This document shows, piece after piece, positions 1-64,000 of a stretch of 64,000 nt of DNA. The position numbers were made by a program, and so were the translations under genes. The stretch's first letter is position 1. Each line of letters opens with the position of its first letter. A model generated the notes under the pieces. The model saw only the letters and a program-made list of their open reading frames with translations. It was not told the DNA's origin and did not search any database. Origin of the DNA: Mesobacillus persicus. GTDB lineage: Bacteria > Bacillota > Bacilli > Bacillales > Cytobacillaceae. Where the stretch lies: contig NZ_FOBW01000001.1 in NCBI RefSeq assembly GCF_900109925.1, forward strand, positions 186,001-250,000, in the 5' to 3' direction.

Positions 1-1
1 C

Positions 2-121
2 ATTGATATATGGGACAAAAATCCTAACAAAAATGATGTTGGAAGCCGACCAGCGAAACTGGGTGTAATCTTAGCGGAATGGAGGACTAAATATGAAACA
101 ACAGGTGAATTCAACTATTGA
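2..121 (+). CDS. C-terminal end of an unidentified protein (5' truncated by window edge)
   Basis: An open frame enters from the left edge and runs to a TGA at 119-121. It encodes about 39 residues ending in EFNY and includes the hydrophilic stretch GSRPAKLGVILAEWRTKYE. Its last 29 bases overlap the start of the following acetyltransferase gene, the tight arrangement of a translationally coupled operon, so it probably belongs with the GNAT/menC-like pair. The visible part is too short to assign a family. Confidence 0.5.
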   Translation: MDIWDKNPNKNDVGSRPAKLGVILAEWRTKYETTGEFNY

Positions 122-902
122 AATCCGAAACCTGCAGACCGTAAAGGAACTAGAAGAAGTCCGTAAGTTAGAAGCAAATGTTTGGAGTTTCGAAGATTCG
201 GTACCAGTGAACCAAACCATTACGGTTGTTAAAAATGGTGGATTCATTTTGGGTGCCTTTTTACATAACGAATTAGTTGGTTTTCAGTATAGTTTTCCAG
301 GGTATGACGGAAACAAAATCTATCTATGTTCTCATTCACTAGGTATTCACCCTAAATACAGGAAATTAGGGATTGGTGAGAAGTTAAAGTGGGCTCAGAG
401 AGAATTAGCTTTAGAGAAAGGCTATGATCTCATCACTTGGACTTATGACCCACTTGAAACAGTTAACGGAAATCTGAATTTACATAAACTAGGAGCGGTT
501 TGTTCGACCTATCTCGTTGATGCGTATGGGGAAATGGACGATGGGTTAAATTCTGGCCTTCCGACAGATCGATTCTTAGTGGAATGGCGGACGAAGGACG
601 AGCCGCAAACGCCTAGGTTGAATGTGAATGACCGTACGCATGTGATGGAGTCAATCACTCATGGTAGCTTCTTACACCCAGGAGATATAGATCTCTCCTC
701 GGACAATCAAATTTTATTTGTTCCTGTCCCAGGAAACTTTCAAGAGATGAAAAAACATGATTTTTCGCTAGCATTAGCTTGGAGAGAGGCTACCCGGATG
801 ATTTTTACTCATTATTTAGACCATGGTTGGTTTGTGACGAATTTGGTGAAAGATGAAAACAATCCGACTCAGTACTTGTATCAATTGGAAAAGAGGTTTT
901 AG
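93..902 (+). CDS. GNAT-superfamily acetyltransferase (COG3375-like)
   Basis: A 269-aa protein with GNAT features: the acetyl-CoA loop HPKYRKLGIGEKLK (about residues 87-100) follows a hydrophobic beta-strand, and a downstream strand carries ITWTYDPLE. Proteins of this type (predicted acetyltransferases of COG3375) are commonly encoded beside enolase-superfamily N-acylamino acid racemase/o-succinylbenzoate synthase genes, as here, where the next gene starts 2 bp after the stop. That context suggests acyl transfer to or from an amino acid whose N-acyl form is racemised by the neighbour. The acceptor substrate is unknown. The ATG is preceded by GGAGG at 81-85. Confidence 0.8.
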   Translation: MKQQVNSTIEIRNLQTVKELEEVRKLEANVWSFEDSVPVNQTITVVKNGGFILGAFLHNELVGFQYSFPGYDGNKIYLCSHSLGIHPKYRKLGIGEKLKWAQRELALEKGYDLITWTYDPLETVNGNLNLHKLGAVCSTYLVDAYGEMDDGLNSGLPTDRFLVEWRTKDEPQTPRLNVNDRTHVMESITHGSFLHPGDIDLSSDNQILFVPVPGNFQEMKKHDFSLALAWREATRMIFTHYLDHGWFVTNLVKDENNPTQYLYQLEKRF

Positions 903-904
903 AG

Positions 905-2014
905 GTGGAACTGAAATCAATCACTTTAAGGCATATTAAAATGGACTTGCTGTATCCATTTACGACAAGCGTAGGTACTGAGTATGATAAGGATATTATT
1001 TTAGTAGAAGCGCTTGATAAAAATGGTTTATCAGGCTGGGGAGAATCGGTCTCAATTGTTCAGCCCATGTATAACGAAGAAACGGTTCATACCAATTGGC
1101 ATATCATGAATGATTTTTTAATTCCCTTACTAGTAAATGAGCCGATTATTCACCCTGATGAAGTGATTAAGCGATTTGAATTCGTTCGTGGCAATTTTAA
1201 TGCGAAAGCCGCAATTGAAGGAGCAGTTTGGGATTTATTTGCGAAACAACAGAATCTACCCTTAGCTAAGGCCTTGGGTGGTGTAAAGGATAAAATTGAA
1301 GTCGGCGTTAGTGTCGGAATTCAAGAATCGGAATCTAAATTGCTTCAGCAAATTGAAGGGTATCTGCGGGAAGGTTATAAGAGAATCAAGGTGAAAATCA
1401 AACCGGAGTGGGATATCAAAATCCTTAGGAGCATCCGAAAGCAATTTCCAGATATTCAGCTAATGGCAGACGCGAACTGTGCTTATACTCTAGATGATCT
1501 TGATCATCTCCGTCATCTAGATGAATTCAATTTAACCATGATTGAGCAGCCGTTGGCACATGACGATATTATTGACCATGCCAAGCTACAGGCAAAACTT
1601 GTAACACCGATTTGCCTTGATGAAAGCATCCATAGTGCCGAAGATGCCCGAAAGGCGATTGAATTAGGAAGCTGTAAAATCATCAATCTTAAAATCGGCC
1701 GGGTGGGCGGTTTAACAGAATCAAAGAAAATTCACGATATTTGTGAAAAACACAATATTCCGCTTTGGTGTGGCGGCATGCTTGAAGCTGGAATTGGAAG
1801 AGCCCATAATATTGCGATTACTTCTTTGGCTAACTTTACGTTCCCAGGTGATACGGCACCTTCTTCTCACTATTGGAAACGAGACATCATTGAACCAGAA
1901 GTTGAAATGAAGGACGGGTATATCGTGATTCCGGATAAACCAGGGATCGGCTATGAACCGAATTTACAGGTGATTGATGAGTTAACAATTAACCAGAAAA
2001 CCATTCATTTTTAA
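905..2014 (+). CDS. menC: o-succinylbenzoate synthase / N-acylamino acid racemase (enolase superfamily)
   Basis: A 369-aa protein of the muconate-lactonising subgroup of the enolase superfamily. Catalytic residues are in place: K162-x-K164 (RIKVKIKP), metal ligands D189 (MADAN), E214 (IEQPL) and D239 (CLDES), and the opposing base K263 (NLKIG). Members either make o-succinylbenzoate for menaquinone or racemise N-acylamino acids, and several do both. The absence of other men genes and the adjacent GNAT favour a racemase role (inference). The GTG start lies 2 bp behind the upstream stop, with AGAGG inside the upstream gene as ribosome site. Confidence 0.85.
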   Translation: MELKSITLRHIKMDLLYPFTTSVGTEYDKDIILVEALDKNGLSGWGESVSIVQPMYNEETVHTNWHIMNDFLIPLLVNEPIIHPDEVIKRFEFVRGNFNAKAAIEGAVWDLFAKQQNLPLAKALGGVKDKIEVGVSVGIQESESKLLQQIEGYLREGYKRIKVKIKPEWDIKILRSIRKQFPDIQLMADANCAYTLDDLDHLRHLDEFNLTMIEQPLAHDDIIDHAKLQAKLVTPICLDESIHSAEDARKAIELGSCKIINLKIGRVGGLTESKKIHDICEKHNIPLWCGGMLEAGIGRAHNIAITSLANFTFPGDTAPSSHYWKRDIIEPEVEMKDGYIVIPDKPGIGYEPNLQVIDELTINQKTIHF

Positions 2015-2139
2015 ATTTCTTAGTCTAAATTAGCGGGTACGTCAATACAAATTAAAAAAATGAAATTGTTACCAAATGCTTTGATGATGGATTGTTTATT
2101 GCCATTATTGAAGCATTTTTAATTTTCAGAGCACTTCGG

Positions 2140-2184
2140 TTGATGAAAGATATAATTGTGCTATAATGAATGAATATTCACTCA
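2140..2184 (+). promoter_or_regulatory. SigA-like promoter overlapped by a FadR-type operator
   Basis: TTGATG (2140-2145) and TATAAT (2162-2167) are 16 bp apart. Starting on the last base of the -10 box, TGAATGAATATTCACTCA (2167-2184) is a near-palindrome that differs at one position from the FadR (YsiA) box described for B. subtilis (TGAATGAMTANTCATTCA). A repressor there would block the promoter of the following MBL-fold gene. Direct sequence match; the regulator is inferred. Confidence 0.6.
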
Positions 2185-2220
2185 TTTTTGTGAAACTTCT
2201 TTCATTACGAGGTGGTAAAA

Positions 2221-3114
2221 ATGCAACGCATCGGTCCAATAATGATTATTGAGGGTCCTAATAATAGCAGCAAGGTGCCGTATTCCAGAAGTTTGTATAT
2301 TGATTGCTCTGAGAAGGTGTTAATCGACTCTGGTGCAGATCCTGAGAGCTTATTAAAGCTTGATCAAGAGTATGGGATTGAGTTGATTGTAAATACTCAC
2401 TATCATCCCGATCACACGACACATAATTATCTGTTTCCAAATGCAACGAAATTAATCAATCCAATCGAGTATGATACGGCTCAATCGATCGAAGGAATTG
2501 CACGAGCTAACGGTGTCTATCAGGAGTGGGGACCCAAGGGAGTTGAGGTATGGAAGAAAAATCTTCCGCCAAAATGGATGAAGAGCTTGGGGCAACTGTC
2601 TGGAACGTATGAATACGAGAAAGAGTATGATTTCGGTGGGGTAAAGGTTGAATTTTTACATACACCAGGACATACTAGTGGTCTTTCCTGTCCTTATTTC
2701 ACTGAACTTGGTGTCGTCTTTGCTAGCGATTATGATATGACTTCTTTTGGCCCGTGGTATAACGGAACAGACGGTGACATTGATGATTTTATTCGTTCAG
2801 GGAAAAGGCTACTGGAGCTTGATGCAGATACCTATATAACTGGTCATCAAAAGGGTGTTTTTACAAAACAAGAATTTGAGCAAGCAATGGATACCTATCT
2901 CGCTATCATTGAGAAGCGGGATGAAAAAATTGAGTATTATGTCCGTCAGGGGCTGACATTTGATGAGCTCACGAGCATTGGGATTTTTTATCCAAAGAGG
3001 ACATTAGAGAATGGAATCCTTAAGACATGGGAGCGGACAGGAATACGCAAGCATCTCGAGCGGTTGGGCCTAACTGTGCCTGATGACGGTAAAGTATATG
3101 TGAGTAGCAAATGA
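2221..3114 (+). CDS. MBL-fold metallo-hydrolase
   Basis: A 297-aa metallo-beta-lactamase-fold protein. The zinc motif HxHxDH is seen as THYHPDHT (H60, H62, D64, H65), followed by HTPGHTSG, an SDYD segment and a late TGHQKG, the usual series of metal ligands. The C-terminal about 80 residues are a helical cap. ATG at 2221 is chosen over an in-frame GTG at 2212 because GAGGTGG (2208-2214) is then correctly spaced. The FadR-like operator on its promoter suggests a link to fatty-acid or acyl-CoA metabolism, for example as a thioesterase-like hydrolase (inference). The substrate is not known. Confidence 0.8.
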   Translation: MQRIGPIMIIEGPNNSSKVPYSRSLYIDCSEKVLIDSGADPESLLKLDQEYGIELIVNTHYHPDHTTHNYLFPNATKLINPIEYDTAQSIEGIARANGVYQEWGPKGVEVWKKNLPPKWMKSLGQLSGTYEYEKEYDFGGVKVEFLHTPGHTSGLSCPYFTELGVVFASDYDMTSFGPWYNGTDGDIDDFIRSGKRLLELDADTYITGHQKGVFTKQEFEQAMDTYLAIIEKRDEKIEYYVRQGLTFDELTSIGIFYPKRTLENGILKTWERTGIRKHLERLGLTVPDDGKVYVSSK

Positions 3115-3115
3115 G

Positions 3116-3150
3116 AGAAGAAATAGCTTACATGCTATTTCTTCTTTATT
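3116..3150 (+). terminator. Rho-independent terminator
   Basis: 12-bp perfect stem (3116-3127 with 3134-3145, loop TTACAT) followed by a T-rich tail, just after the MBL-fold gene. Confidence 0.8.
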
Positions 3151-3222
3151 TTGGATAAGGAAAAATAAATAGGCGAAAACTATTATAGGTTTCACACACA
3201 TTCTTAATAAGGTGGTTTATTA

Positions 3223-4068
3223 ATGGAAAAAAACATGTCTTATGGAAGTGATTATAAATACGTTCCTGCCACTTCAATAGGTAGTGGAATTGGGATTGAG
3301 GTTCTGCCTGACCTTTATTCTCATACAGTTCAAATTGTGAATATCTGTTTGGTAGGAGATCCTAATAAAAAAGATTTCGTATTGGTTGATGCAGGGATGC
3401 CTGAATCAGCTGATGAGATTATTTCCGCAACAGAAGAACGATTTGGTGCGAATACACCACCAAAAGCGATTATTCTAACACATGGACACTTTGATCATGT
3501 CGGAGCAATCGTTGAATTGGTCAAATATTGGAACGTGCCGGTGTATGCTCATGAATTAGAATTGCCTTATTTGACTGGGAAAAAGAAGTACCCAGAACCG
3601 GATGCAACAGTGGAAGGGGGCATGGTGGCGAAAATGTCTCCAATGTTTCCGAACGAGCCGGTACAGTTAGGGGATCATGTTCAGGCACTTCCTGCGGACG
3701 GTAGCGTGCCGGAAATGCCAGGGTTTAAATGGATTCACACTCCAGGCCATACGGTAGGACATATCTCGTTATTTAGGGAACAAGACCGGGCGTTGATTGC
3801 TGGAGATGCTTTTATTACTGTGAAACAAGAATATCTTCATAAGGTGCTGACGCAAGAACAGGAAATTAGCGGTCCGCCACGTTATCTGACGCCTGATTGG
3901 AAGGCAGCTAAGGAATCGGTACAAAAATTGGAGGCGCTTAAGCCATCCGTTGCTGTTACAGGGCATGGATTACCGATGGCCGGTGAGTTGTTGGCGACGA
4001 GCTTAGATAAACTTGCTCGTGAGTTCGATCAAATTGCAGTACCGGATTATGGGAAGTATTTGAATTAG
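3223..4068 (+). CDS. MBL-fold metallo-hydrolase
   Basis: A 281-aa metallo-beta-lactamase-fold hydrolase with motif THGHFDHVG (H87, H89, D91, H92), a second ligand block HTPGHTVGH, GDAF, and a C-terminal TGHG. This is the glyoxalase-II/lactonase-like arrangement with two zinc sites. It is only distantly like the preceding MBL protein and has its own ribosome site (AAGGTGG) and terminators on both sides, so it is a separate transcription unit. Substrate not identifiable from the sequence. Confidence 0.8.
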   Translation: MEKNMSYGSDYKYVPATSIGSGIGIEVLPDLYSHTVQIVNICLVGDPNKKDFVLVDAGMPESADEIISATEERFGANTPPKAIILTHGHFDHVGAIVELVKYWNVPVYAHELELPYLTGKKKYPEPDATVEGGMVAKMSPMFPNEPVQLGDHVQALPADGSVPEMPGFKWIHTPGHTVGHISLFREQDRALIAGDAFITVKQEYLHKVLTQEQEISGPPRYLTPDWKAAKESVQKLEALKPSVAVTGHGLPMAGELLATSLDKLAREFDQIAVPDYGKYLN

Positions 4069-4080
4069 GTTGAGTTGGAA

Positions 4081-4108
4081 GGGCAGATTTAGAGTCTGCC
4101 CTTTTTTG
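4081..4108 (+). terminator. Rho-independent terminator
   Basis: GGGCAGA / TCTGCCC stem followed by six T residues, directly after the second MBL-fold gene. Confidence 0.85.
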
Positions 4109-4271
4109 TTTCGTGGCATATAGCTATGGGGTTACCAATTCTGAGCTACGTCAATTTCTTCGGCTTCCAACCTCCCGATCCACTACTCATCTGTTTTCCT
4201 TACTGAATCTTCCTTATAATGGTAGCACACGTAACCGAATTTTTTTTCAAAAGAGTAACCATGGCAGGAGG

Positions 4272-5474
4272 TTAGTCGAAAATCGAAACTGCCTTATTAG
4301 CAATAGCAGCGAGCTCGAGGGTTTCAAGTGTGCGGCAGTATTCACTTTGTATCTCTCCATTTGCCGTTACATTGTCGTCTTTAAGGTAGTATACGACCTT
4401 CCAGTCATCGAACCAATCAGCAATCTCTGCCTCCTCATGTGTTTGGTCCTTCCAAGCTAGCTCCAACTTTGGACTATAAATGCGTGGAGAACCAGTTGTC
4501 AGCTTACAAGCGACAATTCTTGGTTTCCATTGTAAACTAGGAACCCCTTCATCCACATAATGGAAAAGGTGTGGCCAATAATCCATTCGCGAACCTGTGT
4601 GAGGGTGTTTAACAGCCCAGCTTTCAATTGCTTTCAAGCGTTCTTGATCACCAAAGAGAATCTTATACAAACGTTTCCCGATTAAAATTCGTTCGTGCAT
4701 GCTTTCGAAGTGATGAACCGTATTTCCAACCAGCTTTGTTTTATCATCACTCGAATAAGGAAAGAGAATATGATTCATCGACAAAAGATCCTGGAGCTTA
4801 AATTCAAAAGTACTTAACACTTTCTCTTTATAAACTGGATTTTGGACTACTCTTGATTCGAGATAACTTTGCTCGTTAATTACTAGGGCTATCGTTACTA
4901 AAGAGGAGTCACGAATTTTCCAGAAATGATTCCAAACGGTTTCCATAAAGGTGGATACACGCAAATGAGGCAAGAGGTGAAAAAGGTTTTGAGATTGACC
5001 CAAGCTCTTTTTGTACAGCAATAATTGCGGAAAAGCATCTTGAAAAATAAGCCAGTTGCTACGTTCTAGAAAATAAAAGAAGGATTTTCTTTCTTTTAAG
5101 GTCATGAGCTTACTCAAAAACCCACCCTTTAAATCAGTCATATTATAGCCACCATTACGCGAGACCATATGAGCCATAAAAGACCAATGGATTTCTGGGT
5201 GTTCTTGATAAAAATCTAGGTAGGCTTTTGTCCTGGTGATATTATTTTTATTCAAAGTGTTTGTTTGCTCGTTGATTTCTTTAACAAGGTTTCGTTCTGT
5301 AGGTGTTAAAGTCGGGAGAAGACTAGGCTTTTTAATTTGTTTTTTTAACTCTTTTTTAATTTTTAAAAGAGAGGGCGAAAGTGATTTTGATTCATCTTTA
5401 TTAAACAGAAACAATGGATTCACCTCTCTGATGAATGGTTCTTTTGTCCAATGAATATGTATGGATGAAGTCAT
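4272..5474 (-). CDS. DUF2515 family protein (YppC-like)
   Basis: A protein of up to 400 aa resembling the Bacillus DUF2515 family (B. subtilis YppC): a hydrophilic N-terminus, then RNGGYNMTDLKG and aromatic-rich helices (for example ERSNWLIFQDAFPQLL), ending HTGSRMDYWPHLFHY and WKDQTHEE. No catalytic motif is known for the family. The longest frame starts at ATG 5474, only 20 bp from the divergent sqhC start and without a good ribosome site. An in-frame TTG at 5412-5414 is preceded by AGAGAGGTG at good spacing and would leave about 80 bp for divergent promoters, so the true start may be there (380 aa). Confidence 0.7.
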   Translation of the reverse strand: MTSSIHIHWTKEPFIREVNPLFLFNKDESKSLSPSLLKIKKELKKQIKKPSLLPTLTPTERNLVKEINEQTNTLNKNNITRTKAYLDFYQEHPEIHWSFMAHMVSRNGGYNMTDLKGGFLSKLMTLKERKSFFYFLERSNWLIFQDAFPQLLLYKKSLGQSQNLFHLLPHLRVSTFMETVWNHFWKIRDSSLVTIALVINEQSYLESRVVQNPVYKEKVLSTFEFKLQDLLSMNHILFPYSSDDKTKLVGNTVHHFESMHERILIGKRLYKILFGDQERLKAIESWAVKHPHTGSRMDYWPHLFHYVDEGVPSLQWKPRIVACKLTTGSPRIYSPKLELAWKDQTHEEAEIADWFDDWKVVYYLKDDNVTANGEIQSEYCRTLETLELAAIANKAVSIFD

Positions 5475-5494
5475 TCTTACAGGAGTGGACGGTA

Positions 5495-7381
5495 ATGACG
5501 GATAGACTAGTAGTGGAGGGAATGGAGCGAATAATTGAAACCTTAAAGCAGGATCAAGCTCCTAATGGCACCTGGAATTATCCATTTGAAACAGGAATTT
5601 CTACTGATAGTTATATGATCATTCTATTAAGGACATTAGAAAGTCATGATGAAAACTTGATAAAGCAGTTAACGGAACGCATCTTAAGCAAGCAACAGGA
5701 CAACGGAGCATGGAAACTTTTTTATGATGAGGGAGCAGGCAATTTGACGGCAACCATCGATGCATACTATGCACTACTTTATTCTGGGTATTATCCTAAA
5801 AACGACAAGCGGTTACAGGCTGCAAAAAGATTCATCCTAGCTAACGGTGGCTTAGAGAAGGCACATATGTTCACAAAAATCATGCTTGCCGTGACAGGAC
5901 AACATAAATGGCCTGTGTTCTTTCCAATTCCAATTGAAGTCATCTTAATTCCACCAACCTTTCCAATTAATTTCTATAGCTTTTCAGAATACGGAAGAGC
6001 AAACATGACTCCGATAATGATCCTTGCCAATCGGAAGTTTCATATCAAGACAAAGGAAAGTCCTGACATGACCGATTTATTTGTGAGCCGGGATAGAAAT
6101 TTTTATCATACAAGGGAGGAAGAACAGTGGCGTTCTTTTTATAAGGATGTAAAGTCTTCCATAAAAAAAATCGTAGGTTTTCCACAGGAACTTCATCGAC
6201 TGGCTATAAACGAAGCGAAACAATATATGCTTAACAGAATCGAACCGGACGGGACGTTTTATGGTTATTTTAGTTCAACCTTTTTAATGATCTTTGCACT
6301 CTTAGCTCTTGGGTATCCGAAAAATCATCCAACGATAACAAACGCTGTTAACGGCCTAAAATCTATGAGGACAGAACTAGATGGTCACCCCCATATCCAG
6401 TACACAACGGCAACCGTGTGGAATACATCCTTAATCAGTTATGCACTGCAGGAAGCAGGTGTATCCCCTAAGGATCCTATGATAAAACAAGCAAATGATT
6501 ATTTGCTTCGCCGGCAACATGTTAAATACGGTGACTGGGTCGTTCATAATCCACATGCATTTCCAGGAGGATGGGGCTTTGCCGATGTTAACACCATTCA
6601 CCCTGATGTAGATGATACAACCGCATCTTTAAGGTCTATTGCAAGTGAGGTTACCCTTCAACCAAATGTTCGCGGGGCTTGGGAGCGTGGAACTTTGTGG
6701 GTATTATCAATGCAGAATGATGATGGTGGGTGGCCAGCCTTTGAAAAAAATACTGATAGTAAGTTAATAAAGCTCTTGCCCGTTGAAAAAGCAGAGTATC
6801 TTTTAACTGATCCTTCTTCAGCAGATTTAACAGGCAGGACATTGGAATTTCTCGGTTCATCTACAAACCTCGTTAAAACTCATCCAGCAATAAGTGCCGG
6901 TATCGATTGGCTCATCCAAAACCAAGAGAAAGATGGTTCTTGGTATGGACGGTGGGGAATTTGCTATATTTATGGAACTTGGGCCGCTGTCACTGGATTA
7001 AGATCCGTTAGAGTTCGCTCAAATAATTCGACAATCAAAAAAGCGGTAAATTGGCTTGAAAGCATTCAAAACCCCGATGGAGGGTGGGGAGAATCGTGTA
7101 GGAGCGATTCAAATAATGAGTATGTGCCATTAAAAGCTAGTACATTAACACATACAGCTTGGGCGTTGGATGCTCTTATTTCGGTATCGGAAAAGCCAAC
7201 CAGAGCAATTATCAAGGGGATAGAATTTTTAGTGAAAAACCTTGATAGAGAGGACTGGACGACAGACTATCCAAAAGGGCAGGGAATGGCTGGGAATTTT
7301 TATATTCATTATCATAGTTATCGATATATCTTTCCGTTGCTCACCCTCGCCCATTACCGAAACAAATTTATGGAAAATTAA
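5495..7381 (+). CDS. sqhC: Squalene-hopene cyclase family (sporulenol synthase)
   Basis: A 628-aa class II terpene cyclase, close to the B. subtilis SqhC length of about 632 aa. The catalytic acid motif DxDD appears as HPDVDDTTA (D371-V-D373-D374), and several QW repeats are visible, such as QQDNGAWKL, QNDDGGWPAF, QEKDGSWYGRWG and QNPDGGWGE. In Bacillus this enzyme cyclises tetraprenyl-beta-curcumene to sporulenol, a sesquarterpene of the spore membrane. ATG 5495 is chosen because AGGAG lies at 5481-5485; a longer frame from 5435 would run into the divergent gene. No terminator separates it from trpB. Confidence 0.9.
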   Translation: MTDRLVVEGMERIIETLKQDQAPNGTWNYPFETGISTDSYMIILLRTLESHDENLIKQLTERILSKQQDNGAWKLFYDEGAGNLTATIDAYYALLYSGYYPKNDKRLQAAKRFILANGGLEKAHMFTKIMLAVTGQHKWPVFFPIPIEVILIPPTFPINFYSFSEYGRANMTPIMILANRKFHIKTKESPDMTDLFVSRDRNFYHTREEEQWRSFYKDVKSSIKKIVGFPQELHRLAINEAKQYMLNRIEPDGTFYGYFSSTFLMIFALLALGYPKNHPTITNAVNGLKSMRTELDGHPHIQYTTATVWNTSLISYALQEAGVSPKDPMIKQANDYLLRRQHVKYGDWVVHNPHAFPGGWGFADVNTIHPDVDDTTASLRSIASEVTLQPNVRGAWERGTLWVLSMQNDDGGWPAFEKNTDSKLIKLLPVEKAEYLLTDPSSADLTGRTLEFLGSSTNLVKTHPAISAGIDWLIQNQEKDGSWYGRWGICYIYGTWAAVTGLRSVRVRSNNSTIKKAVNWLESIQNPDGGWGESCRSDSNNEYVPLKASTLTHTAWALDALISVSEKPTRAIIKGIEFLVKNLDREDWTTDYPKGQGMAGNFYIHYHSYRYIFPLLTLAHYRNKFMEN

Positions 7382-7451
7382 TCGAATATTTGTTAAATTT
7401 AAAGAGTAAAGGTTTACTGAAAAAATAGTTGAGAAGGAGTCGAGAAGAGAA

Positions 7452-8621
7452 ATGACGAGTATGAGCACAGAGACGAAGGGCTTTTATGGAGAGTTTGGCG
7501 GGAGTTTTGTTCCTGAGAACCTTCAAGAAGTAATGGATATCTTAGAAGAACAATTTTTAAAGTATAAAGATGATCCCGAATTTCAGGAAGAATTTAAGTT
7601 TTATTTAAAAGAATATGTAGGCCGCGAGAATCCGCTTACCTATGCTGAAAATTTAACAACTCAACTTGGCGGGGCAAAAATTTACTTAAAACGAGAAGAT
7701 TTAAACCATACAGGTTCGCATAAAATTAATAATGTGCTAGGTCAAATTTTATTAGCAAAACGCATGGGTGCAAAACGCGTGATTGCAGAAACCGGTGCGG
7801 GCCAGCATGGAGTTGCAACGGCTACCGTTTGTGCAATGTTCGGGATGGAATGTATAATCTACATGGGGAAACTAGACACCGAACGCCAAGCGCTAAACGT
7901 GTTTCGGATGGAATTACTAGGTGCGAAGGTCGTTGCGGTAGAAGCGGGACAAGGGCGTTTGAAAGATGCTGTTGATGCGGCGCTTGGAGATTTAGTAGAA
8001 AACTACCAAAACACCTTTTACCTGCTAGGTTCAGCTGTCGGTCCTCATCCATATCCTGAGATGGTCAAACACTTTCAATCGGTTATAAGTGAAGAATCTA
8101 AACGGCAGATTCTAGAAAAAGAAGGGAAGTTGCCTACCGCTGTCCTTGCTTGTACAGGGGGAGGAAGCAATGCAATTGGTTCATTCGCTCATTATATTGA
8201 TGAACCAGGCGTTCGGTTAATCGGTGTCGAGCCTGCTGAAGCCGCGACAATGGCCGAAGGTGTTCCTGCTGTGATCCATGGTTTCAAATGTTTGACATTA
8301 CTAGATGAACAAGGTCAACCAAAACCTACCTACTCGATTGCAGCCGGTTTAGATTATCCAGGCGTTGGACCTGAACATAGTCAGCTGAAAGTTAGTGGGC
8401 GTGCGGAGTACGTAACCGCTAGTGGCCAAGAGGCATTAGACGCTTTTCAGTTACTGTCCAAGACAGAAGGGATCATCCCTGCGCTTGAAAGTTCTCATGC
8501 TGTTGCTCACGCGGTAAAACTGGCTAAAGAACTTACAAAAGATGATATCATTATCATCAATGTGTCTGGCCGTGGGGATAAAGATGTTGAACAAGTATTT
8601 AAGATGTTAAATCAGAAATAA
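7452..8621 (+). CDS. trpB: Tryptophan synthase beta chain
   Basis: A 389-aa PLP enzyme of the TrpB1 type that condenses indole with serine. The PLP lysine is K91 in TGSHKINN, the substrate loop is [10 protein letters not shown], and the phosphate-binding loop is [10 protein letters not shown]. The rest of the trp operon is absent from the window and no T-box or TRAP-like leader is visible upstream. It lies 70 bp after sqhC with AAGGAG at 7434-7439. An alternative in-frame ATG occurs at 7461. It may be the only TrpB or a second, stand-alone copy; the genome would tell. Confidence 0.93.
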
Positions 8622-8625
8622 TTTG

Positions 8626-8658
8626 AAAGCAGCCGTCCTAAAGACAGGCTGCTTTTTA
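8626..8658 (+). terminator. Rho-independent terminator
   Basis: AGCAGCC / GGCTGCT stem with a T tract directly after trpB and before the convergent DUF2512 gene. Confidence 0.8.
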
Positions 8659-8674
8659 CTTACAAAAGTGAAAG

Positions 8675-9151
8675 TTACTTTTGTTTTTCTTCGTTATTAT
8701 TCCCCTCAGGACTTCTCACATCGGGTTTGACAGGAGCGAATTCCTCTGCATTCTCAGCTGAGTATTGTAAACGAGGCAATTCCCCACGATTATTAATCGT
8801 ACTGTCCCCATCGACAATATTTTTCTTAAGGTATTGGTGAAAGAAAAATTCAAAAAGCGTAACTCCAATAGCTGCAACCAATGAGATTCCAAATGTACTC
8901 ACGCCAACAGTCATATTGAGCGTTAGCAACCAAAGGAGAGCAAAGGATAAACCGAAATCAGCAATGGTCGCTGTAACATTGTTTGTTCTCGGCAGAATCA
9001 GCATATCCCCTAGTAAATAAGAAGCAACACCAAGTACTAAAGATATGACAAAGATATTCGTAAATGCCATTCCAAAGAACAAACCGAGAACGACATATAA
9101 AAGAACAAGGCACGCAATAAATTTTATTGCAATCGCTGTTAAATGCTTCAT
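8675..9151 (-). CDS. DUF2512 family membrane protein (YndM-like)
   Basis: A 158-aa protein with four hydrophobic segments in the first about 110 residues (starting KFIACLVLLYVVLGLFF), short connecting loops, and a hydrophilic tail rich in Glu/Asn. Length and layout fit the DUF2512/YndM family of Bacillus, whose function is unknown. AGGAGG precedes the ATG by 9 bases. It reads convergently with trpB. Confidence 0.8.
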   Translation of the reverse strand: MKHLTAIAIKFIACLVLLYVVLGLFFGMAFTNIFVISLVLGVASYLLGDMLILPRTNNVTATIADFGLSFALLWLLTLNMTVGVSTFGISLVAAIGVTLFEFFFHQYLKKNIVDGDSTINNRGELPRLQYSAENAEEFAPVKPDVRSPEGNNNEEKQK

Positions 9152-9240
9152 GCTGCAAAACCTCCTATGTACAATATTTTGTTTGATTTCCTGATTTATT
9201 ATTCAAGGGGGATATGTAGATTGTCATGAGCAAAAAAATA

Positions 9241-9270
9241 AAAAAAAGACGGGGGGACCCCCGTCTTATA
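9241..9270 (-). terminator. Rho-independent terminator of cstA
   Basis: On the minus strand a GACGGGGG / CCCCCGTC stem followed by a run of seven or more T, 20 bp after the cstA stop. Confidence 0.85.
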
Positions 9271-9288
9271 AAACAAATAAAATTAAGT

Positions 9289-10725
9289 TTAGGCAGCTTT
9301 AGTTGTAAGGTTGTTTTTAGAAATGCGCCGGTATTTTATGATTTGAATCATATAAAGAATCGCAATAAAGGTTGTTAGAATCGCACCGATGACAAGTGAT
9401 GAGTTATAAGCTAACTGGAAACCTTCAGGTGCGTAAAAAATATAGGTCGTAACAACCCCAGTCATAAACAATGCTGGTATTCCGGAAATCCAGTGGAACT
9501 TTCCATACTTTAGTAAGTAAGCTGTCCCAGTCCATAACATCGTAGTGGCGACTACCTGGTTTGTCCAGCCAACATATCTCCAAAGGAAAGTATAATCAAT
9601 CGTGGATAGAAAAAATGTTGGTACTCCTACGGCAACTGTTACAAAGAAAACTTTCCATCTTCCATCCATATTTATAACAGAAGATAACATGTCTGTAAGC
9701 ATCATTCGTGAAGACCTTAGTGCAGTGTCGCCTGTGGTGATAGGCAGGATGATTACCCCTAAAATCGCTAACACTCCGCCTAGTGTACCTAGTAAAGTTT
9801 GAGAAATTTCATTAACTGCACCTGCCGGTCCACCAGCGGCTAATGCCTCCTGCAAGCCTCCGGTACCTCCAAAAAAGGTCATTCCAGCGGCTGCCCATAC
9901 CATAGCGATAATTCCCTCACCAATCATTGCTCCAAAAAATACTTTCCGACCTTCTGATTCTTTTTTTAAGGTACGCGCTACGATTGGACTTTGTGTTGAA
10001 TGGAAACCTGAGATGGCACCACAAGAGATTGTCACCATTAATAACGGCCAAATTGGGAGTTCTCCTGGATGAAGGTTTTCAAGTGTTAAGTTAGGGATTG
10101 GCTTCCCGCTGAACAATAATGCAATGGCAATCGAAATAGCCATAAAGATAAGAATTGCCCCAAAAACAGGATAAATTTTGCCGATAATTTTATTTACTGG
10201 TAAAACAGCCGCGATAATAAAGTAGAGAAAAACCAGAACCAGTGATCCAATAAAACTTAGAGATGTTAAACTTGAGATTAATTGAGCTGGTCCTGCTGTA
10301 AAAGCCGCAGCTACTAGTACCATTAAGATCAATGAAATCACATTAATAAATTTTTTCACATGTTTTCCAAGATAACGACCTACAAGGCCGGGGAACTGCT
10401 CGCCATTATGTCTCAAAGACATCATTCCTGAGAAATAATCATGTACAGCTCCAGCAAAGATACAGCCGATGACAATCCAAATAAAAGCAACTGGGCCATA
10501 AAGGGCACCTGCAATCGCTCCAAAAATTGGACCGAGTCCTGCTATATTTAGGAGTTGGATTAAACTTCCTTTCCACCAACTCATTGGAACATAATCAAGA
10601 CCATCTGATTTAGTAAAAGCTGGTGTAGGATTTGTATCATTGATGCCAAAAATACGCTCAACTACTTTTGAATAAATAAAGTAACCAGCTACCAATAAAA
10701 GAATTGAACCTAAAAAAGTAACCAT
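9289..10725 (-). CDS. cstA: CstA family carbon starvation / peptide or pyruvate transporter
   Basis: A 478-aa integral membrane protein with about 13 hydrophobic segments and CstA family signatures near the N-terminus: FTKSDGLDYVPMSWWKGSL, NIAGLGPIFGAIAGALYGP and AVHDYFSGMMSLRHNGEQFP, then the STQSPIVARTLKKE loop. CstA proteins take up peptides or pyruvate under carbon limitation. This is the short Firmicute form (E. coli CstA is about 700 aa). A promoter-like pair (TTGATT-17-TAAAAT on the minus strand) and a cre-like box lie upstream. It forms a single-gene unit. Confidence 0.88.
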   Translation of the reverse strand: MVTFLGSILLLVAGYFIYSKVVERIFGINDTNPTPAFTKSDGLDYVPMSWWKGSLIQLLNIAGLGPIFGAIAGALYGPVAFIWIVIGCIFAGAVHDYFSGMMSLRHNGEQFPGLVGRYLGKHVKKFINVISLILMVLVAAAFTAGPAQLISSLTSLSFIGSLVLVFLYFIIAAVLPVNKIIGKIYPVFGAILIFMAISIAIALLFSGKPIPNLTLENLHPGELPIWPLLMVTISCGAISGFHSTQSPIVARTLKKESEGRKVFFGAMIGEGIIAMVWAAAGMTFFGGTGGLQEALAAGGPAGAVNEISQTLLGTLGGVLAILGVIILPITTGDTALRSSRMMLTDMLSSVINMDGRWKVFFVTVAVGVPTFFLSTIDYTFLWRYVGWTNQVVATTMLWTGTAYLLKYGKFHWISGIPALFMTGVVTTYIFYAPEGFQLAYNSSLVIGAILTTFIAILYMIQIIKYRRISKNNLTTKAA

Positions 10726-10839
10726 TTGAATCCCCCTGAGACGAAAATATATTATCTGAAATTTTAGACTTGAGGATATTTTACTGTTTTAGAATAATAA
10801 AATCAATGTATTTTCTGAAAAAAAAATGAGTTCAAAAAA

Positions 10840-10853
10840 TTAAAGCGTTTACA
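10840..10853 (-). promoter_or_regulatory. Candidate cre (CcpA) box upstream of cstA
   Basis: TGTAAACGCTTTAA on the minus strand fits the CcpA cre consensus TGWAANCGNTNWCA at all but one position. It lies about 115 bp upstream of the cstA start and upstream of the best -35/-10 pair, a position more often linked to CcpA activation than to roadblock repression. Sequence match only. Confidence 0.45.
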
Positions 10854-11008
10854 AATATTTATCATCTCTTTTTGAATTGATATCGGATTTATTAAAGGGG
10901 GTTAATATTATGGCCGAGTTTATGGTGCGACAAAGAACACAGCTAGCTTAATGAATAATATTGCTTTATATAAAATTGGATAATATTAAAGCTTTTCTAT
11001 ATAACGAA

Positions 11009-11047
11009 AAAAAGAGCTAGAAAGAATGATTCTTTCTAGCTCTTTTT
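11009..11047 (-). terminator. Strong, symmetrical terminator
   Basis: 18-bp perfect stem (11009-11026 with 11030-11047, loop TGA) with A/T tracts on both sides, so it can work in both directions. It contains the last codons of the minus-strand gene that ends at 11036. Confidence 0.85.
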
Positions 11048-11827
11048 AAGTTTTGATGGATTGTTTATTTTATATTGAACAGGTTCACTGATGATAAACT
11101 CTTCGTCAACGTCTTTGCCCTTGGCCAATTTCTTTTTAACAATTTTTCCGTCAAATTCAATGATTTCACCAGGGGCTAATTCAAACTTTTTTAGTGTTTT
11201 CGAGTGAGCACACCAGGCAAGACCAACATCTATTTGCTCGTCTTGGTGGATGATGACTTTATCTAAAATAACGACTTCATCATTTTCTTCGTTAAAATGA
11301 TTCCAAGTTAAAGCGAATTGCCTTACAACTGCTGTAAAATGAACTTTCTCCTCGGGGAGAACTAGTTTAGCTGACTTGTCCTTTTTTACTTCTGCACTCT
11401 TTTTACTCGTTTTCGGTGCTTTACTCTCTTTGGTATTCGTTTTCTTCTCCGGCTCTTTCACATTTACTGGAACCGTTGGTTTCTCGGAACTTGGAGCTGC
11501 CGAATTGGAAATCACTGCTTTACCAAAGTTTGACGATTGCATTTCCTTTAAATAGGCAGGGTGAATACAACTGAGGTTGCCATCTTGAAATTCGATAATA
11601 ACCGTATTGAAATCATCTGTTTCACCGTATACTATGTATCCTCTGATAGACACTAAACGTTGATGATCTTTGTCCTTATACCAGAACTGTTCCTTCCCTG
11701 CAGATAAACCCCATTCTTTTACTTTTTCAGCATAATGGTCTGCATCTGTGAATGTTTCGTAATTGCCTACTGGAGGAATATAATGTGTACGACTTGAATC
11801 TTCGATATGTGGTAAAGTGACTGCCAT
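11036..11827 (-). CDS. Conserved two-domain protein of unknown function
   Basis: A 263-aa soluble protein. Residues 1-100 form one domain with WYKDKDHQRL, RGYIVYGETDDFNTVIIEF and LSCIHPAYLKEM. A Lys/Pro/Ser-rich linker (about 110-155) follows. The C-terminal about 100 residues contain VGLAWCAHSKTLKKF and IEFDGKIVKKKL and are rich in beta-strands and lysine, suggestive of an OB-like nucleic-acid-binding fold. I do not recognise the family, and no catalytic motif is visible. It is transcribed alone, with AAAGGATG ahead of the ATG. Confidence 0.65.
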   Translation of the reverse strand: MAVTLPHIEDSSRTHYIPPVGNYETFTDADHYAEKVKEWGLSAGKEQFWYKDKDHQRLVSIRGYIVYGETDDFNTVIIEFQDGNLSCIHPAYLKEMQSSNFGKAVISNSAAPSSEKPTVPVNVKEPEKKTNTKESKAPKTSKKSAEVKKDKSAKLVLPEEKVHFTAVVRQFALTWNHFNEENDEVVILDKVIIHQDEQIDVGLAWCAHSKTLKKFELAPGEIIEFDGKIVKKKLAKGKDVDEEFIISEPVQYKINNPSKLKKS

Positions 11828-11949
11828 GGTTCCACATCCTTTCTTTCTACACCATTGTAACCAATTAATCTTTTGATTTGAAGGTTTTAGGACACCTCCA
11901 TTAGAATATACTCATGAATAAACCATCTTGTAAACAAAGGAGTGTTTAA

Positions 11950-13740
11950 ATGACGACTTTTAAAAACCGAACGGAAGTACCAGAGCAAGAAAAATGGAAT
12001 TTGGCTGATATTTATTCCGATCTTGCACAGTGGGAAGAAGACTACCGTCAAATTAAAATAATGGGCGAGTCCTTGAAGCAATATGATGGCGGTATTCACG
12101 ACGGTTCAAGTTTGTATCATTATTTAAAGCTTAGAGAAGAGCTATCTTTTTTATTTGGAAAGGTTTTTGCGTATGCCATGTTGAAGGTGGATGAAGACAC
12201 GAGGGTAACAGGTTCACAATCTTATCTTGACCGAGCGAGGCAGTTAAGTGTAAAAGTTAGCTCATCAACATCTTTCTTCATGCCTTTTTTATTAAGTTTA
12301 TCCGAAGAAACATTAAAAGAATACATAGCCTCTGAGGAGGGATTAAAGTATTTCGAAGAAGACTTAATGGAATCGTTTCGTTATAAATCACATGTCTTGA
12401 GTAAAGAACAAGAAAGTATATTGTCTCAATTAGGAGAGGCTCTTTCCGTTCCAAGTCAGGCGTTTGGGATGATTAATAATGCGGATATAAAATTCGGTGA
12501 GGTCACAGGGGAAGATGGAGAGAAAATTGAACTCACAAGAGGGATGTACTCTAAGTTAATAGAAGATGAAGATCGAGAAACGCGACAAGAAGCTTATAAG
12601 GCTTATTATCAACCTTATCTTGGAATGAAAAATACAATTGCGACCACACTTTCGAGCGCAATAAAAAATAATGTGACGACAGCGCGACTTCGTCAGTATC
12701 CATCTGCATTAGAGAAGGGGCTTTTTGGAGATAAGGTTCCTCGGGAGGTTTATGAAAACCTAATTCAGACAACGAAAAAGCATATTGCACCTATGCATCA
12801 ATATACGAGGATTCGTAAGAAAAAACTCGGACTTCAAGAACTGCGTCAGTATGATTTGAGTGTCCCACTAGTTAGTGGCGTGAAGCAGGTAATCTCCTAT
12901 GATGAGGCTTTTGAAACAATGTGTGATGCATTAGCACCACTGGGCAATGAGTATATTGAAATCCTAATGACCTTTAAAAAGGAGCGTTACTTAGATGTTC
13001 GCGAAACTCCGGGGAAACGTTCAGGAGCTTATAATCTAGGCGTATATGGGGTGCATCCTTATATCCTATTAAATCATCAAGATGATTTGGACAGTTTATT
13101 TACTCTGACACATGAATGCGGACATGGGGTTCATAGCTGGTTAAGCTCTAAACACCAGCCTCAGATTACCGCCCATTACAGCATTTTTGTTGCAGAAGTA
13201 GCTTCGACTGTAAATGAAGTCCTATTGATTCAGTATTTATTGAAGAAAGAAAATGATTCTCAAGTAAGAAAGCACTTACTTAATCATTTTATCGATCAAT
13301 TTAAAGGGACCTTTTTTACGCAGGTAATGTTTGCTGAGTTTGAGAAAAAGACACATGAATTGGCAGAAGCTGGGGCGCCATTAAATGTTGAAGTGTTTAA
13401 TAAAATTTATGAGGAATTGTTTAGGGAATACAATGGTGACGAAATCGTACTAGATGAGGAGGTAAAATACGGATGGTCTAGAATCCCTCATTTTTATAGG
13501 CCATTTTATGTCTATAAATATGCTACCGGCTTTGCTGCTGCTATCCACATTGCAACAAAGCTTCTTGAAGGGGATGAGAACACGTTAAGTAATTATCTGG
13601 ATTTCTTGAAAAGTGGAAGCTCAGATTATCCATTGGAATTATTGAAAAAGACTGGTGTGGACTTAACTACTCCAGAACCGATTGAAAATGCGCTAAAGAA
13701 ATTCACCGAATTAGTTGAAGCGTTTTCGGAAGAAATATAA
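11950..13740 (+). CDS. pepF: M3 family oligoendopeptidase F
   Basis: A 596-aa cytosolic zinc metallopeptidase. The HExxH motif is seen in LTHECGHGVHSW, with the third ligand Glu in the downstream VAEVASTVNEVLL. C-terminal GWSRIPHFYRPFYVYKYATG is the typical substrate-binding region of PepF. It degrades short peptides. AAAGGAG precedes the ATG. It is a single-gene unit ended by the hairpin at 13820-13850. Confidence 0.9.
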   Translation: MTTFKNRTEVPEQEKWNLADIYSDLAQWEEDYRQIKIMGESLKQYDGGIHDGSSLYHYLKLREELSFLFGKVFAYAMLKVDEDTRVTGSQSYLDRARQLSVKVSSSTSFFMPFLLSLSEETLKEYIASEEGLKYFEEDLMESFRYKSHVLSKEQESILSQLGEALSVPSQAFGMINNADIKFGEVTGEDGEKIELTRGMYSKLIEDEDRETRQEAYKAYYQPYLGMKNTIATTLSSAIKNNVTTARLRQYPSALEKGLFGDKVPREVYENLIQTTKKHIAPMHQYTRIRKKKLGLQELRQYDLSVPLVSGVKQVISYDEAFETMCDALAPLGNEYIEILMTFKKERYLDVRETPGKRSGAYNLGVYGVHPYILLNHQDDLDSLFTLTHECGHGVHSWLSSKHQPQITAHYSIFVAEVASTVNEVLLIQYLLKKENDSQVRKHLLNHFIDQFKGTFFTQVMFAEFEKKTHELAEAGAPLNVEVFNKIYEELFREYNGDEIVLDEEVKYGWSRIPHFYRPFYVYKYATGFAAAIHIATKLLEGDENTLSNYLDFLKSGSSDYPLELLKKTGVDLTTPEPIENALKKFTELVEAFSEEI

Positions 13741-13819
13741 AGGTAAACGATAATAAAAACGATGTTCGTTAATCGAACATCATCTAAGAAACATTTAAGG
13801 GTGCGTTATGAAAATAAAA

Positions 13820-13856
13820 ATGGGAAAGGAGTAGTAGTCTCCTTTCCCATTTATTT
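13820..13856. terminator. Bidirectional terminator between pepF and the 45-codon gene
   Basis: 12-bp perfect stem ATGGGAAAGGAG / CTCCTTTCCCAT. On the minus strand it is followed by a T-rich run and would end the riboswitch-controlled small transcript; on the plus strand it ends pepF. Confidence 0.8.
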
Positions 13857-13870
13857 GTCCTTATAATCGA

Positions 13871-14008
13871 TTAAACATCAATCGCTTTTCCTATAATTTG
13901 GATGTCACGATAGATTTGCTCTTTCATTTTTGGATCCTTACAATTTTTGTAATCTGTAAATAATTGACCAAGCTTCTCAATTAGGCTTAAAATTTCCAAA
14001 TTACTCAT
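13871..14008 (-). CDS. Small 45-aa protein controlled by a c-di-GMP riboswitch
   Basis: The 45-residue product starts MSNLEILSLIEKLGQLF and ends IIGKAIDV. It is predicted to be two short amphipathic helices with a charged middle (CKDPKMKEQIYRD). The inner ATG at 14008 is chosen because GAGGT(AAC) sits 5-9 bases upstream; a longer frame from 14059 lacks a ribosome site. It is the only gene between the cyclic-di-GMP-I riboswitch terminator (14114-14146) and its own terminator (13820-13850), which argues that it is a real, separately regulated gene. I do not recognise the family. A role as a small adaptor in motile-to-sessile switching is a guess from the riboswitch alone. Confidence 0.7.
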   Translation of the reverse strand: MSNLEILSLIEKLGQLFTDYKNCKDPKMKEQIYRDIQIIGKAIDV

Positions 14009-14113
14009 CGTTACCTCCTCATTTAAGGGAAAGCATAAGGATGCACCGTCACTTACCAATTAGATTCACTTGTCACGCATGATGCCTTTTTTGCAATAAA
14101 AAATGACTACTCG

Positions 14114-14146
14114 AAAAACCGATTAGTCACTTCCCATCTTAATCGG
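14114..14146 (-). terminator. Riboswitch expression-platform terminator
   Basis: On the minus strand CCGATTA (from 14146) pairs with TAATCGG and is followed by TTTTT. The 5' half of the stem overlaps the 3' end of the aptamer, so aptamer folding and termination are mutually exclusive. Confidence 0.75.
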
Positions 14147-14225
14147 TAGCTGGCTGGCGTGGTATCTTATACTTTAGCCCCTATAGCTTTGCGTCTCCAT
14201 TTTTCAATGGATTTGCCTTTATCAA
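14141..14225 (-). promoter_or_regulatory. Cyclic-di-GMP-I (GEMM-I) riboswitch aptamer
   Basis: The minus strand carries the GEMM-I core in order: GGCAAAtCC, a GAAA loop closed by CCATT/AATGG, then GACGCAAAGC, a GGGGCTAAAG segment, and finally CCAGCC and GCTACCGAT, matching the Vc2-type aptamer. A short P1 can form between TTGAT (14221-14225) and ATTAA. Since the P1 3' strand is also part of the terminator stem, ligand binding should favour read-through (ON switch, inference). A TAAAAT -10 with TGGTCA 17 bp upstream lies at about 14240-14285. Confidence 0.85.
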
Positions 14226-14399
14226 TATTGTTTTTAACTTATAGTTAAATTTATTTTATCATAAACCTTTTGTTTTGACCACTAATAAAAAACTATCTTT
14301 ATGGTGTTATCCTTTTTTGAGAGGGATTTCAAACTTTAAACAGAATAGGTAATAGGTGAAGTCCAATAAATTGTGAAGGGTATGGAGGGATTCTATATT

Positions 14400-15407
14400 A
14401 TGTCGAATAGGAAAATTTTATTAGCAAGTAGGCCGGTCGGAATGCCTGATGAAAGTAATTTTAATACAATCGATACTGATATTCCTGAGATAAAGGATGG
14501 AGAAGTACTGGTTCGATCCGTTTATATATCAGTTGACCCTTATATGCGTGGTCGGATGTCGGATGCAAAGTCTTATGCTGAACCATATAAAGTCGGAGAA
14601 CCTATCATCGGGGGAATTGTCGGACAAGTAATGGCTTCAAAGAATACTCGGTTCGAAGTGAATAGCTACGTTGAAGGCCGGATGGAATGGGCGGAATACA
14701 ATGTATCCAACGGCAGCAATATCCGTAGACTTAAGCCAGAGTTGGCACCGGTCTCAACCGCTCTACATGTGCTTGGAATGCCGGGCTTAACTGCCTATTT
14801 CGGATTACTGCACATCGGTCAGCCGAAAGAAGGAGAAACTGTGGTAATTTCAGGGGCATCAGGTGCTGTTGGGACGATTGTTGGACAAATTGCGAAACTG
14901 AAAGGATGTAGGGTAGTAGGGATTGCAGGTTCAGCTGAAAAATGTGAATTTTTAACTAACGAGCTTGGCTTTGATGCGGCAATAAATTATAAAACTACTG
15001 CTAATCTCTTCGAAGCATTAAAGGATGCTTGTCCAAATGGAGTCGATATTTATTTTGATAACGTTGGTGGAAGTGTTACAGATAATGTCATGAAACTAAT
15101 AAACTTTCAATCTAGAATCATTATTTGCGGACAAATTTCGCAATACAATCTAGATAAACCAGAAATGGGTCCTAGAGTGATGGATAAATTGCTGAAAACC
15201 AGTTCTCTCATGAAAGGATTTATCGTTTCAGACTTCGCTGAACATAACAAGGAAGGTTTAGTTAATTTAACAAAATGGGTTCAGGAAGGAAAAATTACCT
15301 ATCGGGAAAACATAGTTGAAGGCTTTGAAAATACAATTGATGCCTTTTTGGGACTATTCCGTGGGGAGAATATCGGCAAGCAATTAGTCAAAGTAGCAGA
15401 TGAATAA
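14400..15407 (+). CDS. NADP-dependent oxidoreductase, MDR superfamily (YfmJ / CurA-like)
   Basis: A 335-aa zinc-independent medium-chain dehydrogenase/reductase of the leukotriene-B4 12-hydroxydehydrogenase/CurA group (B. subtilis YfmJ is similar). N-terminal SVDPYMRGRM is the family signature, and the Rossmann loop SGASGAVGTIVGQIAK is followed by DIYFDNVGG. These enzymes reduce enone double bonds with NADPH. ATG 14400, behind GGAGGG, is preferred over the upstream in-frame ATGs. Stand-alone gene. Confidence 0.85.
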   Translation: MSNRKILLASRPVGMPDESNFNTIDTDIPEIKDGEVLVRSVYISVDPYMRGRMSDAKSYAEPYKVGEPIIGGIVGQVMASKNTRFEVNSYVEGRMEWAEYNVSNGSNIRRLKPELAPVSTALHVLGMPGLTAYFGLLHIGQPKEGETVVISGASGAVGTIVGQIAKLKGCRVVGIAGSAEKCEFLTNELGFDAAINYKTTANLFEALKDACPNGVDIYFDNVGGSVTDNVMKLINFQSRIIICGQISQYNLDKPEMGPRVMDKLLKTSSLMKGFIVSDFAEHNKEGLVNLTKWVQEGKITYRENIVEGFENTIDAFLGLFRGENIGKQLVKVADE

Positions 15408-15604
15408 TAAATAAGAAAAAGTGAATCAAGGAAAGTCTAATAGAGTTTGACTCATTTTTCTACTAAAAAAGGTTCTTCACAGTTGTGGAGGCCTTTTTAT
15501 ATTGCCTTTCCTAACCATAAGGTTTTCAGAAGAAAAGAGGATATTGACAGTATTTGTTGAAATTAATAAATATTCAGATAATTATAATGACAGGGGTGGT
15601 GGAT

Positions 15605-17974
15605 TTGGAAACGTCTTTACAAAAACAAAGTCAACGGAAGACAAGACTTTGGAAGAAGGTAGGTTTATGGTCAGGTGGTGTGTTAATCCTGCTATTGGCG
15701 ATTGTTCTTATTGGGGGAAATCTGTTTCTTTCTAGAGGATTACCTAAAACGACAGGTGAAATTGAGCTCGCTGGATTGACTGCTCCTGTTCAGGTTATCC
15801 GAGACTCTTCTGGAGTTCCTCATATCAAAGCGGAAAATGAAAAAGATCTTTTTATTGCTCAAGGCTATATTCAGGCTCAGGATCGTCTGTTTCAAATGGA
15901 CCTCAGCCGAAGACAGGCATCAGGTCGGTTATCAGAGGTAATCGGGGAAGCGACCGTCAATAATGATAAATTTTTTCGGACTTTAGGGTTAAGAAGAGCA
16001 GCGGAAGCTTCGTATGAGCAATATTCGGAATCGGGAAAAGATGTTTTGGGTTGGTTTGCAGACGGCGTTAATCTTTATATGGACGAACTGCAAGAATCAA
16101 ATAAATGGCCGATTGAATTTACTCTTCTTGGTTATAAACCCGAACCGTGGATTCCAGTAGATTCATTAACAATCGGTAAATATATGGCCCATGACTTAGG
16201 AGGTCACTGGGAGAATCAGGCGTTCAGACAGTATCTTCTACAGAATTTCCCGGAGGAAAAGGCTTATGACTTGTTTCCGACCTACCCTGAACAGGGACCT
16301 TATATAATAGCTAAAAATGAGTTAGATATTGAAAAAAGTTTTGCGCATGCCGTTATTCCACATGAGTTTAATGGAAGTAATAATTGGGTGGTTAGTGGAG
16401 AAAAAACTGTCTCAGGCAAACCTTTGCTAGCGGATGACCCTCACCTTTCATTAGCGACACCATCCATTTGGTATCAAATGCATTTGGAGGCACCTGAAGT
16501 AAATGTAAGCGGTGTTATATTTGCGGGAATCCCAGGGATTATTCTTGGTCATAATGACCACATAGCTTGGGGCGTAACCAACACGGGTCCGGATGTTCAA
16601 GATTTATATATTGAAAAAAGAAATCCGAAAAACAAAAATGAGTTCTTATATATGGACAATTGGCAAGAAGCAACTGTTATCAACGAACCGATAAAGATAA
16701 AAGACGGTCAAACGATTGACTACCAAGTGACAATTACACGTCATGGTCCAATTCTCTCGGAATTTGCCGCAGAATTGGGGAGTAATACAGCTTTGTCTTT
16801 AAGATGGACGGCACATGATCCGTCGGCCGAGCTTGAGGCAGTCTTAAATATGAATAAAGCAAAAAATTGGGAAGAATTCGAGATTGCACTGGAAAAGTTC
16901 GAAACTCCCGCTCAAAATTTCGTTTTTGCTTCCGCCGATGGGACAATTGCCTATAAAGGCAATGGGAAAATTCCAATACGGAAAGGCAATGGGTTAATAC
17001 CAGTCCCTGGTTGGAATGATGAACATGAATGGACTGGTTATATTCCATTTGATGAGCTGCCACGTGTCGTAAATCCGAAGGAAGGTTTCATCTCAACTGC
17101 AAACAATAAAGTGATTTCAGACGATTACCCTTATCATATTAGCAACCACTGGGCTCAACCATACCGCCAATTGAGGATTCAAGAGGTCTTAAGCAAGAAA
17201 GACCAATTAACAGTTGAGGATATGCAGGCTTTACAGATGGACCAAAAGAATTTGCAGGCGCAAGAATTTGTTCCAAAGTTTCTTGCGGCCCTCGAAGGAG
17301 TTTCAGATGAGCAACAAAAGCAAGCGCTAGATATACTAGAAAAGTGGGATTTCGTAGATTCAAAAGATTCAGCTGCACCTGTCATTTTTAATATTTGGAT
17401 GACGAAAGTTCCAGAGGTTCTTTTTACAGAGCATATACCTGAAGAGACATTGAAATTATTTCAAGGCCAAAAGCCAGTAGTTGACGAAATGCTACGAAAG
17501 GCTTTACGAGGAGATTCAGGTCCTTGGATCAAGGAAGCTGGAGGAATTGAAAAAGTGTTGGTAGATTCTCTTTCCTTAGCCATCAATGAAAGTATCGAAA
17601 ATCAAGGCAAGAACCTTGAGAAATGGGAGTGGGGAGAATTCCATCAGGTGCGTTTTAATCATCCACTCTCAAGTGTGTCCCCATTACAGTATTTATTTAA
17701 CTCTGAGGGTGGAATCCCTGTAGGTGGAAGTAGTGTAACCGTTCAAGCGGCTGCTTTCACAAAAGAAGGAACCGTAAACCACGGCGCTTCTTGGAGATTT
17801 GTTATTGATGTAGCTGATTTATCCACAGGCTATCACCTTGTTGGTCCAGGACAATCTGGTCATGTAAAAAGCAAATGGTACGACGATCAAATGAAGGATT
17901 GGGTTGAAGGAATTTACCATCAAACGAAAACCGTCAATCCAGAGGGGGATAGATTGACATTAGTTCCTAGCTAA
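15605..17974 (+). CDS. Penicillin acylase family protein (Ntn hydrolase)
   Basis: About 790 aa. An N-terminal membrane anchor/signal (WSGGVLILLLAIVLIGG) is followed by a typical acylase alpha-chain (DSSGVPHIKAENEKDLFIAQGY, QDRLFQMDL). The autocatalytic nucleophile is Ser258 in NGSNNWVVSG, followed by ADDPHL. These enzymes are processed precursors that cleave amides such as penicillins or acyl-homoserine lactones; the substrate here is unknown. TTG 15605, behind AGGGGTGG, is the best start; ATG 15587 and GTG 15596/15599 are alternatives. A terminator follows directly. Confidence 0.87.
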   Translation: METSLQKQSQRKTRLWKKVGLWSGGVLILLLAIVLIGGNLFLSRGLPKTTGEIELAGLTAPVQVIRDSSGVPHIKAENEKDLFIAQGYIQAQDRLFQMDLSRRQASGRLSEVIGEATVNNDKFFRTLGLRRAAEASYEQYSESGKDVLGWFADGVNLYMDELQESNKWPIEFTLLGYKPEPWIPVDSLTIGKYMAHDLGGHWENQAFRQYLLQNFPEEKAYDLFPTYPEQGPYIIAKNELDIEKSFAHAVIPHEFNGSNNWVVSGEKTVSGKPLLADDPHLSLATPSIWYQMHLEAPEVNVSGVIFAGIPGIILGHNDHIAWGVTNTGPDVQDLYIEKRNPKNKNEFLYMDNWQEATVINEPIKIKDGQTIDYQVTITRHGPILSEFAAELGSNTALSLRWTAHDPSAELEAVLNMNKAKNWEEFEIALEKFETPAQNFVFASADGTIAYKGNGKIPIRKGNGLIPVPGWNDEHEWTGYIPFDELPRVVNPKEGFISTANNKVISDDYPYHISNHWAQPYRQLRIQEVLSKKDQLTVEDMQALQMDQKNLQAQEFVPKFLAALEGVSDEQQKQALDILEKWDFVDSKDSAAPVIFNIWMTKVPEVLFTEHIPEETLKLFQGQKPVVDEMLRKALRGDSGPWIKEAGGIEKVLVDSLSLAINESIENQGKNLEKWEWGEFHQVRFNHPLSSVSPLQYLFNSEGGIPVGGSSVTVQAAAFTKEGTVNHGASWRFVIDVADLSTGYHLVGPGQSGHVKSKWYDDQMKDWVEGIYHQTKTVNPEGDRLTLVPS

Positions 17975-17975
17975 G

Positions 17976-18000
17976 AAGCGACGTTAGTCGCTTTTTTTTT
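17976..18000 (+). terminator. Rho-independent terminator
   Basis: AAGCGAC / GTCGCTT stem, GTTA loop, nine or more T residues. Confidence 0.9.
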
Positions 18001-18097
18001 GCCTGAATTTCTTAGTTTAATCCTAATATTTTGAGCTTTTTTGGAAAGAATACAAACGGGTTTAAAGATAGAATTTATCGTTCTTAATTAATTTATT

Positions 18098-18173
18098 AGC
18101 TCTGTTAAAGGGCAGTGTTGATTTTGCTAACCGTTGATTGGAGCGCATATCAACATCCTTGTTTAACAGAGCC
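18098..18173. repeat. Miniature inverted-repeat element, internally deleted copy
   Basis: The 76-bp element has terminal inverted repeats GCTCTGTTAAA (left) and TTTAACAGAGC (right). Its left part (AAAGggCAgTGTTGATTTT, then GTTGATTGGAG) matches the reverse complement of the right end of the 183-bp element at 34652-34834, and its right part (ATCAACA, TTTAACAGAGCC) matches that element's other end. The GC-rich centre is missing. It lies 44 bp upstream of the yetF start. Confidence 0.75.
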
Positions 18174-18216
18174 AGTTATTTGAAATGCTATCCTTAAAAG
18201 AAACGAGGTCGCTTAA

Positions 18217-18843
18217 ATGGATTTGGATTTGATTTGGAAGGCGGTCATCATTGTAATAGGTGGTACAATGCTTTTACGTATCGCTGGGAGAAAATCAATT
18301 TCTCAGATGACCCTAGCGCAAACTGTAATTATGATTGGGATTGGATCTTTATTAATTCAACCAATAGCGGGGAGAGGAATCTGGTCGACACTTGTGGTAG
18401 GGGGTGTCTTAGTTGTTACCCTTTTTGTAATGGAGTTTATTCAAGTGAAATCGGATGGGGTAGAGAAATTGATTACAGGTAAGTCAAAAATATTAATCGA
18501 AAACGGGGAATTGAATGAAAAAAACCTTAAGAAGCTAAGGTTTACTGTCGACCAATTAGAAATGAATTTAAGACAGAAAAATGTGACAAGAATAAGTGAT
18601 GTGGAATGGGCTACATTAGAACCGAATGGGCAGGTTGGTTTTACCTTGAAACAAGAAGCACAGCCTATAACGAATAAACAATTTCAGGCCTTGCAACAAG
18701 ATATTCAACAAATAAAAGATTTACTATTATTACCTACAATCCACCCTAAGCAACAATCGCAATCAAATGAAAGTCAAAATTTATTTACCGAAGTCGACCG
18801 TAAAGCACATAATGAAAATGTTCCGCCTAAGCATTTGCAATAA
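18217..18843 (+). CDS. DUF421 / YetF family membrane protein
   Basis: A 208-aa protein with three N-terminal transmembrane helices containing RIAGRKSISQMTLAQTVIMI, the YetF signature. A cytosolic DUF421 domain (SKILIENGELNEKNLKKLRF, ISDVEWATLEPNGQ) and a variable hydrophilic tail ending PPKHLQ follow. Bacillus YetF-type proteins are present in several copies per genome and their role is poorly defined. A close paralogue is at 62927-63538. Single-gene unit with terminator 18848-18878; the miniature repeat lies just upstream. Confidence 0.88.
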   Translation: MDLDLIWKAVIIVIGGTMLLRIAGRKSISQMTLAQTVIMIGIGSLLIQPIAGRGIWSTLVVGGVLVVTLFVMEFIQVKSDGVEKLITGKSKILIENGELNEKNLKKLRFTVDQLEMNLRQKNVTRISDVEWATLEPNGQVGFTLKQEAQPITNKQFQALQQDIQQIKDLLLLPTIHPKQQSQSNESQNLFTEVDRKAHNENVPPKHLQ

Positions 18844-18847
18844 ACAA

Positions 18848-18880
18848 GAAACCTGCCAACGGTAAGATGGCAGGTTTCTT
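18848..18880 (+). terminator. Rho-independent terminator
   Basis: 11-bp stem GAAACCTGCCA / TGGCAGGTTTC directly after yetF. Confidence 0.75.
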
Positions 18881-19142
18881 AATGGGTTTATTCTCTCAAA
18901 CACCTTTTTCAACAAGGCAATTTGCAAAAAGTTCGCTATTGTAGCGAAATGAGTTCATAAAGATCTAATCTTAGGTGAACTTTAGCTTGAAATCGTTAGT
19001 AAACCTGATAGCATGAGTATTATGTGGGTTTAGCCCCCTTTTTACTGTCCTAAAGGGAACCAATTCTTTAATCTTCGTCCTTGTGGACTGATGCACAACT
19101 TAATATAAAATTTCTTTTCTAAGTCAAGTTTAGGAGCATAAA
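18881..19142. other. Intergenic region without recognisable gene
   Basis: About 260 bp. It holds a small perfect hairpin TTCGCTA-TTG-TAGCGAA (about 18932-18948) and an AGGAG ribosome site for the next gene at its right end. I saw no supported ORF, riboswitch or RNA gene. Confidence 0.5.
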
Positions 19143-19697
19143 GTGGAACAATTTCTACCTAATAATAGTCTACTTGCCATCATTATTAGTTTGTTAATCA
19201 ATATATTTATTGCCATCGCGGGAATACTCCCAAGTGCATTTATTACAGCCGGTAATATACTGTACTTTGGATTTTTTAATGGCTTAATTGTCTCGATAAT
19301 AGGAGAAGCCTTGGGAGCAGTCGTAAGTTTCTATTTATATCGAAAGGGCTTCAAAGCAATAGAGCGCAAATGGGAGAATAAGCGAGACAATCGTTTATTG
19401 GAAAGGCTGAAGGAAACAAAAGGAGTAGGAGCAGTACTTCTAGTGATTGGATTAAGGGTTTTCCCATTCATTCCATCAGGACTTGTAACCCTTGCAGCTT
19501 CTATGAGTAAAATGAAACTAATCCATTTTGCTGTTGCAAGTACTGTAGGGAAAATCCCTGCGTTATGGATTGAAGCATATTCTGTTCATTCTGTCCTAAA
19601 CATGGAAACAAAATATCAAATATGGACGGCATTGATTGGAATTGCTGCTGTTATTAGTTATTTCACAGTAACAAAACGGAAGAGAAGAAAGGAATAA
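19143..19697 (+). CDS. TVP38/TMEM64 family membrane protein (VTT domain)
   Basis: A 184-aa protein with about five hydrophobic segments. The VTT/SNARE-associated core is visible: GEALGAVVSFYLYRKG in the middle, then GLRVFPFIPSGLVTLAASMSK and STVGKIPALWIE. Relatives are lipid-scramblase-like DedA-superfamily proteins. GTG start behind AGGAG. Single-gene unit. Confidence 0.85.
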   Translation: MEQFLPNNSLLAIIISLLINIFIAIAGILPSAFITAGNILYFGFFNGLIVSIIGEALGAVVSFYLYRKGFKAIERKWENKRDNRLLERLKETKGVGAVLLVIGLRVFPFIPSGLVTLAASMSKMKLIHFAVASTVGKIPALWIEAYSVHSVLNMETKYQIWTALIGIAAVISYFTVTKRKRRKE

Positions 19698-19737
19698 TTT
19701 TATGGGGCTTCCTGTTAAAAAATATAAAAGTAATAAA

Positions 19738-19773
19738 GAAAATCTAGCAGTTGCCTTTCTGCTAGATTTTTTC
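19738..19773. terminator. Terminator between convergent genes
   Basis: AAAATCTAGCAG / CTGCTAGATTTT stem with flanking A and T tracts. Confidence 0.85.
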
Positions 19774-19782
19774 GCCTTCTTT

Positions 19783-20304
19783 TCATCCGGTTTTAAACAT
19801 ATTTTTTATTGAATTCATGGTGTTTACTTGCTCTTGTATGGAGCTTTCGGGTGAAACCTCTTTCATGTTTTGTTCAAGGAAATGATGGTAACGACGCTGT
19901 AAAGAGGCTTGTTGCAAGGCCATGTTTATATGGATGTCGCGAACATTTTGTGCTTTCATTCGTAGTGCCGAATTAAAATTATCGTTTGCCATTGTTTTGG
20001 CTGTGTTTTTTAACTCTATAGCAACATTCTTTTCTTTTGGGTGTGCATTTTGATCTTGGCACTTGATGGATACTGGGTCTAACTCGTTAAGTGCAGCAAC
20101 AGTCACAAGTTCATTTTGGTTTGGGTCCATCAAAAGAAGCATGACCTTTACATGATTGCGCATGATAACAATTTGCTCATAAATAATTTGCTTTAATTCA
20201 TTGCTGTGAACACTACAAAAGGCAGATTCGAGCCGTGCTAAAACTCCTTTGTGAATCATTAAATGTTCTGCCATGAGGCTTAAATCAATTGATTTTAGAA
20301 TCAT
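19783..20304 (-). CDS. Helical protein, possibly coat-F/ferritin-like (unknown function)
   Basis: A 173-aa, mostly helical protein. The N-terminal half (SLMAEHLMIHKGVLARLESAF, then IMRNHVKVMLLLMDPNQ) and the C-terminal half (RDIHINMALQQASLQRRYHHF) have the heptad pattern and spaced His/Glu residues of ferritin-like coat-F proteins, but the match is only by pattern. The middle is polar and lacks known motifs. Weak ribosome site AAAGGATGG. Function unknown. Confidence 0.55.
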   Translation of the reverse strand: MILKSIDLSLMAEHLMIHKGVLARLESAFCSVHSNELKQIIYEQIVIMRNHVKVMLLLMDPNQNELVTVAALNELDPVSIKCQDQNAHPKEKNVAIELKNTAKTMANDNFNSALRMKAQNVRDIHINMALQQASLQRRYHHFLEQNMKEVSPESSIQEQVNTMNSIKNMFKTG

Positions 20305-20502
20305 AAGTAAACATCCATCCTTTCATGGCTTATGTTTATTTCAAAAGGTATTTAATCATTCTTAATACCCTGATGAAATGTGACAAATAAATGAAAGAGG
20401 TTTAAGGTCCTATTTGTTCATGCTCTCTCTCCATACTTTCTTCATGATTTCCTTTTAAGGTTAAGGACAAGAACAAAATTCCTCTAAAAGGAGAAGAACA
20501 AA

Positions 20503-20781
20503 ATGAAAAAGACCTTTGGAACAGTCATTTTAACAGCAGCTTTATTAGTAGGTGGGGGTGCGGGTCTTGTATCTGCAAGTGAAACTCATGAGACTCAGCC
20601 GGTACAAACTGAATTAAAATGCGGGGGTGAAATGGATCATTCAACAATGAACTTTGGGCAGATGAAAAAGCATATTCAGAAAATGCACCCTGAACTAACG
20701 AATAAAGAAGTGATTGAACACTATAAAACGATGCATGGTACAGGTGGATCTTCGAACAGCAATAACTTTCAAAAAATGTAA
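20503..20781 (+). CDS. Small secreted Met/His-rich protein upstream of the copper operon
   Basis: A 92-aa precursor. The Sec signal peptide (KKTFGTVILTAALLVGG ... VSA-SE) leaves about 65 residues with CGGEMDHSTMNFGQMKK, KMHPELTNKEVIEHY and MHGTGG. The Met, His and single Cys suggest copper binding, and csoR-copZ-copA follow directly. Its core (MKxxxxxMHPxxxxxExxxxYxxxHGxG) is shared with the minus-strand gene at 29555-29800, so both belong to one small family that I cannot name. AAAGGAG precedes the ATG. Confidence 0.7.
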   Translation: MKKTFGTVILTAALLVGGGAGLVSASETHETQPVQTELKCGGEMDHSTMNFGQMKKHIQKMHPELTNKEVIEHYKTMHGTGGSSNSNNFQKM

Positions 20782-20785
20782 TACC

Positions 20786-20815
20786 AAAGCTGCTGATAAA
20801 TCAGCAGCTTTGTTT
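20786..20815 (+). terminator. Rho-independent terminator
   Basis: 12-bp stem AAAGCTGCTGAT / ATCAGCAGCTTT followed by a T-rich tail. Confidence 0.8.
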
Positions 20816-20889
20816 GCGCAATCGGAAAAGAAAATACAAGAAACTGCTAATGTGAACAATTTATGAATAACAAATCAAAGCACTTTACA

Positions 20890-20909
20890 TACTATAGAGG
20901 GGTATAGTA
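20890..20909 (+). promoter_or_regulatory. CsoR-type operator in front of csoR
   Basis: Inverted repeat TACTATA-GAGGGG-TATAGTA, 28 bp upstream of the csoR start, with the G-tract centre typical of CsoR sites. It implies autoregulation by copper. Confidence 0.6.
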
Positions 20910-20936
20910 ACATGTAGCTATCGAGGAGGTGGTGTA

Positions 20937-21272
20937 ATGGAAATCATTGACCCTAAAATTGTTCCACAAACCTGTGAAGGCGGCTGTTCAGATCGTAAAA
21001 GTCATCATTCAGATAAGCTAAAGAGCAATATGGTTACAAGGCTTAATCGCATTGAAGGCCAAATTCGGGGAATAAAAGGGATGATTGAAAAGGATACTTA
21101 TTGTGATGATGTCATTACACAGATTTCCGCAACTCAAGCAGCACTCAACAGTGTAGCAAAGATTCTCTTGGAGGGCCATATGAAAAGCTGTGTGGTCGAA
21201 CGAATTCAGGAGGGTGACGATGAAGTTGTTGATGAACTGCTTGTAACCATTCAAAAATTAATGAAAAAATAA
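20937..21272 (+). CDS. csoR: Copper-sensing repressor CsoR
   Basis: A 111-aa all-helical DUF156 repressor. The Cu(I) ligands C56 (TYCDDV), H81 and C85 (EGHMKSCV) are all present, and the signature RLNRIEGQIRGIKGMIE is intact. Copper binding releases it from operators such as those at 20890-20909 and 21552-21568. A Cys/His-rich N-terminal extension (CEGGCSDRKSHH) precedes the core. The strong GAGGAGGTGG ribosome site defines the start. It is followed by copZ after 21 bp. Confidence 0.93.
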   Translation: MEIIDPKIVPQTCEGGCSDRKSHHSDKLKSNMVTRLNRIEGQIRGIKGMIEKDTYCDDVITQISATQAALNSVAKILLEGHMKSCVVERIQEGDDEVVDELLVTIQKLMKK

Positions 21273-21293
21273 AGGTTTGAGAGGGGTATTATA

Positions 21294-21500
21294 GTGGAAA
21301 AAGTAACATTAAACGTAACTGGTATGTCATGTGGACATTGTGTTAAGGCAGTGGAAGGTAGCGTTGGAGCTCTTGAGGGTGTAAATAGTGTAAAAGTAAA
21401 CCTTGATGCCTCAACAGTTGATGTTGAGTACAACAACGAAACCGTTACACTTGATAAAATTAAAGAAACGATTGATGATCAAGGATATGATGTTGCTTAA
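21294..21500 (+). CDS. copZ: Copper chaperone CopZ
   Basis: A 68-aa heavy-metal-associated domain with the metal site GMSCGHC (residues about 10-16) in a ferredoxin-like fold. It delivers Cu(I) to CopA, encoded 83 bp further on. GTG start with GAGGGG upstream. Lies between csoR and copA. Confidence 0.93.
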   Translation: MEKVTLNVTGMSCGHCVKAVEGSVGALEGVNSVKVNLDASTVDVEYNNETVTLDKIKETIDDQGYDVA

Positions 21501-21551
21501 TTGAAACAAAATGCGTGCTAATTTTTAGCACGTTCATTTTTACAAAAATAT

Positions 21552-21568
21552 ATACCCTATATAGGTAT
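21552..21568 (+). promoter_or_regulatory. CsoR-type operator in front of copA
   Basis: ATACCCTATATAGGTAT, an inverted repeat (ATACC/GGTAT) like the CsoR site of the B. subtilis copZA promoter. It lies 15 bp before the copA start, so copA can be derepressed separately from csoR-copZ. Confidence 0.65.
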
Positions 21569-21582
21569 GGGGAGATGAGTTT

Positions 21583-24003
21583 ATGAGTCAAAGTGTTAAA
21601 GAAACCACCTTGCAAATTTCAGGAATGACTTGTGCAGCTTGTGCGGTAAGAATAGAAAAAGGTTTAAAGAAACTCGATGGGGTTGAAGAGGCGAATGTCA
21701 ACTTAGCTCTAGAAAGATCTTCCATAAAATTTGACCCTGCGGTGACCAATGTTTCGGCTCTTGAGAACAAGGTAAGGGACCTGGGATACGAAGTGGTTAC
21801 CGAAAAATCAGAGTTTGATATTTCGGGCATGACTTGTGCTGCCTGTTCGACTAGAGTTGAGAAAGGACTAAATAAGCTTGAGGGAATTTCAAGCGCGAAC
21901 GTCAATCTAGCGTTAGAAAGGGCAACTGTGGAATATAATCCTTCGATTATCTCAAAAACCGACATTATTAAAAAAGTAGAGGCATTAGGCTATGGGGCTC
22001 ATTTAAAGCAAGATGAAAGTAAACAAGAAGCCGCTGACCATCGACAGCAGGAAGTCGAAAGACAGACTGGTAAGTTCATCTTTTCTGCCATCCTTTCCTT
22101 GCCGTTGCTCTGGGCTATGGTTGGGCACTTCTCGTTTACTGCTTTTATTTATGTACCTGACATGTTCATGAATCCATGGGTTCAGTTCGCCTTGGCGACA
22201 CCTGTTCAATTCGTTATTGGTAAGCAGTTCTATGTTGGTGCCTATAAAGCTTTGAAAAACAAAAGTGCAAATATGGATGTTTTAGTTGCTCTTGGGACAT
22301 CGGCTGCGTATTTTTATAGTCTCTATTTATCGTTTGCATCCATCGGGGGCAATGCTCATACAGTTGAGCTTTATTATGAAACAAGTGCTGTATTAATTAC
22401 ATTAATTATTCTTGGTAAGTTGTTCGAAGCAAGAGCAAAAGGTCGTTCGTCTGAGGCGATTAAAAAATTAATGGGCCTTCAAGCAAAAACAGCAGTCATT
22501 GAAAGGGATGGGCTCGAACAAGAGGTTTCTTTAGATGAGGTTATTGTTGGCGATATTATTCATGTAAAGCCTGGTGAAAAAATTCCGGTGGACGGTATCA
22601 TCGTCGAAGGGCAATCCGCTATTGATGAATCCATGTTGACAGGAGAAAGTGTCCCTGTTGATAAAAAATTTGATGATGAGGTCATTGGATCAACAATAAA
22701 CAAAAATGGATTCATAAAAATTAAAGCAACGAAGGTCGGCAAAGATACAGCTCTTGCTCAAATCATTAAAGTTGTGGAAGAGGCACAAGGATCGAAGGCT
22801 CCCATTCAACGGTTAGCGGACCAAATATCAGGTATTTTCGTCCCGATTGTAGTTGGTATCGCTTTAATCACATTTTTAATCTGGTATTTTATGGTTGTTC
22901 CAGGAGATTTCGCCGAGGCATTGGAAAAAATGATTGCTGTCCTTGTTATTGCTTGTCCGTGTGCGCTCGGACTTGCAACGCCAACATCGATTATGGCAGG
23001 TTCTGGGCGCGCCGCAGAGTTTGGAATTTTGTTTAAAGGCGGCGAGCATCTAGAGATGACTCACCGTATTAACTCCGTTATCTTAGACAAAACCGGAACA
23101 GTGACAAATGGAAAACCTGTTTTGACGGATGTATTTCCAACTGATTCATTCGTAGAAGCTGAGTTTCTTTCTCTTGTTGGCTCTGCAGAAAAACAATCAG
23201 AACACCCTTTAGCTGAAGCAATTGTTGCTGGGATTAAAGAACAGGGAATAGAATTAAAAGATGTTCAGTCATTTGAAGCGATTCCAGGATTCGGTATTAA
23301 AGCTACGGTAGAAGGTAAGGATCTGTTAGTTGGAACACGAAAATTAATGAACAAATATGAAATTAGCATTTCTGATTCCCTTGAAAAAATGGATACACTA
23401 GAACGCGAGGGAAAAACAGCGATGCTTGTTGCAGTGGATGGGAAATTTGCTGGAATGGTTGCGGTAGCTGATACAATCAAAGAAACTTCAAAAGCAGCTG
23501 TTAAACGTTTAAAAGATATGGGACTTGATGTCATCATGATTACCGGTGACAATCAACAAACGGCTAAATCAATTGCAGCGCAAGTCGGTATTGATCATGT
23601 CATTGCTGAAGTTCTTCCTGAAGGGAAAGCGGATGAAGTGAAGAAACTACAAGCCGAAGGCAAGAAAGTCGCGATGGTTGGCGACGGAATCAATGATGCC
23701 CCAGCACTTGCTGTTGCTGATATCGGCATGGCGATTGGAACAGGAACCGATGTTGCGATGGAGGCTGCCGATATCACTCTCATTCGTGGGGACTTAAACA
23801 GTATCGCTGACGCAATCTTTATGAGCAAAAAAACGATAAAAAATATTAAACAAAATCTCTTCTGGGCGTTAGCTTATAACTCACTTGGTATACCAATTGC
23901 AGCAGTAGGTTTCCTTGCTCCTTGGCTCGCGGGTGCAGCGATGGCATTTAGTTCTGTATCCGTTGTGTTGAATGCACTACGACTACAGAAAGTTAAATTG
24001 TAA
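21583..24003 (+). CDS. copA: Copper-exporting P1B-type ATPase CopA
   Basis: An 806-aa P-type ATPase. Two N-terminal heavy-metal domains each carry GMTCAAC (C17/C20 and C85/C88). Eight transmembrane helices follow, with the Cu site CPCALG in helix 6, the TGES actuator loop, the phosphorylation site DKTGT, the HP motif (EHPLAEA) and GDGINDAP. Exports Cu(I) from the cytosol. Length and order match B. subtilis CopA. Confidence 0.96.
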   Translation: MSQSVKETTLQISGMTCAACAVRIEKGLKKLDGVEEANVNLALERSSIKFDPAVTNVSALENKVRDLGYEVVTEKSEFDISGMTCAACSTRVEKGLNKLEGISSANVNLALERATVEYNPSIISKTDIIKKVEALGYGAHLKQDESKQEAADHRQQEVERQTGKFIFSAILSLPLLWAMVGHFSFTAFIYVPDMFMNPWVQFALATPVQFVIGKQFYVGAYKALKNKSANMDVLVALGTSAAYFYSLYLSFASIGGNAHTVELYYETSAVLITLIILGKLFEARAKGRSSEAIKKLMGLQAKTAVIERDGLEQEVSLDEVIVGDIIHVKPGEKIPVDGIIVEGQSAIDESMLTGESVPVDKKFDDEVIGSTINKNGFIKIKATKVGKDTALAQIIKVVEEAQGSKAPIQRLADQISGIFVPIVVGIALITFLIWYFMVVPGDFAEALEKMIAVLVIACPCALGLATPTSIMAGSGRAAEFGILFKGGEHLEMTHRINSVILDKTGTVTNGKPVLTDVFPTDSFVEAEFLSLVGSAEKQSEHPLAEAIVAGIKEQGIELKDVQSFEAIPGFGIKATVEGKDLLVGTRKLMNKYEISISDSLEKMDTLEREGKTAMLVAVDGKFAGMVAVADTIKETSKAAVKRLKDMGLDVIMITGDNQQTAKSIAAQVGIDHVIAEVLPEGKADEVKKLQAEGKKVAMVGDGINDAPALAVADIGMAIGTGTDVAMEAADITLIRGDLNSIADAIFMSKKTIKNIKQNLFWALAYNSLGIPIAAVGFLAPWLAGAAMAFSSVSVVLNALRLQKVKL

Positions 24004-24012
24004 AGGAGTCTT

Positions 24013-24138
24013 ATGATGATAAAAAAGTGGACGATTGCTGGTATTGTTTATTTGCTCCTTGTCATCGGTGGATATGGTATCTATACTACCACCTTTCAGC
24101 CAGATACAACGCCTTATATGGAAGAAAAAAACCATTAA
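24013..24138 (+). CDS. Small single-pass membrane protein downstream of copA
   Basis: A 41-aa product: MMIKKWT, one transmembrane helix (IAGIVYLLLVIGGYGIY), then a short polar tail ending YMEEKNH. AAAGGAG lies 5 bases before the ATG, the gene starts 9 bp after copA and a strong terminator follows, so it is very probably the last gene of the copper operon. Function unknown; size and position suggest an accessory subunit of the exporter (inference). Confidence 0.65.
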   Translation: MMIKKWTIAGIVYLLLVIGGYGIYTTTFQPDTTPYMEEKNH

Positions 24139-24142
24139 AATT

Positions 24143-24176
24143 ATGGATCCGAGTCTTATCGGGTCCATTTTTTTTA
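24143..24176 (+). terminator. Rho-independent terminator of the copper operon
   Basis: ATGGATCCGA / TCGGGTCCAT stem followed by eight T. Confidence 0.9.
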
Positions 24177-24350
24177 TACTGTGTAAAACGTGGCTGTTGA
24201 CTTCGCTTCATTCAACTGGATAAAATCAACTACTTCCTATAACTATAAATGCAAATCTAGATATTTTCATAATTTCTCCATACAATCTCAATAATTTTCG
24301 TCTATGATAAACCTATAGTCTTTTACAACTAACTCCTTAGGAGCATTACA

Positions 24351-25718
24351 ATGAAGCGAAAGTTAAAAATAAATAGCATTTCAGTAAAACTAGGTATTTT
24401 GTTCAGTGGAATTTTTATTGCGTTATTTTTCATTTTAGGCTCGATTTTATATGGTGCGTTCACCCATTTGTTTATTGATTATATTAAGCAGGATCTAGTG
24501 GTTAGAGCCAATAATCATGCGAATGTCTTAGGCCAACATTTTCACCATGAAACGATTTCACATGTCGTGAAAATGGAAACGGATGTAACGACAAACGTAT
24601 TGATTGCAGATTCTGAGCAAAAGGTTCTCGATTCTTCCATAGAGCCAGACAAGGATATGAATGATCATATGCTGCCAGTCGGTCAAAAACATTCTGGAGG
24701 GCTGCTTGAAGAGGATTGGCGTGAGCACGATTATCTTATTTCAGTTTCGCCAATTGGCAATCATGAAGGATATGTTTATATGTATTATCCAACTAGTATT
24801 CTTAGGGAGATTGTGTTTGTCATGAATATTGTTCTGATCGTGACTGGACTGGGTGTTGTCCTTTTGGCATTAGGGTTGATTGGATTTATGTCAAGGATGC
24901 TAACGCAACCACTCATTACTATGAAGGAAGCAACCAATAAAATGGCATTAGGCAAATATAAACAACGGATTCCAGTCAGTGGGGATGATGAAGTTGCTCA
25001 ATTGGGAGAATCGATTCAATCGTTAGGAGAACAGCTTCAAGATTTTGAGGATAGTCGAAATGAATTTCTCGCTACAGTTTCTCATGAACTTCGGACACCA
25101 TTGACTTATATAAAAGGTTACAGTGATATTTTAAATAAAGGAATAGTGAAGAAACAAGAAGAACAAGTGGAATATTTAAAAATCATCAATAAAGAAGCGA
25201 ACCGGATTACTTTTCTAGTCAATGATTTATTTGACATGAGTAAGTTCGAAGTTGGTAAATTTGAGTTAAATAAAGAGCTTGCGAGTATCAATCCGATTAT
25301 TAAAAAAGTTGTATCGAACCTGAAACCTGAGGCTGATGAAAAAGGATTAATCCTAACGGCATCTCTATCTGAAGTTACATACATCTCTATTGATAGTCAA
25401 AGGATGGAACAAGCGATTTATAATTTGGTAGAGAATGCCATCAAGTATACAAATGAGGGCAAGGTTACTGTTAAAACTTATCAAAAAAATGAATTAATAG
25501 TGATTGAAGTGGAGGATACAGGAATTGGTATTCCTACAAACCATCTCTCAAGTATTTGGGAACGTTTTTATCGTGTCGACAAATCCCGAACGAGGAAAAC
25601 GGGTGGTAGTGGACTGGGGCTGTATGTCGTTAAGAATATTATCCAATCTCATAATGGCGATATTAGAGTGGAAAGTACAGAAGATAAGGGATCTACTTTT
25701 ACGATTCACCTAAATTAA
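24351..25718 (+). CDS. Two-component sensor histidine kinase
   Basis: A 455-aa protein: TM1 (about 12-38), an extracytoplasmic sensor of about 115 residues with a His cluster (HFHHETISH, residues 63-71), TM2 (about 154-180), HAMP, dimerisation domain with phospho-acceptor H245 in SHELRTPLTY, and an ATPase with NAIKY, DTGIGIP and GGSGLGL. The kinase gene precedes its regulator gene. The His-rich sensor and the location beside copA suggest a metal or envelope-redox signal (inference). Confidence 0.9.
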   Translation: MKRKLKINSISVKLGILFSGIFIALFFILGSILYGAFTHLFIDYIKQDLVVRANNHANVLGQHFHHETISHVVKMETDVTTNVLIADSEQKVLDSSIEPDKDMNDHMLPVGQKHSGGLLEEDWREHDYLISVSPIGNHEGYVYMYYPTSILREIVFVMNIVLIVTGLGVVLLALGLIGFMSRMLTQPLITMKEATNKMALGKYKQRIPVSGDDEVAQLGESIQSLGEQLQDFEDSRNEFLATVSHELRTPLTYIKGYSDILNKGIVKKQEEQVEYLKIINKEANRITFLVNDLFDMSKFEVGKFELNKELASINPIIKKVVSNLKPEADEKGLILTASLSEVTYISIDSQRMEQAIYNLVENAIKYTNEGKVTVKTYQKNELIVIEVEDTGIGIPTNHLSSIWERFYRVDKSRTRKTGGSGLGLYVVKNIIQSHNGDIRVESTEDKGSTFTIHLN

Positions 25719-25766
25719 TGGTTATGTTAAAGCTAAGCCAAATTCATAAGTAAATGGAGACTAGCG

Positions 25767-26441
25767 ATGAAAAAAATCTTGGTTGTGGATGATGAATTTC
25801 AAATGAGGCAGCTGCTAAGGTTATATTTACAGCAGGAAAATTATTTGGTTGAAGAAGCGGAAAACGGTAAGGAAGCATTTGATCTTATTGTAAGAAGCGA
25901 TTTCGATTTAATGATTCTCGATGTGATGATGCCGATAATGGATGGGTGGCAAACAATCGAACAGGTCCGACAAATATCGGATATTCCAATTATGATGCTA
26001 ACAGCAAAAGGGGCTGTTGAGGACAAAGTAACCGGGCTAACACGTGGTGCAGATGATTATTTAGTAAAACCGTTTGAAGAAGCGGAGTTGATGGCAAGAG
26101 TTCAAGCCTTATTGCGAAGATCTAAGTCAAACCATATGGAAGCTGAAGTATTAATTTATAAAGGGGTAAGGTTAAATCTATCAGCAAGGGATGTATCCTT
26201 TGCTAATAAAAAGCTGAATCTGACTCAAACCGAGTTTGATCTTCTCGAAGCTATGATTAAACACAAGGGGAAAGCTTTATCGAGAGAACAGCTAGTTGAC
26301 CTTGTCTGGGGAATTGAGTTTATGGGGGAAGATCGGACGGTTGATTCTCATATTAGAAATTTACGAGATAAATTGAAAGTAGCTGGAGTAGATAAATCCT
26401 TTGTTCAAACGGTCTGGGGTATCGGATATAAAATAGAATAA
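25767..26441 (+). CDS. OmpR/PhoB family response regulator
   Basis: 224 aa. Receiver domain with acidic pair DD(8,9), phospho-acceptor D52 (MILDVMMP) and the switch Thr/Lys (LTAKG, KPF). A C-terminal winged helix contains LTQTEFDLLEAM and RTVDSHIRNLRDKL. Partner of the upstream kinase and followed 11 bp later by a small membrane-protein gene in the same operon. Confidence 0.92.
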   Translation: MKKILVVDDEFQMRQLLRLYLQQENYLVEEAENGKEAFDLIVRSDFDLMILDVMMPIMDGWQTIEQVRQISDIPIMMLTAKGAVEDKVTGLTRGADDYLVKPFEEAELMARVQALLRRSKSNHMEAEVLIYKGVRLNLSARDVSFANKKLNLTQTEFDLLEAMIKHKGKALSREQLVDLVWGIEFMGEDRTVDSHIRNLRDKLKVAGVDKSFVQTVWGIGYKIE

Positions 26442-26452
26442 GGTGAAAATAT

Positions 26453-26689
26453 ATGAAGAAGTATCTCCCACTAATGGTCTTGATTTTCTCTTCTGCACTT
26501 GGGTTGTCATTTCTACTAGTTGTGCTTCGGGTGATTTGGTTTCCCCCTGCATCAATGGGTATGATGATGGGAAAGCATAGGATGTTTCATCATCTATCCT
26601 ATTTGTTTAGTCAAACTTTTTTGTTCACTTTCCTTATCGGGATAATTGTGGCTATTATCTGGTTATTATTTAAAAAAACAAATAATTAA
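26453..26689 (+). CDS. Small two-helix membrane protein with a Met/His-rich loop
   Basis: A 78-aa protein with two transmembrane helices separated by a loop reading SMGMMMGKHRMFHH. Five Met and three His in 14 residues look like a Cu(I)-binding loop on the outside. Co-transcribed with the kinase/regulator pair (11 bp gap), so it may be an accessory signal input or the target of the system (inference). Family not recognised. Confidence 0.7.
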   Translation: MKKYLPLMVLIFSSALGLSFLLVVLRVIWFPPASMGMMMGKHRMFHHLSYLFSQTFLFTFLIGIIVAIIWLLFKKTNN

Positions 26690-26691
26690 GT

Positions 26692-26727
26692 AAAAAAACT
26701 TACTGGATAATCTAGTAAGTTTTTTTA
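26692..26727 (+). terminator. Rho-independent terminator
   Basis: AAAAAACTTACT / AGTAAGTTTTTT stem with T tract after the two-component operon. Confidence 0.85.
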
Positions 26728-26844
26728 CATAAGGCAATTAAAAATATGAAAACTTATGTTTGAAAAGATGTAGAGTCTGCATTCTTTTTGCATCTTTATA
26801 TTGTATCTTTTAATAGAATCAATTAGTGAAAAGGAGAATCAATA

Positions 26845-28053
26845 ATGAAAAAAGGTTGGTACATATTATTAATTGTTCTATTATCCCTGGGGTTAGCTGC
26901 TTGTAACCAGGATGAAGAAGAGAAGGAGACAGCTGATGAAAATAAAGTTGAAAAAACTGAAGAATCAGCTTCTAAAGATGAAAATCAAGCTGATGACGAG
27001 GTTTACAGCACAAAGAATGTCACTCGGCTGAATGTAGAAAATATTGTCGATGCAGCCATTATGACTTCAAGAACTATTTGGCCAGCAACCATTGAAGAAA
27101 ACAAACCGAAAACGGTGATTCTTGTTCCTACAGACAATTGGCAGATTGCTTTGGCTTCCGCTGATATGATTCATCATCCAACAAATGGTCCTGTTTTGTT
27201 TTACGACCAGGATCAAATCTCTGATGAGACTGTTAAGGAAATTGAACGTTTAGCTCCACTTGGAGGAAGCGACGGAACTGAAGTAATGCTTATGGGTGAG
27301 CCAAATCAAAAAATAGTTGACCAGCTGAAGGATTATTCTGTTCAGCAGGTAAAAGGCTCTGACCCAGCTGAGTTTGCAGCGAAGATTGATGAAGTGTATG
27401 CAGAAGCAGCTGGAGAGTTGCCAAACAGTATCATCATTGTATCTGCAGAAGAAGAGGCAAAGCTCTACTCGCTGATTGCTGCTAACTGGATTTCGCATAT
27501 GTCGGAACCAATCTTATATATCACAAAGGACGGAATCCCAGAAGCAACAAGAGAAGCAATAAATAAGCGTAACAATAAGGCAAACCTTTATATTCTCGGA
27601 CCAGAAGAAGCTATTTCCAGTGAAATTGAAGACAGCTTGAAGGAATTTGGAACAGTGACTCGAATTGAAGGAAATACAGCTGTTGAGACATCGATTGCTT
27701 TTGCAAAGTTTAAAGATGAACAAACTGGGTTTGGTTGGGGAGTGAATGAACCAGGTATTGGGTTAGTATTCACCTCAACAGAAAAGCCTGAATATGCGAT
27801 TACTGCAGCACCGTTTGCGCATCTAGGTAAGCATGCACCTCTCATCTGGCTTGAAAATGGTGAATTGGCAAACGAAACGCATGTATTCTTGGCCGACCGA
27901 CAACCAACCTTCATCGATGATCCTACAGTGGGTCCATATAACCATGCTTACATCATTGGTTCAGGAGAGTCTATAACCATGGAAACTCAAGGAATGATAG
28001 ACCAAATGCTTGAAATTGTTTCAGAGGGTGGAGGTGGACATGCCGGCCACTAA
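26845..28053 (+). CDS. Lipoprotein with cell-wall-binding-repeat-2-like domain
   Basis: 402 aa. Lipoprotein signal with lipobox LGLAAC (Cys20), an acidic Glu/Asp/Lys linker to about residue 55, then a domain with degenerate CWB2-like repeats: VMLMGEPNQKIVDQLKDYSV, LYILGPEEAISSEIEDSLKE followed by VTRIEGNTAVETSIAFA, and AYIIGSGESI. The C-terminus GGGGHAGH is His-rich. Such domains bind anionic cell-wall polymers. Its own transcription unit (AAGGAG site, terminator 28088-28119). Whether it works with the copper or cytochrome genes around it is unknown. Confidence 0.7.
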   Translation: MKKGWYILLIVLLSLGLAACNQDEEEKETADENKVEKTEESASKDENQADDEVYSTKNVTRLNVENIVDAAIMTSRTIWPATIEENKPKTVILVPTDNWQIALASADMIHHPTNGPVLFYDQDQISDETVKEIERLAPLGGSDGTEVMLMGEPNQKIVDQLKDYSVQQVKGSDPAEFAAKIDEVYAEAAGELPNSIIIVSAEEEAKLYSLIAANWISHMSEPILYITKDGIPEATREAINKRNNKANLYILGPEEAISSEIEDSLKEFGTVTRIEGNTAVETSIAFAKFKDEQTGFGWGVNEPGIGLVFTSTEKPEYAITAAPFAHLGKHAPLIWLENGELANETHVFLADRQPTFIDDPTVGPYNHAYIIGSGESITMETQGMIDQMLEIVSEGGGGHAGH

Positions 28054-28087
28054 CGATAAGTAAGATAGATAGGAAATAAATTCTAAG

Positions 28088-28121
28088 AAGCTGCTGCACA
28101 AGAAAGTGTAGCAGCTTTTAA
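28088..28121 (+). terminator. Rho-independent terminator
   Basis: AAGCTGCTGCAC / GTGTAGCAGCTTTT stem (one G-T pair) with T-rich tail. Confidence 0.75.
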
Positions 28122-28288
28122 TTGTTACTTCAGGTTGAGATTTAAAGAATCAGTGACAAACTATGATGAGAATTCCAATGTTATTGTTTATACACTTTTT
28201 CTGCTTAATTTCTGCACACTTTTCTATTAAAGTTTAAATGTACTTAATTATTCATCTGCAAATAAGAGAATAGAAAGGAGGGACAAGG

Positions 28289-28735
28289 GTGAAACGTCTA
28301 GTTCTTTTATTGATGATGGGGATGTTCTCGCTGGGAGTTGCATCAGGTTGCAGTTCAAGTCAGGCGGAAGAAACGCTTGACGCAAAGCATAGTTCCATGC
28401 CGGACTATGTACTTAATTCATCACCAATCGTTCAGGAGACTTATGTAATGGCAGCGAATCATCAAGATGTATTGGCTTCTGTTCCTTGTTACTGTAACTG
28501 CTATGAGTCTGCTGGTCATACTAGCAATCTAAGTTGTTTTATTAAAGAGGTAGGGCCTGATAATGTTGTAACAGAATGGGATCCACATGGTATAGCCTGA
28601 GACATTTGTGTAGAAATCGCCCGGGAGGCGATTGATATTAATAATAGTGGAAAAGATTTGAAAGAAGTCAATCGGTTAATTACAAAGAAGTATGAAAGTT
28701 ATGGAATTCCAACTCCTACTCCAATACCAGAATAG
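28289..28735 (+). CDS. PCYCGC-motif lipoprotein with in-frame UGA (possible selenoprotein)
   Basis: Lipoprotein signal with lipobox VASGC (C21), then PCYCNC (66-71), AGHTSN and C83, as in PCYCGC-motif proteins. The frame meets TGA at 28598-28600 after HGIA, then continues without a stop for 44 codons: DICVEIAREA ... PTPTPIPE, TAG 28733. In family members I recall, this point reads C-x-x-C (HGxxCGVCLEIA), so the TGA takes the place of the first Cys and would give Sec-x-x-Cys. A SECIS-like hairpin follows (28615-28633). GTG start behind AAAGGAGG. The cytochrome c gene begins 9 bp on. Without Sec insertion it is a 103-aa truncated product or recent pseudogene. Confidence 0.75.
28615..28633 (+). 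promoter_or_regulatory. SECIS-like hairpin after the in-frame UGA
   Basis: Perfect 7-bp stem AATCGCC / GGCGATT with loop CGGGA. The loop begins 22 nt after the UGA and has G at its second position, which fits the general bacterial SECIS pattern (loop about 16-37 nt downstream, early loop G). The hairpin could also be chance in coding sequence. Confidence 0.4.
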
Positions 28736-28744
28736 GGGATAACA

Positions 28745-29449
28745 ATGAAAAAATGGCTGATAGCTCTTGGTGTATTTATCTCGGTTGTAATAATTGTGTT
28801 GTTGAGTCCTTCTCCTGATTTCAAGCCTCAGGCAGAAACGAACCTTATTGTAAAAGGGGAAAGAATCTATTCGGAATACTGTGTTGATTGCCATGGTGAA
28901 AATGGAAAAGGGGAAGGTGCTCAAATCGGGACAGCTTTAAATAATCAACATTTTTTAAGCACCTTTTCAAATAAAGACATTTTTAAAATTATTAATGAGG
29001 GTAAAGAACAAACGATGATGCCACAGTTTGGCTTTCTCGAAGAAGACAATATTAACGCTTTAGTCTCTTTCATCCGTAATTGGCAAACAGACACTTTGGA
29101 ACTTGAAGCCCCATCTGTCATTGAAGGCAATGCTTCGAACGGAAGGAGACTTTACAATTTATATTGTATTACATGTCATGGGGAGACTGGGAGCGGTACT
29201 CTTACAAAAGCTGCCGCCATCGGAAACCCAATTACTGTAGAAAATATGACCCCTCAACAAATGTGGATTTCCACTGCATACGGTCGAGAAGAAACGAGAA
29301 TGGGTCCATCTTTAAAAGGACAAGATGGAGTGCGTCAACTAGATGAACAAGAAATTAGCGATGTTATTACTTATATTCGCCAGGATTTAGTTCAACTATA
29401 TGACCCAAAAGAGTCGAAGCATAGCACGCACGCTATTATTGAGGACTAA
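28745..29449 (+). CDS. Membrane-anchored dihaem cytochrome c
   Basis: 234 aa. N-terminal uncleaved anchor (WLIALGVFISVVIIVLL), then two cytochrome c domains with haem motifs CVDCH (about 46-50) and CITCH (about 142-146). Candidate distal Met ligands are in MMPQFG and RMGPSL. It transfers electrons at the outer face of the membrane. It starts 9 bp after the PCYCGC frame, so the two are co-transcribed, consistent with envelope electron transfer or haem/copper handling. Confidence 0.87.
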   Translation: MKKWLIALGVFISVVIIVLLSPSPDFKPQAETNLIVKGERIYSEYCVDCHGENGKGEGAQIGTALNNQHFLSTFSNKDIFKIINEGKEQTMMPQFGFLEEDNINALVSFIRNWQTDTLELEAPSVIEGNASNGRRLYNLYCITCHGETGSGTLTKAAAIGNPITVENMTPQQMWISTAYGREETRMGPSLKGQDGVRQLDEQEISDVITYIRQDLVQLYDPKESKHSTHAIIED

Positions 29450-29467
29450 ATATTTCTGTGGATCATT

Positions 29468-29495
29468 GAGCACTCTTTAAGAGAGTGCTCTTTAT
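29468..29495 (+). terminator. Rho-independent terminator
   Basis: GAGCACTCT / AGAGTGCTC stem followed by TTTAT after the cytochrome gene. Confidence 0.75.
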
Positions 29496-29554
29496 ATTCA
29501 GATTAAGAGAATAATAAAAGGATTGGTCACTAGAACCAATCCCACATATGATAC

Positions 29555-29800
29555 TTAAAATTTATTTAAACTATTCGTCGTTTGGACTGCTGGTGCAGCC
29601 TTGTTGCCGTTTCCGTGGCAAGAGATATACATTTGTTGTAGTTCCTCATCAGAGAAATCAGGATGCATTTCTTTCATAAATGGAAGCATTTCCTTAAAAT
29701 TTGTACTACCTTCTCCAATTTCATCTGTTTGTGCAAGTGCAAACGTACCAGCACTTAAAAGAAATGCGATACTCATCAAACCAATCATCAGTTTTTTCAA
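29555..29800 (-). CDS. Small secreted protein, paralogue of the 20.5 kb protein
   Basis: 81 aa. Signal peptide (KKLMIGLMSIAFLLSAGTFALA-Q) and a mature part with MLPFMKEMHPDFSDEELQQMY and SCHGNG. The same MKxMHPxxxxxE ... HGxG arrangement as in the secreted protein at 20503-20781; here a CHG replaces MHG, resembling half of a haem or copper site. TTG start, 8 bases after AAAGGAG. Role unknown; context (cytochrome c, CcdA-like protein) suggests extracytoplasmic metal or redox work. Confidence 0.65.
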   Translation of the reverse strand: MKKLMIGLMSIAFLLSAGTFALAQTDEIGEGSTNFKEMLPFMKEMHPDFSDEELQQMYISCHGNGNKAAPAVQTTNSLNKF

Positions 29801-29980
29801 TGGTTTCAGCTCCTTTCTAATTTTTAATGATAGTAGGAGAAAATCAAGAATTGATGAAGAAATAAATCTAAGTTTTAAAAAATAAGAGAATTTGTCAAAT
29901 ATGTGAGCAAACCGAGGAATGCATATTTATTTGATAGTTTTACAGTATAATAACTTTATTCACATAGTGGGGGTATTAGT

Positions 29981-30712
29981 ATGTATCAGTTTCTCTCAGA
30001 AATCAGTCAAGTCTTAAGCAGCCCCTTTTTTAATATCGTTAATGAAACGAAACAGTTTCCAATATTGGCAGCCCTGATTTTAGGTTTAATCGGCGCTTTG
30101 GCACCGTGTCAATTAACTGGAAACATTGGTGCGATTACTCTTTACGGAAGTAAGAGTATCCAAACAAGGCATCAATGGGTTGAAATTGGCTTTTTTGTTC
30201 TTGGGAAAATTGTAGTCTTTACCGCTTTAGGCTTGGCAGTTTGGGGATTAGGACGGGGGTTTCAAGATCTCCTCCCTGAGTTTTTTTCCGTTTTTAGAAA
30301 GTTTATTGGACCTTTATTTATTGTTATTGGCTTGGTGTTAGCTGGGATGATCAAGCTTCGCTGGCTTGATTTGCTGACAAAGCGGTTGCCCAAATTGGAG
30401 GGGAGCGGTAAAGCTGGATCTTTTCTATTAGGTGTAAGCTTTTCTATCGCTTTTTGTCCGACGATGTTTTCTCTATTTTTCTTTTCACTGATGCCACTTG
30501 TTGTAAGCAGCTCGTACGGTGCAGTGCTTCCGTCAATATTTGCTATTGGGACATCCGTTCCAGTTCTTGTTTTTGCAGGCATCATAACTTATATCGGTTT
30601 AGACGGTTCAATAATGAAGAAAAGTAGAAAAATTGGTAATTTCATTCAAAAAGCAGCAGCGGGACTTTTTATTCTCATCGGCATCCTCGATACGATCACT
30701 TATTGGTTGTGA
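29981..30712 (+). CDS. CcdA/DsbD-like membrane protein (cytochrome c biogenesis / sulfite exporter-like family)
   Basis: A 243-aa polytopic protein with six hydrophobic segments. The two family Cys-Pro motifs are present: GALAPCQLTGN in the first helix pair and IAFCPTMFSLF in the fourth. CcdA-type proteins pass reducing equivalents across the membrane to extracytoplasmic thiols, for example for haem attachment or copper delivery. This fits the neighbouring dihaem cytochrome c and Cys-rich lipoprotein. GGGGG ribosome site. Confidence 0.75.
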   Translation: MYQFLSEISQVLSSPFFNIVNETKQFPILAALILGLIGALAPCQLTGNIGAITLYGSKSIQTRHQWVEIGFFVLGKIVVFTALGLAVWGLGRGFQDLLPEFFSVFRKFIGPLFIVIGLVLAGMIKLRWLDLLTKRLPKLEGSGKAGSFLLGVSFSIAFCPTMFSLFFFSLMPLVVSSSYGAVLPSIFAIGTSVPVLVFAGIITYIGLDGSIMKKSRKIGNFIQKAAAGLFILIGILDTITYWL

Positions 30713-30805
30713 TGGGGGAGTGAAAAATCAATTCTAGCAATCTGAATGGAATATGCTAAAATAAACAGGATGTGTTTTTGATCTTAATATATAAGGAGAA
30801 AGTGT

Positions 30806-31624
30806 ATGGAATTTGATTTAATCATCCTGCTAAAGTACTTATTTTTAGGTTTGTTACAAGGGTTCACCGAACCAATCCCGATTTCTTCAAGTGGTCATCT
30901 TGTTCTTGCTCAATATTTTATGGGCATTGAAACCAGGAGTTTGTCCTTTGAACTTCTTGTTAATGCAGCCTCATTATTAGCGGTCCTACTCATCTATAAG
31001 GAGGATATTATCCGACTAGCTAAAAATGGGGTGGGCTTTGTGATGACAAGGAACCCAGAATATAAAGCCGATTTTATGTTTATCGTTTATTTAGTGGTTG
31101 CAACGATTCCAGCAGGTGTCATTGGAGTATTGTTTGACGATGTGATTTCTGAAGCATTAAAAGGTGGTGTGCATATCGTCGGAATTACCTTGATTGTCAC
31201 CGGAGTAGCGCTATTTCTTATTCGCAATCTTAAAGGCAGAAAACAGGACGGCGACATCACATTAAAAGATTCGATTATCGTTGGTTTTGCTCAAGCAGTT
31301 GCATTAATACCGGGGATTAGCCGTTCTGGAGCAACGATAGTTGCATCCATGGGTCTAGGGATGAAACCGGAAACAGCCTTGCGCTTTTCCTTCCTATTGT
31401 ATATACCGGTAAGTGTTGGCGGCACGCTTCTTAGCATAACCGATATTGCCAATGATCCGAACTTGGCGCAATTGTTTATCCCTTACCTAGGTGCCTTCAT
31501 TTTTTCTTTCATCGCTTCTTATTTTGCCCTAAAATGGTTTATGGGGATTATGGCAAAAGGAAACTTAATTTATTTTAGTATCTACTGTTTTATTGTCGGT
31601 GCAGCCGTGTTACTCTTTGCTTAA
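30806..31624 (+). CDS. uppP: Undecaprenyl-diphosphatase
   Basis: A 272-aa membrane enzyme of the BacA family that dephosphorylates undecaprenyl diphosphate during cell-wall lipid recycling. Conserved motifs: [15 protein letters not shown] near the N-terminus and [10 protein letters not shown] (about residues 167-176). The usual LPVSSSGHL is IPISSSGHL here. Separate ribosome site AAGGAG; terminator follows. Gives bacitracin tolerance in related species. Confidence 0.93.
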
Positions 31625-31629
31625 ATATC

Positions 31630-31673
31630 AAACAAAAACTATCTCAACTTAGCGTGAGATAGTTTTTGTTTAT
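31630..31673 (+). terminator. Rho-independent terminator
   Basis: 17-bp perfect stem (31630-31646 with 31655-31671) with flanking A/T runs after uppP. Confidence 0.9.
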
Positions 31674-31837
31674 TGTTTTGATTAAGGGAATCTTCAGCTA
31701 GGCAATAGAAACAAATTTCTTTACCACCGTTTAAAAGAAGGTTTATAATACGATAATAGTGATAAAATCACAGGACCTCGGACGGTAGAGTTCACGGTCT
31801 TTTTTTAATTCATATAAATTAGATTGGGTGGTTTAAG

Positions 31838-32809
31838 ATGGAAAATACTTCATATCAAGTTTTACTCTATTATCAATATGTTCACATTGAAAATCCAGAA
31901 GAATTTGCAGCGGAACATTTGCGTTTTTGCAACGAATTAGGATTAAAGGGTCGGATTCTTGTAGCGAATGAAGGGATAAACGGTACTGTATCTGGTTCGG
32001 TTGAACAAACAGAACAGTATATGCAGGCTATGAAACAAGATCCGAGATTCGCAGATATGGTTTTTAAGATTGATGAGTCTACTCAGCATGCTTTCAAGAA
32101 AATGCATGTGCGCCCCCGTAAGGAGCTTGTTACCTTAAGGTTAGAGGATGATGTCAATCCTTTAGAATTAACAGGAAATTACCTAGAACCTAAAGAATTT
32201 TATGAAAAAATGCAAGAGGAAGATACGGTTGTCATCGATGCTCGTAATGATTATGAATATGATTTAGGTCATTTTCGTGGTGCTGTGAAGCCAGATATCA
32301 ACAACTTCCGTGAATTACCTGATTGGATTCGCAATAATAAAGAAATTTTAGAGGGGAAGAAAATTCTTACTTATTGCACTGGTGGAATTCGTTGTGAAAA
32401 GTTTTCTGGCTGGTTAAAACAGGAAGGATTTGAAGATGTCTCCCAGCTTCACGGTGGAATCGTCACTTATGGGAAGGACCCAGAAGCAAAAGGTCAGCTT
32501 TGGGATGGTCAATGCTATGTGTTTGATAACCGAATTAGTGTTCCAGTGAACCAAGTGGAGCATGTAATCGTCGGGAAAGATCATTTTTCAGGTGAACCTT
32601 GTGAGCGTTACGTCAACTGCGCGAATCCTGAATGCAATAAAAAAATTCTATCCTCTGAGGAAAATGAGCATTTCTATATGCGTGGCTGCAGTCATGAATG
32701 CAGAACACATCCAAGAAACCGTTATGTAAAAGAGCATGAATTAACGGAAGAGGAAGTAGAGCAACGTTTAAAGAATATTGAAGAAAGAAATAATGTGGTT
32801 AATGGATAA
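31838..32809 (+). CDS. trhO: tRNA uridine(34) hydroxylase (rhodanese-like, YceA type)
   Basis: 323 aa. An N-terminal ferredoxin-like domain ([12 protein letters not shown]) precedes a rhodanese domain with active-site Cys in [11 protein letters not shown], and a C-terminal Cys-rich zinc-like region ([20 protein letters not shown]). The family makes 5-hydroxyuridine at tRNA wobble position 34 in the oxygen-dependent pathway. GGGTGG ribosome site. Single-gene unit. Confidence 0.92.
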
Positions 32810-32828
32810 AAGAAAGAATCTTTCACAA

Positions 32829-32863
32829 GGGGTAAAAGACTCTAGCTTTTATCCTTTTTTCGT
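32829..32863 (+). terminator. Rho-independent terminator
   Basis: GGGTAAAAG / CTTTTATCC stem (G-T pairs) followed by six T after trhO. Confidence 0.65.
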
Positions 32864-32945
32864 TTAAAAAGTGTCTAAGCGAACGTTTTGGGGAAGGGTC
32901 TGGGCACCTGTTAGCGAAAAAATAAACGATTAGGGGGAATCTTTC

Positions 32946-33245
32946 TTGGTAAATGAAATTCAGTTAAACCAAATACCGATTCAAGTCTATGAGTATAAAG
33001 AAGAGAATCAACAGGGCTTACATAAAATTTCTGTTGGATTTAAGGTAACGAGTGAGGAGTATCATGATGTTGCAACATTACTATATAAGGAAACCTTTGA
33101 AGTAAGTGTGCCGGAACGAGAGTTGCAATTTAAAGGGAAAATCATCAATTATTCCACTTCCATTACGAATTTATACGAAAAAGGTCAAGTTGGCGATTAT
33201 CTATTAAGTCTCCTTGAGGTTCAGAATGAAGAAAGAAGGAAGTAA
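32946..33245 (+). CDS. DUF3219 family protein (YkvR-like)
   Basis: A 99-aa small soluble protein, rich in beta-strands, that resembles the DUF3219 family of Bacillus (YkvR): N-terminal VNEIQLNQIPIQV, central TSEEYHDVATLLY and KIINYSTSITNLY. TTG start behind GGGGG. The stop lies 1 bp before the next start, so it is coupled to the flavin monooxygenase gene. Function unknown. Confidence 0.7.
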   Translation: MVNEIQLNQIPIQVYEYKEENQQGLHKISVGFKVTSEEYHDVATLLYKETFEVSVPERELQFKGKIINYSTSITNLYEKGQVGDYLLSLLEVQNEERRK

Positions 33246-33246
33246 A

Positions 33247-34251
33247 ATGAAATTAAGCATTTTGGATCAAGCTCCCATTTCCGCGGGACAAACAGCTAGA
33301 GATGCGTTGGTTGAATCAATGAAGCTTGCACAGGCTGGGGAAAGATTGGGGTATAAACGATATTGGATTGCGGAACATCATGATCTGTCAGGCCTTGCCT
33401 GTTCGGCACCGGAAGTAATGTTAAGCTATATTGGGGCAAACACGAGTGAAATCCGGATCGGATCTGGAGCCGTTCTTTTGCCTCATTACAAGACATATAA
33501 GGTTGCTGAGGTATACAATATGTTGGCAACTCTGTTTCCAGGTCGTATCGATATTGGTATTGGCCGCGCACCTGGAGGATCTGCCGAGGCAACGAATGCT
33601 TTATCCGATAACTACTTGCAACAGGTTTGGAATTTGCCTAACTTAGTTACCGACTTGTTACACTTTTTAGATGATGATTATGTAACAGACAACCAGCATG
33701 CTAGTTTGTCAGCGGCTCCGGTGCCTGATATTTCCCCTGAGCCTTGGCTTCTTGGAACCGGTAAAAAAAGTGCGGACCTTGCAGCAAAAAAGGGACTTCC
33801 TTATGCATTCGGACAGTTTATGAGTGAAACGAATGATTTAGCGATCATTCAACAATATAAAGATCAATTTCAACCGCGAAAAGAGGGACAGAAACCAGAA
33901 GTAATTTTAACTGTTTCTTGCATTTGTGCTGAAACGAATCAGAAAGCAGAGGAAATTGCTTTAAGCTCACTTATTTGGTCTTTACAGAAAGAAAAAAGCG
34001 GAGGGAAGAACGGTGTTCCCGCAATACTTGACGCAAAAGAATACCTTCAGAATGAGCAGAACCCAGACGTTATCGATGTATTAAAGCAAAAGGTTATCAT
34101 CGGTGATCCCGATAGGATTTCAACAAAACTGAAGGAGTTACAGAAACAATACAAGGCCGATGAAATCATGATTGTCACCATCACACATTCTCCGCAAGAC
34201 CGAATTCATTCCTATGAATTAATCGCTAAAGAATTGATTGACGCCGTATAG
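33247..34251 (+). CDS. LLM-class flavin-dependent oxidoreductase (luciferase-like monooxygenase)
   Basis: A 334-aa TIM-barrel bacterial-luciferase-like protein. Starts SILDQAPISAGQTARDAL, with RYWIAEHHD (flavin-site His), GAVLLPHY and RIDIGIGRAPGG. FMN-linked oxidation of an unknown substrate; no flavin reductase partner is adjacent. ATG 33247 is chosen because it follows GAAGGAAG and the DUF3219 stop, so the longer frame from 33214 is not needed. Confidence 0.87.
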   Translation: MKLSILDQAPISAGQTARDALVESMKLAQAGERLGYKRYWIAEHHDLSGLACSAPEVMLSYIGANTSEIRIGSGAVLLPHYKTYKVAEVYNMLATLFPGRIDIGIGRAPGGSAEATNALSDNYLQQVWNLPNLVTDLLHFLDDDYVTDNQHASLSAAPVPDISPEPWLLGTGKKSADLAAKKGLPYAFGQFMSETNDLAIIQQYKDQFQPRKEGQKPEVILTVSCICAETNQKAEEIALSSLIWSLQKEKSGGKNGVPAILDAKEYLQNEQNPDVIDVLKQKVIIGDPDRISTKLKELQKQYKADEIMIVTITHSPQDRIHSYELIAKELIDAV

Positions 34252-34254
34252 GGC

Positions 34255-34291
34255 AAAAAATCCACCCTTTACAGTTAAGAGTGGATTTTTT
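34255..34291. terminator. Terminator between convergent genes
   Basis: AAAAAATCCAC / GTGGATTTTTT stem, symmetrical A/T tracts, serves both neighbours. Confidence 0.85.
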
Positions 34292-34293
34292 CT

Positions 34294-34545
34294 TTATTTG
34301 GATTTTACATACTCCTGAACCATTTCAACGGTCACATATTTTCTTTTTGGGAGCATCCGCACGGTTAGTCGGTTCATTTGATTCGTAACTTGATTGATCT
34401 TATCAGTAGAAAATGGCTGTCCCTGTTTACATAATGCTATCGCTTCTTCAATAAACACTTCACGAAGTTCGTCTAATTTTAGAAATTCATTATAGGCTTT
34501 ATTTTGATCTACTGCATGCTTTATTAAGTCTTTATGTACACTCAT
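34294..34545 (-). CDS. DUF2533 family protein (YpbS-like)
   Basis: An 83-aa helical protein starting MSVHKDLIKHA, which is the pattern of Bacillus YpbS/DUF2533, with DELREVFIEEAIALC in the middle and a basic end (PKRKYVTVEMVQEYV). No catalytic motif. GAGGTG ribosome site. Function unknown. Confidence 0.7.
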   Translation of the reverse strand: MSVHKDLIKHAVDQNKAYNEFLKLDELREVFIEEAIALCKQGQPFSTDKINQVTNQMNRLTVRMLPKRKYVTVEMVQEYVKSK

Positions 34546-34651
34546 CGTTTTGCACCTCTAAATATATTTTTACTATTAGTAAATCTTTTTATCTACTATA
34601 TCATATTGCAGTAGTGGGATTAAGTCTTACTTTTATTCTATTTAAAGAAAA

Positions 34652-34834
34652 GGCTCTGTTAAAGTTAGTTGTTGATTTCCGCTCCAGGCACTTCGCTTTC
34701 CGCGGGCGTTGCGGGGAGCCTCCTCGGCGCAAAAGCGCCTGTGGGGTCTCCCCAGCCCCGTACTCCCGCAGGAGTCTTCGTGCCTTCCTCTCCAATCAAC
34801 TTGTAAAAAATCAACAATGTCCTTTAACACAGCC
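34652..34834. repeat. Miniature inverted-repeat element, full-length copy
   Basis: 183 bp with terminal inverted repeats GGCTCTGTTAAAG (left) and CTTTAACACAGCC (right), subterminal GTTGATT / AATCAAC, and a GC-rich palindromic centre (CGCGGGCG, CTCCTCGGCGC, CCGCAGGAG) quite unlike the AT-rich surroundings. No coding capacity; the short frames across it are artefacts of its composition. Similar elements are dispersed in many Bacillaceae genomes (from memory). A deleted copy lies at 18098-18173. Confidence 0.8.
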
Positions 34835-34858
34835 AAAGCAAAAAAGTTAAAAATATGC

Positions 34859-34896
34859 TACAATGTTTTACAGTAGATATTAGTACCTAGTCATAA
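34859..34896 (+). promoter_or_regulatory. fabF promoter with FapR-like operator
   Basis: TACAAT (34859-34864) has no clear TTGACA partner; the -35 position would fall 2 bp from the end of the repeat element. Just downstream, ATTAGTACCTAGTCATAA (34879-34896) contains the TTAGTACC half-site of FapR operators, which control fatty-acid synthesis genes in response to malonyl-CoA. Confidence 0.6.
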
Positions 34897-34915
34897 CAAT
34901 ATAGGGGAGAAGATT

Positions 34916-36154
34916 ATGAAAAAACGCGTAGTCATTACAGGTATTGGAGCAGTGACTCCATTAGGAAATGATGTTTCTTCTAGTTGGGAAAACATTAAAA
35001 ATAGTGTATCAGGAATTGCTCCAATTACAAAATTTAATACCGAAAATAACAGTGTGAAAGTAGCAGGTGAAGTAAAAGAGTTTAGCCCAGAGAATTTTAT
35101 GGATATGAAGGAAGCAAGAAGAATGGGGCGCTTCACACAATTTGCAGTAGCTGCCAGCAAAATGGCTGTCCAAGATGCAGAGCTTGTAATTGGTAAAGAC
35201 GTGAGTGCTGAACGTGTCGGTGTTTGGATTGGATCCGGTATTGGTGGTCTTGATGAGTTTGAAGTTCAGCATAAACGATTTCTAGATAAAGGCCCGCGCC
35301 GAGTGAATCCTTTTACGATTCCTATGCTCATTCCGGACATGGCTGCAGGCAGGGTATCGATCGAAGTAGGCGCAAAAGGGATCAATAACTGTTCAGTTAC
35401 CGCATGTGCTTCAGGTGCGAACTCAATCGGAGACGCTTTTCGTGTTCTCCAAAACGGGGAAGTCGACATCATGATTGCAGGAGGTACCGAAGCCGCGATA
35501 ACGGAAATGACGATCGCTGGATTTACGAATATGACAGCTCTTTCGACAAACCCGGATCCGCAAACGGCGAGCCGACCGTTTGATAAAAATCGAGATGGGT
35601 TTGTGATTGCTGAAGGTGCAGGTATTCTTATTTTGGAGGAATTGGAACATGCCTTGGCACGTGGGGCTAAAATTTATGGTGAATTGGTCGGATATGGAGC
35701 AACAGGTGATGCGTATCATATCACCACTCCATCACCAAAAGGAGAGGGTGCACAAAGAGCAATGACTCTAGCTTTAAAAGATGCTATGATAACTCCGCAA
35801 GAGATTGATTATATTAACGCACATGGAACTAGTACTCCCTACAATGATCTTTATGAGACAGAGGCAGTAAAGGCAGTATTCGGAGAACACGCCTACGAAC
35901 TTTCGATTAGCTCTACAAAATCAATGACCGGTCATTTGCTAGGGGCCGCTGGAGCTGTTGAAGCGATTTTTTCACTCTTAGCAGTAAAAGAAGGGATAAT
36001 CCCGCCAACAATCAATTATGAAACCAAGGATGATAGTTTAGATTTAGATTATGTTCCAAATGTCGCCAAAAAGAAATCTATAAATATGGTACTTTCCAAT
36101 TCGTTGGGATTCGGTGGTCATAACGCTTCACTAATTTTTAAAAGATATCAATAA
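34916..36154 (+). CDS. fabF: Beta-ketoacyl-ACP synthase II
   Basis: A 412-aa condensing enzyme of type II fatty-acid synthesis. The catalytic triad is visible: Cys in VTACASGAN (about 164), His in [11 protein letters not shown] (about 304) and His in [12 protein letters not shown] (about 340). Start follows GGGGAGAAG. It is not linked to fabH here, unlike the fabHA-fabF operon of B. subtilis, but carries its own FapR-like box. Terminator at 36161-36190. Confidence 0.95.
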
Positions 36155-36160
36155 CGTCCA

Positions 36161-36190
36161 AAGCCCGAAGTACAAACTTCGGGTTTTTTT
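36161..36190 (+). terminator. Rho-independent terminator
   Basis: CCCGAAGT / ACTTCGGG stem followed by seven T after fabF. Confidence 0.88.
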
Positions 36191-36255
36191 CATGTATTTC
36201 GGCAATAACTACTACTTCAGTCAGGAAGTTTGGTAGATTAAAAGTGTTTCTTACA

Positions 36256-36273
36256 CTATGTGCTAAATACACA
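36256..36273 (+). promoter_or_regulatory. Ter-like replication arrest site (plus orientation)
   Basis: CTATGTGCTAAATACACA agrees with the B-site half of the B. subtilis Ter consensus CTATGTACYAAATNTTCA at all but three positions. It is about 210 bp upstream of rtp. Confidence 0.55.
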
Positions 36274-36374
36274 TTCAAAAAAATACCAGCTGCTCGCACC
36301 TAATCTTAGTGTAATTCACTAATATTAAGTCCGATGTAGGTAAACCAAAAACACTTTATGGAACAAAATGGTAG

Positions 36375-36392
36375 TGTGTATTTCGTACATTG
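36375..36392 (-). promoter_or_regulatory. Ter-like replication arrest site (minus orientation), overlapping the rtp promoter
   Basis: On the minus strand CAATGTACGAAATACACA, nearly the same as the site at 36256 but inverted. It ends 3 bp before the rtp TATAAT (36396-36401), so Rtp bound here would repress its own gene, as known for TerI/TerII in B. subtilis. Confidence 0.55.
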
Positions 36393-36483
36393 TGCTATAA
36401 TGTGATTGAATATTTAAATTATTTTACAACTAGAGTTCAATAACATAGTTATGTAAACCAATCCTGTATAGAGGTGAGGATCG

Positions 36484-36852
36484 ATGACTAAAAAGAGGGA
36501 AAGTACTGGATTTCTCATTAAACAACGTGCTTTTTTGAAACTGTATATACTCACCAGCATTGAAAAAGAACGCTGGTATGGCATGCAAATATTAGATGAG
36601 TTGAAGGCAGCGTTTAGGCCATTTGGATATGAACCACAGCATTCTGAAATTTATCGAGCCCTTCATGACTTATTGGAGGACGGAATCCTAACTCGGAAAA
36701 AGATAATAGAAGAAGGATCAAGATACAAAGAAGTTGCTGTATATTCAGTTAAAAATAAGGATGAGGCAAAAGCCTATAAAAAACTAGTAAAAGCAGACCT
36801 AGATCGAGGGGAACAGTTATTACGTAAGGCGTTAAAGGACAATTTTTCATAA
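36484..36852 (+). CDS. rtp: Replication terminator protein
   Basis: A 122-aa winged-helix protein closely resembling B. subtilis Rtp over its whole length (also 122 aa). Shared blocks are STGFLIKQRAFLKLYIL at the N-terminus, the recognition region PQHSEIYRALHDLLEDGIL, and the C-terminal dimerisation helix with LDRGEQLLRKALKDNF. Rtp dimers bind paired sites in Ter sequences and stop replication forks from one side. Its presence suggests this window is in the terminus region. GAGGTGAGG ribosome site; Ter-like sites lie upstream. PadR-like regulator is a less likely reading. Confidence 0.92.
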   Translation: MTKKRESTGFLIKQRAFLKLYILTSIEKERWYGMQILDELKAAFRPFGYEPQHSEIYRALHDLLEDGILTRKKIIEEGSRYKEVAVYSVKNKDEAKAYKKLVKADLDRGEQLLRKALKDNFS

Positions 36853-36877
36853 TAGAACCTAGTTGACTTCGAAGCTC

Positions 36878-36912
36878 AAAAATCCACCTGAAATTAAGGT
36901 GGATTTCTTCTA
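36878..36912 (+). terminator. Rho-independent terminator
   Basis: AATCCACC / GGTGGATT stem followed by TCTTCT after rtp. Confidence 0.7.
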
Positions 36913-37000
36913 TATAAAAAGCTCAAAAGGAAGAATGATTGTGTATATAGATTAATAATGACTGTTTACTATTTAAAATAATGATAAGGGTGGCGTTACA

Positions 37001-37675
37001 GTGAAATCAAATCCGAAGCCTGCTTCTACAGTTGTATTAGTTGATCAGCATTCTAGGGTCTACCTGACAAAACGACCAAGCACAATGAAATTTTTAGGAG
37101 GCTACTATGTTTTTCCAGGTGGGGCTGTTGAACAAGGGGATATGGATATTGACACAGAACATATAAGAAATTGCGTAAGTGACGAAGCTTTTGGATCAAG
37201 TCATTATGTTGCGGCGGCCAGAGAGTTATTTGAGGAAGTTGGAGTTCTTCTTGCGAACAACCACGATGGGTCAATGGCAAATTTAAACCTAGGAACTGAA
37301 AGGGAATACCGCCGTCAGCTTCTTGCAGGGAATATTTCCTTCACAGAAATTTTAAGGCACGAAAATCTTTTTTTCGATTTTAACTTCTTGAACTATTTTG
37401 GTCACCGCATCACACCAAAGGAGAGCCCCATCCGATTTGATACACGTTTTTTTCTTGCAAAGCTTCCCAGTAATCAAATTCCCAAACCGGATGAAACAGA
37501 AGTTGAGGAAGCTTGTTGGATGTTTCCTGAAGATGCATTAATCGCTTACAAGGATGGCCAGATGCCGTTAGTCCCCCCAACGATTGATTCCCTTGAAACC
37601 ATTTTGAATCATAAAGAAGGTGGGGAATTAATGTTGCCGAAACAGAAAAACCACCCGTTTCCATTTAAAAGTTAG
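37001..37675 (+). CDS. Nudix hydrolase
   Basis: 224 aa. The Nudix box is split by an insertion: FPGGAVEQGD at about 42-51, then AARELFEEVGVLL about 30 residues later. This layout is found in NUDT19-like CoA/diphosphate hydrolases. It should hydrolyse a nucleoside-diphosphate-linked compound; substrate unknown. GTG start behind AGGGTGG. Its stop overlaps the end of the convergent MBL gene by 4 bp. Confidence 0.82.
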   Translation: MKSNPKPASTVVLVDQHSRVYLTKRPSTMKFLGGYYVFPGGAVEQGDMDIDTEHIRNCVSDEAFGSSHYVAAARELFEEVGVLLANNHDGSMANLNLGTEREYRRQLLAGNISFTEILRHENLFFDFNFLNYFGHRITPKESPIRFDTRFFLAKLPSNQIPKPDETEVEEACWMFPEDALIAYKDGQMPLVPPTIDSLETILNHKEGGELMLPKQKNHPFPFKS

Positions 37676-38493
37676 GGTTTCATTAAATAATTGAGTTTAT
37701 CTTGGATGATATATCCATCTTTTATTAGTTTTAACAGATGTGCTTCTGTTGTTCTTCGCGCCACTTCAAAGACACTTGGATGAATGTTATCTTGATAGAT
37801 TAATTCGGTTAACTTAGTAGAAGTTAACTGCTTGTATTTTATAATCAGTTCTTTTATTTGCGTTTCGCGCATTAATCTTCTATTCAGAACAAAGTCAATC
37901 TGCCGCTGAGGGGATACTACCCAGTCTCCATGGCCAGGTCCTAATTTTACGAGATTCATGGTTTGTAAGCGTTTTAATGATTGGATATAGTCTGTCATAT
38001 CACCGTCCGGTTTGCCAATCCAAGTTGTTCCTTCCGACAATATATTATCTCCGGCAAACAGGACTTTTTTCGAAGGAAGATAAAAGTTTAAATGACCAGC
38101 TGTGTGACCTGGGGCATGAAACACCACTACGTCGACTTCAGCAACTCTTATACTATCCCCGTCATCAACTGTGGTTACTTCTGTCATTGGATAAATAGCA
38201 TTTAAGACAGCTTTTTGTTCCTTCCAGTGACAGAACACAGAGGGAGACCAGTCTACTAATTGCCGAACCCCTGGAGCATGATCAGGGTGGGCGTGTGTTA
38301 GCAAGATTGATTTAGGTGTAGCTAACCCGTGGTCCTTTATGGCCTGCTCTAATCCAAGTTTCGTTTCAAGTTGGTCATAGCCTGCATCAATCAATAAGCT
38401 TTCTTGATCATTACCAATCAAATAGCAATTGGTTGATGTATGAGGCCAGAGTGTTGGAGTTGGGATTGGTACACGGATCATTTTTATGTCCAC
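37672..38493 (-). CDS. MBL-fold metallo-hydrolase (LACTB2-like)
   Basis: A 273-aa metallo-beta-lactamase-fold protein with THAHPDHAPG, the second block HAPGHTAGH, GDNI and GPGHGD. It has a C-terminal winged-helix-like segment (HPSVFEVARRTTEAHLLKL) typical of LACTB2-like hydrolases. GTG start at 38493 is chosen because GGAGG is 7-9 bases upstream. Substrate unknown. The gene ends inside the Nudix stop. Confidence 0.82.
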   Translation of the reverse strand: MDIKMIRVPIPTPTLWPHTSTNCYLIGNDQESLLIDAGYDQLETKLGLEQAIKDHGLATPKSILLTHAHPDHAPGVRQLVDWSPSVFCHWKEQKAVLNAIYPMTEVTTVDDGDSIRVAEVDVVVFHAPGHTAGHLNFYLPSKKVLFAGDNILSEGTTWIGKPDGDMTDYIQSLKRLQTMNLVKLGPGHGDWVVSPQRQIDFVLNRRLMRETQIKELIIKYKQLTSTKLTELIYQDNIHPSVFEVARRTTEAHLLKLIKDGYIIQDKLNYLMKP

Positions 38494-38592
38494 AAAATCT
38501 TCCTCCCTAATGGTTTACACATATAAATTAGCTATAGGTAGTGTTAACTGTATATTACGAAGTTTTCCATCGAAATGAAAGGGTTTTTTATA

Positions 38593-38607
38593 AAAATTCT
38601 GAATAAT
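38593..38607. promoter_or_regulatory. Weak candidate CodY box upstream of ilvD
   Basis: AAAATTCTGAATAAT matches the CodY consensus AATTTTCWGAAAATT at 11 of 15 positions. ilvD genes in Bacilli are CodY targets. No T-box leader was seen in this 258-bp gap, which otherwise contains only a TATAAT at about 38696-38701. Confidence 0.3.
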
Positions 38608-38751
38608 AATACAATAACTGCTGGAAAATAGGATAAAGAGTTCGGATTTTATTTGTTAGAACATTTCACTTTTTCAAAAAACGTGTTATCATACCATATA
38701 ATAATAGAATAATATTATTGAATTTAAAGATAAATGGAGGTCTAGCATCCT

Positions 38752-40437
38752 ATGTCCGATGGGAAAATGAGAAGTGATATGATTAAAAAAGGCTACGACC
38801 GAGCACCGCATCGTAGCTTACTACGTGCAGCCGGCGTAAAGGAAGAAGATTTTGGGAAACCATTCATTGCGGTTTGTAATTCCTATATTGATATTGTTCC
38901 GGGTCATGTTCACTTACAAGAATTTGGGAAAATTGTAAAAGAAGCGATTCGTGAAGCGGGTGGTGTCCCGTTTGAGTTTAATACAATTGGTGTAGATGAC
39001 GGAATTGCAATGGGACATATCGGAATGCGGTATTCTTTGCCGAGTCGTGAAATTATTGCGGATTCAATTGAGACAGTTGTTTCTGCTCACTGGTTTGATG
39101 GAATGGTATGTATTCCAAACTGTGATAAAATCACTCCGGGTATGATGATGGCTGCTCTCCGTGTAAATATCCCGACGATTTTTGTTAGTGGTGGCCCAAT
39201 GAAAGCCGGTGTAGATAAAGATGGCAACCCACTTTCGCTATCATCCGTATTTGAAGGGGTAGGAGCTTACCAAGCAGGGAAAATCGACGAACAAGGCCTA
39301 ATGGATCTTGAGCAGCTTGCTTGTCCTACATGCGGTTCTTGCTCAGGGATGTTTACAGCAAACTCAATGAACTGTTTAGCGGAAGGACTAGGACTAGCTC
39401 TTCCTGGTAATGGAACTATTTTAGCTGTAGCTGAAGAACGGAAGGAATTTGTTAAAAAATCTGCAAAACAATTGATGAACATCATTAAAGAAGACATCAA
39501 GCCTCGTGATATCGTGACAATTGATACGATTGATAATGCTTTTGCTTTAGATATGGCAATGGGCGGTTCAACGAATACCGTGCTTCATACGCTTGCCTTA
39601 GCACATGAAGCAGAAATTGATTACCCAATTGAGCGCATCAATGAAATTGCCAACCGAGTGCCACATCTTGCAAAGATTGCCCCGGCATCTGATTATCATA
39701 TTGAGGATGTACATAATGCGGGTGGCGTAAGTGCAATCATCAATGAGTTGTTGAAAAAGCCAGGAGCATTAAATGGGGATTTAATTACGGTATCAGGCAA
39801 AACACTTAGAGAAAATGTGGCAGGCGCCGATATTTTAAACAAAGATGTCATTCGTCCATTAGACAACCCACACTCTGAGCGTGGTGGACTGGCCGTATTA
39901 TTTGGAAACCTAGCACCAGAAGGTTCCATCATTAAAGTCGGAGCAGTCGACCCAGAAGTTGGTGGTTACCACAGAGGTCCTGCAATCTGTTTTAATTCCC
40001 AAGAGGAAGCCTTAAACGGGATCATCAATAAAAAGGTAAAAGAAGGACATGTAGTTGTTATTCGTTATGAAGGTCCTAAAGGCGGACCAGGAATGCCAGA
40101 AATGTTAGCTCCTACTTCCCAAATTGTTGGAATGGGACTTGGGGCAAAAGTCGGTTTGATCACCGATGGACGTTTCTCAGGTGCATCTCGTGGTATCAGT
40201 ATTGGTCATATTTCCCCTGAAGCAGCAGAGGGCGGCCCAATTGCCTTCGTTGAGGACGGAGACATCATCGAGTTAGATCTAAATAACCGGACGATCAACT
40301 TGGAAATCTCAGATGAAGAATTTGAACAGCGAAAAGCCAATTGGAAAGGCTTTGAGTCATCAGTGAAAAAAGGCTACTTAGCTCGCTATTCCAAAATGGT
40401 AACCAACGCAAGTCAAGGTGGCGTTTTAAAAGTTTAA
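38752..40437 (+). CDS. ilvD: Dihydroxy-acid dehydratase
   Basis: A 561-aa Fe-S enzyme of valine/isoleucine synthesis, dehydrating 2,3-dihydroxy acids. Cluster-binding cysteines are in [20 protein letters not shown] and [17 protein letters not shown]-terminal GRFSGASRG is conserved. Starts behind TGGAGG and is a single-gene unit, as in B. subtilis. Confidence 0.96.
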
Positions 40438-40448
40438 AGAAATTAAGA

Positions 40449-40497
40449 GGCAGTAGCTAGGAACTTAGTTCTTGGCTACTGCCTTTTGTTGTTTTTA
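40449..40497 (+). terminator. Rho-independent terminator
   Basis: GGCAGTAGC / GCTACTGCC stem with T-rich tail after ilvD. Confidence 0.85.
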
Positions 40498-40527
40498 TTG
40501 ACACTAGCCCATAAAATATGATATTAA
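40498..40527 (+). promoter_or_regulatory. htpG promoter
   Basis: TTGACA (40498-40503) and TATTAA (40522-40527), 18-bp spacer, placed 14 bp before the CIRCE element. Confidence 0.55.
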
Positions 40528-40541
40528 ATTATTGGGATTGT

Positions 40542-40568
40542 TTAGCACTCGAATAGGTAGAGTGCTAA
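40542..40568 (+). promoter_or_regulatory. CIRCE element (HrcA operator)
   Basis: TTAGCACTC-N9-GAGTGCTAA, a perfect match to the CIRCE inverted repeat, between the promoter and the htpG start. HrcA bound here should repress htpG until heat stress. Confidence 0.93.
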
Positions 40569-40626
40569 TCGTTGCAATATTTATCATACTAAATAAAATT
40601 TCTATTTATTCAAAGGAGAGGTATTC

Positions 40627-42504
40627 ATGGAAAAGAAACAATTTCAGGCAGAATCGAAAAGACTATTAGAGATGATGATCAACTCTATCTACTCTAAGCG
40701 AGAAGTGTTTTTACGAGAGTTGATTTCCAACGCTAGTGATGCGATTGATAAAATCTATTACAAAGCATTGACGGATGACTCTTTGACCTTTGATAAGGAT
40801 AGCTATTACATAAAAGTAGCTGCGAATAAAGATAATCGAACACTGAAAATCACGGATACTGGGATTGGTATGACAAAAGAAGAGTTAGAGAACAATCTTG
40901 GTATCATCGCGAAGAGTGGTTCTTTAGCATTTAAGTCTGAAAATGAAGCAAAGGATGGTCATGATATTATTGGCCAATTCGGGGTTGGATTCTATGCAGC
41001 GTTCATGGTTGCAGATGTTGTTACGGTCATCAGTAAGGCTCTAGGTAGTGACCAAGCCTATAAATGGGAATCTGAAGGAGCAGATGGATATACGATTGTT
41101 CCAGTTGAGAAAGAATCAGTTGGTACCGAAATTACGCTGAAAATTAAAGAAAATACAGAAGATGAAAATTATGATGAGTACCTTGAAGAATATCGTTTAA
41201 AGCAAATCATTAAAAAATACTCTGATTTCATTCGCTATCCAATTAAAATGGATGTGATCCAAAGAAGCCCAAAAGAAGATAGTGAAACTGAGTTTGATGA
41301 ATACACTGAGGAACAAACCCTCAATAGCATGGTGCCGATTTGGAAGAAAAATAAAAGCGAGCTTACCGATGAGGATTATGCAAACTTTTATAACGAAAAG
41401 CATTACGGTTTTGATAAGCCGTTAAAGCATCTTCATATTAGCGTTGATGGTACGATTCGATATAATGCCATTTTGTTTATTCCAGAAAATATTCCATTTG
41501 ATTATTATTCGAAAGAATTCGAAAAGGGCTTAGAGCTTTACTCCAATGGTGTATTAATTATGAATAAGAGTGCGGACCTACTTCCCGATCATTTTAGCTT
41601 TGTAAAGGGAATGGTTGATTCTGAGGATTTATCTCTAAATATCTCGAGAGAAATGTTACAGCATGACCGTCAATTAAAGCTAATTGCGAAAAACATTAAT
41701 AAGAAAATCAAAAGTGAATTGCAAAGCCTGTTAAAAAATGAGCGTGAACAATACGTTAAATTCTTTAATTCTTTTGGCCGACAGTTGAAATTTGGTGTAT
41801 ACAATGACTTTGGTGCAAACAAGGAAACATTACAAGATTTATTGATGTTCTATTCTTCAAAGGACAAGCAACTTGTTACATTAGATGAATATGTTTCAAG
41901 AATGCCAGAAGAACAAAAATACATTTATTATGCTTCTGGTGATTCTGTGGAGAGAATTGAAAAACTTCCACAAACAGAACTTGTTGCCGATAAAGGTTAT
42001 GAAATTTTATACTTCACCGAGGAAATTGATGAGTTCGCCATCAAAATGTTGATGAACTACAAAGAAAAAGAATTTAAATCCGTTGCTAGTGGTGACCTAG
42101 GAATTGAAGATGAAGATCAAGCAAAGGATGATTCAAAAGAGAGTGAACATAAAGAGCTCTTTGAGGCAATGAAAGAGATATTAGCAGGAAAAGTAAAGGA
42201 TGTTCGTGTATCTAAACGTTTAAAATCTCATCCCGTTTGCCTATCGTCTGAAGGTGACATTTCCATCGAGATGGAAAAGGTTCTCAGTGCAATGCCTGAT
42301 AATCAAAATGTAAAAGCCGATAAAGTACTGGAAATCAACAGCAACCATGAAGTGTTCCAATCACTAAAATCAGCATATGAAAGTGACAAAGAAAAACTTG
42401 ATCTATATACGAACCTATTGTACAACCAGGCTTTATTAATTGAGGGCCTACCTATTCAAGACCCAGTTGAGTTTACAAACAATATTTGTAAAGTAATGGC
42501 TTAA
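40627..42504 (+). CDS. htpG: Molecular chaperone HtpG (Hsp90)
   Basis: A 625-aa Hsp90. N-terminal ATPase motifs: [23 protein letters not shown] and [13 protein letters not shown]. Middle domain catalytic Arg in NISREMLQ, and a C-terminal dimerisation domain. ATP-dependent cytosolic chaperone. AAAGGAGAGG ribosome site. The CIRCE element upstream makes it an HrcA target, unlike B. subtilis htpG. Confidence 0.96.
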
Positions 42505-42509
42505 TTTAG

Positions 42510-42550
42510 AAAGCCCTGTATCCGCTAGCGGCATTCAGGGCTTTTTTCTT
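42510..42550. terminator. Terminator after htpG
   Basis: AAGCCCTG / CAGGGCTT stem with TTTTTT. It overlaps the last codon of the minus-strand small gene. Confidence 0.85.
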
Positions 42551-42722
42551 ATATCTTAGGATAATACGGTTCATATCTAGGATTCGTATAATATGGTGGT
42601 CTAGGTCCGATTTTTGGAAGTTGGAAACCATAAGGATTGTGATTGTAAACAACGGTTTCTTTTTCATTGGATTGGTTTACTAATAATAGTTTTACTTCGG
42701 GGTTGTATACATAAGCTTGCAA
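42549..42722 (-). CDS. Small Tyr/Pro-rich protein, TTG start
   Basis: A 57-aa frame on the minus strand starting at TTG 42722, exactly 8 bases after a perfect AGGAGG (42731-42736). The product begins MQAYVYNPEVKLLLV and ends PPYYTNPRYEPYYPKI, so it is rich in Tyr, Pro and Asn, like many small spore-coat or cell-surface proteins. No ATG start exists. Family not recognised; assigned from the ribosome site and clean composition. Confidence 0.5.
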   Translation of the reverse strand: MQAYVYNPEVKLLLVNQSNEKETVVYNHNPYGFQLPKIGPRPPYYTNPRYEPYYPKI

Positions 42723-42874
42723 GCTATTGACCTCCTATGCAATCTTCTATCCATTTAGTCTATTCATCCAATGTAGATATGGAGCCCGTCCTTATTTATA
42801 ACATAATGGACAGACACTTCATTCGCCTAATTGACATAGTGTATTTGAGAAATTGTACTCTTCAGGAGGATGCT

Positions 42875-43816
42875 ATGTCACATCATCATCAAAACCAAAA
42901 TCAGCAACAACCAAATCACCAAGAATATCCGATGTACCCTAATTATGGCAAGATCACAGAATATAAAGACGTCCCGATCACTGTACCTGAGCAAAGGCAA
43001 CTTCGCCAGCCTGGGGTAGAAAAGTTAATGGTTCCACGACCTATCATCGAGAATCCAAATTATCATGGTAGCGGGAAGTTAAACGGAAAAGTGGTTTTAA
43101 TTACAGGTGGCGATAGTGGAATTGGAGCGGCTGCATCGATTGCGTTTGCGAAAGAAGGTGCCAATGTTGCTATTTCTTACTTAGATGAACACGAGGATGC
43201 CAACCGAACAAAAACGAGAATTGAAGAACTCGGGCAGCAATGTTTACTCTTACCTGGCGATTTACGAGATAAACAGCAATGCATTGAAATTGTCGAGAAA
43301 ACGGTTCAGACATTTGGTCAGCTAGATATCCTTTGTAATAATGTCGGAATTCAGTTTCAACAATTAAGCTTGCTCGATATTACCGATGAACAATTTGATG
43401 ATACCTTTAAAGTAAATATTTACTCTCATTTTTACACGACTCGAGCGGCGCTCCCTTACTTGAAGGCAGGTAGTTCGATTATCAACACTTCCTCTGTGGT
43501 AACTTATGTAGGTTTTGAGCAATTAATCGATTATACGGCGACAAAGGGAGCAATTATTGGGTTTACGCGCGCCTTGGCAAACAATTTAGTTGAGAAAGGG
43601 ATTCGGGTCAATGCCGTTGCCCCTGGCCGTGTCTGGACACCGCTAATCCCAGCTAGTTTTTCCGCAGACCAAGTTTCATTGGTAGAAAATCCGATGCAGC
43701 GCCAAGCACAGCCATTCGAGCTAGCGCCCACGTATGTGTAGTTAGCCTCAGATGATTCTCGTTTTGTCACCGGACAAACACTGCATGTGAATGGTGGCCA
43801 AGTGATGTCCTCATAA
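42875..43816 (+). pseudogene. General-stress-type SDR oxidoreductase, interrupted by TAG
   Basis: Resembles the Bacillus SDRs YhdF/YhxC/YdaD: Gln/His-rich N-terminus, [10 protein letters not shown] cofactor loop, NNVG, and an active-site YTATKGA. The frame stops at TAG 43739-43741 after APTYV, but translation beyond it gives LASDDSRFVTGQ ... VNGGQVMSS ending at 43816, exactly the normal C-terminus. The stop most likely replaces an aromatic residue (TAT/TAC to TAG) and removes the last 25 residues, which include part of the dimer interface. ATG 42875 follows AGGAGG; the longer upstream frame is not supported. Confidence 0.8.
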
Positions 43817-43830
43817 AAATATGCGATAAT

Positions 43831-43876
43831 AAAGACAACACTTGTAACCCATGTTATAAGTGTTGTCTTTTTTTAT
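43831..43876 (+). terminator. Rho-independent terminator
   Basis: 13-bp stem AAAGACAACACTT / AAGTGTTGTCTTT with T tract after the SDR gene. Confidence 0.88.
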
Positions 43877-43926
43877 TTTGGCTCGAAAATAGACTTTATT
43901 TCAGAATTTTTAAAAAGGAAGAAAAC

Positions 43927-46176
43927 ATGACAAACACGAAAACCTATATAAAAGAATGGCAGCAAGCGCTGCAAAACGAAATCTCGTACTTAAAAAAATA
44001 TGGTGGAAACAAGGAGAGTGTGACGAACGGGCGTCTGTTATCAAAAGATGTGCTATTCACCTATTATTTTGACACTTCAGGTTCGCTACGGATACCTGTC
44101 GGCTCTGCTATTCGTTTGGAATGGGGTGGGCTCAAAACGAAGGGGCGGGTGCTTTCTTCAGAAGGAAAAGGGGTTATTTTAGCGCTTGAGAAATATCTTG
44201 GTGACTTGATTTCCGAGGCGTTTCTCTTACATGATCCTTGGGAGCTGCTTGAACACTTAATCGAGCGCTTTGATGAAATCAAAAAGAACAAATCAAAAAG
44301 GTTACGTGTGAAAAGGCTGATGGATCCATCGATGGAAGCGAAGCATCCAACGGAGAAGATAAAAAGCAATGTTCATGAACTGATCTTGAGGTCGAAGTAT
44401 AATCCTGTTACTTTTGTGTGGGGTCCACCTGGTACCGGGAAAACGCATACTCTTGCCAGAGTTACTGCCAATAAATATTTTCAGGAAAAACGCGTTCTCG
44501 TCTTGTCTCATAGCAATCAGGCAGTGGACGTTTTAATTGGTGAAATTTCTGCTTTTATAAAAAAACAAGATCGCTTTCGTGAAGGGGATGTCCTTCGCTA
44601 TGGAACGAACACGGGAGAAGCCCTTGGGAGTCATACGGGAATTACAACCAATCAGTTAATTGAAAAGCTAGATCCCGAACTTTCGAAACAGAAGGAACTC
44701 CTCATAGTAGAAAGACGTAATTTAAAACAGGATTTAGCTCGTTCCTTTAGTCAAAGAGATTCAAATGACTTATTGGAGATAGAAACAAAAATCGCGAGAA
44801 TACTTGATAAGGTTCGGCAAAAAGAGCTCGAGCTATTAAAGGAAGCATTGATTGTCGGTACAACGCTTGCGAAGGCTGCGAGTGACAGTGCGATTTATGA
44901 AAAGGATTATGACCTTGTCATTCTAGATGAAGCAAGTATGGCCTATGTTCCTCAAGCCGCATATGCAGCAACTTTGGGAAAGAGAGTCATCATTTGCGGA
45001 GATTTTAAGCAATTACCGCCAATTGCCTCGAGTAGGGATTCGCTTGTAACAAAATGGCTGAAAGAGGACGTCTTTCATCGAGCTGGTGTCACCACCTGGG
45101 TGAGCGAAGCAACACTTCATCCGCACCTATTTTTATTAAAAGAACAGCGAAGGATGCATCCTGATATCTCCGCATTTACAAATCGGTATATTTATCAGTC
45201 ATTGGTTACCGATCATGAGACGGTGTTTCGGAATCGAAACGAAATTGTTGCACGCCCACCCTTCCCTGAGCGTGCATCGATTCTTTTAGACACAAGTTAT
45301 ACTGGGGCGCACTGCATTAATGAAAAAGGAACGAATTCTCGAATAAATCCTTGGCAGCTATTATTGTCGTTTCAGTTGATTCATGAAGCATATCTTGGTG
45401 GTGCGACTTCAATCGGTTATGTAACGCCTTATCGAGCACAGGCTAACTTAATGCAGCTGTTGCTTGAGGAATTGTATCAAGAAGAACGACTAAATGCAGA
45501 CATCATTGCCGCAACAGTCCATAAATTCCAGGGCAGTGAACGTGATGTCATGATTTTTGATACTGTAGATAGTGCTCCACAAACACGTGCGGGGATGTTG
45601 CTCATTGGTAAAGACAGTGAACGATTAATTAATGTAGCAATTACACGTACAAGAGGAAAGTTTATTCATGTCAGTAACGAGGCATTTATTCGTGGTCATG
45701 TATATAGGGACAAGACGCTTCGGCAGCTTGTTGATCACCAAGTAAGCCATAAGCAACGAATTACGACAAAAGAAATTGGAAGTTGGATTAAAAATCAGCA
45801 TCCAAACCTTCAGTGGATGCATGCGCGAAAGTTAGAATATGTTTTTCAGGATATATTGGAGGCAAAGTCTACCATTGTCCTCTCGCTGCCGGAGGGTACG
45901 ATTTTAACTGCCGAATGGAGAAAACAATTGGTTAATAGGCAGAGTCAAATTAAATTGGTAGTTATTTCTAATGATGATTGGCAGGAGTTAGACGCTAATC
46001 AATTGGTTTATCAAGCCTTTCCGTTCCCGTTCCTCATTATCGATGAGCGTCTATGTTGGCTAGGGATGCCCCTTGAAGGAGCCCGCCAAGTGGAACCTCC
46101 TTACGTTGCTGCTAGGCTTGAATCCAAAACAATGTCCGAATATCTTTTAGGACAGGTTCTTAATCGTGAAAAATAA
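43927..46176 (+). CDS. Superfamily 1 helicase-like ATPase (UPF1/DNA2-like) with C-terminal PLD-like domain
   Basis: 749 aa. Helicase motifs in order: GPPGTGKTHT (Walker A, about 167), VLILSHSNQ-type Ia (LVLSHSNQAVD), LDEASMAY (Walker B), GDFKQLPPI (III), KEQRRMHP (IV), GYVTPYRAQ (V region), VHKFQGSERDVMIFD and NVAITRTRG (VI). The last about 130 residues, with AKSTIVLSLP, IKLVVISND and PFLIIDERLCWLG, look like a phospholipase-D-like fold lacking the HKD residues. Stand-alone gene with AAAGGAAG site. Target (DNA or RNA) unknown. Confidence 0.8.
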   Translation: MTNTKTYIKEWQQALQNEISYLKKYGGNKESVTNGRLLSKDVLFTYYFDTSGSLRIPVGSAIRLEWGGLKTKGRVLSSEGKGVILALEKYLGDLISEAFLLHDPWELLEHLIERFDEIKKNKSKRLRVKRLMDPSMEAKHPTEKIKSNVHELILRSKYNPVTFVWGPPGTGKTHTLARVTANKYFQEKRVLVLSHSNQAVDVLIGEISAFIKKQDRFREGDVLRYGTNTGEALGSHTGITTNQLIEKLDPELSKQKELLIVERRNLKQDLARSFSQRDSNDLLEIETKIARILDKVRQKELELLKEALIVGTTLAKAASDSAIYEKDYDLVILDEASMAYVPQAAYAATLGKRVIICGDFKQLPPIASSRDSLVTKWLKEDVFHRAGVTTWVSEATLHPHLFLLKEQRRMHPDISAFTNRYIYQSLVTDHETVFRNRNEIVARPPFPERASILLDTSYTGAHCINEKGTNSRINPWQLLLSFQLIHEAYLGGATSIGYVTPYRAQANLMQLLLEELYQEERLNADIIAATVHKFQGSERDVMIFDTVDSAPQTRAGMLLIGKDSERLINVAITRTRGKFIHVSNEAFIRGHVYRDKTLRQLVDHQVSHKQRITTKEIGSWIKNQHPNLQWMHARKLEYVFQDILEAKSTIVLSLPEGTILTAEWRKQLVNRQSQIKLVVISNDDWQELDANQLVYQAFPFPFLIIDERLCWLGMPLEGARQVEPPYVAARLESKTMSEYLLGQVLNREK

Positions 46177-46194
46177 ACTTTATTTAAAAAGATT

Positions 46195-46235
46195 AATAAG
46201 CATGAAGCTAAAAGGTAAGAGCTTCATGCTTATTT
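46195..46235. terminator. Terminator between convergent genes
   Basis: 15-bp perfect stem AATAAGCATGAAGCT / AGCTTCATGCTTATT. Confidence 0.85.
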
Positions 46236-46259
46236 ACATTAAAAGAGATTACCATTTAT

Positions 46260-46511
46260 TTAAAAATAGAAAGGGGCTCCATATCCATATCCGTATCCAT
46301 AAGGGAAACCACCGAATGCTGCTGCTCCTAAAGCGCCTCCTAGCGCACCAGCAAGTAACGGGGCTCCGAAGCCAAATCCGAACGGAGCTCCAAATCCGAA
46401 GGGTCTACCGAAGCCAAATGGTCTACCGAATGGTCGACCATACCCCCATGGGCGGCGCCCTATAATTCTCGTGTCATGTGGATTTACTAACATACCCTGG
46501 CCATAATTCAT
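46260..46511 (-). CDS. Gly/Phe/Tyr-rich small protein (spore-coat-like)
   Basis: An 83-aa low-complexity protein: RPWGYGRPFGRPFGFG repeats, an Ala/Gly-rich hydrophobic centre (LLAGALGGALGAAAFGG), and a YGYGYGYG tail. Such glycine-aromatic proteins occur in Bacillus spore coats or on cell surfaces. ATG 46511 follows AGGAGG at 9-10 bases; an in-frame TTG 6 bases earlier is less likely. The plus-strand frame opposite is an artefact. Confidence 0.65.
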   Translation of the reverse strand: MNYGQGMLVNPHDTRIIGRRPWGYGRPFGRPFGFGRPFGFGAPFGFGFGAPLLAGALGGALGAAAFGGFPYGYGYGYGAPFYF

Positions 46512-46674
46512 CCCCAAATTTCCTCCTCTTTATTTTTATTCACTGAATTATATGCATTTACCTAGTCCTACTATTGGGTTAACGCCTGTATGGAGGAAAA
46601 ATTAGGCATAAAAGTTTAGAAACTGATTTAAGAACAAACTAAAAAGGAAAGAATTGCGTTTAGAGGTGTACGCT

Positions 46675-47076
46675 ATGAAAGAGAATAAAAAGGGCAAACA
46701 GAGTGTAAATGATCAAAACCTATTTATAAATAACCGCATAAAAAATGAAATAGAGGGGTTAACTTTTACAAAAAACTTTCGCTCTGCGACGGCGGAGGAA
46801 TGGTATGTGTTCCTTCCTAGTTTTAAGGACCCACAAACTGGAGGGGCAGCTGGTAAAGCAATTATCCATTATAATCTCTATGGAAACCGGGATGTTTATA
46901 TAAATACGACGATTATTTTTGACGACCCAGATATGCATAATGAAAATATCCAGCCAGTTGTGATTTCCATTGTAGATGAAATTATAAACCGCCTTGTTGG
47001 TTATGCTGATACGCTATTAGCTGTACATGCGGGAGAAAACTCCTACCAGGCGGTCTATAAGGCAGAAGGCTCTTAA
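46675..47076 (+). CDS. Conserved hypothetical protein
   Basis: 133 aa, soluble. A polar N-terminus (KENKKGKQSVNDQNLF) precedes a compact alpha/beta part with EEWYVFLPSFKDPQTGGAAGKA, RDVYINTTIIFDDPD and PVVISIVDEIINRLVGYADTLL. ATG 46675 follows GAGGTG; the frame's upstream TTG has no site. No family recognised and no catalytic pattern seen. Confidence 0.6.
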   Translation: MKENKKGKQSVNDQNLFINNRIKNEIEGLTFTKNFRSATAEEWYVFLPSFKDPQTGGAAGKAIIHYNLYGNRDVYINTTIIFDDPDMHNENIQPVVISIVDEIINRLVGYADTLLAVHAGENSYQAVYKAEGS

Positions 47077-47252
47077 AGAAAAGGCCGAAATAGAGAATCT
47101 AATAGAGGATCTAAAAAAGGATTCTCTTGAAAATTATCAAAATTATCCGTAAAGTGTAGTAAAACAGAACAGACAGTTATAAAATGAAAGGAGGTTAGTT
47201 TATTGAAAAAGAACTATTAATCAACGAAACATATGTTTAAGGAGTGGATGAA

Positions 47253-48434
47253 ATGAAAGCGGTTTATTTAGTAGAAGGGGCTCGAACACCTTTTGGTAGT
47301 TTTGGAGGTTCGTTAAAATCCGTATCAGACATTGATTTAGGGGTAGTTGCAAGTAAGGAGGCCCTTAAGAGAAGTGGAGTACCTGCAAAGGATATCGATC
47401 ATGTTTTCTTTGGGAATGTTATACATACAACCAAGGCTGCTTCCTACCTGTCTCGTCATATTGCTCTTAAATCGGGAGTTCCTATCGAAGTCCCTGCTTT
47501 AACAGTAAATCGACTTTGTGGATCAGGGTTGCAGGCTGTAGTCTCAGGTGTTCAAGCGATCATGTTGGGTGATGCCAATACAGTCTTGGCAGGCGGTGCT
47601 GAAAATATGAGTCAATCTCCGCATGTTTTACGAAACACCCGTTTTGGTACTGGTTTAAAAACACCTGAAATTGATGATATGCTTACCTTGACTTTGCAAG
47701 ACCAATATACAGGTTGTGGCATGGGGATTACAGCTGAAAATTTAGCTGAACAATACGAGATTACTAGAGAAGAACAAGATCAATTTGCTCAATTGTCCCA
47801 TCAAAGGGCATCCGCAGCAAGGGAGTCAGGAAGATTTCAAAAGGAAATCGTTTCGGTGGAAGTACCTAGTCGCAAAGGACCAACAATCGTTCTTGAAGAT
47901 GAGCATATTAAACCAGAAACAACGGTTGAGAAGCTCTCAGGCCTAAGGGCTGCATTCAAAAAAGATGGCTCAGTTACCGCTGGAAATGCAAGTGGAATTA
48001 ACGATGGGGCAGCTGCAGTTGTATTGGTTTCCGAACAATATCTTGAAGAACATCCAGAAGTAAAACCGTTGGCCAAAATCATCTCCTACGGAGTCGCTGG
48101 GGTTGACCCTACGGTAATGGGAATTGGTCCAGTTCCAGCTAGTAAGATAGCTATTTCAAAAGCGGGATTAAGCTGGAATGAGATTGACCTAATCGAATTA
48201 AACGAAGCGTTTGCTGCGCAATCTTTAGCTGTAATGAAAGAACTTAGCCTTAGTCAGGAAAAAGTGAATGTAAATGGCGGGGCCATTGCTCTAGGTCATC
48301 CAGTTGGGGCTAGTGGAACGAGAATCCTTCATTCCCTTGCGTTGGAATTAAGAGCAAGACAAGGAAAATACGGCTTAGCTACGTTATGTATTGGTGGCGG
48401 GCAAGGGATCTCAATGATTATTGAGAGCGTGTAG
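47253..48434 (+). CDS. Acetyl-CoA acetyltransferase (thiolase)
   Basis: A 393-aa thiolase. Nucleophile C89 in NRLCGSGLQ, His in ALGHPVGASGTR and the second Cys in LCIGGGQG near the C-terminus are all present. Catalyses acetoacetyl-CoA formation or thiolysis, in fatty-acid or butanoate metabolism. ATG 47253 sits behind AAGGAG; a GTG 9 bases upstream is possible. Stand-alone; no FadR box noticed. Terminator 48481-48516. Confidence 0.92.
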   Translation: MKAVYLVEGARTPFGSFGGSLKSVSDIDLGVVASKEALKRSGVPAKDIDHVFFGNVIHTTKAASYLSRHIALKSGVPIEVPALTVNRLCGSGLQAVVSGVQAIMLGDANTVLAGGAENMSQSPHVLRNTRFGTGLKTPEIDDMLTLTLQDQYTGCGMGITAENLAEQYEITREEQDQFAQLSHQRASAARESGRFQKEIVSVEVPSRKGPTIVLEDEHIKPETTVEKLSGLRAAFKKDGSVTAGNASGINDGAAAVVLVSEQYLEEHPEVKPLAKIISYGVAGVDPTVMGIGPVPASKIAISKAGLSWNEIDLIELNEAFAAQSLAVMKELSLSQEKVNVNGGAIALGHPVGASGTRILHSLALELRARQGKYGLATLCIGGGQGISMIIESV

Positions 48435-48480
48435 AAAACTGAATAAATTGGTAGATTGTGATAATCTTATTTTATATGTT

Positions 48481-48517
48481 AGCACCATAAACAGATGTTT
48501 ATGGTGCTGTTTTTTAT
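48481..48517 (+). terminator. Rho-independent terminator
   Basis: 12-bp perfect stem AGCACCATAAAC / GTTTATGGTGCT followed by a T run after the thiolase gene. Confidence 0.9.
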
Positions 48518-48536
48518 CGTTGTTAAAACATTTTTG

Positions 48537-48565
48537 TTTACCCCGTGGGGTAATTAAGATAAAAT
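48537..48565 (+). promoter_or_regulatory. Promoter overlapped by a CsoR/CstR-family-like palindrome
   Basis: TTTACC (48537-48542) and TAAAAT (48560-48565) are 17 bp apart. TTACCCCGTGGGGTAA (48538-48553), a palindrome except for its centre, covers the -35 and spacer. C/G-tract palindromes of this form are typical operators of the CsoR/RcnR/CstR family. Confidence 0.55.
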
Positions 48566-48590
48566 TAGACGATAGGAGGAGGAGGAAATC

Positions 48591-48638
48591 ATGCTAATTG
48601 AAAATAAAAATCGGCCATTCGAAAAGAGGCTTATGTGA
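48591..48638 (+). CDS. 15-codon leader ORF coupled to the MFS transporter
   Basis: MLIENKNRPFEKRLM, starting behind an excellent AGGAGGAGG site. Its TGA shares one base with the transporter ATG (TGATG), so translation of the leader should feed into the transporter gene. The peptide itself looks without function. Confidence 0.45.
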   Translation: MLIENKNRPFEKRLM

Positions 48639-49936
48639 TGTCAGATAGATCTGAAACTTTAAAAGCCAAAGAACAACCAGCTTGGCTACAAACATATATT
48701 GATTCCCCGGAAAAGCAACGTCAGCTCTATCGTCGGACATTGCTTATTGTAGTAATTTCCCAAATTTTTGGTGGGGCAGGACTTGCGGCGGGGATAACTG
48801 TGGGTGCCCTTCTCGCCCAAGACATGCTGGGCACAGACGGTTTTGCAGGAATTCCGATTGCACTATTCACTCTAGGTTCAGCTGGGGCGGCCTTTCTAGT
48901 AGGAAGACTCTCCCAACGTTTTGGGCGACGCTTTGGTCTTGCCTCAGGTTTCCTGGCTGGTGGAGTTGGTGCTTTGGGCGTCGTCATATCAGCCGTTACC
49001 AATCATGTTCCACTTCTGTTTGTGTCACTCATTGTTTATGGTGCTGGAACCGCAACGAATTTACTAGCTCGCTATGCAGGTACAGACTTGGCCAATTCTA
49101 AACAACGTGCAACAGCTGTGAGTATCGCAATGGTTTTCACTACCTTTGGAGCTGTGGCAGGACCTAACTTGGTGGAGGTTATGGGTAATGTTGCAATCAG
49201 GATTGGGGTCCCCCCTTTAGCAGGTACGTTTATCCTTGCAGGTGCAGCTTATCTTCTAGCAGGATTGGTTATTCTTGCCTTCATGCGTCCAGACCCTTTA
49301 ATCGTTGCAAAAGCACTAGCGAGTATTCAGAAACCGGATGAGCGGCAACTAGTTTCGGATAACAATCCTATCGAGTTAAATAAACGTGGGGTCGTTGTCG
49401 GTGCAACAGTTATGGTTTTAACTCAAATGGTGATGATTGCTATTATGACCATGACGCCCGTTCATATGGGTCACCACGGACATGATCTGAATGGAATTGG
49501 ATTGGTTATCGGGATTCATATAGGTGCGATGTTTCTACCCTCTCTTATAACGGGTATTCTTGTCGATAAGGTTGGACGCACAGCAATGGCGATTGCATCA
49601 GGTGCCACTTTACTTGTTGCGGGTGGATTATCTGCTGTTGCACCTGGTGATTCAATGATTATCCTAACGATCGCTCTCGCTTTACTTGGCCTTGGTTGGA
49701 ACTTTGGTCTAATTAGTGGTACAGCGCTAATCGTGGATTCAACAACCCCAGCCACGCGTGCAAAAACACAAGGTTCCGTTGATGTTATGATTGCTTTGTC
49801 TGGGGCAGCTGGTGGCGCATTATCTGGAGTCGTTGTCGCTCATTCTAGTTTTGCAGTCCTTTCAATTTTAGGAGGAGTTCTGTCACTAATCCTAATTCCA
49901 GTTGTTCTTTGGTCTCGCAAAACTCAGGTAAGTTAA
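48638..49936 (+). CDS. MFS transporter
   Basis: A 432-aa major facilitator protein with 12 hydrophobic segments. The loop 2-3 signature is GRLSQRFGRRFGL and the corresponding second-half motif is DKVGRTAM. Mid-protein MTPVHMGHHGHDL is a His-rich extracytoplasmic segment. Substrate unknown; the CsoR-family-like operator upstream suggests metal, formaldehyde or sulfur stress as inducer (inference). ATG 48638 overlaps the leader stop and is preceded by AAGAGG. Confidence 0.82.
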   Translation: MSDRSETLKAKEQPAWLQTYIDSPEKQRQLYRRTLLIVVISQIFGGAGLAAGITVGALLAQDMLGTDGFAGIPIALFTLGSAGAAFLVGRLSQRFGRRFGLASGFLAGGVGALGVVISAVTNHVPLLFVSLIVYGAGTATNLLARYAGTDLANSKQRATAVSIAMVFTTFGAVAGPNLVEVMGNVAIRIGVPPLAGTFILAGAAYLLAGLVILAFMRPDPLIVAKALASIQKPDERQLVSDNNPIELNKRGVVVGATVMVLTQMVMIAIMTMTPVHMGHHGHDLNGIGLVIGIHIGAMFLPSLITGILVDKVGRTAMAIASGATLLVAGGLSAVAPGDSMIILTIALALLGLGWNFGLISGTALIVDSTTPATRAKTQGSVDVMIALSGAAGGALSGVVVAHSSFAVLSILGGVLSLILIPVVLWSRKTQVS

Positions 49937-50152
49937 GCACCGTTAAGTCTAAAAAAAGAATAGAGTCTGTCTTAATATAATTGGTCGTTTTCTACTATTT
50001 TAGAAATCGGCTTTTTTCAAATTCAAATGTTAATTCCTTAGCAGGGGTATCGTACCTTCTATCTCATTTGACATTGTTCTTGTTTAGACGAATGGTTAAA
50101 ATTACAATAAAAATAAACACTAATGCATACAAGATCATAGGGAGGAATTTTT

Positions 50153-50902
50153 GTGAGTTTTTTAAATAAGACAATCATTGTAACTGGTGCAGCAAAGGGA
50201 ATTGGAAAGACTATCGCTGAAATGTATGCAGAAAATGGGGCCAATGTGATTTTAGCCGACGTCGATAGCCAAGCAGGAGAGCAAACAGCAAGAAACATAA
50301 AAGCAAAAGGCGGACGAGCTATGTTTGTCCAAACCGATGTTAGACAAGAAGCTAGTATTGTCCAGTTGATGAAAACGGCACAGAATACATATGGAACAAT
50401 CAATATTTTAATCAATAATGCAGGAAAAGGGTTATTTAAATCCGTCTATGAGGTTACCTTGGAAGAATGGGACGATGTATTGAATACCAATTTAAGAAGT
50501 GTCTTTCTTGCCTCTCGTGAAGCAGCGAAGTATATGCGTGGAAATCATGAAGGTGGCGCAATTATCAATCTCGCATCGACAAGAGCCCTCATGTCTGAGC
50601 CCAGCTCGGAGTCTTATGCAGCATCTAAGGGCGGAATTGTTGCCATCACCCACGCACTCGCCACCTCCCTTGGTGCAGACCGAATCACGGTAAATGCAAT
50701 TTCTCCTGGGTGGATTGAAACCGGAGACTACTCAAAATTATCAGAAGCGGATCATGCCCAGCATCTATCCAAGCGAGTGGGAAAACCAGAGGATGTTGCA
50801 CGTGCTTGTCTATATTTGACAGCGAAGGAAAACGATTTTGTAACTGGGGTCAACCTTGTTATTGACGGTGGCATGACAAGAAAAATGATTTATGAAGAAT
50901 AA
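50153..50902 (+). CDS. SDR family oxidoreductase
   Basis: A 249-aa classical short-chain dehydrogenase. Cofactor loop TGAAKGIGK, NNAGKG, catalytic Ser (LASTRA region) and YxxxK in YAASKGG, followed by NAISPGWIETG and DGGMTRKM at the C-terminus. NAD(P)-dependent; substrate unknown. GTG start behind GGGAGGAA. The stretch 49937-50152 before it has no clear promoter or RNA. Confidence 0.88.
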   Translation: MSFLNKTIIVTGAAKGIGKTIAEMYAENGANVILADVDSQAGEQTARNIKAKGGRAMFVQTDVRQEASIVQLMKTAQNTYGTINILINNAGKGLFKSVYEVTLEEWDDVLNTNLRSVFLASREAAKYMRGNHEGGAIINLASTRALMSEPSSESYAASKGGIVAITHALATSLGADRITVNAISPGWIETGDYSKLSEADHAQHLSKRVGKPEDVARACLYLTAKENDFVTGVNLVIDGGMTRKMIYEE

Positions 50903-51072
50903 GGACACTCTTTTCTTCGGTAATTGAGAGTAGGGTTCCAACCCATGTTCTATTAATCTAATCAGTTGTAATTCTACAAAAATTTGTTTAATCTAACTAT
51001 AGGTAAAATGAATCAAGGATTCCCCACAGAAATTTGCACAGTCGATCACAACTCCCAAAGGAGACGGATTTC

Positions 51073-51915
51073 ATGGATAAAATAAGACAAATCTCTAGTG
51101 AGCTCAGAGATTGGATTATTAGTACCTTAAATAATGGTGTCAGTCCCGTCGCAATTGCAGATGCTATGATAAAAAAAGGATTTGATCCAAAATTTGCTTA
51201 TGAAGCTCTTTTTCGAATAGTCGGGAACGAATCAATTAAAACAAGTGAAACTAACTTAAACACCTATCAATCTGAACTTCCCGAGATTGGAAAAAAGGGG
51301 AATGTTATTACTACTACTGATAGGGAAGTTAAAGTTCTTTCAAGAGTAGAGAAGCCATTTATTCTGCACCTTGATCATGTTTTAAGTATTGAGGAATGCG
51401 ATGAACTTATAAACCTGTCAAAAGATCGCCTGCAACCATCTCGTATCGTCGATCCCACTACTGGGGAAGAGAAGGTAGCACCTGGCAGAACAAGTAAAGG
51501 GATGCATTATACCATTCGTGAAAACGCATTAATCACGACAATTGAGAATCGGATAGCTGGATTAACCGATTTCCCAGTTGAGAATGGGGAAGGTCTACAG
51601 GTTTTAAATTATGACATTGGGGAAGAGTATAAACAGCATTTTGACTATTTTCCGCCGAATAAAGTTGACCACGATAAAGGTGGCCAACGGGTTGGTACCT
51701 TTTTAATTTACCTAAACGATGTCATTGAGGGTGGCGAGACGGTGTTTCCAAAAGCAGGTGTCTCCATCGTTCCCAAAAAAGGTTCAGCGGTTTATTTCCA
51801 TTATGGAAATAGCAAAGAGCAAGTGGACCGGATGTCCGTCCATAGCAGTGTGCCTATCGTTAAGGGAGAAAAATGGGTAGCGACAAAATGGATTCGCCAA
51901 GGTAAAATTTATTGA
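51073..51915 (+). CDS. Prolyl 4-hydroxylase-like 2OG-Fe(II) oxygenase
   Basis: 280 aa. The N-terminal about 95 residues are a helical extension. The C-terminal double-stranded beta-helix has Fe(II) ligands H189, D191 (QHFDYF) and H257 (SVHSSVP), and 2-oxoglutarate-binding K267 (KGEKWVATKW). This layout resembles the B. anthracis P4H enzyme, which acts on proline-rich or collagen-like peptides. ATG 51073 follows AAAGGAG, so the longer frame from 51034 is rejected. Confidence 0.87.
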   Translation: MDKIRQISSELRDWIISTLNNGVSPVAIADAMIKKGFDPKFAYEALFRIVGNESIKTSETNLNTYQSELPEIGKKGNVITTTDREVKVLSRVEKPFILHLDHVLSIEECDELINLSKDRLQPSRIVDPTTGEEKVAPGRTSKGMHYTIRENALITTIENRIAGLTDFPVENGEGLQVLNYDIGEEYKQHFDYFPPNKVDHDKGGQRVGTFLIYLNDVIEGGETVFPKAGVSIVPKKGSAVYFHYGNSKEQVDRMSVHSSVPIVKGEKWVATKWIRQGKIY

Positions 51916-52054
51916 ATGTATTAAACAAATAAACTTCTAAACCGAAAAAAACATGATTTTACAGTTCTGATAAATGTACACAAGGTAAGAAAGTTGTTAC
52001 TATTGTTATATATGAAAAATAAAGACAATGTTCATTGGAAGGTGTGTTAAGTAT

Positions 52055-52549
52055 ATGACAAATCAAACAAATGAAACGCTTTTTAAGGAAGTAATGGGGA
52101 ATTATCCAACAGGAGTGACGGTTGTTACAACGGTTGATGAAAATGGAACTCCACTTGGATTAACGGTCAATTCCTTTGCATCGGTATCAATTGATCCATT
52201 ACTTATCCTTTGGTCCATTGATAAGCGCGTTTCCTCGCATGATGTGTTTAAAAACACAGATAAATTCGCCGTCCATGTTCTAGCTGGCGACCAAAGTGAT
52301 ATCTGCGGATTATTTGCAACAAAGGGGACAGATCGTTTTAGCAATTGTGAATGGCAGCTATCTAATCAAAAGCTTCCAGTAATTGCAGGAGCAGCAGGAG
52401 TTTTACAATGTAAAACCTTTAAAACGATTGATGCTGGTGATCATACCATTTTAATTGGTGAAGTAGTCGAAATTGAGAGCAACAACAAAGAACCACTTTT
52501 ATATCACAAAAGAAAATTCGGGCCAATTCCGGATGAATTTTATAAATAG
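52055..52549 (+). CDS. Flavin reductase-like domain protein
   Basis: A 164-aa FMN-binding split-barrel protein of the HpaC/NTA-monooxygenase component B type: MGNYPTGVTVVTT, LTVNSFASVSIDPLLILWSI, and HTILIGEV with a late His. Supplies reduced flavin to a monooxygenase or reduces a small substrate. ATG 52055 behind GGAAGGTG. No monooxygenase partner is adjacent; the luciferase-like protein at 33 kb is a possible but unproven partner. Confidence 0.83.
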   Translation: MTNQTNETLFKEVMGNYPTGVTVVTTVDENGTPLGLTVNSFASVSIDPLLILWSIDKRVSSHDVFKNTDKFAVHVLAGDQSDICGLFATKGTDRFSNCEWQLSNQKLPVIAGAAGVLQCKTFKTIDAGDHTILIGEVVEIESNNKEPLLYHKRKFGPIPDEFYK

Positions 52550-52556
52550 GCTTCAG

Positions 52557-52588
52557 CCCCCCTCCCTTGTAAAGGAAGGGGTTTTTTA
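52557..52588 (+). terminator. Rho-independent terminator
   Basis: CCCCTCCCTT / AAGGAAGGGG stem with TTTTTT after the flavin reductase gene. Confidence 0.85.
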
Positions 52589-52802
52589 ATGTAATAAATC
52601 TTACATTGTATTATTCATTTATGCCTGACTTATTTTCCGTAAAAACCAAAATTATATCCATGGAAAGATTGTTATCCATTTCATATTTCAACTACCTTGT
52701 ACTTTTAGGATTTTTCCTAATTGTGAGGGGAAACTATTTGAAAAGGTTTTTTCCTTTTGCTTTCCTATATCTTGTTGGTTCTTAATAATGGAGGTGGATA
52801 AT

Positions 52803-53078
52803 TTGGAAAAAGATGAATCAATTCGTGATTTAATTACTGTGGAAGATGAGACAGGTAAAGAAATGTCATATGAGGTAGAAGCTTTATTTGACATGCAAGG
52901 AGAAACGTATGCTCTATTAAGATCAGACGATGACACGATATTAATGCAGGTTGAAGAGGATGAGCAAGGCCAACACCTTGTAGGTCTGTCGAATGAAACG
53001 GAAAAAGAAGCCATTCTTGATGCTTATCAAATAGCAGTTGATGCTGCACCTGCGGATGAATATAAAGGAGACTTATAA
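52803..53078 (+). CDS. DUF1292 family protein
   Basis: A 91-aa acidic protein with ITVEDETGKEMSYEVEALFD, ETYALLRSDDD and LMQVEEDEQG, which is the DUF1292 (YrzB-like) pattern of Firmicutes. Function unknown. TTG 52803 is chosen because GGAGGTGG is 5 bases upstream; ATG 52788 in the same frame overlaps that site and is unlikely. First of three consecutive small genes. Confidence 0.75.
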   Translation: MEKDESIRDLITVEDETGKEMSYEVEALFDMQGETYALLRSDDDTILMQVEEDEQGQHLVGLSNETEKEAILDAYQIAVDAAPADEYKGDL

Positions 53079-53082
53079 GGAA

Positions 53083-53244
53083 ATGAATAAAGAAAATAAA
53101 CGTAAACAAAGCACCGGTCCTACTGTTGCTCCTGGGATGGATGATACTGAAGAACTTGAGCAAAATGCTACTCAATCGGAAGTCGAAAAGGGTGAATACA
53201 CAGAGGTAACAAATCTTTCTTATGATGAGGTTAACCCAAGTTAA
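53083..53244 (+). CDS. Small hydrophilic protein
   Basis: A 53-aa, very polar, acidic protein: RKQSTGPTVAPGMDD at the start and VTNLSYDEVNPS at the end. It starts 5 bp after the DUF1292 stop, with AAGGAA close to the ATG. No domain; resembles small Bacillus spore- or stress-related proteins (possibly DUF4025, low certainty). Confidence 0.55.
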   Translation: MNKENKRKQSTGPTVAPGMDDTEELEQNATQSEVEKGEYTEVTNLSYDEVNPS

Positions 53245-53267
53245 TAAGCAGGAGGGAGGTTGCTTCC

Positions 53268-53444
53268 ATGTCTGACTGGAACCAAGAAGGTGCACCAAAT
53301 AATAATCTTTCACCCGAAACGATTAATAATTCAAAGCTAGTCAGTAAAAACGGTTTGCAGCAAGACCACGGATCCTCAAAAGGTGGAGAAAGTGATCAAG
53401 TAATTAAAAAACAGTTAAAGCGACGTCAACCTGGAATGGGTTAA
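53268..53444 (+). CDS. Small hydrophilic protein
   Basis: 58 aa, starting MSDWNQEGAPNNNL and ending KKQLKRRQPGMG; rich in Asn, Gln, Ser and Lys. ATG 53268 follows a perfect GGAGGGAGG. Third gene of the small operon, with a terminator directly after. No family recognised. The composition is like minor spore-core or coat proteins. Confidence 0.6.
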   Translation: MSDWNQEGAPNNNLSPETINNSKLVSKNGLQQDHGSSKGGESDQVIKKQLKRRQPGMG

Positions 53445-53448
53445 AGCT

Positions 53449-53478
53449 GGAGCAGCCATTTTGCTGCTCCTTTAGTTA
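53449..53478 (+). terminator. Rho-independent terminator
   Basis: GGAGCAGC / GCTGCTCC stem with TTTAGTT tail. Confidence 0.75.
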
Positions 53479-53673
53479 TTTCAGCGGGATTAAACAGCCA
53501 ACTATAACGTAGTCTCGTTAAAACAAAAAAAATTTAACTGCTATTTTACTATTCATTTTCGGAAGGGAGAGAATTTCTCCCAGAAATTTTTAAAATTGTT
53601 GTAGAATAATAGTGAGCTTGCGTTATAATAGTCTATAAATTAAAAACATTAAGTTTATTAGGGGGCTTAAATT

Positions 53674-54741
53674 GTGAAAAAATCATTACTGGGGATGCTA
53701 GCAACGATTGTAACACTAGTGCTAGCATTAGTTGGTTGTGGCAATGATGCAGAGACCAACGATTCATCCAAAAGCGGTGCTACAAATGAGGGAAGTACTG
53801 AAAAGGTTTCAATTGATGTGGGAATGCTAAAATTAACTAGTACGGCACCATTATTTATTGCCATTGAAAAGGGCTATTTTGAAGAAGAGAATCTTGAGGT
53901 TAACCCTCAGTGGTTTGAAGCAGCACAGCCGATTACTGTAGCAACTGCAGGTGGAAGTGTTGATGTTGGTGCAACCGGAATTACTGCAAGCTTGTACAAT
54001 ATGGTTGCTGGAGGTCAGAAATTATGGATTGTCGCGGACAAAGGTAGAGAGCAAGAAGGATTCTCTTCTTCTGCGTTACTTGTTCCAAACGATTCGGATG
54101 CGTCTACTCCCGCCGATTTAAAAGGCAAAAGAATTGGAATTACTCAGACTGGTTCTACATTCCATTACATGGCTGGTAGAATTCTAGAAAACCATGGTTT
54201 ATCATTAGACGATGTGCAATTAGTACCGTTAAATAGCATTAAAGGTCTGATGGAGTCATTGAATAGCAAACAGGTTGACGCAGTCATTTTAAATGAACCA
54301 AATATTTCTACAGTTGTACAAGACGGATATGGAAAAGTCATCACCCAAGTTGGTGAAGAAATGGACTACCAAACTTCCGGTATCTTTTTCTCACCTAAGT
54401 TTGCTGAAGATAAAGATACAGCTGTTCGATTTTTAAAGGCGTATGCAAGGGCTACAGAATATTATTATGATGCAGTATTAACGCAAGAAAATGGTGAGCT
54501 TGTTCCTGGTGAAAATTATGATGAAGTCATCGGGATTATTGCCAACTACACCGACCAAGACCCTGAACTGATTAAAAAAGGGTTGCCATACATGGACCGT
54601 GATGGCCGGTTGTTAGAATCAGATATTCAAACTCAAGTAGAGTGGTATGCAAAAGAAAAGCTAATTGACAAGGAAATTGATGTTAATGAAATTGTTAATA
54701 CAGAATTGCTAGAGGAAGCATTGACTGAATTAGGGAAGTGA
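53674..54741 (+). CDS. ABC transporter substrate-binding lipoprotein (SsuA/NrtA/ThiY family)
   Basis: 355 aa. Lipobox LALVGC (Cys22), a Ser/Asp/Asn-rich linker, then the NMT1/SsuA fold: LTSTAPLFIAIEKGYFEEENLEV, TAGGSVDVGATGITASLYN, and KGKRIGITQTGST. This family binds sulfonates, nitrate, bicarbonate or pyrimidine thiamine precursors; the ligand cannot be read from sequence. GTG start with GGGGG. First gene of the ABC operon; no S-box or TPP riboswitch in the 230 bp before it. Confidence 0.87.
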   Translation: MKKSLLGMLATIVTLVLALVGCGNDAETNDSSKSGATNEGSTEKVSIDVGMLKLTSTAPLFIAIEKGYFEEENLEVNPQWFEAAQPITVATAGGSVDVGATGITASLYNMVAGGQKLWIVADKGREQEGFSSSALLVPNDSDASTPADLKGKRIGITQTGSTFHYMAGRILENHGLSLDDVQLVPLNSIKGLMESLNSKQVDAVILNEPNISTVVQDGYGKVITQVGEEMDYQTSGIFFSPKFAEDKDTAVRFLKAYARATEYYYDAVLTQENGELVPGENYDEVIGIIANYTDQDPELIKKGLPYMDRDGRLLESDIQTQVEWYAKEKLIDKEIDVNEIVNTELLEEALTELGK

Positions 54742-54745
54742 CAGC

Positions 54746-55519
54746 ATGAGAGTCGTAGTTGAAAATGTGGAAAAAACGTTTGTTGATTCTAAAAAAAACG
54801 AGGTACTTGCGCTAGAGGATATTAACTTCTCCATTGAGAAAGAAGAATTTGTTGTCTTAGTCGGGCCTAGCGGATGTGGGAAATCGACCTTATTAAATAT
54901 TGTCGGGGGATTATTATCACCTACTAAAGGACAAGTTTATTTTGAAAGTAGTAATGATAAAGATCCTACTCTAGGAATTGTCTTCCAAGAAATTGCATTA
55001 TTCCCTTGGAGGTCGGTTTTCGAGAACGTCACATTCGGGCTTGAAGAGAGAGGCGTTAGCAAAAAAGAGAGAGCAGAAAAAGGGAAGCATTATATTGAAA
55101 TGGTCGGACTAACTGGTTTTGAGGCTGCCTATCCAAAACAATTATCGGGTGGGATGAAGCAAAGAGCAGGAATTGCGCGCGCACTAGCTGTTGAACCTGA
55201 TCTATTATTAATGGATGAACCTTTTTCTGCACTAGATGCCCAAACACGTACAATCATGCAGGAAGAATTGTTAACGATTTGGAATCGGACCCGATTAAGT
55301 ACACTCTATGTTACTCATAACATCCAAGAGGCTGTTTATCTGGCGGACCGCGTGATTGTGTTGTCCAGACACCCTGGACATATTAAAAAGATCATTCCAA
55401 TTGAATTACCAAAGATTGGCCGTGATCAAGAAAAATATCGTTCACAATTCGAACGATATTCAAATGAGATTTGGGAATTAATCCGTCATGATGCCGAAGA
55501 AGCATTAAAGGAGGCGTAA
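54746..55519 (+). CDS. ABC transporter ATP-binding protein (SsuB/TauB family)
   Basis: 257 aa. Walker A GPSGCGKST (about 41-49), Q-loop FQEIALFPW, signature LSGGMKQRAGIARAL, Walker B LLLMDEPFSALD and H-loop VTHNIQEA. Starts 4 bp after the binding-protein stop. Energises import with the permease that follows. Confidence 0.92.
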   Translation: MRVVVENVEKTFVDSKKNEVLALEDINFSIEKEEFVVLVGPSGCGKSTLLNIVGGLLSPTKGQVYFESSNDKDPTLGIVFQEIALFPWRSVFENVTFGLEERGVSKKERAEKGKHYIEMVGLTGFEAAYPKQLSGGMKQRAGIARALAVEPDLLLMDEPFSALDAQTRTIMQEELLTIWNRTRLSTLYVTHNIQEAVYLADRVIVLSRHPGHIKKIIPIELPKIGRDQEKYRSQFERYSNEIWELIRHDAEEALKEA

Positions 55520-55522
55520 CGG

Positions 55523-56317
55523 ATGGAAACCACTACTAGAAAAGTAATTAAAAACCGTGTCGCCTTTCTTGAGCAAAAGGTACCAGGCTATGTGTCGGTG
55601 TTAGGTATCACAGGTATTCTCCTCTTATGGGAGCTGGTTTGCCGACTTAATATTGTACCACCTTTATTTCTACCTGCCCCTACCGCCATCGTTACCGATG
55701 GCTGGGAGTTGATTAGCAGCGGGGAGCTGTTGAAGAATTTAATCGCTAGCCTTTATCGCATTTTTGGGGGTTATGCAATCGGAGCTATATTCGGTATTAC
55801 GGTGGGTTTAATCCTAGGGTTCTCAAAGTGGGCAGATGCAATTTTCACACCCATCGTTTATTCAATCTATCCAATCCCGAAAATCGCTTTATTACCACTG
55901 ATTATTTTATGGTTTGGCATTGGTGAAATGCCGAAAATTGCAATCATTGCACTTGGAGTATTTTTCCCCGTGTTAATCAATACATTTTCAGGGGTGAAAA
56001 ATGTAGATCCAAGCTTAATTAAAGCAGCTGTTACATTTGGGGCTAGCCATGTAAGTGTGATTCGAAAAGTCATTTTACCCGGTGCCCTTCCTACCATCTT
56101 TGCTGGATTGAAATTAGCAGCAGGAACAGCCTTGCTGTTACTCGTTTCAGCAGAAATGATTGCCGCTGAGTACGGCATTGGTGCAATGGTGTTACATTAT
56201 GGGAATTTAATGATTACCACCAAATTAATGGCAGGTGTTCTAATCCTATCTTTATTAGGTCTAACGTTTAACAGAGGATTGCAGTGGTTAGAGCGAAAAC
56301 TTATTCCGTGGAAGTAA
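55523..56317 (+). CDS. ABC transporter permease (SsuC/TauC family)
   Basis: 264 aa with about six transmembrane segments and the BPD permease EAA-like loop GASHVSVIRKVILPGALPTIFAG. N-terminal LLLWELVCRLNIVPPLFLPAPTAI is typical of SsuC/TauC. Third gene of the transporter operon (3 bp after the ATPase stop). Confidence 0.9.
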   Translation: METTTRKVIKNRVAFLEQKVPGYVSVLGITGILLLWELVCRLNIVPPLFLPAPTAIVTDGWELISSGELLKNLIASLYRIFGGYAIGAIFGITVGLILGFSKWADAIFTPIVYSIYPIPKIALLPLIILWFGIGEMPKIAIIALGVFFPVLINTFSGVKNVDPSLIKAAVTFGASHVSVIRKVILPGALPTIFAGLKLAAGTALLLLVSAEMIAAEYGIGAMVLHYGNLMITTKLMAGVLILSLLGLTFNRGLQWLERKLIPWK

Positions 56318-56444
56318 ATTATAAAAGCTGTTTTCGTAAAGGCCTTTTCTCATAAACTGAAGTTAATTTTTAAATGAAAAAACAGCTAATAATGTCCATT
56401 TAAGTTCTAAAAGCAACAAAGTTTGAGAAAGAGCTATATAAAAG

Positions 56445-56480
56445 AAAGACAGTGCCTGCTTTAGGTACTGTCTTTGTTTT
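56445..56480. terminator. Terminator between convergent genes
   Basis: AAAGACAGTGCCT / AGGTACTGTCTTT stem followed by GTTTTG. Confidence 0.75.
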
Positions 56481-56485
56481 GAAAG

Positions 56486-56722
56486 TTACTCTGCAAAAAA
56501 TCCAAGTGCGTATTTAACCCCTTCATGAACATCCTCTGTTTCATAGCCTGCTAAATCCTCAAATGATAGCTTCATTTTGACATCCTCTAATTCATACCCG
56601 CTATCTAAGTCAATATTTAAAAGTACCTCATATCCCTCTTCTGTCACGCTCGTATCAAGAATATTGAACGTCCGAATCGGTACCCCTATTTCGTAATCGA
56701 TTGAATCCATGAACTCTGCCAT
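56486..56722 (-). CDS. Small acidic protein of unknown function
   Basis: 78 aa, strongly acidic, beta-rich: starts MAEFMDSIDYEIGVP, middle YEVLLNIDLDSGYELEDVKMKL, end HEGVKYALGFFAE. AAAAGATGGGGGT upstream supplies the ribosome site. No family recognised; cytosolic by composition. Confidence 0.6.
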   Translation of the reverse strand: MAEFMDSIDYEIGVPIRTFNILDTSVTEEGYEVLLNIDLDSGYELEDVKMKLSFEDLAGYETEDVHEGVKYALGFFAE

Positions 56723-56931
56723 ATTTTTACCCCCATCTTTTTTACGGAATACCTACTTTAGTTGGAAACATTAACAATTTTTGTTCGTAAATTAGCTCTT
56801 TCAATTTAAGTCTGTTATTTCTTACTATCATTTAATCGTTCCACTTTATGCCACTTACATCTATATTGTCTGAGATTATCTAATGGTCACTCAAAGATAT
56901 GCTCATACTACCCTCGAGGAGGTATGTACAG

Positions 56932-58380
56932 ATGGAGGGTTTTTCTTACAAAAATGAATGGTTCGGAAATATAAAAGGAGATATCCTTTCGGGAATTGTC
57001 GTTGCGCTCGCGTTAATCCCAGAAGCGATCGCGTTTTCAATTATTGCTGGTGTTGATCCAATGGTCGGGTTATATGCCTCTTTTACCATTGCGGTTACCA
57101 TTGCTTTTGTTGGCGGTAGACCTGGGATGATCTCAGCAGCAACGGGTGCGATGGCGTTGTTATTCATTGATTTAGTCGCGGATCATGGTCTTGAGTATCT
57201 TTTAGCTGCCACGATAGTAACGGGTGTAATACAGATACTCTTTGGAGTATTTAAGTTGGCGAGGTATATGAAGTTTATCCCAAGGTCAGTGATGATTGGT
57301 TTTGTTAATGCATTAGCGATTATGATTTTTACGTCTCAACTCCCGCATTTTGAAGGAGAAGGCTGTATTGTGTATGCGTTGGTGGGTCTAACTTTAGCGA
57401 TTATTTATCTTTTCCCTTATTTAACGAAAGCTGTACCTTCAACGTTAGTAGCTATTGTCCTTGTTACAGCCCTTTCAATTTTTATGAACTATGGCATCCG
57501 AACAGTTGGAGACATGGGGGCTATTTCACAAACCTTACCTGTGTTCTTGCTCCCTCAGATTCCGTTGTCATTTGAAACATTAGCCATTATTTTCCCCTAC
57601 TCGATTGCTTTGGCGATTGTCGGTTTGTTAGAATCATTGCTAACAGCGTCAATTGTCGATGATATGACGGATTCGGATAGTAATAAAAATGTAGAAAGCC
57701 GTGGTCAAGGCATTGCTAATATTATTACTGGCTTTTTTGGCGGCATGGCTGGTTGTGCGATGATTGGTCAATCCGTAATTAATGTAAAGTCAGGAGGACG
57801 TGGGAGGCTTTCAGCATTAGTCGCTGGTGTATTTCTCATGTTTTTAATTGTTGTGTTAGGTAATATTGTCATTCAAATACCAATGGCCGCTCTGGCAGGT
57901 GTTATGATTATGGTATCCATAAGTACCTTCGATTGGAACTCCATTCGAACGCTACACCTTATCCCTAGGACAGACGCGTTGGTCATGGTGGTTACTGTCC
58001 TGACTGTGGTCTTTACCCATAATCTAGCGATTGGGGTTTTTACCGGAATTCTCCTGAGTGCTGTCTTTTTCGTTTCAAAAATTTCTAATATTAAGGTAGA
58101 CAGTAAATTAGAAGGAAGTCACAGGACTTACTTTGTAAAAGGCGAATTGTTCTTCGCTTCCGTAACAGATCTTCTAGCCAAATTTGACTTTAAGGAAAAG
58201 GTGAAAAGTGTGGATATTGAACTTAGTAGAACGCATATATGGGATGATTCTGCGGTAGCGGCTGTAGATAAAATCGTTTCGAAGTTTGAAGAAAATAATA
58301 TTATTGTTACGGTAAAAGGGTTAAACGAAGACAGTACCGAACTAGTAAATAAATTAGCGAATAAATTAGGGTCACATTAA
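56932..58380 (+). CDS. SulP family inorganic anion transporter (YbaR-like)
   Basis: A 482-aa SLC26/SulP transporter. N-terminal [21 protein letters not shown] and VGLYASFT are the family signature; about 12 helices are followed by a C-terminal STAS domain ([20 protein letters not shown]). Substrates in the family are sulfate or bicarbonate. ATG 56932 behind GAGGAGG; the longer frame from 56899 lacks a site. Linked by 15 bp to a UspA gene. Confidence 0.88.
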
Positions 58381-58395
58381 GGGAGTGAACTAGGT

Positions 58396-58815
58396 ATGTA
58401 CAAAAGGATCTTACTAGCTACAGATGGGTCTGAACACTCAAAAAGAGCGGCAGAGAATGCATTAACGATTGGTAAATGTAATTCCGATTCGAAAATGGAG
58501 ATCGTTTATGTAATCGACCATGATAAGGTGAAATCTGACGTCCTAAGTAACTGGAATACGGCTGAAATAGGGGATAAACATAAAAGTCGTCTTAAGGGGA
58601 TTGAACAGATGGCTATTGATTCTGAAGTAAATTACGAAACGAAAATATTACACGGTGAACCAGGTCCTGCGATCGTTGAATACGCAAATAAAAATCACTT
58701 TGATGTCGTAGTCATTGGTAGTAGAGGGCTAAACGGTCTTCAGGAATTTGTTTTAGGAAGTGTTAGTCATAAAGTTGCCAAGCGGGCAAATTGTCCTGTA
58801 TTAATTGTAAAGTAA
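58396..58815 (+). CDS. Universal stress protein (UspA family)
   Basis: A 139-aa single Usp domain with the ATP-binding motif GSRGLNGLQEFVLGSVS (G-2x-G-9x-G-S) and start RILLATDGSEHS. Cotranscribed with the SulP transporter, a common pairing in bacteria in which Usp may regulate or signal for the transporter. Terminator follows. Confidence 0.9.
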   Translation: MYKRILLATDGSEHSKRAAENALTIGKCNSDSKMEIVYVIDHDKVKSDVLSNWNTAEIGDKHKSRLKGIEQMAIDSEVNYETKILHGEPGPAIVEYANKNHFDVVVIGSRGLNGLQEFVLGSVSHKVAKRANCPVLIVK

Positions 58816-58822
58816 TGATGCC

Positions 58823-58853
58823 AAAACTGGGGATGCTTTCTCCAGTTTTTTTT
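58823..58853 (+). terminator. Rho-independent terminator
   Basis: AAAACTGG / CCAGTTTT stem with eight T after the UspA gene. Confidence 0.85.
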
Positions 58854-58961
58854 GCTCATGTCAGGCTTAAATATTTGGAACGTGAGCAAGTCTCGTGATT
58901 GGTGGATAATCGTGTGATAAAATATGGAAATGTTCTACAGAAATAAAGGAGTGCTTTGATT

Positions 58962-60314
58962 TTGGCGCAATATGACTTTACGAAAGGTCCACTTGTTAAG
59001 CAATTATTCTTATTCTCAACGCCGATTATGCTAGCTAATTTACTTCAAGTATCTTATCAATTTATTGATAGCCTCTGGGTAGGAAATTTATTAGGAGCCA
59101 ATGCACTTGGTGCCATCACGATCGCTTCAACTGTAGTTGTAACGGTCCTATCGTTTATCATTGGAATCAATCATGCGACATTAACGATTTTGTCTCAACA
59201 AAGAGGAAAAGGGAATGATCATGGCCTTAAATCATATTTAAATGCCTTTGTTGTTGTCCTAGCGACACTTTCATTATTTGCCGGTGTCAGTGGTTTCCTA
59301 TTTTCCGAACGAATCTTAGTTCTATTGGACACCCCACCAGAAATGCTCGCAGATGCGAATGCTTACCTCCGAATAAATTTTATCGGAATTCTATTTTTAT
59401 TAGGTTATAATTTTATAAGTTCGGTTTTAAGGTCATTAGGAGATAGTAAAACACCGTTGAAATTTGTGATGGCTGCAGTTTTGCTGAATACTGTGTTAGA
59501 CCCATTGTTTATTAGCGTGTTTGGTTGGGGAATGGAAGGAGCTGCTTATGCTACCGTCATCTCGCAAGGACTCTCGTTTTTATATGGACTCATTTATACG
59601 CTTAGACGGAAATTAGTTCCTTTTACATTACCGTCTCTTCCTAGTAAGGAAGAAGTGTGGCTGATTTTAAAATTAGGAATACCCTCCGGATTACAAATGA
59701 TGGTCATTCATGCGGGCGTTTTAGCGATTTTGAGTGTTGTTAATACGTTTGGAGAAGAAGTTGTCGCGGGGTTTGGTGCCTCACAGCGGATTGATAGCCT
59801 AATCACCTTACCGGCGATGGCATTAGGTACAGCCGTAAATAGTATGGCAGGCCAAAATATTGGTGCAAACCGTTGGGATAGAGTTAGACAGCTAGCCATT
59901 TATGGAGCGCTTTATAATCTAGCTATCATGCTTGTAATGGCTGTTGTTATTGTTTTATTGGCTGAATCTCTCATTGGATTGTTTATCCCGGAAGGAGAAG
60001 CGGCCACATTCGGTACCGATTATTTAAAAATAATTGCGTTCTTTTATCCCTTCATCGGACTCAATTTTATTTTAAATGGAATTGTTAGAGGGTCTGGGGC
60101 GATGTATCAAGTACTAGTGCTAAACGTCATCTCTTTTTGGGTCTTACGTTACCCATTAACGGATCTATTTTCATCGTTATTCGGTCCTAATGGGATCGCT
60201 TTTGGAATGGGCATTAGTTTTGTTCTAAGTAGCATTTTTTCATTTGGGTATTTTAAGTTTGGAAAATGGAAGAAACAAGACTTGTTTTCAAAGGGTCAAA
60301 AAATATCTAACTGA
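58962..60314 (+). CDS. MATE family efflux transporter
   Basis: A 450-aa protein with 12 hydrophobic segments in two MATE repeats: FSTPIMLANLLQVSYQFIDSLWVG in the first and AMALGTAVNSMAGQNIGA in the second. Cation-coupled drug or metabolite export, substrate unknown. TTG 58962 is preferred (AAAGGAG 10 bases upstream); TTG 58956 is the alternative. Confidence 0.9.
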   Translation: MAQYDFTKGPLVKQLFLFSTPIMLANLLQVSYQFIDSLWVGNLLGANALGAITIASTVVVTVLSFIIGINHATLTILSQQRGKGNDHGLKSYLNAFVVVLATLSLFAGVSGFLFSERILVLLDTPPEMLADANAYLRINFIGILFLLGYNFISSVLRSLGDSKTPLKFVMAAVLLNTVLDPLFISVFGWGMEGAAYATVISQGLSFLYGLIYTLRRKLVPFTLPSLPSKEEVWLILKLGIPSGLQMMVIHAGVLAILSVVNTFGEEVVAGFGASQRIDSLITLPAMALGTAVNSMAGQNIGANRWDRVRQLAIYGALYNLAIMLVMAVVIVLLAESLIGLFIPEGEAATFGTDYLKIIAFFYPFIGLNFILNGIVRGSGAMYQVLVLNVISFWVLRYPLTDLFSSLFGPNGIAFGMGISFVLSSIFSFGYFKFGKWKKQDLFSKGQKISN

Positions 60315-60322
60315 TAAACGGC

Positions 60323-60356
60323 TTAGCAGCACATTTAATTGTGCTGCTTGTTTGTG
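60323..60356 (+). terminator. Rho-independent terminator
   Basis: AGCAGCAC / GTGCTGCT stem with TTG-rich tail. Confidence 0.7.
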
Positions 60357-60483
60357 TTTCGGATGTTAAATAGACGACCGTTTTTTAGGGAAGAATAAGG
60401 ATAAAATTTTTGAAATTCTACAGGATTAAACTATATTAGCGGTAATTCCTTAAAGAATACTTTGACCTTGGGAGGTGAGGGAA

Positions 60484-60687
60484 TTGATACAGTTAACGAC
60501 AAAGGAATTGTCTTTCATCGAGGATGAAATTCGAGCGGAAGAAATTACAGCAAAAACAATGAGTTGGTGTGCTTCTCAGTGCAAGGAAGCTGGATTGAAA
60601 GAAACGTTACATAAAATGGCCGAAAGTCACCATTTAAAAGTAATTGAACTATCCAATTATCTTAATCGCTCAACTAACCTTCACTAA
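60484..60687 (+). CDS. Small coat-F-like protein
   Basis: 67 aa, helical: TTKELSFIEDEIRAEEITAKT, then CKEAGLKETLHKMAESHH. It resembles the first half of ferritin-like coat-F proteins of Bacillus spores. TTG 60484 lies 6 bases after GGAGGTG. Followed 24 bp later by a second such gene; together they make one complete helical unit, perhaps a heterodimer (inference). Confidence 0.65.
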   Translation: MIQLTTKELSFIEDEIRAEEITAKTMSWCASQCKEAGLKETLHKMAESHHLKVIELSNYLNRSTNLH

Positions 60688-60711
60688 TTCTCATTATGGG
60701 GTGTAAAGAAG

Positions 60712-60993
60712 ATGCGTAATCATTGTTTAACTGACAAAGAAATGCTCCAGCTATGCCTTGAGTTAGAGAAAGGGCGTTGTCAGAGCATTAGTAATACGAT
60801 GTTAGGGACGACTCATCCCGCCTTGCGCGAGGTCTATCAAGAATGCTTTGAAAATTCAAGTAGCAACCAATATCAATTGCTTGATTTATTGGTTGCAGGG
60901 GACCAGTATAAAACCCAAATTGCAAGCATTGAAAAGATTGGAACTGTACAAGAACTCATGCAAAATAGACTTAATTTCGATGACCTATTCTAA
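60712..60993 (+). CDS. Coat-F-like spore protein
   Basis: 93 aa: LTDKEMLQLCLELEKGRCQSIS and ALREVYQECFENSSSNQYQLLDLL match the coat-F/ferritin-like pattern, with regularly spaced Glu and Cys. Ends with a polar segment (ELMQNRLNFDDLF). Second gene of the pair, 53 bp before nfo. Confidence 0.7.
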   Translation: MRNHCLTDKEMLQLCLELEKGRCQSISNTMLGTTHPALREVYQECFENSSSNQYQLLDLLVAGDQYKTQIASIEKIGTVQELMQNRLNFDDLF

Positions 60994-61046
60994 CATGAAA
61001 AACAAAAATACCTTATCTAAGAACAAAGGACGGATGTGGATTAGAA

Positions 61047-61889
61047 ATGAGAGTTGGAAGTCATGTTAGCATTCGAAATGGATACCTAGGGGCAGCAAAA
61101 CAGGCCGTTGCTAATCAGGCATCCGCTTTTCAATACTTCCCCAAAAATCCGAGGAGCCTTTCGGTGAAATCATTTGACCATGATGATGCTCTGAGCTGCA
61201 AAGAATTTTGTGGGCAAAATGACATCCAATCTGTAGCCCATACACCCTACTCTACAAGCCTTACTCCCTCTAAAGATAAAGTAGAGCTAACTTACGCCTC
61301 TTTGTTAAATGATTTAGAAATTGCGGACGCTTGTGGTTCCATCGGTGTAGTTGTCCATTTTGGAAACCAAATCAGCGATGTTGATCCTTTAGCCAGCTAC
61401 CATTTAATGTTGGAAATGTTAAACCGTGTTTTAAGTGATTGGGGTGGATCTTGTAAAATTTTATTAGAGAATAACGCCGGAACAAAAGGTGGATTGGGGA
61501 CTACCTTGGAAGAATTGGTTCAGGTTCGAAATTTATGTGATTACCCAGAGAAAATCGGTTTCTGTCTCGATACATGCCACGCGTTTGCAAGCGGTCTTTG
61601 GAATGGTGAAAATACGGGGGGAGTCATCGCTAAAGGGGAAGAGTTAGGATACTGGAGGGATTTAGACGTCATCCATCTTAATAATTCTAAGTACCCAACT
61701 GGTTCTAAAAAGGACAGGCATGCAAATATTTTTAAAAATGGCTATATAACCGAGAAACAATTAGAGTTATTTGTTATGTCTTCAGCGCTAAGAAATGTTC
61801 CCCTCATCCTGGAAACGCCTGATGATGAAGGCATAGCTCATAAAGACGAAATTCAAACCCTCATGCAAACATGGGGAAAGAAGGATTAG
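61047..61889 (+). CDS. nfo: Endonuclease IV (deoxyribonuclease IV)
   Basis: A 280-aa TIM-barrel AP endonuclease. Signatures: MRVGSHVSIRNGYLGAA at the start, the zinc-binding GFCLDTCHAFASG, LNNSKYPTGSKKDRHANI and the end PLILETPDDEG. Cleaves abasic sites in base excision repair. The genes before it are coat-F-like, so it could be expressed in the forespore like other spore DNA-repair enzymes (inference). Weak ribosome site. Confidence 0.92.
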   Translation: MRVGSHVSIRNGYLGAAKQAVANQASAFQYFPKNPRSLSVKSFDHDDALSCKEFCGQNDIQSVAHTPYSTSLTPSKDKVELTYASLLNDLEIADACGSIGVVVHFGNQISDVDPLASYHLMLEMLNRVLSDWGGSCKILLENNAGTKGGLGTTLEELVQVRNLCDYPEKIGFCLDTCHAFASGLWNGENTGGVIAKGEELGYWRDLDVIHLNNSKYPTGSKKDRHANIFKNGYITEKQLELFVMSSALRNVPLILETPDDEGIAHKDEIQTLMQTWGKKD

Positions 61890-61893
61890 AAGG

Positions 61894-61921
61894 ATCCGTT
61901 TCGATTGAAGCGGGTTTTTTC
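61894..61921 (+). terminator. Rho-independent terminator
   Basis: ATCCGTTTC / GAAGCGGGT stem (two G-T pairs) followed by T tract after nfo. Confidence 0.75.
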
Positions 61922-62020
61922 AGTTTTTCACAATGAGTATACATAGTAATCTATCAACTAACTAAATCTGTATTTGATGCTACTTATAAATAAATCAGAG
62001 CATATGTTCTACCAATGTGA

Positions 62021-62026
62021 TATAAT
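62021..62026 (+). promoter_or_regulatory. Toxin promoter, extended -10
   Basis: TATAAT preceded by TG-A (extended -10), no good -35, 67 bp before the toxin GTG. Confidence 0.5.
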
Positions 62027-62092
62027 TAAACGGCAATAGAATAGGTTTCTCAAGGGTGGTCAGCTAATCCCCTAATGAAAGGGGGTGATGCT

Positions 62093-62176
62093 GTGACGGT
62101 ATTTGAAGCATTGATGTTTGCATGTGCTTTTGCAAGCTTAATTGTTGCAATCCTGTCTTTTACCAATAAAAAATAA
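62093..62176 (+). CDS. Type I toxin, small holin-like peptide (TxpA/BsrG-like family)
   Basis: 27 aa: MTVFEALMFACAFASLIVAIL plus a polar SFTNKK tail; one membrane helix. This matches Bacillus 'putative holin-like toxin' peptides of type I toxin-antitoxin systems. The mRNA has the usual regulatory folds: GGGGG of the ribosome site pairs with CCCC at 62069-62072, and CTCAAGGGTGG at 62049-62059 is perfectly complementary to 62178-62188 just after the stop. GTG start; the upstream ATG is out of frame. Insertion into the membrane would depolarise the cell. Confidence 0.8.
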   Translation: MTVFEALMFACAFASLIVAILSFTNKK

Positions 62177-62300
62177 CCCACCCTTGAGCCTAGCAGCCAG
62201 GTGGATTATTTCCCTCTATAGCTGATCCCCTTTTAAGGGACCTTCTATTGTATCGACCGTTTGGTGTTACCAGCACCAGCGGTCTTTTCTTATTTATGTC
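62164..62300 (-). ncRNA. Antisense antitoxin RNA
   Basis: Minus-strand RNA overlapping the 3' end of the toxin mRNA. Its terminator is visible: AATAATCCACC pairs with GGTGGGTTATT and runs into TTTTTT inside the toxin's last codons. TATAAT-like boxes on the minus strand at about 62300-62320 could start it. It would base-pair with the toxin mRNA and cause its decay. Start point uncertain. Confidence 0.6.
62255..62290 (+). terminator. Terminator of the toxin mRNA
   Basis: GACCG...GGTG / CACC...CGGTC hairpin followed by TTTTCTT. Confidence 0.75.
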
Positions 62301-62355
62301 TATTATAGTTTTATTATAACCAAGATTCATTAAAAAGAAAACCAATAGGAAAAAA

Positions 62356-62570
62356 CTACTTAGCTTTCTTCTTCTGTTTTTCAATATTTCCGATAGACTC
62401 GCCGTTCGGGAGCCCATACAATCTGCTTTTAGGTTCGTGTATGGTTTGTGAAGGCCAAAGATAAGGTTATTCCCTTTAGCGATGTCATTTCCGTCACTCT
62501 TCCCGTATTGCATATATAAATAGCCTATTGTAATTCCTTCTATTGGAAGAAAGTAGATTAGCCAAGCCTT
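62356..62570 (-). pseudogene. Chloride channel (ClC) pseudogene, second N-terminal fragment
   Basis: Minus-strand sequence KAWLIYFLPIEGITIGYLY followed by YGKSDGNDIAKGNNLI is the early part of a ClC-family chloride channel, continuous in sense with the fragment that ends TREKN at 62771. A frameshift then leads to TIHEPKSRLYGLPNG and a stop at 62356. The rest of the channel is missing. The longer minus-strand frame 62190-62609 that spans it is not a functional gene. Confidence 0.65.
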
Positions 62571-62838
62571 TATTGGTGGCATCTTAATTGTCGCTCTAAC
62601 ACTTATCATCGGTTCACAAGATTACAATGGCCGAGGTTTAGAAATGCTTGAGCAAGCCTTCGTCCCCTGCCTAGTCGCAAGTTTTGTTGGCCATTATGTA
62701 ACTGTATCAGCCTGGGGGGTTAAACATAAAGAAAAAATGATGATTGATAATCTACCAGACCTATCTATCAATTCTTCTCGCGAGTTTCTCCAATCAAATC
62801 ATTCACAGATAATAGAAGGGCCGTGGTGGAGCCAATAA
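62566..62838 (+). pseudogene. Inverted internal/C-terminal fragment of a ClC chloride channel
   Basis: Plus-strand AFIGGILIVALTLIIGSQ, DYNGRGLEMLEQAF and then CLVASFVGHYVTVSAWGVKH resemble later parts of ClC channels with the intervening selectivity region deleted. The segment of about 200 bp lies between two minus-strand N-terminal fragments of the same gene type, so it was inverted. Beyond about 62767 the frame reads antisense to the N-terminal fragment. Confidence 0.6.
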
Positions 62839-62923
62839 TTAGACCGATAAGAATGCCAAAGACAATCCATTTCGACAAAGTGAAGATAAATGTACGATAG
62901 CTTTGTTTAGTATTCATTTTCAT
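62768..62923 (-). pseudogene. Chloride channel (ClC) pseudogene, N-terminal fragment
   Basis: 51 codons on the minus strand: MKMNTKQSYRTF, then a helix WIVFGILIGLIIGSTTALLL and NDLIGETREKN, the standard N-terminus of a Bacillus ClC channel, ending at TGA 62768-62770. It begins 3 bp after the yetF stop with GAGGA as site, so the intact gene was in a yetF-ClC operon. Confidence 0.7.
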
Positions 62924-62926
62924 TCC

Positions 62927-63538
62927 TCATGTTAAATGTTTTGGTGGTTCTTTGTCATGTTCATTGTTTTTAATTTCAGAGAATATTGAGGATGACTGAT
63001 TTGATGAAATACTATGTAGTTTCGAAGGGGATGCATGGATGTTTGTTTGTACTAGAGAAATCAGCATGTTAATATCCTCTTTTGTTGCATATTGCTTTTC
63101 AGGTTTTAACATATAGCCTAATTGACCATTAGATTCAATTGTAGCCCACTGTAAATCGCTAATATTCTGAACACCTTGTTGTCTCAAACGAACCTCGAGC
63201 ATATCAACTGTTAGGCGTAGTTTTCTTAGATTTCGTTCATTTATTTTTCCATTTTCGACGACTATGATTGATTTGCCATAAAAAAACCTTTCAAGCGGAT
63301 CGAACTTTAAAACAAGATATTCAATGAAAAGTAGGGTAAGGACAAGCAATAAAGTAATGACCATCGTAATCCATATATTTCTTTCGCTTACTGGTTGTAT
63401 GATTAATGATCCAACAGCAATCATCATCACCGTTTGTGCAACGGTAAGTTGGGAAATAGATTTCCTTCCAGCTAAGCGCAAAATAAGAATGCCCCCGAAC
63501 ACGATGACGACAGATTTCCATATAAAGTGTAGATCCAA
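62927..63538 (-). CDS. DUF421 / YetF family membrane protein (second copy)
   Basis: A 203-aa paralogue of the protein at 18217-18843: three N-terminal helices with RLAGRKSISQLTVAQTVMMI, then SIIVVENGKINERNLRKLRL, ISDLQWATIESNGQ, and a variable tail ending PPKHLT. Both copies keep the same signature and tail. It was the first gene of an operon with the now broken ClC channel. AAAGGAGG site. Confidence 0.88.
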   Translation of the reverse strand: MDLHFIWKSVVIVFGGILILRLAGRKSISQLTVAQTVMMIAVGSLIIQPVSERNIWITMVITLLLVLTLLFIEYLVLKFDPLERFFYGKSIIVVENGKINERNLRKLRLTVDMLEVRLRQQGVQNISDLQWATIESNGQLGYMLKPEKQYATKEDINMLISLVQTNIHASPSKLHSISSNQSSSIFSEIKNNEHDKEPPKHLT

Positions 63539-63710
63539 AAGAGTAACCTCCTTTCCCGATGCGCTTTCCTATTGGTTCCCATTATCTTTCTCTGCCTTGT
63601 GAAAAAATATCAGTATTCATCATTAACAACGCATTAAGGGTATATGAGGTGTGTGTATGTTTCTTTCGCTGACAACAGATAATACAAAAGTGGGTAAAGG
63701 GGGCGATAAA

Positions 63711-63872
63711 ATGGCTAAAAATGAAAAAACGGCTGAACGTTTGGAGCAGCCTTTGATGTCTACTGGAACCACGGAACAAGGATTTGATAGGGATACGAAG
63801 GATTCCAAAGTCGTAAGCAAACCTAAAATTGGCGAGACGATGTTAGGTGATAATGGAAAACTGGGCAAATAA
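63711..63872 (+). CDS. Small hydrophilic protein
   Basis: 53 aa, charged and Gly/Thr-rich: MAKNEKTAERLEQPLM, TTEQGFDRDTKD and ETMLGDNGKLGK. ATG 63711 follows AAAGGGGGCG. No family recognised; it resembles small Bacillus spore-associated proteins. A further small gene follows after 40 bp. Confidence 0.6.
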   Translation: MAKNEKTAERLEQPLMSTGTTEQGFDRDTKDSKVVSKPKIGETMLGDNGKLGK

Positions 63873-63912
63873 GATAAGAGTTAACGAGCTAGCTAAAAAA
63901 GGAGTGGGAAAA

Positions 63913-64000
63913 ATGAAGAAGAAAGAGCAATTTCTAGAGGGGGCTAAGGTGACTCAGGATAATCAAATCTTTGGTACACCTAATAGCAAGAGTAAAAATG
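63913..64000 (+). CDS. Start of a small hydrophilic protein (truncated by window edge)
   Basis: ATG 63913 behind AAAGGAGTGGG; 29 codons are visible (MKKKEQFLEGAKVTQDNQ, then FGTPNSKSKN). Polar composition like the preceding small protein, so the pair may form a small operon. Continues beyond the window. Confidence 0.6.
   Translation, partial: MKKKEQFLEGAKVTQDNQIFGTPNSKSKN

Follow-up and report, generated by a model that had tools for sequence, protein, structure and literature searches.

The in-frame UGA codon (28598-28600) of a PCYCGC-family lipoprotein gene from Mesobacillus persicus very probably directs the insertion of selenocysteine (Sec), as judged by comparison of sequences. The codon occupies a position that is otherwise an invariant Cys, a conserved hairpin follows it, and the genome encodes the machinery for Sec; on these three grounds taken together we regard the product as a selenoprotein. 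The gene lies in what we call the window, the whole 64,000-nucleotide stretch of DNA that was analysed, and the features relevant to this reading are collected in Table 1.

Table 1. Features of the PCYCGC gene and its downstream neighbours (positions in the window)
Feature	Position	Strand	Remarks
PCYCGC-family lipoprotein gene, predicted selenoprotein	28289..28735	+	GTG start, UGA read as Sec, TAG stop, 148 aa
Lipobox Cys codon, residue 21, predicted mature N-terminus	28349..28351	+	From sequence; Cys throughout column 1 of alignment A1, whose rows were begun at this residue by choice
PCYCNC motif codons, P66-C71 of the precursor	28484..28501	+	Mature Cys 47, 49 and 51 invariant in A1
Putative Sec-encoding UGA, first position of UxxC	28598..28600	+	TGA in 117/140 homologous genes read (GTDB family)
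Cys codon TGT of UxxC	28607..28609	+	Invariant in A1
Predicted bacterial SECIS hairpin	28615..28633	+	7-bp stem 28615-28621/28627-28633, loop CGGGA 28622-28626
Dihaem cytochrome c gene	28745..29449	+	Cytochrome_CBB3, two stretches; 9 bp downstream of 28289-28735
DsbD_2 / CcdA-like membrane protein	29981..30712	+	PF13386, 73.4 bits

With the TGA read as Sec, the protein carries the lipobox Cys together with PCYCNC and AUDIC motifs, and has five Cys and the Sec besides the lipobox Cys; 44 open codons lie between the TGA and the TAG stop (28733-28735). A first-pass annotation, made from the letters of the DNA, had proposed a PCYCGC lipoprotein whose frame stays open after the TGA, and this was borne out by the PF13798 profile, which matches residues 32-147 and spans the TGA (112.6 bits against a cut-off of 25, TGA read as Cys). 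A whole-genome profile search of the assembly (4.64 Mb, 40 contigs, 99.99% complete) gave no other PF13798 match. The suggestion that the TGA takes the place of the first Cys of a CxxC motif, giving UxxC, likewise holds, as columns 84 (the TGA) and 87 (its partner) are both invariant Cys in alignment A1 (57 rows, mature numbering, UGA read as Cys). Compared with the nearest copies (L042 and L060), the part of the gene after the UGA has a pS of 0.49 and a pN of 0.12, and in four more distant pairs pS is 0.55-0.74 and pN 0.14-0.26; pN is below pS in all six pairs compared, and by this measure the region is under purifying selection. The nearest named relative, Mesobacillus campisalis (79% identity over 128 residues), also has TGA, in a search that may omit records of the window's own genome, and many of the other near loci belong to Neobacillus or unnamed Bacillus species.

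PF13798 was found in 112 of the 193 genomes searched in the GTDB family. The PCYCGC genes that were read, 140 in 110 genomes, comprise 117 with UGA and 23 with Cys; 92 of the 110 genomes bear UGA (87 UGA only, 5 both forms) and the other 18 have Cys only. For the covariation set, 160 PF13798 matches less four rows and 26 duplicates gave 130 rows, from which the 128 distinct proteins of the tree were taken. The four omitted rows are L162 and L037, which are valid and were missed by the motif, and two frames of the frameshifted L165; the per-genome count restores L162 and L037 and omits the frameshifted copy of G051, the decayed copy of G029 and fragments in G075 and G127. The distinct UGA sequences form two clades, clade I with 89 members, including that of the window, and clade II with 19 (MGFGU). 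Named loci were counted over the best 80 of 421 confirmed, many of which repeat genomes of the family search, so the two counts are not independent. A sample of 397 genomes from the order yielded PF13798 matches at E 1e-10 in 213, with no internal stop among the matches listed. Re-examination of 36 of these 213, chosen for weak E-values, gave 27 genomes, from 11 other families, having a match with one TGA inside (28 such matches, 23 read). Tandem pairs of UGA PCYCGC genes occur in genus g8 and at L186, L188, L189, L191, L192 and L199, those at L186, L189 and L199 near a P-type ATPase.

The TGA could be a dead stop in a decaying gene, produced by a nonsense mutation or a sequencing error, a caveat that the first-pass annotation had attached to its own reading on account of a plain in-frame TAG in another gene of the window (42875-43816). 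That TAG is real and unrelated to the PCYCGC gene. We give the explanation practically no credence, as TGA and hairpin core recur in 117 genes from 92 genomes, the region downstream is under purifying selection, and the closest relatives, such as M. campisalis, share the TGA rather than having Cys where the window copy decays. Because the same TGA is present in 92 genomes of the family, a private sequencing error is ruled out, and decay or error as a general explanation is refuted by the conservation of the TGA. Truly decaying PCYCGC copies do exist, in contrast to the conserved UGA copies: L165 (G051) has a frameshift and L130 (G029) has TGA, TAG and TAA. As for the gene at 42875-43816, which is SDR-like from reading its translation, its TAG (43739-43741) is codon 289, 25 codons (stop included) before the natural end, and looks like a nonsense mutation or error.

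The hairpin is as the first-pass annotation described it: the stem (AAUCGCC/GGCGAUU) begins at +15 from the UGA, the loop lies at +22, and loop position 2 is G. According to PMC13188914, bacterial SECIS (bSECIS) elements have a loop of 3-9 nt, a stem of 4-16 bp, a minimum free energy (MFE) of -7.5 kcal/mol or lower and a distance of 16-37 nt from the UGA, and also need a G among the first two loop positions. The window hairpin, with a 5-nt loop, a 7-bp stem, G at position 2, a spacing of 21 nt and an MFE of -11 kcal/mol (-9.4 kcal/mol for the minimal hairpin), lies within all of these limits, which upholds its earlier description as SECIS-like. Dinucleotide shuffles that folded as well numbered 0/200 for a 40-nt segment, 9/200 for 48 nt and 4/200 for 27 nt. 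With folding z-scores of -2.0 to -2.5 for the window hairpin and -0.3 for that of a relative (L106), MFE alone is insufficient as proof of a SECIS; the fold by itself is modest evidence, and it is conservation that is decisive.

Counted by genome over the GTDB family, the hairpin core is intact in 117 of 117 UGA copies versus none of the 23 Cys copies. All four core pairs form in each of the 108 distinct UGA sequences, loop position 2 being G in every one, and the core is never complete in 22 Cys copies. Pair (20,32), which joins the third positions of Ile and Ala codons, is CG in 89 of the 108, AT in 13, TA in 5 and TG in 1, and pair (23,29), at the third positions of Ala and Glu/Asp codons, is CG in 105 and GC in 3; the pairing observed at these two places was reached by none of 5000 shuffles, which ignore relatedness. 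Outer pairs are looser, with (18,34) formed in 80 and (17,35) in 67 of the 108. Codon use tells the same story at the level of single residues: Ala is GCC in 105/108 and Glu is GAG in 105/105 of the UGA copies, the equivalent Ala of the Cys copies being GCA in 9, GCT in 7, GCC in 5 and GCG in 1, and the choice of codon in the UGA copies follows the RNA hairpin. Among the best 80 of 421 named loci, the core is present in 62/62 with UGA and 0/18 with Cys, and all 23 of the UGA copies that were read outside the GTDB family, elsewhere in the order, keep the 4-bp core. Folding energy is a poorer guide than core pairing: over 36 nt, -7.5 kcal/mol is reached by 88/108 UGA copies and by 4/22 Cys copies. 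A divergent group of UGA PCYCGC genes (PCYCNC ... GAGUGIC; L292, L293, L294 and L296, in families f26, f29 and f46) has a CUGGA loop with G at position 3 and a weak, G-U-rich stem, and the SECIS elements of these four loci are therefore atypical.

A search of the window's genome for the Sec machinery found tRNA-Sec (63.5 bits; tRNA-SeC with anticodon tca according to ARAGORN), selB (366.9 bits), selA (576.2 bits) and selD (395.3 bits), the last with an in-frame TGA of its own (GUGCK). Every sel gene found falls outside the window, in keeping with the earlier remark that it holds none, and selA and selD are on the same contig, ~36-40 kb past its end. A hairpin is also predicted after the UGA of selD (L021 1501-2427; G000:C28:288762-289688); since selD is itself a UGA gene, this contig has two predicted selenoprotein genes within a span of 80 kb. 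Across the family, tRNA-Sec was detected at E <= 1e-10 in 145 of 193 genomes. Thirteen of the 16 PF13798-bearing genomes absent from that list were positive at 1e-8, a threshold at which 5 of 14 control genomes were positive versus 2 at 1e-10; ARAGORN confirmed all 12 of the tRNA-Sec loci returned at 1e-8, the thirteenth genome (G105) having given no locus. The resulting totals are 109 of 112 PF13798-bearing genomes and 89 of 92 UGA-bearing genomes, a co-occurrence that is weak evidence because tRNA-Sec is common in the family anyway. Two of the UGA genomes that gave no tRNA-Sec match are incomplete (G079, 66%; G161, 85%) and both have selA. In the third, G171 (99% complete), tRNA-Sec (E 1e-8) and selA were searched for and neither was found; its UGA PCYCGC copy (L079), in which the hairpin core is intact, may represent an assembly gap, a contaminant contig or a relic.

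A UGA gene in a genome with neither tRNA-Sec nor selA detected is also what one might see if the codon were read as some residue other than Sec, such as Trp through near-cognate suppression, or if it served a regulated truncation, and Sec at the UGA is itself predicted from sequence. We nevertheless consider such readings highly improbable, given that the position is Cys in 23/23 non-UGA homologues, that the hairpin is selected and fits the bSECIS rules, that its core separates the UGA copies (117/117) from the Cys copies (0/23), and that selA, selB, selD and tRNA-Sec are present.

Insertion of Sec places the window gene in an already listed selenoprotein family, below the curated equivalog cut-off. 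PMC13188914 lists a CYCXC family protein (hypothetical protein OS_HP4; PF13798) with UxxC and one Sec, for which it cites Zhang and Gladyshev 2007 (Olavius algarvensis symbiont), and OS_HP4 is also given with UxxC in PMC9312934. The window protein shares PF13798, a single Sec and UxxC with OS_HP4/CYCXC (NCBIfam NF041379), whereas it differs from the table entry for OS_HP4 in being a lipoprotein, in coming from Bacillales and in belonging to a group that is often ccm-linked. It scores 67 bits against NF041379 and misses the cut-off of 90, as do the ten relatives scanned with it (62.7-83.2 bits), which makes 11 Bacillales representatives in all (9 UGA, 2 Cys). The first-pass reading of the UGA as Sec therefore stands, though it did not foresee that the family had already been listed as a UxxC selenoprotein. 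PCYCGC lipoproteins with Cys, such as that of Parageobacillus, described as of unknown function in PMC13068155, share PF13798, the lipobox, PCYCGC and the further conserved Cys; they differ in having Cys for Sec, and no intact SECIS-like core occurs in the 23 Cys copies of the family set, a set without Parageobacillus. Among earlier surveys, PMC1794560 counted, as of 2006, 3 selenoproteins in Bacillales and a total of 15 Sec-to-Cys events spread over four families, and PMC5029168 has a row on selenouridine in which Bacillales species are named; PMC13188914 states that selenoproteins are rarely kept by aerobic bacteria and that FdhA and SelD provide most of the documented changes from Sec to Cys. 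Our search of the open-access literature found no paper on UGA-PCYCGC genes in Bacillales or on their link with ccm genes. The spread in Bacillales, the cytochrome c/CcmE-CcmF-CcmH neighbourhood and the Sec/Cys switching at this position look new, in that we did not find them in print.

Ten Cys copies are nested in the Sec clade of the protein tree when it is rooted towards the canonical Cys rows, a nesting from which the direction of change appears to be Sec to Cys. The tree counts 6 Sec/Cys changes, of which at least 3 are forced by starred branches. A single Cys clade is not rejected by the AU test (p 0.12; 0.096 for the ten Sec-clade Cys rows alone), which leaves repeated reversion from Sec to Cys in the tree of the protein without support from that test. 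On a CcmF tree of 49 loci, 7 changes are required to explain the labels, 6 or more of them forced, and the labels cluster no more than shuffled ones do; here one Cys clade is rejected (p 6e-34). As the two trees disagree, part of the pattern may be due to alleles exchanged between species, and conversion and exchange cannot be separated on these trees. Seven named Cys copies occupy the same operon position as Sec copies (best 80 of 421 named loci). Neobacillus cucumis offers one such comparison, DSM 101566 having TGT (L239) versus TGA in V32-6 (L232), two strains of one name that are treated as two species. The putative DSM 101566 genome (G102) has kept tRNA-Sec and selA, and tRNA-Sec is present in every Cys-bearing genome of the family count.

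The gene neighbourhood bears on function. Both neighbours noticed in the first pass, the dihaem cytochrome c gene and the CcdA-like gene, were recovered, and the former is likely cotranscribed with the PCYCGC gene. A dihaem cytochrome c homologue lies just downstream on the same strand in 53 of the best 80 of 421 named loci, at a median offset of ~0.4 kb. By clade, taking the first same-strand ORF of >=70 aa within stretches of ~1.5 kb, it stands beside 57/89 UGA and 7/10 Cys copies of clade I; it was seen beside 0/19 clade II UGA and 0/12 canonical Cys copies, where a downstream same-strand ORF was in reach for only 8 and 3. The complete set of cytochrome c, cluster-2 protein, CcmE, CcmF and CcmH, ordered thus by median offsets, accompanies 44 of the best 80 of 421 named loci (37 UGA, 7 Cys), the Pfam names having been verified on one locus, L245. 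This arrangement occurs mostly in Neobacillus, and a genome of the window's own genus (G092) has one PCYCGC copy between EF-P and the cytochrome of a ccm cluster. In the window's genome the PCYCGC-cytochrome pair is separate, in the window; the ccm cluster (L264) has no PCYCGC gene and comprises CcmH by Pfam, CcmE- and CcmF-like proteins by eye and a TlpA-like thioredoxin-fold protein, and there is a second ccm-like locus (L265). L264 and L265 are two separate System I-like loci, of which one has a CcmH-like protein with CTCGCGQDHYACD and the other a CcmH-like protein that lacks a CxC motif.

The CcdA-like protein is a candidate supplier of reductant to the UxxC motif; its homologues occur in 4 of the best 80 of 421 named loci, and also in L042, L060, L068, L074, L104 and L105. 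The gene for a CWB2 lipoprotein (26845-28053) is not a conserved neighbour, with 1 match, at 30% identity, in the best 80 of 421 named loci. Between the cytochrome c and CcdA-like genes lies an 81-aa, secreted-looking ORF (29555-29800, - strand) that has no Pfam match and has relatives in L202 and L222 (2 of the best 80 of 421 named loci), L060, L127 and L162.

We tentatively suggest that UxxC forms an extracytoplasmic redox or soft-metal centre that serves cytochrome c maturation and is reduced by a CcdA- or TlpA-like partner. The wider context in the window, which besides the CcdA-like protein includes an HMA-domain P-type ATPase (21583-24003; its family suggests copper as substrate), a histidine kinase and a response regulator, would also suit a lipoprotein of a metal-stress locus that mainly binds copper or another soft metal and takes no direct part in cytochrome c maturation. 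Five Cys and a Sec beyond the lipobox Cys would be apt for such binding, and homologues of the ATPase (>=50% identity) are found in 7 of the 16 UGA loci that have none of the five ccm-cluster genes (best 80 of 421 named loci); however, the whole ccm cluster at 44 of those 80 loci and the retention of the cytochrome c gene 9 bp downstream in the window argue against this role, which we consider less likely than not. The dihaem cytochrome c could instead be the point of the association, the protein acting as its dedicated electron-transfer partner or chaperone, with the ccm genes present simply because they usually accompany cytochrome c genes. Among UGA and Cys copies of clade I alike it is the most constant neighbour, and the window retains it even though no ccm genes adjoin the pair; on the other hand, M. 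campisalis (L180), which does have a CcdA-like gene, shows no cytochrome of this kind within 2 kb downstream, and we regard this role, too, as less likely than not.

For the cytochrome c maturation reading, comparison with CcmH provides a possible lead. CcmH (PF03918, System I) resembles the PCYCGC protein in its CxC-G-C arrangement, in a helical region and in a shared operon, mostly in Neobacillus, whereas the PCYCGC protein is lipid-anchored and a long helix at the C-terminus of the local CcmH appears to span the membrane. The mature protein, modelled with confidence by AlphaFold2 (pLDDT 94.1) with Cys in place of the UGA residue, retrieved CcmH from the PDB by Foldseek as the first (2hl7; E 2.2, prob 0.21) and sixth (2kw0; E 5.6) match. 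These values are weak; as a yardstick, a local CcmH certified by Pfam gave, when modelled, E 0.64 and prob 0.90 against 2hl7. Realignment of Foldseek's own matches by VIA-align put CcmH chains in the top two places, again weakly (Z 4.5 over 75 residues at 3.5 A, and Z 3.6). By hhalign, the match to 20 local CcmH rows, none of which has UGA, had a probability of 79% (P 1.5e-5) and a score of 36.4, compared with at most 21.8 in 100 column shuffles and 14.0 for the reversed profile. When the Cys columns were held fixed, one of 100 shuffles (40.4) scored above the real match; the match therefore rests largely on Cys spacing, and kinship with CcmH is not established by profile comparison, which provides a lead only. 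The window protein itself had no match to PF03918 at E <= 0.001, and the family profile gave nothing useful against PDB sequences, the one match being Saposin-A (E 0.22). Fold, operon and profile agree in direction, none being conclusive, and suggest a CcmH-like role in cytochrome c maturation. As a speculative extension, the PCYCGC lipoproteins could form a distant branch that is CcmH-like, in which case a Sec-dependent step of cytochrome c maturation would operate on the outer face of the membrane in many Bacillales, with Sec and Cys versions of this operon gene swapped repeatedly among close relatives that keep tRNA-Sec.

In the mechanism we propose, SelB carrying Sec-tRNA(UCA) would bind the hairpin that starts 15 nt after the UGA, and the ribosome would insert Sec to give a 148-aa protein with PCYC-x-C and UxxC; when selenium is absent, translation would be expected to halt at residue 103. 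After lipid anchoring, the selenol/thiol pair of UxxC may act as the extracytoplasmic redox (or soft-metal) centre for cytochrome c maturation, and the CcdA-like or TlpA-like partner may reduce it.

In conclusion, bacilli, many named isolates among them, appear to possess a widespread surface selenoprotein that occurs in Sec and Cys versions at one operon position. Annotation that lacks a model for Sec would end these proteins at the UGA and lose UxxC, with the proteins of 92 genomes in one family and of 27 genomes in 11 other families of the order at stake. The lineage and gene context of this selenoprotein deserve attention, as the link with ccm genes is the first concrete functional lead found for PF13798, a family of unknown function. 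Since both versions occupy the same place in the operon, the question of Sec versus Cys can be tested by allele swap, and if the CcmH-like reading is true, the Sec/Cys swaps would be a natural experiment on what selenium buys.
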